Shown here: positions 1 through 45,431 of the stretch, piece by piece
Layout: each line of letters opens with the position of its first letter
Numbering within the stretch: the first letter of the stretch is position 1
DNA from: Clostridiaceae bacterium
GTDB lineage: Bacteria; Bacillota; Clostridia; Acetivibrionales; DUMC01
DNA: 45,431 nucleotides
Reading direction: 5' to 3'
Assembly (NCBI GenBank): GCA_012840075.1
Contig: DUMC01000050.1
Coordinates: forward strand, 1 to 45,431
Translations under genes and position numbers: made by a program
The notes under the pieces: generated by a model
Told to the model about the DNA's origin: nothing
What the model saw: only the letters and a program-made list of their open reading frames with translations
The model's database searches: none

Positions 1-84
1 ATGCACGCAATGGGACCGAATGTAGCTGGAGTTATAGGTTCTGCTGTTGCTGCCGGTATTTTGTTAAAGGTTTTAGGAGGATAA
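1..84 (+). CDS. Sodium-translocating decarboxylase beta subunit, C-terminal end (partial)
   Basis: Twenty-seven codons and a TAA stop are open from base 1, so the gene begins outside the window. The encoded tail contains HAMGPNVAGVIGSAVAAG, which matches from memory the conserved last transmembrane segment of the beta subunit of biotin-dependent sodium-pump decarboxylases (oxaloacetate, methylmalonyl-CoA or glutaconyl-CoA decarboxylase; OadB/MmdB/GcdB family). This integral membrane subunit couples decarboxylation of carboxybiotin to sodium export. The Met at base 1 is probably internal, not a start. Which substrate the complex uses cannot be told from the tail. A hairpin terminator follows at 159-185. 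Confidence 0.82.
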   Translation: MHAMGPNVAGVIGSAVAAGILLKVLGG

Positions 85-158
85 GTTTATTTTCTGTAAA
101 ATTATATATGACATGAAAAAACAATAATAATATGGCATTAAAACAACAATATATATGA

Positions 159-185
159 AAAAAGGACTTTTTAAAAGTCCTTTTT
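159..185. terminator. Bidirectional intrinsic terminator
   Basis: A 10-bp stem AAAAAGGACT / AGTCCTTTTT (159-168 with 176-185) closes a short loop and is flanked by A-runs on one side and T-runs on the other. It lies between the decarboxylase tail (+) and the Fur-family gene (-), which converge on it, so it can terminate both transcripts. Confidence 0.85.
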
Positions 186-229
186 CTATTTGTTCTGACT
201 AATAATTTAAGTATTTGTTTAAACAAAAA

Positions 230-700
230 TTAAGTCTTCTGATAAGTCTTCTGACTATTGTTTTTCTGGCATTCACTGCAGAGCCCATAGAACTTAACGC
301 TATGGTTTGTAACTAAGAAACCGTTCTTCTCATGTATTTGTTTCTCTAATTGTTCAAGAAGGTCATCTTTTACTTCATGAATAGAACCGCATTGTGTACA
401 AACCAAATGATGATGAAGGTGTTCTTCATTGCTCTTGTTCAACTCATACCTGCTTCTTCCGTCATTAAAATCAACTTTATGAATGAGATTCATTTCCTCA
501 AGCAGCAATAAGGTTCTATAAACTGTAGCCAGCCCAATATCAGGTGAATTGGCCTTTACGATGTCATAAATTTCCTCTGTGCTTAAGTGTCTCCCCTGAT
601 TATCTATTATAGCGCTTAATACAGCCTGTCTTTGTTCCGTATTTCTATATCCCTTGTTTCTTAGTTTCTCCTCAAAATTCTTAACTATCTTCTTTTCCAA
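230..700 (-). CDS. Fur-family metalloregulator
   Basis: This 156-residue protein has the full Fur layout: an N-terminal winged helix ending in the recognition segment DIGLATVYRTL (residues 54-64), the RSRYEL hinge (82-87), a histidine-rich metal site HLHHH (94-98), and two structural zinc motifs C101-x2-C104 and C141-x2-C144. Family members repress iron uptake (Fur), zinc uptake (Zur) or peroxide defence (PerR); the sequence is most Fur-like, but the metal sensed is not proven. The start is TTG at 700, with a purine-rich AAGAAGGG ribosome site upstream; no ATG competes. Three tandem 17-bp near-palindromic repeats lie 37-87 bp upstream and may be operators. It is transcribed alone and converges on the terminator at 159-185. 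Confidence 0.9.
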   Translation of the reverse strand: MEKKIVKNFEEKLRNKGYRNTEQRQAVLSAIIDNQGRHLSTEEIYDIVKANSPDIGLATVYRTLLLLEEMNLIHKVDFNDGRSRYELNKSNEEHLHHHLVCTQCGSIHEVKDDLLEQLEKQIHEKNGFLVTNHSVKFYGLCSECQKNNSQKTYQKT

Positions 701-736
701 TAGAAACCCTTCTTTTCCTTTACAATAGTCTTATAC

Positions 737-787
737 TGTGATATAAATTACAATGTGACATAAATTGCAATGTGATATAAATTACAA
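737..787. repeat. Three tandem 17-bp repeats upstream of the Fur-family gene
   Basis: Units at 737-753, 754-770 and 771-787 read TGTGATATAAATTACAA, TGTGACATAAATTGCAA and TGTGATATAAATTACAA. Units 1 and 3 are identical. Each has near-dyad symmetry (TGTGAT-ATAA-ATTACA), similar in shape to Crp/Fnr-type sites. They sit in the promoter region of the Fur-family gene. An operator role is inferred. Confidence 0.75.
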
Positions 788-1042
788 TATATTATTATTA
801 TAGTTTATAATAAAAAGTTTTGATTATAATTAAAAATATTTTATTTTAAAATTAAATTTTTATATGGCTTAACTCATTTTTATTTTATTGGCAATAATAT
901 ATTATTACCACGATTAGAGGAGGAGTATCTAAAAATATTTAAAAAAATGTAAAAATACTCAAAAAATATAAAATAACATGCATTAAAAATATAGTAACAC
1001 ACGGCAAAAAATAAATCAAATATTTTTTGAAAGGAAGGCTTT
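788..1042. other. AT-rich spacer between fur and apgM
   Basis: No gene is visible. The spacer holds a 20-bp imperfect palindrome, GGCAATAATATATTATTACC, at 890-909. Just after it, at 916-925, is a strong ribosome-binding-like AGAGGAGGAG with no usable reading frame (the next ATG at 946 is followed directly by TAA). The true apgM ribosome site is AAAGGAAGG just before 1043. No clear consensus promoter was found for apgM. Confidence 0.5.
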
Positions 1043-2287
1043 ATGAAATACATAGTTATACTTGGAGACGGTATGGCAGATTATCCCGTGCCACAACTTG
1101 GCAATAAAACACCTCTGCAATATGCAAAAAAACCTAACATGGATTATATGGCCAGTCATGGCATTATGGGTCTTGTTAAAACTATTCCGGAGGGTCTGGC
1201 ACCGGGAAGCGATGTTGCCAATCTTTCAGTTATGGGATATGACCCTTGTAAATATTATACCGGCAGGTCGCCCCTCGAAGCTATAAGTATGGGAATTGAT
1301 TTAGGAGCAAATGATGTGGCTTTTAGATGTAATTTAGTTACACTTTCAGATGAAAATGACTACAGTGAAAAGTGCATGATTGATTACAGTTCAGATGAAA
1401 TATCGACTGAAGAAAGCGCACAGCTTATAGAAACTTTAAATGACCAATTAGAATTGCCGGACATTAATTTTTATCCCGGGGTCAGTTACAGGCATTGTAT
1501 GGTATGGCGCAATGCTCCCCACGATTATATTCTCACTCCACCCCATGATATATCCGGCAAGAAAATAAAGGAATATCTTCCTAAAGGCAAAGATGCAGGT
1601 ATTTTGCTGCAACTTATGCAAAAAAGTTATGAAATCCTAAAACCTCATGAAGTAAATATTGATAGAGTTAAAAGAGGCTTAAGACCTGCTAATTCCATTT
1701 GGTTCTGGGGTGATGGTACAAAACCTTCTTTACCAAGTTTTTATGAAAAATATCATTTAAAAGGTTCAGTAATTTCTGCCGTTGACTTAGTTAAAGGGCT
1801 GGGAATATGTATAGGACTAAAACCGGTTAATGTAGAAGGTGCTACCGGCAATTTCAATACCAATTATAAAGGGAAGGCAGAAGCAGCGCTTGAAGAGCTA
1901 AAATCCGGGCAAGATTTTGTATATATACATGTAGAAGCCCCTGATGAATGCGGACACAGATATGAAATTGAAAATAAAGTCAGTTCTATAGAATTAATAG
2001 ACCGGCATATAGTGGGACGTTTACTGAAAGGTCTTGAAGAAATAGGTGAATACAAGATACTTTTGCTTCCTGACCATCCAACCCCGTTGTCTGTGAGAAC
2101 CCACACTGCCGAGCCGGTACCTTTCATTATTTACAGTCCTCATTCTATGCAAAACTTATTACTTAACACGACAGGAAATATAATACAACACACACATGCA
2201 TCAAGTTATGATGAGATTGAAGCAAAAAAAAGCGGCATCTTCATTGAATCCGGCCACTCATTGATGGACCTTTTTATTAAAGGTTAA
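1043..2287 (+). CDS. apgM: ApgM-type cofactor-independent phosphoglycerate mutase (or related homoserine kinase)
   Basis: This 414-residue protein belongs to the alkaline phosphatase superfamily. It would interconvert 3- and 2-phosphoglycerate in glycolysis without 2,3-bisphosphoglycerate. Visible metal and catalytic signatures are GDGMAD (8-13), the nucleophile region with Ser62 in NLSVMGYDP, HVEAPDECGH and LLPDHPTP near the C-terminus. Length fits the archaeal-type ApgM family (about 400), not the 510-residue GpmI family. The ATG is preceded by AAAGGAAGG at good spacing. It is the only plus-strand gene in this part of the window and is apparently monocistronic. A close subfamily found in many anaerobes has been proposed to be a homoserine kinase; this sequence could belong to it, and the window cannot decide. 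Confidence 0.85.
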   Translation: MKYIVILGDGMADYPVPQLGNKTPLQYAKKPNMDYMASHGIMGLVKTIPEGLAPGSDVANLSVMGYDPCKYYTGRSPLEAISMGIDLGANDVAFRCNLVTLSDENDYSEKCMIDYSSDEISTEESAQLIETLNDQLELPDINFYPGVSYRHCMVWRNAPHDYILTPPHDISGKKIKEYLPKGKDAGILLQLMQKSYEILKPHEVNIDRVKRGLRPANSIWFWGDGTKPSLPSFYEKYHLKGSVISAVDLVKGLGICIGLKPVNVEGATGNFNTNYKGKAEAALEELKSGQDFVYIHVEAPDECGHRYEIENKVSSIELIDRHIVGRLLKGLEEIGEYKILLLPDHPTPLSVRTHTAEPVPFIIYSPHSMQNLLLNTTGNIIQHTHASSYDEIEAKKSGIFIESGHSLMDLFIKG

Positions 2288-2301
2288 CGGTTATTGTTAA
2301 C

Positions 2302-2358
2302 ATTATTAATGGTTTATATTATTATTAATGGTTAATATTATTATTAATGGTTTATAAT
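2302..2358. repeat. Three tandem 19-bp AT-rich repeats after apgM
   Basis: Units at 2302-2320, 2321-2339 and 2340-2358 share ATTATTAATGGTT followed by TATATT, AATATT or TATAAT, so copies differ at one or two bases. They begin 14 bp after the apgM stop. No function is evident; the pattern looks like recent slippage or duplication. Confidence 0.85.
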
Positions 2359-2417
2359 TATTAAAGGTCAACAAATTAAAGAGGTTAGGTATTTGGGGAA
2401 GGGTATACTGGTTAAAG

Positions 2418-2449
2418 GGTGTATTTGATTATTCAAATTCAAATACACC
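2418..2449. terminator. Hairpin downstream of apgM, possible terminator
   Basis: A perfect 11-bp stem GGTGTATTTGA / TCAAATACACC (2418-2428 with 2439-2449) closes a 10-base loop in the spacer between convergent apgM and the CheW-like gene. There is no long T-run after it, so factor-independent termination is not certain. Confidence 0.45.
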
Positions 2450-2511
2450 TTAGTTAATACACCCATATTTATTGCATATTTTAGTAAATATACTGCGTGA
2501 GTATACGTTAT

Positions 2512-2549
2512 CATATAAATATTTTAATTACATATAAATATTTTAATTA
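2512..2549. repeat. Exact 19-bp tandem duplication at the end of the CheW-like gene
   Basis: CATATAAATATTTTAATTA occurs twice back to back (2512-2530, 2531-2549). The copy nearer the gene contains the TAA stop of the minus-strand CheW-like reading frame (2547-2549), so the duplication begins in the last codon and extends into the spacer. Confidence 0.9.
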
Positions 2550-2993
2550 TATGTGTAACGCACTCAATTTTGAAAGATTGATTATAGGAAATAACAGTTC
2601 ATTGACAATGCAAAAATTATCTAAAAATTTATTTTTTTCGGTTAGCAATATCCTCGGAGCTCGACGGACTGAAGTTTCAGCAACTCTCAACAACTGAACA
2701 ACTTCGTCAACTATATAGCCCCTTTGCCCCTCTTCATAATTTGATACTATTATTTTTTTATTGTCATTAATTTTTTTACTCTCATCGTAGTTTATTTTGT
2801 TATTATCATCACTATTTTTGCCGTCAAAGCATGTTTCATCGTCTTGCTCTAAAACATCCCCTAAATATGTAAGAGTTATTTTGTCACTTCCGGAACCATT
2901 ATTTTTATATTCCATCACTTCATGGATTTCTTCAGCGTTAATACCAAACAACCGGTCTTTTACTTTGAATAGAAGGATATTATATTCCCTCAT
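2547..2993 (-). CDS. CheW-like domain protein
   Basis: This 148-residue soluble protein follows the CheW beta-barrel pattern: an N-terminal strand pair with LFGINAEEIHEVMEY (15-29), a middle YLGDVL segment, a KIIVSNYEEGQRGYIVDEVVQLLRV strand block around 79-105, and a C-terminal LLFPIINLSKL. CheW proteins link chemoreceptors to the CheA kinase. No other chemotaxis gene is nearby, so a role outside classical chemotaxis is possible. Residues 51-78 form an acidic Asn/Asp/Lys-rich insertion where CheW normally has a short loop; it looks like low-complexity expansion. The gene stands alone between two hairpin-bearing spacers, and a purine-rich ACGGGGG lies just upstream of the ATG. Confidence 0.72.
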   Translation of the reverse strand: MREYNILLFKVKDRLFGINAEEIHEVMEYKNNGSGSDKITLTYLGDVLEQDDETCFDGKNSDDNNKINYDESKKINDNKKIIVSNYEEGQRGYIVDEVVQLLRVAETSVRRAPRILLTEKNKFLDNFCIVNELLFPIINLSKLSALHI

Positions 2994-3043
2994 ACAAAAA
3001 CCCCCGTCTTTTAGTTAATAAAAAACTTCCATAATTTGGCTTT

Positions 3044-3099
3044 AAAGGGACACCTTCCAATGTGGTATTTTTCTCATTTACCTTGAAGAGTGTCCCTTT
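3044..3099. repeat. Long inverted repeat (GGGACAC...GTGTCCC)
   Basis: AAAGGGACAC (3044-3053) pairs perfectly with GTGTCCCTTT (3090-3099), and the stem extends inward through CTTC/GAAG with one bulge. It lies between the end of the Gfo/Idh gene and the start of the CheW-like gene, both minus strand. A T-run follows only on the plus side. Its ends resemble the 67-bp hairpin array at 17081, so it may be a dispersed repeat that can also act as a terminator. Confidence 0.7.
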
Positions 3100-3154
3100 T
3101 TGTCTGAGTTTTATTTAAATTATATAATAATTAACCAGATCTTTCAAAGTCAAT

Positions 3155-4279
3155 TTATTTTTTTGCCCTTGATTTTGACTTCTGTATCATCTCCTGCAGT
3201 TTTGAATAGAACAAATCTTCGTCTACTGGTATTTCAACCCAATCATCAATCCATGTTGATAGGTACATGGCATTTGAAATCTCAAGTCCTCTGATGCCCT
3301 CTACTCCTGGAGCCAATAAAGGTGTACCTTTTAGTATAGCATTTACCCAGTCAGTTGTAATACCTGCGTGACCCGTAGCAGTTCCTTTTACAGGTATTTC
3401 GCATTTCCAACATTCAGGTGCTCCAAAGGTTTTTGATGTACTCTTATTATATACCCTTTCTGATTCTCTTAATCTCCAGAAAGTTATTTTGTCATCTTCA
3501 ACAACAATTTTACCCCTATCGCCTGCAATCTCAAGACGGTTTGTTCCAGGTGCTTCACCTGTAGTTGTAATAAAGGTTCCTGTAGCTCCGTTTTCGTACT
3601 CAACATATGCCGTTACATCGTCTTCAACTTCAATGTCATGATACTTTCCAAAATGACAAAATGCTCTAACTCTCTTAGGCAAGCCGCATATCCACTGCCA
3701 TAAATCTAACTGGTGAGGTGCCTGATTTATGAGAACTCCTCCACCTTCTCCCTCCCAGGTTCCTCTCCATACTCCTGAATCATAATAGCTTTGCGGGCGA
3801 TACCAGTTTGTTATTATCCAGCATGTTCTTTTGATCTCACCCAATTCACCAGATATTATTAAATCCCTGACTTTTTGGTATACCGGATTAGTTCTTTGGT
3901 TATACATGATACCAAAAACTTTACCGCTCTTTTCGGCAACTTCATTCATTTCACGTACTTGTTTTGTATATACACCGGCAGGTTTCTCAATAAGTACATG
4001 GAGATTGTTTTGAAATGCCTTTATGGCAATTTCCGGATGAAAGTAATGGGGTGTAGCCACTAGTACTCCATCAATGGGTGCATTTTTAAGAAAATCATCC
4101 ACTTGTTCATATCTCTTAACTTTATCACCATACTCGTTAGCGAAAGCTTCCAGTCTAGCAGGATCACTATCACAAATTGCCGTTAACTCAGCTTGAGGTA
4201 CTTTCCCTTCCATCAAGTATTTAGCATGGCCTTTACCCATGTTACCCATGCCGACTATACCAATTCTAACTTTATCCAT
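3155..4279 (-). CDS. Gfo/Idh/MocA-family NAD(P)-dependent oxidoreductase
   Basis: This enzyme of about 374 residues should oxidise or reduce a sugar, sugar acid or cyclitol hydroxyl using NAD(P). It has the N-terminal Rossmann motif GIVGMGNMG, the EKPAG motif typical of the family about 100 residues in, and the catalytic-helix pattern H-x2-D in NQAPHQLDLW near residue 190. I start it at the ATG at 4279, because AAGGGGG lies 9 bases upstream; the ATG at 4288 would abut that site directly. It is the last gene of an apparent operon with two TIM-barrel sugar isomerase-like genes, 27 bp after the preceding one. Family members next to such isomerases act in inositol catabolism or in 3-keto-glycoside and C-glycoside breakdown. 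The substrate here is not known. Confidence 0.85.
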   Translation of the reverse strand: MDKVRIGIVGMGNMGKGHAKYLMEGKVPQAELTAICDSDPARLEAFANEYGDKVKRYEQVDDFLKNAPIDGVLVATPHYFHPEIAIKAFQNNLHVLIEKPAGVYTKQVREMNEVAEKSGKVFGIMYNQRTNPVYQKVRDLIISGELGEIKRTCWIITNWYRPQSYYDSGVWRGTWEGEGGGVLINQAPHQLDLWQWICGLPKRVRAFCHFGKYHDIEVEDDVTAYVEYENGATGTFITTTGEAPGTNRLEIAGDRGKIVVEDDKITFWRLRESERVYNKSTSKTFGAPECWKCEIPVKGTATGHAGITTDWVNAILKGTPLLAPGVEGIRGLEISNAMYLSTWIDDWVEIPVDEDLFYSKLQEMIQKSKSRAKK

Positions 4280-4306
4280 ACTAAACATCCCCCTTATTTT
4301 ACATTA

Positions 4307-5164
4307 TCATTTTACAATCTCATTAAGGATCTTCCTTAACGCATCTACAGCAATTGCAAATTGTTTTGGTCCGCCTTCAGGCATGTTCTTTATATTAATA
4401 CTTAATTCAAGTTCAGCAAGACCTTTAAAATGGCCTAAGTGAGGCTCTAAGGATAAAAATCCTTCAAATCCTTCATTATATGCCTCAGCTAAAATCTCTC
4501 TTATTTTACCGTCTCCATGTCCCGAAGGAACAACACTGTGATCACTGAAAAGTGCATCTTTAATATGGAAGTATGCTACGTATTTCTTTAAAAGATTATA
4601 TGCATAAGGATATGTCTCAACATTACATTGTACGAAATTAGCCGGGTCAAAAACAGCTCTGACATAGTCACAATTCAAAGTTTCAATTAGTTTCAGGCAT
4701 CTTTCTGCCGTATCGCCGTAGATATCTTTTTCATTTTCATGAGCAAGAATTACATCATAACCCTTTGCAGCTTCTATGAACTTATACCATCTTTCCATAA
4801 CTTCATCTTCATATTTTTCAGGGTTTTCACCTTTAGGTATGTAGAAGCTAAACATTCTGATAAATTTGGTATCCAATATTTTTGCGAGTTCCAAGGTATG
4901 CTTGAATAAATCCAGATGGGGTTCAAAAGGATCTGTTATTTTAATTTTTCCAATCGGGGAACCTACGGCGGAAACCTTGAATCCATTATCATCAAGTTGT
5001 TTCTTTACATCTTTTATTTCCTCTACTGTATGCTTTGTAATATTTTTACCATTTACGCCTCTCATCTCAATGTAAGAAATCTCGTATTTTTTAAGTTCTT
5101 CAATCTGTTTGGTTAAGCTTTCATCTATTTCATCTGCAAAAGCGCTTAGGATGAACTTAGACAT
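4307..5164 (-). CDS. Xylose isomerase-like TIM-barrel sugar isomerase/epimerase (285 aa)
   Basis: The protein belongs to the AP endonuclease 2 / xylose isomerase-like TIM-barrel group, which includes sugar epimerases, IolE/IolI-type inositol enzymes and C-glycoside-cleaving proteins. The expected divalent-metal ligands are visible at barrel strand ends: E143 (AHENE), D173 (VFDPANF), H200 (YFHIKD) and E240 (LSLEPH), with an extra SGHGDG loop around 214-219. There is no signal peptide, so it acts in the cytoplasm. AAAGGATG precedes the ATG at good spacing. It is the middle gene of the operon with the 254-residue paralogue and the Gfo/Idh oxidoreductase. The substrate is unknown. Confidence 0.85.
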   Translation of the reverse strand: MSKFILSAFADEIDESLTKQIEELKKYEISYIEMRGVNGKNITKHTVEEIKDVKKQLDDNGFKVSAVGSPIGKIKITDPFEPHLDLFKHTLELAKILDTKFIRMFSFYIPKGENPEKYEDEVMERWYKFIEAAKGYDVILAHENEKDIYGDTAERCLKLIETLNCDYVRAVFDPANFVQCNVETYPYAYNLLKKYVAYFHIKDALFSDHSVVPSGHGDGKIREILAEAYNEGFEGFLSLEPHLGHFKGLAELELSINIKNMPEGGPKQFAIAVDALRKILNEIVK

Positions 5165-5302
5165 TAATATATCATCCTTTCATGATATAATAAATCAGTT
5201 CTTATTTTAAATATAATATATTATCATAAAATGCAACATCAATTAGTTATCATTAGGTACAAATTAGATTAAATCTTTAAGTGATAATTGAAGTTTTAAT
5301 AA

Positions 5303-5317
5303 TTATAATTATTATAA
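5303..5317. promoter_or_regulatory. Exact PerR-box-like palindrome
   Basis: TTATAATTATTATAA is a perfect 7-1-7 inverted repeat and equals the Bacillus PerR-box consensus (TTATAATNATTATAA). It lies in the 167-bp spacer between the two isomerase genes, about 140 bp upstream of the second. The surrounding DNA is almost pure A/T with TTA periodicity, so chance is a real alternative. Confidence 0.35.
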
Positions 5318-5331
5318 ATTATTATAATTTT

Positions 5332-6096
5332 TTATAACTTTAAGTTTTTCAAATAATCAAAACTTATAGCCATGCTTTCAAAGGGATCGCGCATGCAAGT
5401 ATCCTGTTCAACACAATACCATTTAACGCCGATTTCTTCACATGCTTCGATTATAGAATGCCAATTAAGATTACCTTGACCTATTTCAGCAAAAACCTGC
5501 TGATCCTTTACTATCGCCATATCTTTAAGATGGACTACATCCATTCTTCCTTTCATTTTTCTTATCCAATCAGTAGGATTTCCTCCTCCTGCCTGAACCC
5601 AGTATGTATCAATTTCAAATTGGAATACCTCAGGATCCGTTTCATTAAAGATGATTTCCAGTCCGGTCAAACCATCAAACTTCTCAAATTCAAACTTGTG
5701 ATTATGGTATACAAATTTCAAGCCATTATCACTGATGCGTTTTGCTATTTCATTAAATTCTTTTGCAAAAGCGATAAAACCTTCCTTGCTTGTTCTGTAT
5801 TCTGGTGGCATGCTTCCTAAACCAATATAATAGCAATCCCACATTTTATGCTCTTTAATTAAGGCATCCAGATCATTTTTTAACCTGCTATATGGCACGT
5901 GTGTTACAACAATTTTAAGCCCTTCCTTGTCTGCCAGTTCTTTTACTTTTTCCGGAGCAATAGGTCCTATGCCGGACACTTGAACGGCTTCATATCCGAT
6001 ATTTCTAACCTTCTTAAATGTTTCTGCAAGATCCTCTGCTGTTTTGCAAAATTGTCTTAATGTATAAAGTTGTGCAACTACTTTTTTTGTATCCAC
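5332..6096 (-). CDS. Xylose isomerase-like TIM-barrel sugar isomerase/epimerase (254 aa)
   Basis: This is the first gene of the sugar operon and a distant paralogue of its neighbour. It keeps the metal-binding set of the family: the HNHKFEF strand with E136 (131-137), D163 (EIDTYW), H189 (VHLKD) and E230 (YCVEQD), and a GQGNLNW loop (207-213). Such proteins isomerise, epimerise or dehydrate keto-sugars and cyclitols in the cytoplasm. The start is GTG at 6096, supported by AAAGGAGG eight bases upstream. The gene is divergent from the AraC-type regulator at 6442, and the 345-bp region between them carries tandem palindromes at 6185-6216, so control by that regulator is likely. The substrate is not recognisable. 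Confidence 0.85.
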   Translation of the reverse strand: MDTKKVVAQLYTLRQFCKTAEDLAETFKKVRNIGYEAVQVSGIGPIAPEKVKELADKEGLKIVVTHVPYSRLKNDLDALIKEHKMWDCYYIGLGSMPPEYRTSKEGFIAFAKEFNEIAKRISDNGLKFVYHNHKFEFEKFDGLTGLEIIFNETDPEVFQFEIDTYWVQAGGGNPTDWIRKMKGRMDVVHLKDMAIVKDQQVFAEIGQGNLNWHSIIEACEEIGVKWYCVEQDTCMRDPFESMAISFDYLKNLKL

Positions 6097-6184
6097 TTAT
6101 TATACCTCCTTTAAATATTACAGTTCAAAACTTTCACTTTGTTGTTTTTTGGCTAAATTTGCCTTTAATCTTTGTGGCATATCC

Positions 6185-6216
6185 ACCACGCTGTGGTACA
6201 ACCACCCCGTGGTACA
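6185..6216. promoter_or_regulatory. Tandem palindromic operator candidate (ACCAC-N3-GTGGT, two copies)
   Basis: Two adjacent 16-bp units, ACCACGCTGTGGTACA (6185-6200) and ACCACCCCGTGGTACA (6201-6216), agree at 14 of 16 bases and each contains a perfect ACCAC-N3-GTGGT dyad. A further GTGG-CATAT-CCAC dyad overlaps at 6174-6186. The GC content stands out sharply from the AT-rich spacer. The 6097-6441 intergenic region separates the divergent sugar operon and araC-type gene, so this is a natural operator. The rest of the spacer is AT-rich with no further clear element. Confidence 0.65.
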
Positions 6217-6441
6217 TTCTCACTCATATCTTCGAGAAACAATGCAAACATTTTTATATCGCACTTACAGTATCATATTTATTATATCACAACATGTTTT
6301 ACTGTGAATGCATTTTATGTAAATGTCGGCAAAAAGTATATACTAATTTATTATTTTAATGTATAATAAAAACATAATCTTTGCTTATTTTGGTTAATAT
6401 ATTGCTTTTTTTGTTTTTAAATATATAAGGAGGGCTATTTT

Positions 6442-7317
6442 TTGATAAAAAAATACTATAGCAATCCATCTAAATTAATAAAGTTTTTTCACGCTAAAGA
6501 TGATGGTTGTTATGAGATGGATTTTCATTTGCATGAATTTTTCGAAATTTATTTTTTCATATCAGGCAAAGTTAACTACCTAATTGAAAAGCAAATTTAC
6601 CAGCTTAAATTTGGAGATCTGATCATTATGAATAATCATGAAATTCATAAACCTTCTCTCTTTCCGGGTGAACCTTATGAACGGATAGTAATTGAATTTG
6701 ATCCGGCAATAGCCAGCACAATGAGTTCTGAAGAATTTAATCTGCTTGAATGTTTTGTAAACCGTCCAAAAGGGAAGTTTAATAAAATAAGTTTAAATAA
6801 CGAACAAATAGATCAGGTGTTCAGCTACCTTTACAAAATTGAAAACTTAAGCAAGAGCAACAATAAAAGTTCCAGCATCCTGAAATTGACCTGCTTTATA
6901 GAGCTTCTTGTTTACATAAACAAACTCTATTCCAGGCAACAAGATATTGCTAAAATGCAAGATTCCACTTTTAGTATCAACATGCTTGATAGCACGGATT
7001 ATATAATACCTGAAAAACTTTCTATGATAATGGATTACATCGACAAAAACCTTGAAGAAGATTTATCTCTTGAAACCCTCGGTAAGAAGTTTTTTCTTGA
7101 TAAATACTACTTGAGCCGGCTGTTTAAAAAATATACCGGAAGCAACATCCACGACTATATTCTATATAAAAGAATTTCCAAAGCAAAAAGACTTCTTTCG
7201 GAAGGTCACAATGCCATGTATACATCTATAAAATGCGGTTTCAACGACTACTCCAATTTCTACAGGGTGTTCAAAAAAACAGTAGGTGTAGCTCCTTCCA
7301 GGTATAAATTTAAATAA
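6442..7317 (+). CDS. AraC-family transcriptional regulator
   Basis: The 291-residue protein has an N-terminal cupin-like sensing region (about 15-105, with HLHEFFEIYFFISGKV and an EIHKPSLFPGE strand) and a C-terminal AraC double helix-turn-helix (about 193-291), ending in the classic FNDYSNFYRVFKK and P-x-x-YR-like motif. The start is TTG at 6442, with AAGGAGGG seven bases upstream. It is divergent from the TIM-barrel/Gfo-Idh operon, which is the usual arrangement for a local activator of a sugar-use operon; the ligand is probably a sugar or glycoside. The tandem palindromes at 6185-6216 are its best candidate sites. The gene ends one base before a large palindromic repeat. Confidence 0.9.
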   Translation: MIKKYYSNPSKLIKFFHAKDDGCYEMDFHLHEFFEIYFFISGKVNYLIEKQIYQLKFGDLIIMNNHEIHKPSLFPGEPYERIVIEFDPAIASTMSSEEFNLLECFVNRPKGKFNKISLNNEQIDQVFSYLYKIENLSKSNNKSSSILKLTCFIELLVYINKLYSRQQDIAKMQDSTFSINMLDSTDYIIPEKLSMIMDYIDKNLEEDLSLETLGKKFFLDKYYLSRLFKKYTGSNIHDYILYKRISKAKRLLSEGHNAMYTSIKCGFNDYSNFYRVFKKTVGVAPSRYKFK

Positions 7318-7440
7318 CAGACAGGGGGACGGTTCTCTTGTCTCATGAGACAAGAGAACCGTCCCCTTGTCTGACAAGAGAACCGTCCCCTTGTCTGATG
7401 ACGTGACGCGTGAGACGGAAGAACCGTCCCCCTGTCTCAA
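7318..7440. repeat. Palindromic GGGGACGGTTCTC repeat cluster
   Basis: 7318-7373 is an almost perfect inverted repeat with 27-base arms around a two-base centre (core arm GGGGACGGTTCTCTTGTCTC). A further copy of the right arm (ACAAGAGAACCGTCCCC) follows directly, and a diverged copy with AGAACCGTCCCCCTGTCTCA ends the block at 7440. The block fills the space between convergent araC-type and gpsA genes, and its last copy supplies the TGA stop of gpsA (7437-7439). It behaves like a REP or MITE-type dispersed element and may serve as a two-way terminator. I recall similar GGGGACGGTTCTC units from other Clostridia, but no search was done. Confidence 0.85.
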
Positions 7441-8441
7441 ACTATTCCTCTTAGTTCGTATGTCTTGTCCCTGGTCATCAAATCATCAACTGCTTCTCTG
7501 GGATTTTTATTATTAAACAATACTTCATATGCCTCAAAAGTAATAGGCATCTCTATACCTAATTTTTGAGCAAGGTTATAGGCAGCTTTTGTAGTTTTTA
7601 TACCTTCGACCACCATTCTAACTTTACTAACTGCTTCATCAGTAGAATAGCCTTGACCTATTAATATACCGGCTCTTCTGTTTCTGCTATGCATGCTGGT
7701 ACATGTCACTATAAGATCACCTATTCCTGCTAATCCTAAAAAAGTATGCGAACATGCACCAAGCGCAATTCCCATTCGGGTCATTTCAGCTATTCCGCGT
7801 GTCATCAACGCAGCTTTGGTGTTATCTCCAAAACCTAACCCATCCGATATACCTGCACATAAAGCTATTATATTTTTAAGAGCGCCTCCAAGCTCCACGC
7901 CAACTATATCATCATTTGTGTAAACCCTAAATTTAGGAGACATGAATATATCCTGCACATATGATGCTGCCTCCGAAAATTGGGACGCTGCAACATATGC
8001 GGTAGGTATCAACTTAGCGAGTTCCTCTGCATGACATGGTCCTGACATTGCTACAAAGGTTACATCCGGTGCTTCCTGCATAACAACCTGCGACATTCTT
8101 AACCCTGTAGTTTCTTCAAGTCCTTTTGAAAAGCAGGAGACAACTTGTCCTTTCTTCAAATACATTTTCATTTTTTTAATATTTTCTCTCACCGTCTGAG
8201 ACGGTACGACCAGCGTCACTAAATCAGTTTCAAAAAGAGCTTCCTCCAGATCATTTGTACATAATACGTTCTTATCAATTTTTACACCGGAAAGTTTATC
8301 CTTGTGCTCCCTGGTTTCATTAAGCATCATAATTTCATCCTCAAATGGGGACCACATTTTTACTTTGTGTCCGTTCCCCGACAATAAAATTGAAAGAGCT
8401 GTACCCATACTTCCAGCTCCTATTATTGCAACGCTTTTCAT
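7437..8441 (-). CDS. gpsA: NAD(P)H-dependent glycerol-3-phosphate dehydrogenase
   Basis: GpsA reduces dihydroxyacetone phosphate to sn-glycerol-3-phosphate, the backbone for phospholipids. The 334-residue length is typical. Visible features are the Rossmann motif GAGSMGTA at 8-15, the SGPCHAEEL substrate segment, the catalytic lysine region in GVELGGALKNIIA, and GLAGIGDLIVTC. It lies 254 bp downstream of plsY on the same strand, consistent with a der-plsY-gpsA unit found in many Firmicutes; plsY uses its product. Its stop codon lies inside the palindromic repeat at 7318-7440, so the repeat has probably reset the end of the protein by a residue or more. The 254-bp spacer upstream holds only short direct repeats (for example CAAAATTCAAG twice near 8531-8557). 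Confidence 0.95.
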   Translation of the reverse strand: MKSVAIIGAGSMGTALSILLSGNGHKVKMWSPFEDEIMMLNETREHKDKLSGVKIDKNVLCTNDLEEALFETDLVTLVVPSQTVRENIKKMKMYLKKGQVVSCFSKGLEETTGLRMSQVVMQEAPDVTFVAMSGPCHAEELAKLIPTAYVAASQFSEAASYVQDIFMSPKFRVYTNDDIVGVELGGALKNIIALCAGISDGLGFGDNTKAALMTRGIAEMTRMGIALGACSHTFLGLAGIGDLIVTCTSMHSRNRRAGILIGQGYSTDEAVSKVRMVVEGIKTTKAAYNLAQKLGIEMPITFEAYEVLFNNKNPREAVDDLMTRDKTYELRGIV

Positions 8442-8695
8442 GTTATTCAGTCACCATCCGTTAAGTACTTAATTTCCGTTAAGCATATAATTTAGGTCTT
8501 GCTTCATAACATAATGCCATTACACAATTGCAAAATTCAAGAATTCCAAAATTCAAGGTGCCATAAAGGAAACTAAACAAGCAAGTAAGCAAATAATCCA
8601 AAACTTACCCCATCATCAAGTAAAATTTAAACCTCACCCCATTAATGCCAAGTGAATAGATCAAGATTGATTTCCTTATAACTTCCGGAGGTCTC

Positions 8696-9286
8696 TTATA
8701 ACTTTATTTTCGATTCCGTTCCATTTACCAACCTTTTAATATTGGAATGATGTTTAGCAACTACAAGTACAGCTAAGGCTGCTGAAAATATAATGAGCTT
8801 GATTTCCCGCCCGAATAGAATCATTAATACGGGAAGTGCTATTGCACCTAGGATTGAGCCTAGGGACACATACCTGCTTATTAATACTACAATTGCAAAT
8901 ATAGCTACTAGAATAAGCGAGATTTGCCAATCCAAGTAAAACATAACAGTAATTGAAGTCAGTACTCCCTTTCCACCTTTAAATCCGAAATATAAAGGCC
9001 AATTATGGCCGACAATCGCTGCAGCTCCTCCCACAATAGCACCTGTCTGCCCGGCAATGCTGTTGGTAATAACACAAGTTACAAGTCCTTTTAATATATC
9101 TCCAATTAAAACCATTATTGCCGCTTTTTTCCCAAGAACCCTTAGAGTGTTGGTAGCTCCTGCGTTGCCACTTCCGTGTTGCCTGACATCCACACCGTAA
9201 AATTTGCCCGTAACAACGGAAGTATTTATACTACCTAGCAGGTATCCTATAACCCCACACAAGATTAAAAGAAACATTCTCCCCAT
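8696..9286 (-). CDS. plsY: Acyl-phosphate:glycerol-3-phosphate acyltransferase
   Basis: PlsY transfers an acyl group from acyl-phosphate to glycerol-3-phosphate to make lysophosphatidic acid at the inner membrane. The 196-residue protein is highly hydrophobic with several membrane spans and has the family signatures GSINTSV near the N-terminus, RQHGSGNAGATNTLR (about 35-49) and HNWPLYFGFKGGKGV (about 93-107). The ATG overlaps the der stop (TAATG), with GGGGAGG upstream inside der, so translation is coupled. An alternative ATG three codons in is less well spaced. PlsX is not in the window. Confidence 0.95.
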   Translation of the reverse strand: MGRMFLLILCGVIGYLLGSINTSVVTGKFYGVDVRQHGSGNAGATNTLRVLGKKAAIMVLIGDILKGLVTCVITNSIAGQTGAIVGGAAAIVGHNWPLYFGFKGGKGVLTSITVMFYLDWQISLILVAIFAIVVLISRYVSLGSILGAIALPVLMILFGREIKLIIFSAALAVLVVAKHHSNIKRLVNGTESKIKL

Positions 9287-10620
9287 TAAACTACAGCCTC
9301 CCCTTTTTTCCTCTCCCTAGGTATGATCACTATCGGGGTTCCTTCAAAACCAAATGTTCTTCTAAGTTGATTTTCTATATACCGGGTGTAAGAATAATGC
9401 AAAAGCTCTTCATCATTAACAAATAAAATGAAAGTCGGAGGCTTAATGCCTACTTGGGTTATGTAGTATACCTTAAGCCTTTTTCCTTTATCAGAAGGTG
9501 GTTGAACCATGGCAATAGCCTCATTTAGTACATCATTCAACACCCCTGTGGATATCCTCAAAGAAGCCTGATCTGCAACATACTTTATCTTATCATACAG
9601 CTTATCAACCCGTTGTCCTGTTAATGCTGATATGAACATAACCGGTGCATAGGTCATGAAGCTCAATTTTTCATATACCTGTTTTTCGTATTCTTCATAA
9701 GTTCCTGTTTTCTTATTAACTGCATCCCATTTATTTACAACTATTATTGATCCTTTTCCTTGCTCATGAGCATAACCTGCTATTTTAGTATCTTGCTCCG
9801 TAACACCTTCAAGAGCGTCAATGACAATTAAACATACATCAGATCTTTCAATAGCTGTCCATGCTCTTAACATGCTATATCTTTCAATATTTTCTTGTAT
9901 TTTGCTTTTTCTTCTAATCCCTGCCGTATCAATAAATATGAATTTGTGTCCACCTTTCTCGACATAAGTATCGATTGCATCCCTCGTAGTTCCGGGTATA
10001 TTGGAAACAATTAATCTTTCTTCCCCTAAGATTCTGTTAATAAGAGATGATTTACCCACATTCGGTTTTCCGATTACACTGACTCTAATAACATCCTCAT
10101 CTATATCCTCTGTCTCTTCCTCAGGGAAATATTCGTATATTTTGTCCAACAAATCACCTATTCCAAGTCCATGGATAGACGATATCGTTATAAAATCTCC
10201 CATTGCCAAACTATAAAATTCATAGACTTCCGGCGGAGGATCCCCTAAGTTATCCACTTTATTTATTGCGATAATCACGGGTTTTTTGGTTTTACGAAGT
10301 ATATTGGCAACTTCATGGTCGGAAGCAGTCAATCCTTCTTTCGCATCTACCATAAATACAATAACATCGGCAGTTTCTATAGCAATTTCCGCCTGTCTTC
10401 TTACTTGCTGTGTAATCTCATCCTTAGCATAAGGTTCAAATCCACCTGTATCTATAATTATAAATTTCCTGTTACGCCATTCTCCTTCGGCATAAATCCT
10501 ATCCCTGGTTACTCCCGGAGTATTTTCTACTATGGAAATCCTTTTTCCCGTTATAAAATTAAACAATGTAGATTTGCCTACATTGGGTCTTCCAACAATA
10601 GCAACTATGGGCTTGCGCAA
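9286..10620 (-). CDS. der: Ribosome-assembly GTPase Der (EngA)
   Basis: Der has two tandem GTPase domains and a C-terminal KH-like domain and assists 50S subunit assembly. Both P-loops are visible, GRPNVGKS near residue 10 and GKPNVGKS near residue 184, as are the DTGG and DTAG switch motifs and the two NKxD motifs (INKVD, VNKWD). Length 444 is normal. The start is TTG at 10620, backed by GAGGAGGT at correct spacing. It overlaps plsY by one base at its stop. The upstream neighbour on the same strand is the DUF512 radical SAM gene, 172 bp away. Confidence 0.96.
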   Translation of the reverse strand: MRKPIVAIVGRPNVGKSTLFNFITGKRISIVENTPGVTRDRIYAEGEWRNRKFIIIDTGGFEPYAKDEITQQVRRQAEIAIETADVIVFMVDAKEGLTASDHEVANILRKTKKPVIIAINKVDNLGDPPPEVYEFYSLAMGDFITISSIHGLGIGDLLDKIYEYFPEEETEDIDEDVIRVSVIGKPNVGKSSLINRILGEERLIVSNIPGTTRDAIDTYVEKGGHKFIFIDTAGIRRKSKIQENIERYSMLRAWTAIERSDVCLIVIDALEGVTEQDTKIAGYAHEQGKGSIIVVNKWDAVNKKTGTYEEYEKQVYEKLSFMTYAPVMFISALTGQRVDKLYDKIKYVADQASLRISTGVLNDVLNEAIAMVQPPSDKGKRLKVYYITQVGIKPPTFILFVNDEELLHYSYTRYIENQLRRTFGFEGTPIVIIPRERKKGEAVV

Positions 10621-10792
10621 AGTACCACCTCCTCAAACACTACACACCAATACTCTATATCATATCCATAGCCATTACTTATCAACCTAAATCTATTACT
10701 CATCAACCTAAATGCATTATATACAAAAAATCCATGGACATCAACAAAGTTATTTTATGTGCACTAAATCTATATGACGAAAATGTTGTAAG

Positions 10793-12193
10793 CTAATCAA
10801 AATCTAAACCCTTCACTTTCAAAATGAAGTCTTTAGCATTATTTTTAACAACAGTTAGTTTTATATTCAACTGCTCCTCTACCATTTTTACCGTGTAATC
10901 ATCCAAGAATATATCTTCATCTGCTTTAAGCATGGTTTCCGGGATGAGCAATTCTTCACCCAAATCCTTATAACTCAATTGCTGAACAATATCCTGCCCT
11001 GTAAGCAGACCTGTTACAGTAACATGCTCACCAAAAAAGTTATTTTTAATCGGATAAACATTTATCTTAATATTTTTAAAAGTCTTCTCTAACTCTCTTG
11101 AAAGATCGTTTATAAATTCATAAGCCAGAACACCCGTAGCTACACTAACCTTTCTCACCTTGTTAACATTACCATTATTGTCATTGCTGCTTACTATTTG
11201 CTGATTATCAATATTTCGCCTTTTTAGATAATTAAGATATTCATAAAACTCATACTTAAACAAAGCAATAAGACCTACCCCGTTTTCTAATTGAGGGAAA
11301 TCTTCATATTCTTCATAGCTTGGTATTTCATAACCGGCCATTAAATAAAATTCATCTGCAAGATAAACTACTCTTGATCCTTTTTCCTTAAAAAGCTGTT
11401 CCTGCCATTTCGACATCTGCTCAATAGTTTCAGAAGCTGAAATTCTATTGTAAGGAATTAATTCAGGTAAACCTTCCCTATATTTTGTCAATCCCACTGG
11501 TACTACCGAAATACTGTTAACTTTAGGATATAAATCTGATAAGTCCTTGATGGTTCTATCTAATTCAGTCCCGTCATTTATATTTCTGCAGAGTACAATT
11601 TGACAATTAACAGTTATTCCGGCTTCAGTAAGCTTGTTGATTTTCTCCATAATGTCCCCTGCATTTTTGTTTTTAAGCATTTTTACCCTTAAATTAGGAT
11701 TTGTTGTATGAACTGAAATGTTAATGGGTGACATATGGTATTTAATAATTTTATTCAGATCTTTCTCCTTTACATTTGTCAAAGTCACATAATTTCCTGA
11801 AAGAAAAGAAAGTCTGGTATCATCGTCTTTAAAGTAAAGGGAACTTCTCATGCCTTTCGGCAACTGATCTATAAAACAAAATATGCATTTGTTCATGCAA
11901 CTTTTGGCAGAATCTATCATTGGAGAATCAAACTCAAGACCGAGATCTTCATATAAATCTTTTTCTATTTCAAATTCCCATAACTCAGAATCAGACTTAA
12001 TAACTCTTAAGTTTACTACTTCATCGGTTATTAAAAATTTATAATCGAAAATATCTTCAATATTTTCTTCGTTAATCGATACGATTTTATCTCCGGGTTT
12101 TAGACCAATTTCGTCAGCAATGCTGCCTTTTTCCACTTTTTTTATTTCTACGAATTTTTCCTTTTTCTTTTTGCTTTTCTTTTCTTTATTCAC
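10793..12193 (-). CDS. PDZ/radical SAM DUF512-family protein
   Basis: This 466-residue protein begins with a lysine-rich stretch, then a PDZ-like domain (about 14-75, with the GSIADEIGLKPGD ligand loop), a radical SAM cluster motif C99-x3-C103-x2-C106 (SCMNKCIFCF), and a long C-terminal DUF512 region. Radical SAM proteins cleave S-adenosylmethionine at a 4Fe-4S cluster; the substrate of this family is unknown. Cells of many Clostridia carry it directly upstream of der, as here. The start is GTG at 12193 with GGAGG eleven bases upstream. Residues 328-346 are an Asn/Asp-rich insertion, similar in character to insertions in the CheW-like and HemZ proteins of this window. Confidence 0.88.
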   Translation of the reverse strand: MNKEKKSKKKKEKFVEIKKVEKGSIADEIGLKPGDKIVSINEENIEDIFDYKFLITDEVVNLRVIKSDSELWEFEIEKDLYEDLGLEFDSPMIDSAKSCMNKCIFCFIDQLPKGMRSSLYFKDDDTRLSFLSGNYVTLTNVKEKDLNKIIKYHMSPINISVHTTNPNLRVKMLKNKNAGDIMEKINKLTEAGITVNCQIVLCRNINDGTELDRTIKDLSDLYPKVNSISVVPVGLTKYREGLPELIPYNRISASETIEQMSKWQEQLFKEKGSRVVYLADEFYLMAGYEIPSYEEYEDFPQLENGVGLIALFKYEFYEYLNYLKRRNIDNQQIVSSNDNNGNVNKVRKVSVATGVLAYEFINDLSRELEKTFKNIKINVYPIKNNFFGEHVTVTGLLTGQDIVQQLSYKDLGEELLIPETMLKADEDIFLDDYTVKMVEEQLNIKLTVVKNNAKDFILKVKGLDFD

Positions 12194-12273
12194 CGCTGAC
12201 TATTCCTCCGATTCAAAATTAAGCAACAAATAAAATTTTGGTTGCAAGGTCTTTATTTATATTTTCACGGCTA

Positions 12274-12318
12274 ATTGCTAAAAAGCAGCAGTTTGTTACA
12301 CTGCTGCTTTTTAGCAAT
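12274..12318. terminator. Strong terminator hairpin after rpmF
   Basis: An 18-bp perfect stem ATTGCTAAAAAGCAGCAG / CTGCTGCTTTTTAGCAAT (12274-12291 with 12301-12318) closes a 9-base loop. It lies downstream of rpmF (minus strand) and upstream of the DUF512 gene, separating the two transcription units. Confidence 0.8.
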
Positions 12319-12339
12319 TAAAAAACTGTATTATAATTT

Positions 12340-12365
12340 TCTTTCACTAACGTCTTTCACTAACG
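12340..12365. repeat. Exact 13-bp tandem duplication after rpmF
   Basis: TCTTTCACTAACG occurs twice in direct tandem (12340-12352, 12353-12365), between the rpmF stop and its terminator. It is one of several small perfect duplications in spacers of this window. Confidence 0.9.
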
Positions 12366-12373
12366 GAATTATA

Positions 12374-12556
12374 TTAGGCCTCAGCTTTCTTCACTACAAG
12401 CTTACCATCATAATAACCGCATTCTTTGCAAACTCTGTGGGGGGTTGTCAATGCATGACATTGTGGACAACTCACCAGAGTAGGCGCCGTTAACTTCCAT
12501 TGAGATCTTCTTTTCCCTGTTCTCGCTTTGGACCATCTACGTTTTGGATTTGCCAC
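12374..12556 (-). CDS. rpmF: 50S ribosomal protein L32
   Basis: This 60-residue protein starts with ANPKRRWSKARTGKRRSQW, the basic N-terminus of L32, and carries a zinc ribbon with C30-x2-C33 and C43-x2-C46, the cysteine-containing form of L32. It is a structural part of the large ribosomal subunit. The start is GTG at 12556 with GGAGGT upstream. It follows yceD by 27 bp and ends in a strong terminator. The yceD-rpmF pair is a very widely conserved arrangement. Confidence 0.97.
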   Translation of the reverse strand: MANPKRRWSKARTGKRRSQWKLTAPTLVSCPQCHALTTPHRVCKECGYYDGKLVVKKAEA

Positions 12557-12583
12557 CTATAACACCTCCATCTTCTATATCTG

Positions 12584-13084
12584 CTATTCAAAAAACTTTC
12601 TTAGTATATCAAACTTAGGATTAATCTCCTTTTCTTCTTCACAATTACATGTAGCTTCATTTAAATTAGTGCCACAGACAGGACAAAGTCCCTTGCAATC
12701 TTCTTTACAAAGCTGCTTCATAGGCAAATTTAAAATTATATAATCCAGCAATATTTTATCCAGGTTCAGATAGTCTCCTTCATAAGTAAAAACATCATCT
12801 TTATCGGTAACTTTATCAACATGTAATATATCTTCCTTAACCGGTATCTCTGCGCTTCCATGGACATCTTCAAGACATCTGAAACAAGGCGAGCTGTATT
12901 CCAAACTGACCAAACCAGTTAAGTGCAGCTTTCCTTTATTATTTTGCAAACTTCCTTTAAAGCTAATCGGTCCTTTAAAAGTATAACTATCTACAGTACT
13001 CTCCAGTCCTTCAACGCTGCCCTTATAATCAATTTCGAGGCTCGAACCTTCATTTTTTAATAGATCTTCAATATTAATATTCAT
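12584..13084 (-). CDS. yceD: YceD/DUF177 family protein linked to 23S rRNA accumulation
   Basis: The 166-residue protein matches the DUF177 pattern: a central SLEYSSPCFRCLED segment, an EDI(L)HVDKV strand, DLNL-like YLNLDKILLDYIILNLPMK, and a C-terminal cysteine cluster CKEDCKGLCPVCG followed by CNC. In Escherichia coli and plants the family is needed for normal 23S rRNA levels; the mechanism is not settled. GAGGTG precedes the ATG, and a near-perfect sigma-A promoter lies just upstream at 13115-13143. It is cotranscribed with rpmF. Confidence 0.9.
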   Translation of the reverse strand: MNINIEDLLKNEGSSLEIDYKGSVEGLESTVDSYTFKGPISFKGSLQNNKGKLHLTGLVSLEYSSPCFRCLEDVHGSAEIPVKEDILHVDKVTDKDDVFTYEGDYLNLDKILLDYIILNLPMKQLCKEDCKGLCPVCGTNLNEATCNCEEEKEINPKFDILRKFFE

Positions 13085-13114
13085 TTTTTACACCTCGCAA
13101 AGACTAACAGAAGT

Positions 13115-13143
13115 TATTATACTAACTAATATTAGCATTGTCA
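13115..13143 (-). promoter_or_regulatory. Consensus sigma-A promoter for yceD-rpmF
   Basis: On the minus strand TTGACA (13143-13138) is separated by exactly 17 bases from TATAAT (13120-13115). This is a perfect vegetative promoter placed about 25-30 bases upstream of the yceD start, in the 84-bp spacer after ackA. It suggests that yceD-rpmF is expressed strongly and independently of the pta-ackA transcript. Confidence 0.9.
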
Positions 13144-13168
13144 AGGATTTTTAATCATGGAGGTGTAT

Positions 13169-14371
13169 TTATTTTCCATTCAATTTCTTCATAGTTTCTC
13201 TTGCTATTGCCAATTCTTCATTTGTAGGAATTACCAGGGTCCTGACTTTAGCATCCTCAGTACTAATATCAATCTCTTTTCCTCTTACATTATTCTTTTC
13301 ATAGTCAATTTTAATACCTAGATATTCCAAACCTTCTACAATCTGCCTTCTTACTCTTGAATTATTTTCCCCTATACCGGCTGTAAATATTACTGCATCT
13401 ATTCCTTCCGTTACTGCCGAGTATTCTGCAATATATTTCTTTACCTTGTAACAAAAGATATCTATGGCAAGCTTTGCTCTCTTGTTGCCGCTATCTGCTG
13501 CAGCTTCAAGATCCCTGAAATCACTGCTTACACCTGATATCCCAAGTACGCCGGATTTTTTGTTTAGCAATTCATTTACTTCTTCCACTGTCATTTTTTC
13601 CTTTTCTATTAAGAAAGATACAACTGCCGGATCTATAGAACCGCTTCTTGTCCCCATAGCCAGACCTGCCAATGGAGTAAAGCCCATGCTTGTATCAACG
13701 GATTTACCATATTTAATAGCACAGACACTTGCACCATTTCCTAAATGGCAGGAAATTAATCTAAGCTCTTCCAAAGGTCTTTTAAGCATTACTGCTGCCC
13801 TTTCAGATACATATTTATGAGACGTACCATGGAAACCATATTTGCGCACACCATATTTTTTGTATATGTCATATGGAATAGGATACAAGTAAGCATATTC
13901 AGGAAGAGTCTGATGAAATGCAGTATCAAAAACAGCTACCATCGGCGTACCGGGCATTATTTGCTGGCAGGCTCTTATTCCGATGATGTTCGGAGGATTG
14001 TGAAGAGGTGCTAAATCAATGCATTCCTCTATGGCTTTTATCACTTCTTCATCAATAACTACAGAATCATGAAATTTCTCACCGCCGTGCACCACTCTAT
14101 GGCCTACTGCAGATATTTCGGACATATCCGATATTACACCGATTTTTTCATCAGTAAGAGCGCTGATTGTAGTTTGTATTGCATCTTTATGATCAACCAT
14201 TTCTTTATTTATGATTATCGGATCTTGGCCTTGTTTTGTGTACTTCAAAAATGAGTTATCTATCCCTATTCTATCGCAAAGCCCCTTTGCAAGTACAGTT
14301 TCATTTGTCATATCAATTAACTGGAATTTTAAAGAGGAGCTTCCTGAATTTATTACAAGGATTTTTTTCAT
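13169..14371 (-). CDS. ackA: Acetate kinase
   Basis: AckA converts acetyl phosphate and ADP to acetate and ATP, the energy-yielding end step of acetate fermentation. The 400-residue protein begins with the ASKHA phosphate motif [13 protein letters not shown] and shows HRVVHGGE, the family signature [11 protein letters not shown]-like [37 protein letters not shown] and [16 protein letters not shown] precedes the ATG. It follows pta by 90 bp on the same strand, the standard pta-ackA order, and both proteins act in the cytoplasm. Confidence 0.98.
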
Positions 14372-14461
14372 TTCAAATTCCCCCTTTTATAAACTTACGC
14401 AGTGCATGTTTACTATATTACATGGAATTAATATAGCGCGCTTAATTCTTGGCTCTCATTT

Positions 14462-15772
<1,311 letters not shown>

Positions 15773-17053
15773 CTATTGAAGTTTTATATCATTTAAAGTC
15801 GAAGGTTTAGAGTATTCAAAATATTGGCTGCGAGATTTTGTCTGGGCTTCTATTCTGGAATTATTAATAGAGTCATAATTTTTTGTTAATACTTCTAAAA
15901 TATCTCCGTCTATTGCCATTTCATTAGCCATTCTTTGCATAGTGCTTAAACATGTATCACGATCCATTCCTTTTCTATAAGGTCTGTCTTCAGTAAGCGC
16001 CGTAAATACATCAGCAACTGCCATAATTCTCGAATTGTACGATAGATTGTCAGAGGCTATTCCGAATGGATATCCTGAACCATCCAGCTTTTCATGATGA
16101 AAAGAAGCTATTTCATTTATTTCTTCAAAACCTTTTATTTTTTGGAGGGTTTTGTATGTATAATAAGTATGGGATTTTATTATGTTATATTCCTGAGGGG
16201 CTAATTTACCGGACTTTTCCAATATTTCCGTCGGTACCGCAAGTTTCCCTAAATCGTGTAAAAATCCTGCGATCCTCAGCTTTTTTTGCTCCTCTTCTTC
16301 CAAACCTGTACATTTTCCGAGTTGAGCTGCTACCGCTGAAACACCGCTGGAATGAGTAGCTGTAAATCGGCTTCTGAAGTCTATAATATTCCTGATTAAT
16401 TCTCCGGCGGAAAAAACACTATCTTCATCCAAAACAGTATCATTTACTTTACTTTCATATATTTCACAACTTTTTTCCACGTTTATTATATCCAACCAGA
16501 AAGAAATTGGTTTAGAAACTGCAACAAATGCTTCCACCACATCCGGCATAAATTTCTTACCGGATTCACTTATTATTCGTTTTTTTATGTATGTACTCTG
16601 TCCTATTATTTCGCTTTTTTTATCTGCCAGCACATCTACTCTGTCTGATAAATGTATAATATAGCTTTCAAGAGGAATATCTTCTTCATTATATTCTGAA
16701 ATCCTTCGAGTTTCGTTCCAATTAGCATGATGGTATCTAACAATTTGAGCCGATGCTTCCAATGGTTCATACTTTGCCAATAATCTGTATCCTAGTTCGG
16801 AGTGAATATAAGGGTTGATAATGTCGAACTGCAAAGCATCGAGTCTTTCTTTTAGCGTTATACCTCCACAATCATGTAATAATGATGCTATGAACATGTC
16901 AGTAAGATTTTTGGAAGGTAATCCCATTTTTTCACCGATTACATAGCTGATGTGAGCAACCCTTCTGTGATGTCCGTTTAGAACCGGACTAATCATGTCC
17001 ATAACATCGGCTAGTGCAAGTATTAAATCCAATAGTGATACTTTTAATTTCAT
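15773..17053 (-). CDS. Tandem HD / HD-GYP domain phosphohydrolase
   Basis: This cytoplasmic protein of about 426 residues has two HD-type metal phosphohydrolase domains and no receiver or membrane domain. The first (about 20-150) has HHRRVAH, LLHDCGG and YHHANW. The second (about 230-390) has the full HD-GYP set: HSSGV, FLHDLGKLAVP, SHTYYT, HHEKLDGSGYP and ADVFTALTEDRPYR, which marks likely cyclic di-GMP phosphodiesterases. It may therefore turn over a cyclic dinucleotide signal. I place the start at the second of two ATGs (17053), six bases after GAGG; a GTG at 17065 and the ATG at 17056 are alternatives. The 67-bp hairpin repeat array begins 28 bp upstream, so its promoter must lie in or beyond the array. 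Confidence 0.85.
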   Translation of the reverse strand: MKLKVSLLDLILALADVMDMISPVLNGHHRRVAHISYVIGEKMGLPSKNLTDMFIASLLHDCGGITLKERLDALQFDIINPYIHSELGYRLLAKYEPLEASAQIVRYHHANWNETRRISEYNEEDIPLESYIIHLSDRVDVLADKKSEIIGQSTYIKKRIISESGKKFMPDVVEAFVAVSKPISFWLDIINVEKSCEIYESKVNDTVLDEDSVFSAGELIRNIIDFRSRFTATHSSGVSAVAAQLGKCTGLEEEEQKKLRIAGFLHDLGKLAVPTEILEKSGKLAPQEYNIIKSHTYYTYKTLQKIKGFEEINEIASFHHEKLDGSGYPFGIASDNLSYNSRIMAVADVFTALTEDRPYRKGMDRDTCLSTMQRMANEMAIDGDILEVLTKNYDSINNSRIEAQTKSRSQYFEYSKPSTLNDIKLQ

Positions 17054-17080
17054 CATAGACCTCACGACCTCTTAAGGTAA

Positions 17081-17330
17081 GGGGACACACCTCTCTGAAT
17101 AACCAGTATTCCTCTGGAGGGAGGAATGTCCCCTTTTGATTATGTAAAAGGACACACCTCTCTGAATAACCAGTATTCCTCTGGGGAGAGGAATGTCCCC
17201 TCTTGATCATGTGAAGGGACACACCTCGCTCGAGTTGAGGGAATTTCTTATGGGTTGAGGAATGTCCACTTATGATTACACTTTGATTACACGCTGTGGG
17301 ATATCTCTTTGTGATGAAGAAAAATGTCCT
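17081..17330. repeat. Tandem array of ~67-bp hairpin-forming repeats
   Basis: The unit begins GGGGACACACCTCTCTGAAT and ends GAGGAATGTCCCC. The GACACACCTC box recurs at 17084, 17151 and 17218, an exact 67-bp period. Copies 1 and 2 are nearly identical, copy 3 is diverged, and a fourth remnant ending AAATGTCCTC follows to about 17330. Each unit can fold on itself through GGACA/TGTCC and CCTCTC/GAGAGG. The array fills the spacer between gatB and the HD-GYP gene (17054-17432), and the rest of that spacer (17331-17432) shows nothing else. Confidence 0.88.
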
Positions 17331-17432
17331 CCGATGTTTCCTTGTGAAGTTGATTTTGCAACGTACCCTCAGGATATTAACTCTTTTCGCCGGCTCTACA
17401 CTTTAACTTACTTCTACAGCTTTCAATCCAAC

Positions 17433-18863
17433 TCACTTCGACAGCTCTTCAATCAGGAGCTTATTCACAAGTTTAGGATCCGCTTTACCTTTAGTTGCTT
17501 TCATGACTTGACCAACAAGAAAACCTAATGCTTTAGTTTTTCCTCCCTTATAGTCTGCAACGGAACCAGGATTGTTTTCCATAACTTCCAAAACAATTTT
17601 TCTAATTGCATTCTCATCAGCTACAACCTGTAAACCTTCTTCCTTTACTATGGTTTCAGGATCTTTACCTGTATCAAACATTTTTACAAATACTTTCTTG
17701 GCTATACTTCCACTGATAATTCCTTTATCAATTAATGAAATCAAGCTTGCCAAGTGTTCAGCAGGAAAAGGTATCTCCTCTGCTTCCATTTCTCTTTCTT
17801 TAAGGATACGCAGCAGATCTCCCATTATCCAATTGCTTACTGCTTTGGCATTATTACTATGCTGTACGGCTTTTTCAAAAAAGTCTGACAAAACTTTCGA
17901 TGAGGTCAATATATTTGCGTCATATTCAGGTAATGAAAATTCCCTGACATATCTTTCCTTTCTTGCATCAGGAAGCTCCGGGAGCGAAGATCTTATTCTT
18001 TCAATCCATTCACTATCTATTATAATCGGAGGCAGGTCAGGTTCAGGGAAATATCTGTAGTCTTCAGCCTGTTCCTTGTCCCTCATAGCATAGCTTATAC
18101 CTTTATTATCATCCCATCTTCTTGTTTCCCTGTATACGACTCCTCCGGATTCAATCTCTTCTATTTGCCTCTTTGCCTCATACTCTATTGCCCTTACGAT
18201 AGCTTTAAAAGAATTAAGATTTTTCATTTCGGTTCTTACTCCAAATTCTTCCTGACCTTTTGGTCTTACTGAAAGATTAACATCAGCTCTTAGAGAACCT
18301 TCCTGCATCTTACAATCAGATACGTCTATAAACTGCAATATGGCTTTTAGTTTCTCAAGAAAAGCCCTTGCTTCTTCTGCAGATCTCATATCAGGTTCGG
18401 TAACTATCTCTATTAAAGGCGTGCCTGCCCTGTTGTAATCTACCAGCGTCCCTGTTCCATAATCGCTGTGAATAAGCTTTCCCGCATCTTCCTCCATATG
18501 AATGTGGTGTATTCTAATGGGCTTTTTCTTCCCATTTACATCTATTTCTATATATCCGTTTCGGCATATTGGGTATTTGTGCTGGGAAATCTGGTAAGCA
18601 CCCGGTAAATCAGGATAAAAATAGTTTTTTCTATCCATTCTGGTAAATTTTGAAATTGTGCAATTCATAGCAAGTCCGGCTTTAATGGCGTATTCAATAA
18701 CACTTTTATTCATTACCGGCAAAACTCCGGGCATGCCTGAGCAACCAGGACAACAGTGGGTATTTGGATCTCCTCCAAATTCATTTATACATGAACAGAA
18801 AATTTTCGAATTAGTAGAAAGTTCTGCGTGTACCTCCAAACCTATTACTACTTCATAGTCCAT
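17433..18863 (-). CDS. gatB: Asp/Glu-tRNA(Asn/Gln) amidotransferase subunit B
   Basis: GatB is the tRNA-binding and kinase subunit of GatCAB, which converts misacylated Glu-tRNA(Gln) and Asp-tRNA(Asn) to the correct amides. The 476-residue protein opens with [14 protein letters not shown] and shows the zinc-type cysteines CSC and [13 protein letters not shown], then [18 protein letters not shown], and a C-terminal YqeY-like tail ending in [18 protein letters not shown] start it at the ATG at 18863 after AGAGGTG; the frame is open further upstream but there it runs into an inverted repeat. It follows gatA in the gatC-gatA-gatB operon. Confidence 0.96.
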
Positions 18864-18904
18864 AAGAATTTCACCTCTCGTTGTTGTGTATAAATAGGGA
18901 CCTG

Positions 18905-18971
18905 GGGTCGGGCTTGAAAAATTCACTTATGTGGAAAACAATTCAATTTTTCAATTATTCAAGCTTGACCC
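18905..18971. repeat. Inverted repeat between gatA and gatB
   Basis: GGGTCGGGCTTGAA (18905-18918) pairs with TTCAAGCTTGACCC (18958-18971); 12 of 14 positions are Watson-Crick and the other two can wobble in RNA. The loop is about 39 AT-rich bases. It fills most of the gatA-gatB spacer (18864-18979), an unusual interruption of an operon that is normally tightly packed. Confidence 0.75.
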
Positions 18972-18979
18972 ATTATATT

Positions 18980-20443
18980 TTAACTTAAACAAGGTCTGCT
19001 ATTGCGAAACTCTGTATTTTGTTCAAAAGTATATGCAGCTTGCAACAATTTCCCTTCTCCAAATGGCTTGCTCAACATCTGAAGTCCTACTGGAAGATTA
19101 TTACTATCAAAACCACATGGCACTGTAATAGCCGGAAGTCCTGCAATGTTAGCAGGCATGGTTAAAATATCATGTTTATACATTTGCATCGGTTCTTTAG
19201 TCATTGTTCCAAACTTAAAAGCAGTATCAGGAGTTGTAGGGTATAGAATTATATCATATTTCTTGAAGGCATCATTGAATTCATCACAAATCATTCTTCT
19301 TACCTGCAATGCCTTCTTATAGTATTTATCATACTGCTCGGCACTTAATGCATATGTGCCGAGAAGAATTCTTCTTTTCACTTCAGGACCAAATCCTTCA
19401 CTTCTCGTGCGTCTGTACATGTCTTCCAAGTCTTTATATTCCTTTGCCCGATATCCATATTTTACTCCGTCATACCTGCCAAGATTTGAACTTGCTTCTG
19501 CAAAAGCCAGTATACAGTAAACAGGTAAAGCATTCTTTAATGAAGGTAGGCTGATCTCTTCACATTCCGCTCCAAGTTTCTTTAAAACATCAACAGCATC
19601 AATAAAGGCCTTTTGAACTTCTTTGTCAAGTAAATCTCCTATGAATTCCGAGGCAATTCCAATTTTAAGCCCTTTTACGTCATTTATCAAAAATTTCGTA
19701 TAATCCGGGTGCTCAATATTTGCAGATGTAGAATCCTTTTCGTCTCTTCCGGTAATTGCATTAAGTACCAATGCGCAATCCGTTACATCCTTGGTAATAG
19801 GACCAATCTGATCAAACGACGATGCACAAGCTATAAGGCCATACCTAGATACTGATCCATATGTTGGTTTTAAACCTACCACACCACAAAATGAAGCCGG
19901 CTGCCTTAAAGATCCTCCGGTATCCGATGCAAGGGAATATATTGCCTCTCCGGATGCCACGGCCGCAGCCGAACCACCGCTCGACCCACCTGGGACCCTT
20001 TCTACATTCCATGGATTTCTGGTTTTCTTAAAATATGAAGTTTCCGTAGAGCTGCCCATGGCAAATTCATCCATATTAAGTTTACCTAGTAAAATAGCTC
20101 CGTTATCGTAAAGCTTTCTAATAACTGTTGCATTATAAGGTGGCTTAAAATTGCTCAACATTTTTGATGCACAAGTTGTAGGAATTCCTTCAGTGCATAT
20201 GTTATCTTTAACAGCCATGGGTATCCCTGCCAAAGGAGACCTCAAAGTTCCGTTATCAATATCCTTTTGGACATTTTCCGCATCTTGCAATGCCTTTTCT
20301 GCGACAATTGTTATATAACACCCCAAAGCAGGTTCAAGTTTATCTATTCTATCCAAAACGCTCCTGGTAACCTCAACGGCACTGATTTGCTTCTTTTTTA
20401 ACATATCGCTTAACTGTTTTATTGTTAATTCATAAAGTTCCAC
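18980..20443 (-). CDS. gatA: Asp/Glu-tRNA(Asn/Gln) amidotransferase subunit A
   Basis: GatA is the glutaminase subunit of GatCAB and releases ammonia for transamidation. The 487-residue protein has the amidase-signature catalytic triad at the classical positions: K79 (MAVKDN), S154 (PGGSSGGS) and S178 (DTGGSLRQPASFCG). The start is GTG at 20443, giving the standard N-terminus ELYELTIKQL, with GGAGGT six bases upstream; the ATGs further upstream lack a site. It lies 29 bp after gatC. Confidence 0.97.
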   Translation of the reverse strand: MELYELTIKQLSDMLKKKQISAVEVTRSVLDRIDKLEPALGCYITIVAEKALQDAENVQKDIDNGTLRSPLAGIPMAVKDNICTEGIPTTCASKMLSNFKPPYNATVIRKLYDNGAILLGKLNMDEFAMGSSTETSYFKKTRNPWNVERVPGGSSGGSAAAVASGEAIYSLASDTGGSLRQPASFCGVVGLKPTYGSVSRYGLIACASSFDQIGPITKDVTDCALVLNAITGRDEKDSTSANIEHPDYTKFLINDVKGLKIGIASEFIGDLLDKEVQKAFIDAVDVLKKLGAECEEISLPSLKNALPVYCILAFAEASSNLGRYDGVKYGYRAKEYKDLEDMYRRTRSEGFGPEVKRRILLGTYALSAEQYDKYYKKALQVRRMICDEFNDAFKKYDIILYPTTPDTAFKFGTMTKEPMQMYKHDILTMPANIAGLPAITVPCGFDSNNLPVGLQMLSKPFGEGKLLQAAYTFEQNTEFRNSRPCLS

Positions 20444-20472
20444 AAATTTACCTCCATTCATATAGGCAATAT

Positions 20473-20760
20473 TCAATCAACTACTCTTGGAACAACATAA
20501 CAACCGTCCTCATGTTGGGGAGCATTTGAAAGTATAATATTTCTTTCCATAGATTCTTTGACTTTGTCTTCTCTGAAGACATTTACAAAAGTAACAATAT
20601 GTTCCAAAGGCTCAATATTAGATGTATCGACATTGGAAAGCTTGTCCATACATTCAACTGTTGATTGTATGGAAGTAAGCATGTCTTTCTTTTCTTCATC
20701 AGAAAGGTATATTTTGCATAGATCAGCTAGAAGCTCAATTGTATTTTCAGTTATATTCAT
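20473..20760 (-). CDS. gatC: Asp/Glu-tRNA(Asn/Gln) amidotransferase subunit C
   Basis: GatC is the small subunit that stabilises the GatA-GatB complex. The 95-residue protein starts at the ATG at 20760 (MNITENTIELLADLCKIYL) after AGAGGTG, and contains the family core LSNVDTSNIEPLEHI and the C-terminal VVPRVVD. It is the first gene of gatCAB, 62 bp after the nitroreductase gene on the same strand, with which it may be cotranscribed. Confidence 0.95.
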   Translation of the reverse strand: MNITENTIELLADLCKIYLSDEEKKDMLTSIQSTVECMDKLSNVDTSNIEPLEHIVTFVNVFREDKVKESMERNIILSNAPQHEDGCYVVPRVVD

Positions 20761-20822
20761 AAATTCACCTCTTGACCGTTTCTTCAATTCATCTTTTCAT
20801 TATTATATAACTCGCATTTTAA

Positions 20823-21404
20823 TTATTTTTTTACTATTATATCTTCCAGTTTTCTTTTCGGAACGTGTAGCACACCTTTTTCGTCCTTGTAGTACTTTAT
20901 CGAATCCACCATCTCTTCAACAATAGGTTCTTCTCCTTTATACCCTAATGCTATTACACTGTTTATTACAAGATAATCTTCAATATTAAAGAGCTTCCTT
21001 ACCGCATCTCTGTCAACTGAACCTATCCAGCATGTTCCTATTCCTTCTTCCTCAGCAGTAAGGAGGATATTTTGTATAGCTGCACCAATGTCCAGTTCAT
21101 ATCCGCTTTTTCTAATTCTTGTATCAGCTAAAACAATGATATATACTACCGGTTCCTCCCCTTCTTTGGGATTTCCTTCAGGTGCTATGTAGCCGGCCCA
21201 CCTGACATATTTGAACATTTCCTTTACTTTTTCATCATCATCTACAATGATATATTTGACAGGCTGCAGGTTAGATGCAGAAGGTGCATGACGTGCTGCA
21301 TTTATTAATTTTGTAAGAATTGAAGGTTCAATTTTAATCTGTTTGAACTTTCTAATCGTTCTTCTTTTCAAGATAAGTTCATACGTATTAATAGTAATCA
21401 CCAA
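20823..21404 (-). CDS. Nitroreductase-family FMN flavoprotein
   Basis: The 193-residue protein shows the nitroreductase fold signatures: the N-terminal FMN-binding RRTIRKF, AARHAPSASNLQPVKYIIV, and LTAEEEGIGTCWIGS before a C-terminal ALGYKGEEP. Family members reduce nitro compounds, quinones or other electrophiles with NAD(P)H, and the natural substrate is usually unknown. The start is uncertain: TTG at 21404 and GTG at 21401 both sit just after AGAAGG and there is no nearby ATG. It precedes gatC in the same direction. Confidence 0.85.
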   Translation of the reverse strand: MVITINTYELILKRRTIRKFKQIKIEPSILTKLINAARHAPSASNLQPVKYIIVDDDEKVKEMFKYVRWAGYIAPEGNPKEGEEPVVYIIVLADTRIRKSGYELDIGAAIQNILLTAEEEGIGTCWIGSVDRDAVRKLFNIEDYLVINSVIALGYKGEEPIVEEMVDSIKYYKDEKGVLHVPKRKLEDIIVKK

Positions 21405-21700
21405 CCTTCTTCATATTACTACTATTGCTTATTGTTTGATTTTATTTTAACATATATCAATATAAATTAATCCCCTTATTATTTTATGGGATACACGTGT
21501 TAAAAGCAAGGTATATTATAGAAATTGATTTTTCTCTAAGCTGAATTTAGAAGCTTCAAGTACCGTAACGTCAGTCACTGGTAAACATTTCTTCATTTTT
21601 AATAAATCCACCCCAAATTTACATTTATTTTTGTGAATATTAAACCAAAGAATTACCTAATAATAATATTGCCATAATAAGTGCATTTAATTTATTTACA
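21405..21700. other. Divergent promoter region of nitroreductase and lipoprotein genes
   Basis: No gene is visible. Short weak hairpins occur (ATCCC...GGGAT near 21470-21493 and AAGCT...AAGCTT near 21538-21557). No consensus promoter is clear on either strand. Confidence 0.4.
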
Positions 21701-21738
21701 AGGAGGTAATTGTAGTTTTTACTACAAGCATATTTATG
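21701..21738 (+). promoter_or_regulatory. Ribosome site separated from its start codon by a hairpin
   Basis: AGGAGGT at 21701-21707 is the strongest ribosome site near the lipoprotein gene but lies 28 bases before the ATG at 21736. Between them TTGTAGT-TTTT-ACTACAA (21710-21727) forms a perfect 7-bp stem. Folding it would shorten the effective spacing to about 10 bases. Confidence 0.5.
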
Positions 21739-22950
21739 TTTAAGTATACCAACTGCTTTAGATACATTAACTATGCAAAAAAATATTTTAAAAAAACTAT
21801 AATTGGAATTCGTCTTTTTAAAAGCTTTATGCAAACACACGGTATTAGAATATGTGTAATATTTATTCTCATTCTTACAGCTATAGTCTTTTCTGCAGGA
21901 TGCAATGGAAATAAAAGTAAAAATCAAGATCCGTCTGCTGAACGTCAATCCGCCGAAACTCAACAACAACAACAAAATGAAGGCAAAGATTCCCAATCTT
22001 CAACTGAAATACCTATGGAGCTTGAAAAATTGGAAAAGGATATTGAAGAAATAATAAAAATTCTAAATGGCCCTTCTGCCGATTCAGAAGAAGAAACGGA
22101 AGAAAAAGATAAAAAGTCGGAGCAGCAAAATGCAGACGAGACAGGAAGCAAACAGGATGAAAGCGGTAAAGAAGAAAAGAAAAGTCAAGATAAAGAGAGC
22201 GAACAAAAAAACGGAGAAAATAAGGAAAACGGCGAGGAAAACGATCAAAATAGCGGTGGTGAACAAGAAGGCGATCAAAAACAGCAAGATAGCAAAGAAG
22301 GACAGGATAAAGAAGAACAGAAAGAAGAAAAAAATCAACAGAATCAAAAAGACCAACAAGAAGACAAAAGTCAGCAAGAACAAGGAAAAGGCACAAGAGC
22401 TCAACAGCCTGACAAAAAGGATCCTTGGCAAGATATTACTCCTGTTATAGATAAACTACATTTTACATGGAATTCTTACGAACCAAAGGCTGCAAAGGTT
22501 GAAGACAGCCATGATAAGCTCAATACTTTTAGTGACTCCTTAAACAATCTTACAAATTCCGTTAATTCTAAAGATAAATTATCTACACTTGTCAATGCAA
22601 ATAAATGTTACGGCGATATTGCTGAATTATACTCAATTTATAAAAAACCGAATATCAGCGAGGTAAAAAAATTAAAGTATTATACTAGAAATATAATACT
22701 GGGGTCCATGAAAAACGATTGGTCCCAGGCTGATGAAAACATGGAACATGTAAAAACATTATGGGATCTATTGAAGAATAATTTAACCGAAAATAACGAA
22801 GAATATAAAGAACCATCCGGTACGCTTGATTTTTCCATTAAGGAATTTGAAAAAGTCGTAAATGAAAAAAATCAAGATTTGGTGGATTTGAAAGGAAGAA
22901 TAGTCCTGGCCAATATTGAAATTATTGATAAAAAACTGAAAGGGGACTAA
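21736..22950 (+). CDS. Putative lipoprotein with long charged low-complexity linker
   Basis: I do not recognise the family. The protein has a lipoprotein signal: a hydrophobic stretch (about 38-52) followed by the lipobox FSAGC with C56, so it should be exported and lipid-anchored. Residues about 110-230 are a Glu/Gln/Lys/Asp/Asn-rich, disordered linker; the remaining part (about 230-404) looks helical and begins PWQDITPVIDKLHFTWNSYEPKA. The ATG at 21736 leaves an unusually long 40-residue n-region before the signal; Met32 (21829) would give a normal signal but has no ribosome site. It converges on hflC, with a small GGGGAC hairpin at the junction. A spacer-type envelope role for the linker is a guess. 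Confidence 0.75.
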   Translation: MFKYTNCFRYINYAKKYFKKTIIGIRLFKSFMQTHGIRICVIFILILTAIVFSAGCNGNKSKNQDPSAERQSAETQQQQQNEGKDSQSSTEIPMELEKLEKDIEEIIKILNGPSADSEEETEEKDKKSEQQNADETGSKQDESGKEEKKSQDKESEQKNGENKENGEENDQNSGGEQEGDQKQQDSKEGQDKEEQKEEKNQQNQKDQQEDKSQQEQGKGTRAQQPDKKDPWQDITPVIDKLHFTWNSYEPKAAKVEDSHDKLNTFSDSLNNLTNSVNSKDKLSTLVNANKCYGDIAELYSIYKKPNISEVKKLKYYTRNIILGSMKNDWSQADENMEHVKTLWDLLKNNLTENNEEYKEPSGTLDFSIKEFEKVVNEKNQDLVDLKGRIVLANIEIIDKKLKGD

Positions 22951-22961
22951 CAACCGTCCCC
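22942..22961. terminator. Short GGGGAC/GTCCCC hairpin at the convergent junction
   Basis: GGGGAC (22942-22947) and GTCCCC (22956-22961) flank an 8-base loop that contains the TAA stop of the lipoprotein gene (22948-22950). It sits in the 13-bp gap before the hflC stop (22964). It lacks T-runs; it may be a terminator or a small member of the GGGGAC repeat group. Confidence 0.5.
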
Positions 22962-22963
22962 GC

Positions 22964-24037
22964 CTATTCTCCATACAAATATTTAACAAAATCCGACTCT
23001 TTATCAATTATTATTGTGGTATTTTCTTTTAAAGTCTTTTTATAAGCTTGAAGGCTTCTCCAAAAGGCATAGAATTCAGGGTCTTTGCTGTAGGCTTCTG
23101 CATAAATTCTTGCAGCTTCCGCATCTCCCTCACCTTTTATCTTTTCTGCTTCTTTATAAGCATTTGCTTCTATAATTGTTGCTTCTCTGTCAGCTTCGGA
23201 TCTGATTTTTTGTGCTTCTTCCTGGCCTTCGGACCTATAAGTTTTAGCGGCTTTTTCTCTTTCAGTTTTCATCCTGTTGAATATGTTATTATAGTTTTCT
23301 TCCGGCAAATCGGTTCTTTTTATTCTTACATCCACTACTTCCATGCCGAAATTCTTAATATGTTCATTTGCATCTTCTACAACTGCTTGCAACATATTTG
23401 CCACATAATTCTTATCGGAGATTACCACATGTGCCTCAACTTTTCCGACTTCTTCATTAATTTTTGAATATATTATATCGTCCAGTCTTTTATTAGCTTC
23501 TGTTTCATTACCGACTGACATGGCAAAAAGCGCAGGATTGCTGAGCTTCCATACTGCATAGTTATCAAGAACAAGTTTTTTTTGATCTTTTGTTATAACT
23601 TCTCTTACAGTGCCATCAAATGTCATCAACATACCTGTAAAATATTCTACACTTTGCAGGAAAGGAATCTTAAAGTGCAGTCCTTTTCTGTTGTCAATTT
23701 TAACACCGCTTAATTGAGGATGATGGGCAATTGAGTTTTTTATTTCTTCAATATCCCCATCCGCAATAATTTTGACCACTTCGTTAAACTGTTTTACCAC
23801 GGCTTGCTCTCTTTCATCTACTGTAAAGAAAAACAAGTTTGACACAATTGTTATAATTATTATAACAGCAACAAAAATAACCACAAACTTAAAACTTCCT
23901 TTATAATTGGAAAAGTTAAAATCATTACCTCCCTTAAAAACTCTAAATCCTTGTTTTTTATTAAAAATGTTATTATTTTGATTTCCATAATTGTCGTTAT
24001 TATTATATCCACCGAAATTTCCAGTATTATTATCCAT
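22964..24037 (-). CDS. hflC: HflC-type SPFH/band 7 membrane protein
   Basis: HflC and HflK form a membrane-bound cage that in Escherichia coli surrounds and modulates the FtsH protease. This 357-residue protein has one transmembrane segment (about 49-71), an SPFH domain, and the HflC-type C-terminal part with VVDVRIKRTDLPEE, AKTYRSEGQEEAQKIRSEADRE-like coiled coil and AYSKDPEFYAFWRSLQAY. Its N-terminal 45 residues are a Gly/Asn-rich cytoplasmic tail; in E. coli the long Gly-rich tail is on HflK and HflC has almost none. It follows hflK by 30 bp, with GAAGGGGG upstream of the ATG. Confidence 0.9.
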   Translation of the reverse strand: MDNNTGNFGGYNNNDNYGNQNNNIFNKKQGFRVFKGGNDFNFSNYKGSFKFVVIFVAVIIIITIVSNLFFFTVDEREQAVVKQFNEVVKIIADGDIEEIKNSIAHHPQLSGVKIDNRKGLHFKIPFLQSVEYFTGMLMTFDGTVREVITKDQKKLVLDNYAVWKLSNPALFAMSVGNETEANKRLDDIIYSKINEEVGKVEAHVVISDKNYVANMLQAVVEDANEHIKNFGMEVVDVRIKRTDLPEENYNNIFNRMKTEREKAAKTYRSEGQEEAQKIRSEADREATIIEANAYKEAEKIKGEGDAEAARIYAEAYSKDPEFYAFWRSLQAYKKTLKENTTIIIDKESDFVKYLYGE

Positions 24038-24067
24038 TTAACGAACGCCCCCTTCCCGTCAATCTAT

Positions 24068-25012
24068 TTAATTTTGATTTTCCTGCTCAGGTTGAAGAGG
24101 TAAAAACTTGATCAGTCCGTCTTGTGAATCTACGATATATTTTTTTACATCCGGCAAAATCTCTTCCATGGCTTCAAGATACATACGGATTCTTGTTACA
24201 TCTTTATTTTGCTGATATTGCTCCAGAATCTGGAGGAAATTAGCTACATCACCTTGAGCTTCTGCGATTCTTTTTTCCTTATACGCTAATGCATCATTTA
24301 TTATCTTTGCCGCATTACCTCTCGCTCTCGGTATTACTTCATTTCTGTAACTTTCGGCTTCGTTTATGTAACTGTTCCTGTCTTCTCTGGCATTCGCCAC
24401 GTCTTTGAAAGCAGCATCAACTTCTTCAGGCGGATATACATCCTGTAATTGCACTGCTAATATCGTTACGCCCATATTATAGATATCGCAGGTTTTTTGC
24501 AGGTCCTCCTTAATTTCCTGTTGAATCTCAAATTTATTCTCCGTAAGAACTTCATCAAGTACATGATTAGCAATCACTCTTCTAATTGATGCTTCTACTG
24601 CAGCTTCAAGGGTAATAGACTGATCCCTCACATTAAATACATAATCTTCTGCTCTACTTACCTGATATTGTATGGCAGCTTCTACATTAACAAGGTTTTC
24701 ATCTCCTGTCAGCATCATTTGCCTCGGTATATCCGCATATTCAAGATATCTGCTGTCTTTACTCGTATCAAGGGTTTTATATCCATATTCAATACGCCTT
24801 ACTTCCAACATATTTACTTTAATCACTTCTTCTATGGGTGTTGGAATATGCCAATTCAAGCCTGCTTTTGACACTTTCCTTGCTAGGCGTCCAAACCTTA
24901 AGACAATAGCTTCTTCACCGGATCTTACGGTATAAAAACCTGTAGAAATCCATATTGCAAACAATACAATAACAATCAAAATAATCAGATATTTTGATGC
25001 TTTTTTCAACAA
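24068..25012 (-). CDS. hflK: HflK-type SPFH/band 7 membrane protein
   Basis: The 314-residue partner of HflC has a short cytoplasmic N-terminus, one transmembrane span (about 8-27) and the HflK-type SPFH domain: GFYTVRSGEEAIVLRFGR, AGLNWHIPTPIEEV, MLTGDENLVNVEAAIQYQV, PPEEVDAAFKDV and a coiled coil with AQGDVANFLQIL. It lacks the long Gly-rich N-terminal tail of the E. coli protein. The start is TTG (25012, or the next codon) after AAAGGGGG. It heads the hflK-hflC pair. No ftsH gene is in the window. Confidence 0.92.
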   Translation of the reverse strand: MLKKASKYLIILIVIVLFAIWISTGFYTVRSGEEAIVLRFGRLARKVSKAGLNWHIPTPIEEVIKVNMLEVRRIEYGYKTLDTSKDSRYLEYADIPRQMMLTGDENLVNVEAAIQYQVSRAEDYVFNVRDQSITLEAAVEASIRRVIANHVLDEVLTENKFEIQQEIKEDLQKTCDIYNMGVTILAVQLQDVYPPEEVDAAFKDVANAREDRNSYINEAESYRNEVIPRARGNAAKIINDALAYKEKRIAEAQGDVANFLQILEQYQQNKDVTRIRMYLEAMEEILPDVKKYIVDSQDGLIKFLPLQPEQENQN

Positions 25013-25056
25013 AGTAACCCCCTTTCAAGAATTTACGGATAAACTTTATTAACTTT

Positions 25057-25104
25057 ATTACGTGGTTTACTGCAAAACTTCATTACGTAATCTACTGCAA
25101 CATT
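25057..25104. repeat. Imperfect 25-bp tandem duplication upstream of hflK
   Basis: ATTACGTGGTTTACTGCAAA (from 25057) and ATTACGTAATCTACTGCAAC (from 25082) are diverged copies 25 bp apart in the spacer between folD and hflK. A smaller AACTTTATT duplication precedes them. Confidence 0.6.
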
Positions 25105-25130
25105 TGCATTGTAGTGTTTTTAAGTTACAT

Positions 25131-25988
25131 TTATGCTAAGTTATTGAGTTTTGCTGCTTTAATAACATGCTTTACCAGAACTGAGGTTGTAACGGTACCA
25201 ACCCCACCGGGAACAGGAGTTATTTTGCCTGCTACTTCCTCAACACTGTTAAAATCAACGTCCCCGCAAAGATTACCTTTTTCATCAACATTTATACCCA
25301 CGTCAATTACAACTGCACCCGGTGAAATATAATCTCTTGTCACTAATTTTGCTTTCCCTGCGGCAACAATAAGAATCTCCGCATTTTTAGTTATATCTGT
25401 GATATTTTTAGTTCTTGTGTGGCAAATAGTTATTGTAGCGTTTCTTTTTAACAACAGCATGGAAAGGGGTTTCCCTACAATCATGCTTCTTCCGATTACA
25501 GCAACATTTTTACCTTCAACAGGAATGTTGTAATAATCAAGTATTTCTACCACGGCTTCAGGGGTACACGGTGCAAAGCCACTTTCATCACCTGCAAAAA
25601 CTTTCGCAATGTTTATTGGATTCATGCAGTCAATATCCTTCTGAGGAGAAACCAAAAATTTTATGTTTTCTTCGTTCAGATGAGCCGGTAAAGGTCTAAA
25701 AAGCAGTATACCATGTATTAAGCTGTCATTATTCACTTCTTTTATTTTCTCCTCCAGCTCAGCTTGTGATATATTCTCTCCTAGCTCAAAAACTTTTACC
25801 TTAACACCGACACTCTCACACCTTTTTACAGCTCCTTTTTCATAGGATAAATCATCCGGTCTTGCTCCCACCCTGATTATTCCTAAAGTTGGTGTAATAC
25901 CCATGGAATTTAATTCTTCCACTTCAAAAATCATTTTTTCTCTCATCGCTTTTGTAACTTCTAAACCTTTAAGTAATTCAGCCATCAT
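25131..25988 (-). CDS. folD: Methylene-THF dehydrogenase FolD, probably lacking cyclohydrolase activity
   Basis: FolD oxidises 5,10-methylene-THF with NAD(P), and in most bacteria also hydrolyses 5,10-methenyl-THF. The 285-residue protein has the family fold: GIIRVGARPDD near 36, KDIDCMNP (117-124), PCTPEAVVEIL, VIGRSMIVGKPLSMLLL and PGGVGTVTTSVLV. The Tyr of the active site is kept (Y49), but the catalytic Lys four residues before the conserved Cys57 is Ala53, and the VQLPLP motif with its Gln reads LFRPLP (96-101). Both changed positions are needed for cyclohydrolase action in studied FolD enzymes. A separate cyclohydrolase gene, fchA, lies 3 bp upstream, which fits a dehydrogenase-only enzyme. 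AAGGAGTG precedes the ATG pair. Confidence 0.93.
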   Translation of the reverse strand: MMAELLKGLEVTKAMREKMIFEVEELNSMGITPTLGIIRVGARPDDLSYEKGAVKRCESVGVKVKVFELGENISQAELEEKIKEVNNDSLIHGILLFRPLPAHLNEENIKFLVSPQKDIDCMNPINIAKVFAGDESGFAPCTPEAVVEILDYYNIPVEGKNVAVIGRSMIVGKPLSMLLLKRNATITICHTRTKNITDITKNAEILIVAAGKAKLVTRDYISPGAVVIDVGINVDEKGNLCGDVDFNSVEEVAGKITPVPGGVGTVTTSVLVKHVIKAAKLNNLA

Positions 25989-25991
25989 AAA

Positions 25992-26627
25992 TCACTCCTT
26001 ATTCTTTAACTGAACCTCAATCGCATAATATATCCTATCAGCTTTTTCAGTTCCTTTTATTATCATATCTTCAGCCTCTCTATTCAGTTTCTTGGCATAT
26101 TCCCTGTCTTTCATAAATTTCGTATTAATAAATACATTTAAGCTTGCACCTAGTAAAGCCGCTTTGCAAAATGCTACTCCTACTCCCACATCGCTTATTG
26201 CAATCTTCGTTCCTTTTACTGATAGTTCTTCGTGAAGTTCAATTGCCTCCAAAGATTTTTTCATTATTTCAAGAGGAACTTGGGAAGCATCTTTCAAAGT
26301 TTTTTCCATTATCTCTTCCCGTTTTGCCTTTTCTTCCTCCGTATTTTTCGGAAGCCCGTATGCTTTTGATAATGGTTCAAAGACCTCAGCATCCTTTTCT
26401 ACCAGTAAAATCAACTCTTCCTGTATCTTTGCAGCTTTTTGCAGAATTGCTTTTATATCTTCCTGGTAACTTTCATATTTCTTTTTACCCAATGTAAGAT
26501 TTCCAACCATACTTCCCAACGCCATTCCAACAGCGCCGACTAAAGCGGAAGCTCCGCCTCCGCCGGGCACCGGGTCTTTTGATGAAAGTACGCTGATGAA
26601 TTCTTTGCAAGTTTTTTCTGTGAACAT
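25992..26627 (-). CDS. fchA: Methenyl-THF cyclohydrolase FchA (cyclodeaminase/FTCD_C family)
   Basis: The 211-residue protein belongs to the formiminotransferase-cyclodeaminase C-terminal family, whose stand-alone clostridial members hydrolyse 5,10-methenyl-THF to 10-formyl-THF. Visible features are DPVPGGGGASALVGAVGMALGSMV-like N-terminal glycine-rich segment (about 17-40), NLTLGKKKY, and the helical C-terminal half with AISDVGVGVAFCKAALLGASLNV. It lies between fhs (40 bp upstream) and folD (3 bp downstream), and so would form one operon. An alternative role in histidine degradation is unlikely in this context. AAAGGAG lies upstream of the ATG. Confidence 0.9.
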   Translation of the reverse strand: MFTEKTCKEFISVLSSKDPVPGGGGASALVGAVGMALGSMVGNLTLGKKKYESYQEDIKAILQKAAKIQEELILLVEKDAEVFEPLSKAYGLPKNTEEEKAKREEIMEKTLKDASQVPLEIMKKSLEAIELHEELSVKGTKIAISDVGVGVAFCKAALLGASLNVFINTKFMKDREYAKKLNREAEDMIIKGTEKADRIYYAIEVQLKNKE

Positions 26628-26666
26628 ATGATTAGCTCCTTTCGGTTTAAAGGTTAGGTACTTTGA

Positions 26667-28343
26667 TTAAAATAATCCTGAAATCCTGCCTGATGAATCT
26701 ATGTCAATTTTCTCTGCTGAAGGCGTTTTCGGTAAGCCGGGCATTGTCATTATATCACCTGTTAGTACCACTATAAATCCGGCACCAGCAGACACCTTCA
26801 CGTTTCGTATGGTTACCTTGAAACCTGTCGGCCTGCCAAGCTTTTTTTGGTCATCTGACAATGAATATTGAGTCTTAGCCATGCATATGGGTAAATTGCT
26901 GTAACCGTTTGCCTCAAGTCGCTGAATATCCTTGATAGCTGAAGGCGTAAAATCTGCCCCATCTCCGCCGTAAATTTTCTTTATTATTGTCTCAATTTTT
27001 GATATGATGGGTTCATCAAGGTCATACAAATATTTAAACTCATTGTCTTGATTTGCCAGTTTTATAACTTCTTCAGCCAGCTCTATTCCACCTTCTCCAC
27101 CTTTTGCCCATACTTCGGATAGAACTACTTTAACACCCAGTTCATTGCATTTTTGCCTAATAAAGTCCAACTCTGTATCCGTATCAGTAGGGAATCTGTT
27201 TATTGCAACTACTGCCGGCAATCCAAAGTTAACAGTAACATTTTCTATATGTTTCAGCAAGTTAGGTATGCCTTTTTCAAGATAATCAAGATTTTCAATT
27301 CCCAGTTCATTTTTCGGAGCTCCACCATGGTGTTTTAGCGCCCTTACAGTTGCAACTATTACTGCTACTGAAGGCTTTAAACCTGCTGCACGGCATTTTA
27401 TATCAAAAAACTTTTCAGCTCCAAGGTCAGCCCCAAATCCTGCTTCGGTAACGACATAATCTGCAAGCTTTAAAGCCATTTGTGTCGCCATAATACTATT
27501 GCATCCATGGGCTATATTTGCAAAGGGACCTCCATGGATAAATGCAGGTGTCTCCTCCAGAGTTTGAACCAGATTAGGTTTTAATGCATCTTTTAATAAT
27601 GCTGCCATTGCTCCCTCAGCTTTTAGTTGACCTGCAGTTATAGGAGCATCATCCTTTGTATATCCCACTACAATTTTGCGCAGTTTCTCTTTGAGTTCTT
27701 CGATATTTCGTGAAAGACATAAGACTGCCATAACCTCTGATGCTACAGTAATATCAAATCCATCTTCCCTGGGTACACCATTTGTTCTTCCGTTTAAACC
27801 GCCAACAATAAATCTCAACTGCCTGTCGTTCATATCAATACATCTTCTCCAGGTGATCTTCCTTGTATCAAATCCAAGCTCATTCCCATGATAAATATGA
27901 TTATCTATCATAGCCGCAAGTAAATTGTTTGCAGCACCAATAGCATGAATATCACCTGTAAAATGTAAATTAATATCTTCCATAGGTACAACCTGAGCAC
28001 ATCCTCCGCCGGTTGCACCGCCTTTTATACCGAACACAGGACCTAATGAAGGTTCTCTGAGAGCAATTATAGTTTTTTTCCCCAGCTTGCTTAATGCATC
28101 CCCCAGCCCAATCGTTGTAGTAGTTTTACCTTCGCCTGCAGGAGTAGGGTTTATTGCTGTTACAAGTATTAGTTTGCCATTTTTCCTGTCTTTCAAATTT
28201 TCAAAAAGACTGTAATTAACCTTGGCTTTGTAATTTCCATACAGTTCCAAATATTCTTTATCTATCCCTGCTTTTCCCGCAATTTCGTAAATATGCTTTA
28301 GCTCCTTGCTTTGTGCAATTTCAATATCGCTCTTATAATTCAT
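26667..28343 (-). CDS. fhs: Formate-tetrahydrofolate ligase
   Basis: Fhs activates formate with ATP and THF to 10-formyl-THF, the entry step of one-carbon metabolism and of the methyl branch of the Wood-Ljungdahl pathway. The 558-residue length is standard. The P-loop [15 protein letters not shown] is at about 65-79, followed by [48 protein letters not shown] and the C-terminal [26 protein letters not shown] precedes the ATG. It is the first gene of fhs-fchA-folD. No CO dehydrogenase or methylene-THF reductase gene is in the window, so acetogenesis cannot be claimed; purine, Met-tRNA formylation and serine exchange are enough to explain it. Confidence 0.98.
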
Positions 28344-28652
28344 GCAACGATGTCCTCCAATACTATTAGATTTTAATGTTTATTTATGTAAATGCTGCGA
28401 CGCATTTTTTAGACATACTATATTTAATTTTGTATTTATATGCTTTATTTATAGTTCTATACTTATTATTAAACTGCTGTTTTATAATTAAAAATTTACT
28501 ATTGAATATTTTCCTTTTCAATTTTCTTTTTCAATTTTTATATAAAGATATACGAATAAACAAAAAACCATCACAATTTTATCATAATGAAACCCATGAT
28601 TAAAGTTTAATAGTTTAATAGTTTAATTATTAAAGTCCATTACCGTAACCAA
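28344..28652. other. AT-rich spacer with 8-bp triple repeat
   Basis: The spacer between fhs and the SNF2 gene holds no supported gene; a hydrophobic plus-strand frame at 28376-28603 has no ribosome site and looks like AT-rich noise. AGTTTAAT is repeated exactly three times in tandem at 28604-28627. No riboswitch-like structure was recognised ahead of fhs. Confidence 0.5.
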
Positions 28653-31600
28653 CTATCTTAATATATCTTTTAAATCCTCCCATGTAAGTTTCTTGAAAAA
28701 ATCTCCGGATTCTCCTATTACATTATCAAAAAGCATTCTTTTTCTTTCCTGGAGCTTTTGTATTTTTTCTTCCACTGTTCCTTTTGTAATCAATCTATAT
28801 ACATTTACTACTTTATTTTGACCTATACGGTGGGCACGGTCGGAAGCCTGATCCTCCACCATTGGATTCCACCATGGATCATATAGGATAACGGTATCGG
28901 CTGAAGTAAGGTTAAGCCCGAATCCGCCGGCTTTAAGGCTGATTAAAAAAACTTTTATCTTGCTGTCGTTATTAAAGTTATTTATTATCTTTTCCCTACT
29001 ATTACTTTGCCCATCAAGACGGCAATAGCGTATGTTTTTGTTTTTAAGAAGGTTGCCCAATATATCCAGCATTTTCACGAATTGACTAAACACAAGGATC
29101 TTGTGCCCGCCATCTATACATTCATCCAAAAGCTCCTCAAACAATTCAAGTTTTCCCGATACATTTTTCATCTCTAAAAACTTGTCATTTATAAGTCCGG
29201 GATGATTACATATTTGCCTTAACCTGGTTAATCCTGCTAAAATTTCAATTTGAGAGTTGCCAAACCCTTTTATTGCAACGGCATCATATATCTGCCCACG
29301 GATTTTTTCAAGCATTTTAGTATATAATGCCAATTGCATGGTTTTTAATTCCGACCATCTTATTTGCTCAATTTTAGGCGGCAAATCTTTTAGTATTTCT
29401 TCTTTTGTCCTTCTAAGGATAAAAGGCTTGATTTTTTTGCTTAGGTTTTCCAGCAATGCTTTATTTTCTTTTGAATTCAAACCCTGGTTTGTATTACCGT
29501 ATGTTGCTCTAAAATAGTGCTCGTTACCAAGAAATCCCGGCATTACAAAGTCAAATACTGACCAAAGATCAAATATTGAATTTTCTATAGGCGTACCGGT
29601 TAATGCCAATCTGTACTTTGATTTTATTGCCTTTACACATCTTGCTGTCCTCGTAGCTGGATTTTTAATATATTGCGCTTCATCAATGATACAATACTCG
29701 AACCTTATCTTCTTATAATCATCAATATCTTTTTGAATTAGAGGATATGAGGTTATTACGACATCATAATTTTCCGCCTGTTTTATTTTCTCAATTCTCT
29801 CCCCAGAGCCTCCGCATGCAATAAGCACCTTTAATTCGGGTACAAATTTTTCTATTTCATTATACCAGTTATGAATTAAAGTTTTGGGGCATACGATCAG
29901 AGAAGGGCCTTTATCCGGTATAGTAGCAAGAAAAACAAGGACTTGAAGGGTTTTACCCAAACCCATGTCATCTGCCAATATCCCTCCAAATCCATATTTA
30001 CGCAGAAAATACATCCAATTAATTCCATCCACCTGATAATTTCTCAATACATGTTTAAACTTTTGAGGTATTTTTATTTCTTCTTGCAACTTGCCATTCT
30101 TGGCTTCTTCAATTAATTTTCTGTAATCCGTATTATCATATGAAAAATAATTGGTATTCTCTATGTATTCATTTAATTCAAATGCATTACATAGCTTGCC
30201 TGCGTATGCTTTTCTTTTACCTGCATTAAAATTGTTAAGGATAGTAAAAACTTTTTCTATCTCTTCTATATTTGTAATCTCCACATATTTATCATCAATT
30301 CTAAGATATCTGATATTTTGGTCTATAAAGTCATGTAACTGATCTAAACTAATTTTCAGATTCCCGCAATGAAACTCCAAGTCAAATTCAAATAAACCAT
30401 TGTCTGTATCTACTAAAAAATCAAAATTGCAATACACGTTTTCCTTTTTATAAATCGGCTTTTCTATATTTTTGTCATAAAAAACTTTCCAGTCTTCGGG
30501 AAAACTGGGAATAACATTACCAAACAAAAAATATAATGCTTCATCACCGGTAATATATAATTCCCCGCCATCACTCGGGGCAAAATATTTTTCACTGTCA
30601 AAAACGGAATAAACATCATATTCCAAATAAATATCTCTGTTAAACTGTACTATCACGTTATCATTTCTAATATTTTGAGTTATATTGATTTTTGAGGAGG
30701 TCTGTAAAAAAGTTGCAAATCTTTGAATCTCCTTCTCATCAAAGGGATTAATGCTCATATATTCCCCGTATTTAATTAGAGGCAGTATATAAATATTATT
30801 CTCATCATCTTTCTTAATATAAATGTTAACTTCCGGCTTTATATTCTCTTTAACTAACCTTATTTCTCTTTGCCGAATATCTGTACCATCTATATTTTCT
30901 TGCTGAAGTTCTTTTAATTTCTTTATCCTGAAAGCGTTTTTTAGCACCGGGATGACATCATCTATCAATTGTCTGTGATATTCCGGTCCAATGACAGGCT
31001 TTGTTTCCAGCTTGCTGATTAATGACCATGGTACCATATCAGGCAATTTCATTATCCTGTTATCCTTTAAAACATAGTTGGAATATTTACCGGGTATAAT
31101 GCTAATATCTTCTTCAAGAGATAAAACATAATTCCCGTCAGTCTTCAAAATTATCCTGATTTCAGGTTTATATATATTTGCGGTAATTTCAATTTTCTCG
31201 GGAGGATAGCCATAAAAAACTTCATCCAGGTTCATGGCAAGAGAAAATATAACATCTATATTCATCTGACCCAAATAATATAGCCCGTCAATGAAAACAC
31301 CGTTGCTTACAACATATTCCAGAAAAAGAGAATATGCTCCCCCAACAGAATTAATCGTATTCTTATCCACGCGTATACCTTTTAACTGCTTTATATCCCG
31401 GCTGTTGAGTACTTTAAGAGAAAACCTTCTGCCTCTGGCGACTTGAATCTGGCTGATATTTTTATTGCTCAAATCTCTGCTTTCCATTAAATCTCCGCTT
31501 CTGATATTAAAATCAACAAAGCATATTGTTAATTTATTGTCAGTACTGCTGCCGTCATTAATTTCTTCCTTGTTTATAGCAGAAAGCCCTAATTTTTCAA

Positions 31601-31697
31601 ATATCATATTTTTCAAGTTTGCATCAATCAATTTTTCCCAGTCGTCGTTTGAAGTTAAGTCAAAATCTCCGTAGCCTATATTTTCTTCTGTATTCAT
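28653..31697 (-). CDS. SNF2-family DNA-dependent ATPase/helicase
   Basis: This 1014-residue protein ends in a two-lobed SNF2 motor. Visible motifs are the Walker A region GILADDMGLGKT near residue 575, Walker B as IIDEAQYIKN near 669, LALTGTPIENS, and in the second lobe LVFSQFVKML, SLKAGGFGLNLTSADTV and motif VI DRAHRIGQ near 954. SNF2 proteins move along or remodel DNA-protein complexes; in bacteria they are often linked to RNA polymerase recycling or defence, but here no partner gene is adjacent. The N-terminal 530 residues are poorly conserved beta-rich sequence, like the region found in other bacterial SNF2 proteins; no cysteine zinc (SWIM) pattern is seen. AAGGA lies upstream of the ATG. 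It stands alone between two large AT-rich spacers. Confidence 0.9.
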   Translation of the reverse strand: MNTEENIGYGDFDLTSNDDWEKLIDANLKNMIFEKLGLSAINKEEINDGSSTDNKLTICFVDFNIRSGDLMESRDLSNKNISQIQVARGRRFSLKVLNSRDIKQLKGIRVDKNTINSVGGAYSLFLEYVVSNGVFIDGLYYLGQMNIDVIFSLAMNLDEVFYGYPPEKIEITANIYKPEIRIILKTDGNYVLSLEEDISIIPGKYSNYVLKDNRIMKLPDMVPWSLISKLETKPVIGPEYHRQLIDDVIPVLKNAFRIKKLKELQQENIDGTDIRQREIRLVKENIKPEVNIYIKKDDENNIYILPLIKYGEYMSINPFDEKEIQRFATFLQTSSKINITQNIRNDNVIVQFNRDIYLEYDVYSVFDSEKYFAPSDGGELYITGDEALYFLFGNVIPSFPEDWKVFYDKNIEKPIYKKENVYCNFDFLVDTDNGLFEFDLEFHCGNLKISLDQLHDFIDQNIRYLRIDDKYVEITNIEEIEKVFTILNNFNAGKRKAYAGKLCNAFELNEYIENTNYFSYDNTDYRKLIEEAKNGKLQEEIKIPQKFKHVLRNYQVDGINWMYFLRKYGFGGILADDMGLGKTLQVLVFLATIPDKGPSLIVCPKTLIHNWYNEIEKFVPELKVLIACGGSGERIEKIKQAENYDVVITSYPLIQKDIDDYKKIRFEYCIIDEAQYIKNPATRTARCVKAIKSKYRLALTGTPIENSIFDLWSVFDFVMPGFLGNEHYFRATYGNTNQGLNSKENKALLENLSKKIKPFILRRTKEEILKDLPPKIEQIRWSELKTMQLALYTKMLEKIRGQIYDAVAIKGFGNSQIEILAGLTRLRQICNHPGLINDKFLEMKNVSGKLELFEELLDECIDGGHKILVFSQFVKMLDILGNLLKNKNIRYCRLDGQSNSREKIINNFNNDSKIKVFLISLKAGGFGLNLTSADTVILYDPWWNPMVEDQASDRAHRIGQNKVVNVYRLITKGTVEEKIQKLQERKRMLFDNVIGESGDFFKKLTWEDLKDILR

Positions 31698-32275
31698 ACT
31701 ACATCAATCCTTAATCTTTTATAACAACAGTTTCTAATTTTTACCAAGCAGCATTTTTTAATATTTTTATACTTTATCCAATGTGAATTCCTGGCATTTC
31801 TACACAGCATCGATTACTAACAAATGTAATCTTATCATTTATTACACTTCTTTATTTTCCCTTAACATAATTCATATAAAAAAGAATATTACAAATTTTA
31901 TGTTTTTTACTTATTTATGTTTTTCATTCTTTGGGTGTAAAATAGAATATACTGTAAATTTTTATTATATCATATACGAAAGAATTTTGGAACAATCAAA
32001 AAATACATCCATTGAAAAATGAAACGGAAAAGAAGAGCAACATAAATTAATATCTCTTGGCAGCATTTGCTAGCTGCCAGAGATATTTTGCAGGTTAATG
32101 TTGTATTTTATCGATTAATGTTGTAAGTGTATGATCATTATTTGACACATTTTTGACACGTGTATGCCAATTAATTTGATACGTAAATAAAGTTTGTATA
32201 CCAATCAATAAGGCATATATCTAATATTTTCTTTTAGAAGATTATCTTTAAGAAAAGAAATTATCAGACAAAAAC
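31698..32275. other. 578-bp AT-rich intergenic region
   Basis: No supported gene is present; a 79-codon plus-strand frame at 31783-32022 has no ribosome site. The half nearer metA holds a strong hairpin (32049-32087), an 11-bp direct repeat TTAATGTTGTA (near 32095 and 32115), TTGACAC twice (32142, 32153), and a long imperfect inverted repeat bounded by TATGCC (32163-32168) and GGCATA (32212-32217). These could be the 3' end of the metA transcript or an unrecognised small RNA. Confidence 0.4.
32049..32087. terminator. Hairpin terminator candidate downstream of metA
   Basis: AATATCTCTTGGCAGC (32049-32064) pairs with GCTGCCAGAGATATT (32073-32087) with a single bulged T around an 8-base loop. 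A short TTTT follows on the plus side only. It lies about 190 bp beyond the metA stop and may end that transcript. Confidence 0.55.
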
Positions 32276-33232
32276 CTATGCAGTAATTTTCTTCATCCTT
32301 TTTACTTTACTCATTTTTTCCAGCTCATTTAAATCATATGGTGTTTCCTGGTAAACATGATAATTAAGCCAATTTGAATATAAAAGATTCGCATGACCTC
32401 TCCATTTCGATACAGGCATTTTGTTAATGTCATCGTCGGGAAAATAATTTTCAGGTATAGCTATTTTCAAACCTTTTTTTATATCCCTGTCATATTCGTA
32501 TTTTAGCGTAAGTGGATCATATTCCGGATGTCCTGTAACAAAAACTTGTCTTCCGTCCTTTGCAGCAATTATATAAACTCCTGCTTTGTCTGATTCTGCC
32601 AGGATTTCCAGTTCCTCTACCTTTTCAATATCTTCTTTTCTCACTTCCGTATGCCTGGAATGAGGAGCATAAAATTCATCATCAAAACCTCTCATTAGTT
32701 TATGATTCTTAACACAAACCCTATGGGGAAAAACTCCAAACATTTTCGCAGGTAGGGGATACTTAGGAATACCATAATGATAATATAATCCGGCTTGGGC
32801 ACCCCAACATATATAAAAAGTAGAAAATACATTTGTTAAGGACCATTCCATTATATCCGCAAGCTCTTTCCAGTAGTCAACTTCTTCGAATTCAAGGTGT
32901 TCAACAGGTGCTCCCGTAATAATCAGCCCGTCATATTTATTATCTTTTATTTCATCAAAAGTATTATAAAATTTTATTAAATGCTCTTGAGGCGTATTCT
33001 TCGAAACATGAGATTTTGGATGAAGAAGGGTTATATCCACCTGTAGCGGTGAATTACTTAATAGCCTCAGTATTTGCGTTTCAGTAACGATTTTTGTAGG
33101 CATTAAATTCAGTATCGCAATATTCAATGGCCTTATGTCCTGATGCAAAGCCCTGTCTTCATGCATAACAAATATATTCTCATTGCTTAAAACTTCTGCT
33201 GCTGGAAGATCATTAGGTATTTTTATCGGCAT
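32276..33232 (-). CDS. metA: Homoserine O-acetyltransferase (MetA family)
   Basis: MetA acylates homoserine to start methionine synthesis. The 318-residue protein carries the acyl-enzyme nucleophile C142 ([10 protein letters not shown]) and H235 and E237 (VTGHPEYD) at the same numbers as characterised enzymes. Residue 111 is Glu ([13 protein letters not shown]), where E. coli has Gly; in the family Glu111 goes with acetyl-CoA and Gly with succinyl-CoA, so the product should be O-acetylhomoserine even though automated names often say succinyltransferase. That fits the O-acetylhomoserine sulfhydrylase gene upstream. AAAGGAA precedes the ATG. It lies 140 bp after a cysteine-bearing Rrf2 regulator; no SAM riboswitch is recognisable in that spacer. 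Confidence 0.95.
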
Positions 33233-33372
33233 ATGCTATAAATTCCTTTCTGTATTGTTTTAGTATTATGGGATGTAAATACGAAATTAATTAAAATTAT
33301 ATTTATACATATCAATTAAGTTAATACTTATAGCTATATAAAACACAGATTTCTTAAAACTATTCTTTTGTA

Positions 33373-33804
33373 TTAATTCATAATTTGCTTATATCCTTCG
33401 GCCAACTCACCGAATGTTACATTATCCACTATGTTGTTTATCTTGTCCCTTATTTCGGCCCATAAGTACCTGGTAATACATTTATCTTCTCTTTTGCATT
33501 TTGCCCTGTAACTATGCTCCGTCACGCAATTTACCGGTACCAGTTCCCCCTCCAATACCCTTAATATGTCGCCGACTGTTATTTCCTGAGGGGGGAAGGC
33601 CAGGGAGTATCCTCCCATAGATCCTCTTGTACTTATTAAATAGCCGGCCTTCCTTAGCACTGAAAAAATCTGTTCCAGATATTTTTCCGGAATGTTTTGC
33701 CTTTCAGCTAAGCTTTTTACTGTAGTTAAATCCTTAGGATAATTTATGGCCATATCCAGTATGGCTTTTATTCCATACATGGCTTTTGTTGATATTTTCA
33801 ACAT
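33373..33804 (-). CDS. Rrf2-family regulator with cysteine cluster (IscR-like)
   Basis: The 143-residue winged-helix protein begins MLKISTKAMYGIKAILDMA and shows the Rrf2 recognition region EKYLEQIFSVLRKAGYLISTRGSMGGYSLA. It has three cysteines, C93-x9-C103-x5-C109, in the segment where IscR- and NsrR-like members bind an Fe-S cluster, so redox or Fe-S status sensing is plausible. I start it at the ATG at 33804, five bases after AGAAGGGG; an ATG eight codons upstream lacks a good site. It lies between the sulfhydrylase gene (upstream) and metA (downstream), all on the minus strand, suggesting control of sulfur amino acid synthesis. It is only distantly similar to the second Rrf2 protein nearby. 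Confidence 0.88.
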   Translation of the reverse strand: MLKISTKAMYGIKAILDMAINYPKDLTTVKSLAERQNIPEKYLEQIFSVLRKAGYLISTRGSMGGYSLAFPPQEITVGDILRVLEGELVPVNCVTEHSYRAKCKREDKCITRYLWAEIRDKINNIVDNVTFGELAEGYKQIMN

Positions 33805-33931
33805 TTTAACCCCTTCTAAAAATTTCATTAATCATAAAACTTCATAAATCTTACAGTTTTTTCAAGAATTAAAAACTAAAAGTTAAATTAAAGCTAAAAT
33901 TTTCTTCAAACCCGGAAATTTATCTTAAGAG

Positions 33932-35295
<1,364 letters not shown>

Positions 35296-35297
35296 TT

Positions 35298-35774
35298 TTA
35301 TTCTAGATTTTTAATTAGATTTAATTGATCTGCATTTTTATTTCCCCATACTTTTGCCGCATATTTGTCTAATAAATCTTGTAATGTTGTATTAATTAAT
35401 AAACTGTAAACCTCTTTGTTGATTTTTTTCCATAGCGCATTATGTAAATACTCATCTGTTAAATTTGCATCCCCTTTATCACCGGTAGGGGTATGCACTT
35501 CATCAATAATGGATAAATCGCCTTCCAGCGCAAGTAAAACATCCCCTACGGTAATTTCCTTCGGACTGCGTGAAAGCATATACCCACCCTGGACCCCTAT
35601 GGAACTTATTACTAATCCGCTTTTTTTCAGGGCAGAAAACAACTGCTCCATGTACTTTTCAGAAACCTGCTGTCTCTTAGCTATGACATTTAATGGTACA
35701 TATTCATCTTTAGAATAATAGGCTAAATCCAATATGGCCCTTAAACCATATCTTCCTTTTGTTGATATTCTCAT
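35298..35774 (-). CDS. Rrf2-family regulator without cysteines (CymR-like)
   Basis: The 158-residue protein starts MRISTKGRYGLRAILDLAYYS and has the Rrf2 winged helix with EKYMEQLFSALKKSGLVISSIGVQGGYMLS. It contains no cysteine at all, so it cannot bind an Fe-S cluster; this is the CymR type, which in Bacillus represses cysteine and sulfur genes together with CysK. Its place directly ahead of O-acetylhomoserine sulfhydrylase supports a sulfur role, but CymR identity is inferred. The ATG at 35774 has AGGGGA nine bases upstream. A consensus promoter lies at 35871-35899, so this gene leads the Rrf2-sulfhydrylase-Rrf2-metA series. Confidence 0.87.
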   Translation of the reverse strand: MRISTKGRYGLRAILDLAYYSKDEYVPLNVIAKRQQVSEKYMEQLFSALKKSGLVISSIGVQGGYMLSRSPKEITVGDVLLALEGDLSIIDEVHTPTGDKGDANLTDEYLHNALWKKINKEVYSLLINTTLQDLLDKYAAKVWGNKNADQLNLIKNLE

Positions 35775-35870
35775 TTTAAACAAATCCCCTGTACCTTATT
35801 TAATCTTTTATCTTTGATTTTAATTTTTAACTGGATCTAAATCCTAGTATTCAAGCATGAATTATATAGT

Positions 35871-35899
35871 ATATTAATATATCTATTCAGCGATGTCAA
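35871..35899 (-). promoter_or_regulatory. Sigma-A promoter of the methionine locus
   Basis: On the minus strand TTGACA (35899-35894) and TAATAT (35876-35871) are separated by exactly 17 bases. It would drive the cysteine-free Rrf2 gene with a leader of about 90 bases, and perhaps the downstream sulfhydrylase, second Rrf2 and metA. Confidence 0.8.
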
Positions 35900-36049
35900 G
35901 AATTATTTTAATAATTTACTGAAAATTTTTAATAAAATAAATGTACCCAATATTTGGATTAAAGTTAATGTTAAAGTGAAACTTTTCCATATTATTTTCG
36001 TCTAATATATTGAGTTATGATTAATATTAGATTTTTGGAGGTTTACAAG

Positions 36050-37258
36050 ATGAAAAACAAAATTCTGTTTACAAAAAGAGCAATTTTATCACTGACATTA
36101 ATCTTTACCCTTGCATTTACCGCATGCAATTCAGATAATAATGCTTATAACGAACAAAATAAAGAAAACAGCGTATATAATGAGCAAAGTAAAGAAAACG
36201 ACATAACTAATCAAAATAAAGAAAACGGCGCAATTAATCAAAATAATAAAAACAGTGAAAATGAAGACAATGAAATAAAGGATGCTGAAAAAGAATTAAA
36301 AGTAGAAGATTTTTTCCCTTTTCAAAAGGATGTTTATATGAAATATAAAGGAATAGGCAATGAATATGCGGAATATGAAACTTATGTCGAATTCATTAAC
36401 GGTGATCTTATGCAAATAAGAAATCTTAATCCAGGAACTAATGCAGTCATGGTATATGAAATAAAAGACGGCGAGCTTCGCTTGAACTTCATAAAAGGAG
36501 AAGTTTATTACAGACATGATTTTACAAATGTTAAAGATGATGACAGGCTTGAAATTTTAATTAAAGAACCAATTAAAAAAGGTACTGCCTGGACACTAAA
36601 AGACGGCACAAAAAGAAGCATTACCGAAGTAAATAAGGAGATTTCAACACCTTTAGGTAACTTTTTAGCTTTAGAAATTACCAGCGAAAATGAACGTTCT
36701 ATTATAAAAGACTATTATGTTAAAGACATAGGTCATGTAAAAAGAATTTTTACATTAAAAGACGGTGATTACACTGTAACAAGCGAGCTTGAAAAAATTG
36801 AAAAAGGTGTGCCTTTGAAAGAAACTATAAAATTTTTCTATCCTGATTTCTTGAATGACAGATTGGTATACATAAATAAAGAAGTAGAATTATATACCAA
36901 TCAAGATATTAAAAGTGTCATCGAAGAGAAATTAAAAAATGTACCTGAAAATAGTCAATTAACAAAGCCTCTTTCAGAGAACACAAGATTATTATATATT
37001 ATTATCGAAGATCCCATGAGCGATATCATCGACCATCTGGTAGTAGATTTTTCAAAAGAATTGGTAACTGAAATGAATGCAGGTTCATCTTTGGAAGGCA
37101 TGATATTACAAAGTATAACAAATACTTTTTGCAGATATTATCAGACAGCACAAGTCCAAATCACATTGGAAGGGAATTTATATGAATCCGGGCATTTTCT
37201 CCTTAAACCTGACGAATATTTCACGGTTGACCTGGAGAATTCCGTTGAATATAAATAA
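36050..37258 (+). CDS. GerMN-domain lipoprotein
   Basis: The 402-residue protein has a lipoprotein signal with lipobox cysteine C26 (LAFTAC). It is followed by a Asn/Glu/Lys-rich linker built of four diverged repeats of about ten residues (YNEQNKENSV, YNEQSKENDI and so on), a beta-rich middle domain, and a C-terminal GerMN domain (about 265-390) with VVDFSKELV-x-EMNAGSSLEGMILQSITNTF. GerMN domains occur in the spore germination protein GerM and in other envelope proteins. It is probably lipid-anchored outside the membrane, with a possible sporulation or wall role. I start it at ATG 36050 after TTGGAGG. It is transcribed divergently from the Rrf2 gene and ends next to a palindromic hairpin. 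Confidence 0.85.
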   Translation: MKNKILFTKRAILSLTLIFTLAFTACNSDNNAYNEQNKENSVYNEQSKENDITNQNKENGAINQNNKNSENEDNEIKDAEKELKVEDFFPFQKDVYMKYKGIGNEYAEYETYVEFINGDLMQIRNLNPGTNAVMVYEIKDGELRLNFIKGEVYYRHDFTNVKDDDRLEILIKEPIKKGTAWTLKDGTKRSITEVNKEISTPLGNFLALEITSENERSIIKDYYVKDIGHVKRIFTLKDGDYTVTSELEKIEKGVPLKETIKFFYPDFLNDRLVYINKEVELYTNQDIKSVIEEKLKNVPENSQLTKPLSENTRLLYIIIEDPMSDIIDHLVVDFSKELVTEMNAGSSLEGMILQSITNTFCRYYQTAQVQITLEGNLYESGHFLLKPDEYFTVDLENSVEYK

Positions 37259-37344
37259 TTTATGAATGGTTGTTAAATATAAATAATTCATTAATGATTT
37301 ATGAATGAATGCATGAATGGTGTCATAATCTATGAGCATATGTA

Positions 37345-37385
37345 CGGAGTCAGGTCTGAATTGTTATAAACCGAGCCTGACTCCG
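37345..37385. terminator. Palindromic hairpin between convergent genes
   Basis: CGGAGTCAGG (37345-37354) pairs perfectly with CCTGACTCCG (37376-37385) around a 21-base loop, in the spacer where the GerMN lipoprotein gene and hemZ converge. It lacks T-runs; its high GC content in an AT-rich spacer suggests a REP-like element that may terminate both ways. Small duplications of AATATAAATAATT and ATTTATGAATG lie at 37246-37300. Confidence 0.6.
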
Positions 37386-37451
37386 CTTAATAAATCAAGA
37401 TTGACTCTGTTTAATCTAATAAGTGAATTATTTAAATCTGCCCTCTTAACA

Positions 37452-39131
37452 TTACATTCTGCCTGATTGGGTCCAAATATTTTTCTTTCTTTCAATCATT
37501 TCATCTATCCTGGTAATATAATTTTCGAGATTTTTTACATTAAATGCTCTTTCAATCCTGTTCTCCTCAGGGTAAACCACTTTAGTTACAGCTCCCGCTC
37601 CAAAAGCTATTATCGTTTGCTTTTCTTCCATTATTTGAATATTGTAAATGCATTCAAAACCTGGTTTGGAATAACCCACATTTTCAAGGTTTCCGGCTAT
37701 ATTTTTCTGCCGGTACATATAGTAGGGATTCATTCCCATCGATAAAGCATAATTGTAAGCCATATCTACCATAGCGTTAGCTGTTTCATCAGCTACAAAC
37801 AATCTGCTTTCCCAAATATTTGCACATTCACTATTGCCTTTGTCATAAGCATAATTCTCATTGTCTGTTTCATTCTTATTTAGTCGGACATCTTTAAGAT
37901 GTGAATTATTCTTATGCTTATCATGCTTATCAAGAGTATCAAGTTCTTCCCTTAGCTTTGATGCCCTTTTGATTGATAATGCATGTACTGTTAAGTTTTC
38001 AGGATTCATTTGGCGTATTTCTTTTAAAGTATGCTCAAACATTGAAAGGGTTTCGCCGGGAAGTCCAACTATAATATCCATGTTTATATTATTAATGCCT
38101 ATATCTCTTGCAAGATAAAAAGCTTCTTTTACTTCCTCAGGTGTATGGCTCCTGCCAATAGCTTTCAATGTTTCAAGATTCATAGTCTGAGGATTAATAC
38201 TTATCCGGCTGACCTTACTGTTTTTTATTGTAATAAGCTTCTCTCGGTCAATTGTGTCAGGTCTTCCGGCTTCAAGGGTATATTCTTCAAGGTTACTTAA
38301 ATCCAAGGTATTTTCAATAAATTGCAGCAAATCCGCCAGTTCTTCGTTACTAACCGAAGTAGGGGTGCCTCCGCCTATATATATGGTTTGTATCTTTAAT
38401 TTTTCTCTTTTCAGTATATCTTCATTAATCATTTGTATTTCTCTTTTCAAAGCATCCGTGTATTTTCTTACTAAATACGCATTTTTATCGATGCAGTTTG
38501 ACGTGAAGGAACAATAATGGCACCTGCTCTTACAAAATGGAATGCCTATATATAGGCTCACCATATCCCTTGTATTACGTTCGAGTATACTTTTCTCTGT
38601 TTTCGCAATCGTATATGCAAGGGATGCTTTTTTCGGCGACACAAAGTAGTAATTTTGAAGCTCGCTTATGATTTCTACTTCAGTCATGCCTTTTTCCATC
38701 ATCTCATACGGAATTTTGGCAGGTCTAACTCCTGTCAACATACCCCATGGCATCTTTTTTCCTGTGTTTTTACTTAAGATGCTATATATCTGACGTGCCA
38801 ATTCTTTTTTTACAACAGTTAAATCTTCGATTGAAAGTAAATTATCCCGGGGGATTGATAAATCAACTATCCTATTGCCATCCTTTTCTATTTGTATATA
38901 ATAGTTAGCGACTTTCCCGCCTGTACTAAATTTGACAAGGGCATCAGTATTATCGGCAATGTTAATATTATTAGTACAATCAATATGAGTATTATTAACA
39001 TGGCCAATGTTCCCAATATAGTTATCAAAATCTTCCTTTATTAAAACTATTTTATCGTTTTTAAAAAACATCTTTATGATATTATATATGTCATACCAAA
39101 ATTTTTCTTCATTTAGTTTTACTCTTATCAC
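37452..39131 (-). CDS. hemZ: Oxygen-independent coproporphyrinogen III oxidase-like HemZ
   Basis: HemZ is a radical SAM protein of the HemN group, linked to anaerobic oxidation of coproporphyrinogen III in Firmicutes. The cluster motif is C200-x3-C204-x2-C207 in YIGIPFCKSRCHYCSF, followed by YIGGGTPTSV and DIIVGLPGET, and the N-terminal region has the HemZ-specific PWGMLTGVRPAKIPYEM (128-144). At 559 residues it is longer than usual because of two Asn/Asp/Lys-rich insertions, about 41-64 and 401-437, absent from the family as I know it. The start is GTG at 39131 with AGGTG upstream. It follows the MBL hydrolase gene by 62 bp. Confidence 0.9.
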   Translation of the reverse strand: MIRVKLNEEKFWYDIYNIIKMFFKNDKIVLIKEDFDNYIGNIGHVNNTHIDCTNNINIADNTDALVKFSTGGKVANYYIQIEKDGNRIVDLSIPRDNLLSIEDLTVVKKELARQIYSILSKNTGKKMPWGMLTGVRPAKIPYEMMEKGMTEVEIISELQNYYFVSPKKASLAYTIAKTEKSILERNTRDMVSLYIGIPFCKSRCHYCSFTSNCIDKNAYLVRKYTDALKREIQMINEDILKREKLKIQTIYIGGGTPTSVSNEELADLLQFIENTLDLSNLEEYTLEAGRPDTIDREKLITIKNSKVSRISINPQTMNLETLKAIGRSHTPEEVKEAFYLARDIGINNINMDIIVGLPGETLSMFEHTLKEIRQMNPENLTVHALSIKRASKLREELDTLDKHDKHKNNSHLKDVRLNKNETDNENYAYDKGNSECANIWESRLFVADETANAMVDMAYNYALSMGMNPYYMYRQKNIAGNLENVGYSKPGFECIYNIQIMEEKQTIIAFGAGAVTKVVYPEENRIERAFNVKNLENYITRIDEMIERKKNIWTQSGRM

Positions 39132-39193
39132 TTTATCACCTGTTTGTATGCTCTTTGCTGCTCCTATTCATCCTAAACAAACTTCTTAAATAC

Positions 39194-39802
39194 TTAAATA
39201 AACGGATTGTTTCTTCTTTCATATCCTATAGTTGTTGCCGTTCCGTGGCCGGGATAAACGATTATTTTGTCATCAAGCTCCATCAACTTGTGAAGCGATT
39301 TCATCAAATCTTCCTGGTCTCCGGCTCCAAGGTCAGTTCTACCAACTGACATCCTAAATAAAGTATCACCTGTAAAAATTTTATCATTCACTTTTATACA
39401 AATTCCTCCCGGAGTATGGCCGGGTGTATGCATAATTTCTAATTTCAAATCTCCTACCTTTACTATGTCACCGTCTTTTAATTCAATATCGGCAGGTTTA
39501 AAAGTTTTATCAAGTCCAAATAATTTAGAACCGTTGTGCCAAGCATCCATAAGAAACGGTGCATCTTTTTCATGTATCAACACTTTGGCATCAAGACTTT
39601 CGCGGATATCATCCACTGAAAAAACATGATCGACATGAGTATGGGTTAGTATTATATATTTAATTTTTAAACCACTTTGTTTGACCAATTCTAATATATC
39701 CTGCGCCTTGGCTCCCGGATCTATTAATGCTCCTTCTCCGTCGTTTCCGATTAAATAACAATTGGATGCCAATAATCCTGTGGGTAACCTTTTTAAAATC
39801 AT
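39194..39802 (-). CDS. MBL-fold metallo-hydrolase (glyoxalase II-like)
   Basis: The 202-residue protein is a compact metallo-beta-lactamase-fold hydrolase. The metal ligands are H54, H56, D58 and H59 (THTHVDH), H129 (HTPGHTPGG), D146 (FTGDTLF) and H186 (YPGHGT). Such proteins hydrolyse thioesters like S-lactoylglutathione or related compounds; clostridia usually lack glutathione, so the substrate is uncertain. AAGGAG precedes the ATG. It lies in the conserved order recJ-apt-rel-dtd-MBL-hemZ seen in many Clostridia. Confidence 0.9.
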   Translation of the reverse strand: MILKRLPTGLLASNCYLIGNDGEGALIDPGAKAQDILELVKQSGLKIKYIILTHTHVDHVFSVDDIRESLDAKVLIHEKDAPFLMDAWHNGSKLFGLDKTFKPADIELKDGDIVKVGDLKLEIMHTPGHTPGGICIKVNDKIFTGDTLFRMSVGRTDLGAGDQEDLMKSLHKLMELDDKIIVYPGHGTATTIGYERRNNPFI

Positions 39803-39861
39803 TTCAACTACTCCTTATATCTTTGATATCTATGCCTATTAAAAGTTTTCTAATAATCAAT

Positions 39862-39950
39862 ATTATTAGCTTTTAATAAAAATTAAGATTTATTAAAGAT
39901 TCAATATTATTGGCATTTAATAAAAATAATTATTAGCATTTAATAAAAAT
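39862..39950. repeat. Three AT-rich repeats between dtd and the MBL gene
   Basis: ATTATTAGCTTTTAATAAAA (39862), ATTATTGGCATTTAATAAAA (39906) and ATTATTAGCATTTAATAAAA (39929) are copies of one 22-bp unit at spacings of 44 and 23 bp. The rest of the 214-bp spacer is similar A/T sequence with no gene. Confidence 0.7.
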
Positions 39951-40016
39951 AAAGATTTAGCAAAAATAAATAACTTTTAAAGAAATACATTTAAGCAAAA
40001 GTTAAAAAGTTTAAAC

Positions 40017-40469
40017 TTAAAAATTCTTTTTGCTATCAAGTAACAACGTAACCGGTCCGTCATTCACCAGCTCCACCATCATTTCCGCTTGAAAGACCCC
40101 TGTTTCGACTTTTAAGTTATATTTATCATTACAATATTTTATAAACTCTTCATAAAGAGCTTTAGCTGTTTCAGGTTTTGCAGCTTTATCATAGCTCGGT
40201 CTTCTTCCTTTTCTACAATCACCGTACAATGTAAATTGTGAAATTACCATCAATTGTCCACCTGTTTCGATTAATGACAGATTCATTTTTCCTTGTGCGT
40301 CCTCGAATACCCTTAGATTGACTATTTTTTCAGCAAGATACTCTACGTCTTTCCTGTCATCTTCTTGACCTACTCCAAGGAAAACAAGCAATCCTTTTCC
40401 TATTTTCCCCACTACTTGATCATCTACACTTACACTTGCTGACTTTACCCTTTGTACAACTGCTCTCAC
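40017..40469 (-). CDS. dtd: D-aminoacyl-tRNA deacylase
   Basis: Dtd hydrolyses D-aminoacyl-tRNAs, and glycyl-tRNA(Ala), to keep D-residues out of protein. The family motifs SQFTLYGD (about 77-84) and [11 protein letters not shown] near the C-terminus are present. I start it at GTG 40469, which gives the canonical [15 protein letters not shown]-terminus and a normal length of 150; a TTG at 40481 lies too close to the AGGAGG site to be used. It is downstream of rel, a very common pairing. Confidence 0.94.
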
Positions 40470-40783
40470 TTGTAAACTCAATCCTCCTCGAAGCTTTTTA
40501 TCATACTTTTATTTTACTTTTATTTTATCTTGAGTTTATGCAAAATTTTATATAAAAAATATATAATTATATGTTATTTGTTTATTTGATTATTTGTATA
40601 TTTGAACATATACAGTGCATTTAACTTGATCTAAGTACTAAGCCGGTTTAGATATATATCATGGTTAAAAGTTAAGATAAAATAAAAATAAAATTTGGAT
40701 CATTAATTTAGAGATTGAATTAATAAACCCAAATCCGGATTGCAGCATAAAATAAAAAAATCCTATGATTTACTTTTACCTAC
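40470..40783. other. AT-rich spacer between rel and dtd
   Basis: The region holds the dtd ribosome site, an exact 11-bp tandem duplication ACTTTTATTTT at 40505-40526, and a small AATCCGGATT palindrome near 40732. No gene, promoter or strong terminator is evident. Confidence 0.45.
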
Positions 40784-42970
40784 TTAATGCTTATTTCTCG
40801 TGGTTTCAACTACACCGTCTATTTTTTTCAATCTTTTTAAAATCTTATTTAATTGGTCCGTATCGGTAATTTCCAATGTCATAGTCATTATTGCTTTGTT
40901 ATCCTTTGTTGTTCTGGCATTGATTGCCTTTAAAGGTATTTTTGCTTCACTTATGGCATTTGTTATATCCAGAAGCAGAGCATCCCTGTCATTTGCCAGT
41001 ATGCTTATATCAACCTTGTAAGATACCTTTGCACCATTATCCCAGCTTACTTCTATTAACCTTTCCACTTCACTGTGATTTTTTACATTTATACAATCAC
41101 TGGTGTGTATTGAAACGCCTCTGCCTCTTGTAATATATCCTATTATGCTGTCACCCGGAACCGGATTGCAACACCTGGAAAGTCTTACAAGACAGTTGTC
41201 TATTCCTTTGACAATAATTCCGTTTACCGGACCTGTTTTTTCTTTTTTACTTGATTTCTGCTGAGCTCCGTCTTTCGTATTTTGTTCAAGTTCTTCAGCT
41301 TTGACAGTTTTCCTGTATTCTTCCTTCAACCTAGATACTATTTTGTGAGCAGTAATTGCGCCGTATCCGATTGCAGCATATAAATCATCTATGGTACTAA
41401 ATGTATATTTTTTGAGAATAGGATCCACCCATTCGGGTTTGAACAGTTGACTTTGTGTTAATCCATGCTTCTTAAGTTCTTTTTCAATAAGTTCTTTACC
41501 TCGTACTATATTTTCTTCTCTTTTTTCCTTCTTAAACCACTGTTTTATTTTGCTTTTTGCTTGTGAGCTTTTTACAATCTTTAACCAATCCCGACTGGGA
41601 CCCGCTGCATTAGGTGAAGTAATAATTTCTACTATATCACCGTTTTTTAGTTTATAATCCAGAGGCATGAGCCTTCCATTTACTTTAGCCCCAATCATTT
41701 TATTTCCTATAGCGCTGTGGATGGTGTATGCAAAGTCGATAGGCGTTGAGTCTTTCGGCAGATTAATAACATCACCTTTTGGTGTGAATACAAACACTTC
41801 ATCGTTAAACATTTCTATTTTAAGGTTTTCCATAAATTCCGTCGCATCAGGCATTTCCTTCTGCCATTCCAGCAACTGTCTTACCCAGGCAAGTTTCTCG
41901 TTAAATTTGTCATCAGCACTTCCCTTGCTCTTGTTCCCCTCTTTATACTTCCAGTGAGCAGCTATTCCTACTTCTGCCACCTTATGCATTTCCCAGGTTC
42001 GTATTTGGACTTCAAAAGGATGACCTTCATTTCCAATCACAGTTGTGTGGAGAGATTGATACATGTTGGGTTTGGGCATAGCAATGTAATCCTTAAACCT
42101 GCCCGGTATAGGCTTGTACAATTCGTGCACCATACCAAGAACTGCATAACAGTCTTTTACTGTATCTACTATTAAACGTACAGCAAATAAGTCATAGATT
42201 TGATCTATTGTGCTGTTATTTTCCCTCATCTTCCTGTAGATGCTGTAAAAGTGCTTCGGTCTGCCTTCTACATGGGCATTAATACCTATTTCTTGAGTTT
42301 TACTTTTTAGCGTCTCAACTATTTGATTTATGAATGCCTCTCTTTCTCTTCTTTTTTGAGCTATTTTTTCTACGAGATCATAATATCCTTCCGGGTCAAT
42401 GTATCTGAGGCTGATATCTTCTAACTCCCATTTGATTCTGGACATACCCAGCCTATGTGCAATAGGCGCATATACATCCAATGTTTCCTTAGATATTGAC
42501 AACTGCTTTTCATGTGGGAGATACTTCAACGTGCGCATATTGTGAAGTCGGTCAGCCAGCTTTATCATAATAACTCTTATATCATTAGCCATTGCCAGAA
42601 ACATCTTTCTTAGATTTTCAACCTGCTGTTCTTCTTTTGTCTGGTAAGGAATCTTGCTCAGCTTTGTAACTCCGTCTACAAGATTGGCAACTTCTTTTCC
42701 GAAATCTGCTTCCATCTGATTTAAAGTATAATCAGTATCTTCAACAGTATCATGTAAAAGCGCCGCTATTATTGAAGTACAATCCAGTTCGAGTTCAGCC
42801 AATATATAAGCAACCTCAACAGGATGAACAATGTATGGCTCCCCCGAAACTCTTTGCTGTCCGTCATGAGCATTCCTGGAGAGGTCGTACGCCTTCCGCA
42901 ACATCTTTATATCACAATTTGGATTATATTGTTTTACTCTTTCAATTAACCGGTCAAAGCTAACCGACAT
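40784..42970 (-). CDS. relA: Bifunctional (p)ppGpp synthetase/hydrolase Rel
   Basis: Rel makes and degrades the stringent-response alarmone (p)ppGpp. The 728-residue protein has the hydrolase HD domain with HD73-74 and ED77-78 (LLHDTVEDTDYT), the synthetase domain with YSIYRKM and R291-F-K-D (the RxKD signature of bifunctional enzymes), a TGS domain (about 390-452, VFTPKGDVINLPKDSTPIDFA), a zinc-finger-like region with CCNPVPGD, and a C-terminal ACT domain (about 655-728). Both activities look intact. The start is ATG 42970 after GGAGG; a longer upstream frame has no site. It lies between apt and dtd, as in most Firmicutes. Confidence 0.97.
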   Translation of the reverse strand: MSVSFDRLIERVKQYNPNCDIKMLRKAYDLSRNAHDGQQRVSGEPYIVHPVEVAYILAELELDCTSIIAALLHDTVEDTDYTLNQMEADFGKEVANLVDGVTKLSKIPYQTKEEQQVENLRKMFLAMANDIRVIMIKLADRLHNMRTLKYLPHEKQLSISKETLDVYAPIAHRLGMSRIKWELEDISLRYIDPEGYYDLVEKIAQKRREREAFINQIVETLKSKTQEIGINAHVEGRPKHFYSIYRKMRENNSTIDQIYDLFAVRLIVDTVKDCYAVLGMVHELYKPIPGRFKDYIAMPKPNMYQSLHTTVIGNEGHPFEVQIRTWEMHKVAEVGIAAHWKYKEGNKSKGSADDKFNEKLAWVRQLLEWQKEMPDATEFMENLKIEMFNDEVFVFTPKGDVINLPKDSTPIDFAYTIHSAIGNKMIGAKVNGRLMPLDYKLKNGDIVEIITSPNAAGPSRDWLKIVKSSQAKSKIKQWFKKEKREENIVRGKELIEKELKKHGLTQSQLFKPEWVDPILKKYTFSTIDDLYAAIGYGAITAHKIVSRLKEEYRKTVKAEELEQNTKDGAQQKSSKKEKTGPVNGIIVKGIDNCLVRLSRCCNPVPGDSIIGYITRGRGVSIHTSDCINVKNHSEVERLIEVSWDNGAKVSYKVDISILANDRDALLLDITNAISEAKIPLKAINARTTKDNKAIMTMTLEITDTDQLNKILKRLKKIDGVVETTRNKH

Positions 42971-43148
42971 CTTACTTCCTCCATAATAAGCTTTCATCGG
43001 AAAAAAGTACACGTCAACCATATATTGCTTTCGTAATTATAACTGCAATTGCAACGAACGTATACTATAGCACAGTATTTATTTATAAACTTTTACCCTA
43101 ATAAACCGGTTTTATCACAATAAAAATATTTACAATATTCATTATATT

Positions 43149-43667
43149 TTAAGTGATTTTTACCAGTGACTCAACTTTGTAATTTTTTAATCTTTCCCTG
43201 CCATTTAGATAAGCTAATTCTACAAAATAAACAAGCCCCTTAACTTCTCCTCCAAGTTTTTCAACTAATTGAATATTCGACCATGCTGTGCCTCCTGTTG
43301 CAAGCAAATCATCAACTATTGCAATCCTATCTCCCGGCTTTACGGCATCTTCATGTATTTCGAGAATATCCGTTCCATATTCAAGTTCATATTCCACACT
43401 TATTGTTTTATATGGCAATTTTCCTTTTTTTCTTACAGGCACAAATCCTATACCTAACATATAAGCCAAAGGTGCTCCAAATATAAAACCCCTTGATTCA
43501 GCCCCGACTATTAAGTCAATAGGACCTAACTCAAGAAGCTTATCTCTCATTCCTTCAAGGCACATTTTAAGAGCAACAGGATCTTGCAGCACAGGTGTAA
43601 TATCGATAAAATCAATTCCTGGTTTTGGGAAATCCATTACATGTCTTAACTTAGCTTCCAAGTTCAT
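43149..43667 (-). CDS. apt: Adenine phosphoribosyltransferase
   Basis: Apt salvages adenine with PRPP to give AMP. The 172-residue protein shows the Apt N-terminus FPKPGIDFIDITPVLQDP (13-30), AESRGFIFGAPLAY, and the PRPP-binding loop IVDDLLATGGT (about 116-126). AGAGGAT precedes the ATG. It lies between recJ and rel on the same strand, the widespread recJ-apt-rel order; spacers of about 180 bp on both sides are AT-rich with no clear terminator. Confidence 0.97.
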   Translation of the reverse strand: MNLEAKLRHVMDFPKPGIDFIDITPVLQDPVALKMCLEGMRDKLLELGPIDLIVGAESRGFIFGAPLAYMLGIGFVPVRKKGKLPYKTISVEYELEYGTDILEIHEDAVKPGDRIAIVDDLLATGGTAWSNIQLVEKLGGEVKGLVYFVELAYLNGRERLKNYKVESLVKIT

Positions 43668-43848
43668 ATACCATATCCTCTTTTCATTTCTTTTTTATAT
43701 TTTTCGCCTTAATTTTTCCTTTCACATAAATTTTTTAAGTTATTTAGCCTTTTGCTTCAAAATTAGTGAAAAAATATACTTGTATACATTATTATATTAT
43801 ATATTATCTTTTGCTCTTAGCAAGTGTTTTTGTGTTTTTCAATATACC

Positions 43849-45431
43849 TCAAGCATTTGAAATTCTAAAATCATATAACCTCAATTGCACGGAAGTAATC
43901 CCGTTATAAGTGTTCAAAGCAGGTACAAAAGCTATGTCCAACCGGGTATCACATTTTTGATTTCTAATCATTTCCTCAGCTTTCTCTATTCCAAATTTAT
44001 TTTCCAACATATTTATAAATTTTTCTACCTGGTTAAATCCTACGGCATCTATCCGATGGTTATTCTCCGTATTTAAAATCAATTTGAGGGTGTTTTTATT
44101 TGATCCGACAATGTAAAATCTATCTACATTAATTTTTTTGTCGCCGAAGATGGGGCTGGGATTTCCCTTACCAAAAGGCTCCAGAGCTTCTATATCATTA
44201 ATTAAGTCTATTGAAACGTCAGAAATAGGAACATGGCTGTCAATTGTTAATTTCGGTATAAGATCGCTTTCAGTAAGGGGGCTGTTTTCATTTAGCTTTT
44301 TCCTAAGCTCGTTTATATTTTCTTTTTTTATTGTTAATCCTGCAGCCATCTGATGCCCACCAAATTTCTCCATTAGATATTTAAGCTTGGAAAGCTCTTC
44401 AAACATATTGTACTTTTCAATGGATCGTCCTGAACCTTTCGCAAATAGCTCATCTTTGCTGTCAGTGAGTATAATTGTAGGTCTATTGTACTTTTCCTTT
44501 ACTCTTCCTGCTATAATACCTGCAACGCTTTCATGAACGGACGGTTCATATACTATGAGAACTTTATCCTGAAGGTAGTTATAATTATTAATTATCCTGC
44601 AAACATTTTCAAAACCTTTTTCGGTTAAGCTCTGTCTCTTTTCATTTAATTCTCTCAATTGCATGGCTATTTCATCAGCTTCCGCAGGATCCTGGCACAA
44701 CAGCAATTTTAATGACAAATCAGCCTTCTCCAGTCTCCCTGTAGCATTTATGCACGGCCCTATAATAAAACCCACATGATAGGATTTTATCTTCTTACCT
44801 TCCATGCCTACCGTTTTAATAAGAGCCTTAAGTCCTATGTTCTTGGTATTATTCAACATATCAAGACCAATCTTTGCAATAATCCTGTTTTCATATAATA
44901 CATCTACAACATCGCATATGGTAGCAATAGCTGCATATTCAATAAATTGATTTGCTTCCTCTCTCCGTATACCCATTTTTTCATATAATACCTCAGAAAC
45001 TTTGTATGCAACAGATGCTCCGCATAACTGCTTAAAAGGATAATGGCAATCAGGTTGCTTAGGATCTATTATAGCATTAGCTTCGGGCAATACAATTGTA
45101 CGATTTCCGTCCTCGTCTTCTATAAAAGGAACCTCATGGTGGTCTGTTATAACTACACTCATACCTAACTCTCTTGCACACTTGATTTCATTAATAGCAG
45201 CTATACCGTTATCACAAGTTATCAGTACCTGACAGCCTTCACTATGGAGTGTTTTCAGCCTGTCAATGTTAATACCGTAACCTTCCCATTCCCTGTCAGG
45301 TATATAATAAGTGACATTAGCTCCACATTTTCTTAAAGCGGTAAATAATATATATGTGCTGATAACTCCGTCTGCATCATAATCTCCATATATTACAATT
45401 TTTTTATGACTTTCAATAGCTTCTTTTATAA
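43849..45431 (-). CDS. recJ: Single-strand-specific exonuclease RecJ (partial, N-terminus missing)
   Basis: RecJ degrades single-stranded DNA 5' to 3' in recombination and mismatch or base-excision repair. The frame is open to the last base of the window, so the start is outside. The DHH phosphoesterase motifs are visible: VIYGDYDADGVIS (near 45380), an internal VLITCDNGIAA segment, and VVITDHHEVP just after the Met at 45162. Further on are DHHA1-type GHQMAAGLTI and the C-terminal OB-like domain with RLYDFRI. Annotation that starts at the Met at 45162 would drop the first catalytic motif. It is upstream of apt in the conserved recJ-apt-rel block. Confidence 0.96.
   Translation of the reverse strand, partial: IKEAIESHKKIVIYGDYDADGVISTYILFTALRKCGANVTYYIPDREWEGYGINIDRLKTLHSEGCQVLITCDNGIAAINEIKCARELGMSVVITDHHEVPFIEDEDGNRTIVLPEANAIIDPKQPDCHYPFKQLCGASVAYKVSEVLYEKMGIRREEANQFIEYAAIATICDVVDVLYENRIIAKIGLDMLNNTKNIGLKALIKTVGMEGKKIKSYHVGFIIGPCINATGRLEKADLSLKLLLCQDPAEADEIAMQLRELNEKRQSLTEKGFENVCRIINNYNYLQDKVLIVYEPSVHESVAGIIAGRVKEKYNRPTIILTDSKDELFAKGSGRSIEKYNMFEELSKLKYLMEKFGGHQMAAGLTIKKENINELRKKLNENSPLTESDLIPKLTIDSHVPISDVSIDLINDIEALEPFGKGNPSPIFGDKKINVDRFYIVGSNKNTLKLILNTENNHRIDAVGFNQVEKFINMLENKFGIEKAEEMIRNQKCDTRLDIAFVPALNTYNGITSVQLRLYDFRISNA

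Follow-up and report, generated by a model that had tools for sequence, protein, structure and literature searches.

Hairpin units upstream of an HD-GYP gene are local copies of a dispersed, probably mobile element of Clostridia

Introduction

Several described kinds of short bacterial repeat come close to the element reported here. TIRYT proteins are Y1 proteins with inverted-repeat ends, and the consensus of these ends is GGGGWSAS (PMC3733652; PMC6006769). For the REPs of the described subclasses, GT[AG]G is placed at the hairpin foot (PMC6006769). RUP, NEMIS, and ERIC, named in PMC3733652, are bacterial MITEs.

In this study, we analyzed a stretch of 45,431 nucleotides from a Clostridiaceae bacterium (hereafter the window), in which a hairpin array lies ahead of an HD-GYP gene. 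The array consists of local copies of a dispersed element and is not a control switch made for the HD-GYP gene. From lead-in to tail, the element measures ~30-130 bp. The family has a compensated stem, constant ends with varying loops, and empty sites, and it shows local tandem duplication as well as nesting elsewhere. We assign a probability of about 0.63 to the reading that the units are short non-autonomous mobile hairpin copies, spread through this genome and other Clostridia and moved as single-stranded DNA by a Y1 (HUH) transposase of the RAYT/TIRYT class.

Similar to the TIR repeats of TIRYT proteins (TnpA_REP subclass 2.1), the element occurs as single copies, dimers, or clusters in genomes with Y1 transposases, and its consensus head GGGGACAC, derived from 34 copies, fits GGGGWSAS. 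In contrast, the opposite end GGGGACAT misses the last consensus position, no fetched Y1 gene lies between copies of the element, the loop is variable, the lead-in is TAAGGTWA, and some copies are nested. With the REP/REPIN/BIME repeats of RAYT (TnpA_REP) proteins it shares the short, intergenic, non-coding hairpin made by two inverted ends, the many copies, and the clusters. However, its arrays are head-to-tail or nested rather than alternating, and the flank profiles contain no GT[AG]G at its foot, where TAAGGTWA stands on one side and either TTTTGATT (own genome) or mostly AA...AT (other genomes) on the opposite side. In its behavior, the element resembles a REP or TIR repeat, yet it lacks one defining feature of each. 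Bacterial MITEs such as RUP, NEMIS, and ERIC are likewise non-autonomous, have inverted ends, lie beside genes, and can fold in mRNA, whereas the element is shorter, has no detected target duplication, and co-occurs with a transposase of class Y1. Finally, the GGGGACGGTTCT-type hairpins at RAYT genes of Clostridia also have a GGGGAC foot and reiterated ends, but they continue with other sequence after GGGGAC and flank transposase genes. Among the matches listed, we found no description of the element sequences in the open-licence literature.

Results

Structure of the array

Copies were scored with R1, a covariance model built from 34 copies. The relevant features of the window are as follows.

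3034..3110, + strand: weak R1 match, 23.8 bits, E 2e-4, AAAGGGACAC...GTGTCCCTTTTT
15773..17065, - strand: HD-GYP gene, 430 aa from GTG; Pfam HD_5, 4.2e-53, two stretches
17073..17133, + strand: copy 1, lead-in TAAGGTAA (17073-17080) and core GGGGACACACC...GGAATGTCCCC (17081-17133)
17134..17147, + strand: spacer between copies 1 and 2, opening with TTTTGATT
17148..17200, + strand: core of copy 2, 67 bp beyond copy 1
17215..17269, + strand: core of copy 3, diverged, 72-74% identical to copies 1 and 2
17433..18926, - strand: gatB, Pfam GatB_N 1.6e-125, upstream of the HD-GYP gene

The array comprises three head-to-tail hairpin units with a period of 67 bp, and a tandem-repeat scan of the window places a 67-bp repeat at 17083-17227 (2.2 copies, 92% matches, score 248). 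The 14-mer head motif lies at 17082, 17149, and 17216; with up to three mismatches, it has 6 matches in the window against 0.83 expected, a number equalled in 0 of 100 shuffles. The stem of each unit is formed by GGGGACA/TGTCCCC together with CCTC/GAGG and is shortened in copy 2, which begins AAGGACA. On the + strand, copies 1, 2, and 3 fold at -28.1, -21.7, and -20.2 kcal/mol, with z-scores of -3.3 (-3.25 before rounding), -2.6, and -2.7. With filters off, copy 1 reaches 82.5 bits with R1 (E 3.9e-21). Copy 2 gives 48.8 bits as a local match over 17150-17198 and 71.5 bits for 17136-17213 in the genome search, and copy 3 gives 73.0 bits (E 2e-18) over 17203-17282.

The cores of copies 1 and 2 are 92.7% identical and look like a recent duplication. 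Compared with copies 1 and 2, copy 3 has identities of 71.9% and 73.7%, respectively, which is about as distant as family members of different sites (mean 67%). The original prediction had described an exact 67-bp period with two near-identical copies, a diverged third copy, and a fold through GGGGACA/TGTCCCC plus an inner pair, all of which are borne out by these values. It had also described the remnant of a fourth copy, which would lie at ~17283-17330; this remnant is unsupported because R1, searched with filters off up to E = 10, lists no match there. The proposed graded decay through amplification from one end finds no support: a single recent duplication appears to account for copies 1 and 2, copy 3 is little closer to them than members of separate sites, and a fourth copy was not detected.

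Several other repeats were seen in the window. The weak R1 match at 3034-3110 is either a degenerate relative of the element or an unrelated terminator-like hairpin. A 25-bp repeat pair at 17405-17454 overlaps the gatB end, and tandem 27-bp units lie inside an ORF at 36147-36253. Moreover, a second, different hairpin cluster at 7324-7432, between an AraC-type gene and a glycerol-3-phosphate dehydrogenase gene, consists of GGGGACGGTTCTCTTGTC and three reversed ends and is of the type flanking RAYT genes in other Clostridia.

Dispersal of the unit and conservation of its stem

Searched as DNA against the genome to which the window belongs (3.78 Mb, a 193-contig draft), the unit gave 38 matches. 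The genome search with R1 gave at least 90 matches at E <= 0.1, some of which are one place read on both strands; because only 150 of 1108 first-look candidates were scored, the copy counts are lower bounds. The copy set was taken as 57 of the 58 matches of at least 42 bits, with one excluded that is cut by a contig end. At least 57 copies, including the three of the array, thus lie at 42 or more sites, and the unit, far from being unique to this locus, belongs to a dispersed family. By a simple longest-ORF caller, 38 of the 42 sites are intergenic.

Two or three copies are present at 12 of the 42 sites, and all copies share one orientation in 11 of these 12. The mean identity is 78% within an array (18 pairs) and 67% between arrays. 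Only 10 of the 27 copies of multi-copy arrays have their nearest relative in their own array, and local duplication therefore does not explain most arrays. Short-loop, tight tandem arrays with a period of ~42-44 bp were also observed in this genome (G000:C116:82307-82444 and C107:35018-35214), the latter with the 29-bp core GGGGACACACCTCTTCGAGGAATGTCCCC.

Beyond this genome, the pattern TRAGGTWARGGGACACACC was found in at least 109 stretches of genome contigs, from at least 38 isolates by title. Among the matches listed, nearly all titles carry labels of Firmicutes or Clostridia, and the isolates are mostly Clostridia (Desulfotomaculum, Desulfocucumis, Peptococcaceae, Syntrophomonadaceae, Dethiobacter, Ruminiclostridium, and MAGs), and the exceptions are one Citrobacter and one MAG labelled Desulfovibrio; the Citrobacter match, which has no tail, is probably due to chance. 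The ends TAAGGTWAGGGGACACACC ... GGAATGTCCCC are constant in many other Clostridia, while the inner stem and the loop vary. In the collected loci, 111 of 129 heads are followed by a tail within 130 bp; for the other 18, the tail is absent from the stretch or further off, in some cases since the stretch ends. A longer autonomous element between such ends was considered and rejected on this count, which covers the spacing of heads and tails. Heads inside a called ORF number 24 of 110 in the collected loci, according to a simple caller whose ORFs may be spurious.

RNAalifold gave a 12-pair stem. In the outer stem, compared over 34 distinct copies, pairing holds in 95% of cells, and two-sided changes number 15 against 3.5 in shuffles (0 of 500 equal); compensatory changes preserve the paired stem. 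An overlapping second helix inside the element, ATTCCT/AGGAAT, has 97% of its cells paired and constitutes weaker evidence because a two-sided change is found in just 2 cells. The covariation is blind to the form in which the hairpin is used, since pairing in either DNA strand or in RNA gives an equal signal.

Empty sites and insertion marks

For seven plus seven loci from two species of one genus, blastn matches are limited to 48-89 bp around the element (78-100% identity), with the exception of one locus pair that matches over 374 bp. In the genome G099, the element lies between a flagellin-domain gene and flgK. The flagellin-flgK stretch of the sister species G127 aligns over 2357 positions at 80% without the element, and G127 has a further, related stretch in which a different element sits elsewhere in the gap. 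Furthermore, G099 has an element between a peptidase gene and pyrG that is absent at that site in the sisters G173 and G127; the peptidase-pyrG gap of G127 contains ~400 bp of other sequence further upstream. For the pyrG site, gain in G099 is the simpler reading. Exactly this unit has been gained or lost at orthologous sites; with two sites of another genus unoccupied in sister species, insertion or loss involves the unit as a whole.

Being short and dispersed, with inverted-repeat ends and existing empty sites, the element might also be a classical MITE, that is, a non-autonomous inverted-repeat element with a DDE transposase and target-site duplication. However, no target-site duplication beyond chance was detected in 67 elements (best z 3.7 against maxima of 2.7-5.6 in 15 shuffles), a test that is weak on decayed copies. 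The one unrelated transposase family used as a control, which is of the IS110 type with no DDE family among the controls, is not enriched in carriers either (5 of 12 genomes with the strict hairpin pattern against 75 of 233 without it, P 0.35). We therefore consider a classical MITE unlikely.

Co-occurrence with Y1 (HUH) transposases

Y1_Tnp (PF01797) was found in 145 of 245 genomes of the class, comprising all 12 strict-hairpin genomes and 133 of the 233 without the pattern (P 0.0015). The association is sharper for Y1 proteins similar to L031 (E <= 1e-30), which are present in 41 of 245 genomes, with 11 of 12 against 30 of 233 (P 9e-9). Inside the six families that include a positive genome, a comparison that is the only control for kinship, the numbers are 11 of 12 and 7 of 26 (P 2e-4). 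The strict pattern undercounts carriers: G127 has zero copies by pattern and many by BLAST. Y1_Tnp matches were found in 15 of 16 genomes picked for the head pattern; the exception (G016) is a MAG whose completeness is not given.

L031 (G000:C124) is the sole intact Y1 gene found in the window's genome, where two other matches are broken. It belongs to a long subgroup (~314 aa), is nearest to the NCBIfam REP-associated tyrosine transposase at a score below the cut-off (48.1 of 80 bits), and has GGGGACATTTCTT upstream, near the element's GGGGACATTCC end. None of the 114 Y1 loci fetched has its gene bounded by the element; a complete copy is present only at L203, and there on a single side. Because of this count and of the carrier MAG lacking a Y1 match, we can only infer the mover; the best-supported candidate is a Y1 (HUH) tyrosine transposase of the RAYT/TIRYT class.

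The sequences around the Y1 genes were also compared with the element. GGGGAC[AG]G occurs near 51 of 86 Y1 loci, compared with 81 of 400 stretches taken from the collected loci as background; these 86 are what is left of the 114 after removal of 14 IS200-type loci, 2 remnants, 1 repeat of L031, and L273-L283. In these genomes, hairpins of the GGGGACGGTTCT type flank many of the Y1 genes, and some have reiterated ends. In G099, which has young insertions, the L031-like gene (L272) is flanked by GGGGACGGTTCT and not by the element, the flank being partly masked. At L198, L262, L268, and L270, the Y1 genes have several reiterated GGGGACGGTTCT ends on one or both sides, a habit also seen in the element. 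Near 24 long-type Y1 loci, CTCAA follows 20 of 99 GGGAC sites, compared with 2 of 188 near 28 short-type loci, 3 of 1138 in the background, and 7 of 41 element tails in the own genome; this motif is suggestive only, because it was chosen after looking.

Tandem and nested growth

Heads and tails either alternate, as in the tandem array of the window, or nest, with one hairpin within the loop of another. Among 52 clusters with at least two heads and at least two tails (<=1 mismatch), 22 have all heads before all tails, against 5.5 expected at random order, and 15 alternate purely. Equal numbers of heads and tails are found in only 10 of the 22 nested clusters. L075 has four heads and then four tails (<=2 mismatches). 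In a Dethiobacter MAG (L070), eight or nine reiterated heads are followed by only three tails, and heads can therefore multiply without tails. Since so few nested clusters are balanced and L070 is rich in heads, heads and tails may also duplicate separately.

Five nested loci of the own genome (L004, L007, L019, L025, and L027) share the flanks TTGCAW[inner]WTGTWATG, which L044 and L061 do not. L019 and L027 are alike in both outer and inner loops, a likeness that suggests that a composite nested unit may have moved as one. A tentative proposal, to which we give clearly less than even odds, is that mobile hairpins of Clostridia target their own loops, which would produce nested 'Russian-doll' arrays (heads^n loop tails^n) as well as tandem arrays, with composites moving whole. 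If true, the transposition machinery would prefer single-stranded hairpin loops as targets, and the element would grow without hitting genes.

Relation to neighboring genes and leader RNA

The hairpins could instead be kept as RNA cis elements (terminator, mRNA stabiliser, or processing site), with mobility being secondary or ancient. The compensatory stem changes agree with such a role, as do the gene positions in the own genome. Of the 35 sites that lie between two ORFs, 13 have a gene start no more than 40 nt from the head side (TAAGG...) and 0 have one that near the tail side (P 0.0002); for gene ends at this distance, the counts are 11 and 12, respectively. In addition, three terminator-like sites were predicted in 16950-17500 against 0.4 expected; copies 1 and 2 contain two of these sites, on the strand of the HD-GYP gene. 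The tails of the own genome are followed by TTTTGATT, the majority right flank in a profile of 29 tails, and the pyrG element of G099 lies, by eye, just downstream of a promoter-like TTGACT...TATAAT.

However, the rule that gene starts lie only on the head side, strong in the own genome, fails in other genomes. Of 94 arrays in the collected loci, 18 are inside a called ORF (which may be spurious) and 19 are too near the stretch end; the 57 arrays of other genomes that lie between two ORFs have a gene start at most 40 nt from the tail side in 8 cases and from the head side in 13. Moreover, sister species differ in the presence of the element, and the T run is mostly missing from tails of other genomes, whose right flank is mostly AA...AT in the flank profiles. 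Taken over its full 380 nt, the leader is no more stable than shuffled sequence (z -0.9); its minimum-energy structure has copy 1 paired within itself (18 pairs) and copies 2 and 3 paired with one another (18 pairs). Weighing both sides, we hold a role as RNA cis elements to be as improbable as a classical MITE.

At the locus itself, the product of 15773..17065 has two HD matches and, by eye in the translation, an HHExxDGxGYP signature, which we take to mark an HD-GYP protein. Its longest ORF starts from the GTG at 17065, and ATG codons lie at 17056-17054 and 17053-17051. The core of copy 1 starts 28 bp from the ATG with first base 17053, so the predicted distance of 28 bp upstream of the start is true for this ATG. 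The original prediction further held that the array would be transcribed in the leader or contain the promoter. The leader location is plausible because gatB and the HD-GYP gene are co-directional and the array sits in the gap between them; the promoter finds no such backing, as the scan around the array gave one weak site against 1.3 expected, which is not beyond chance.

The position 28 bp upstream of an ATG would suit a regulatory leader (attenuator or riboswitch-like) specific to the HD-GYP gene. Such a leader is very improbable and is ruled out by dispersal, as the element occurs at 41 other sites of the genome, and an Rfam scan of the window gave 0 matches at the gathering threshold. Pausing or processing of the leader specific to this gene, as had been suggested, is unsupported for the same reason of the 41 other sites. 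The loci of 11 HD-GYP relatives, one of which (L308) was read only inside the gene, contain no head or tail motif with up to one mismatch, although these relatives, only 40-57% identical, are too distant to serve as a presence/absence test for the array. In a genome of the same family (G297, L307), the ORF just before the HD-GYP relative ends, by eye, like the window ORF 20823-21404, and the gatCAB stretch does not seem to lie between that ORF and the HD-GYP relative. The 193-contig draft and the near-identity of copies 1 and 2 would fit an assembly artefact or a private tandem repeat, but these copies differ at several positions and tandem arrays of the element also occur in other assemblies, which leaves hardly any room for this explanation.

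Discussion

Under the mobile-element reading, a Y1 (HUH) tyrosine transposase would recognise the hairpin with its GGGGAC foot and move the element as single-stranded DNA. One element would have inserted just upstream of the HD-GYP start, part of the array would then have formed by head-to-tail duplication, and whatever it did to the leader RNA would be incidental. An effect of the array on HD-GYP expression is possible; the array should not be taken as a regulator of c-di-GMP signalling without an expression test.

For the family as a whole, this work delimits a mobile hairpin family across Clostridia. Its natural empty sites, together with the tandem and nested arrays, provide material for reading the insertion rule. 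Collectively, the results link this hairpin family to a little-studied transposase class whose recognised DNA is uncertain.
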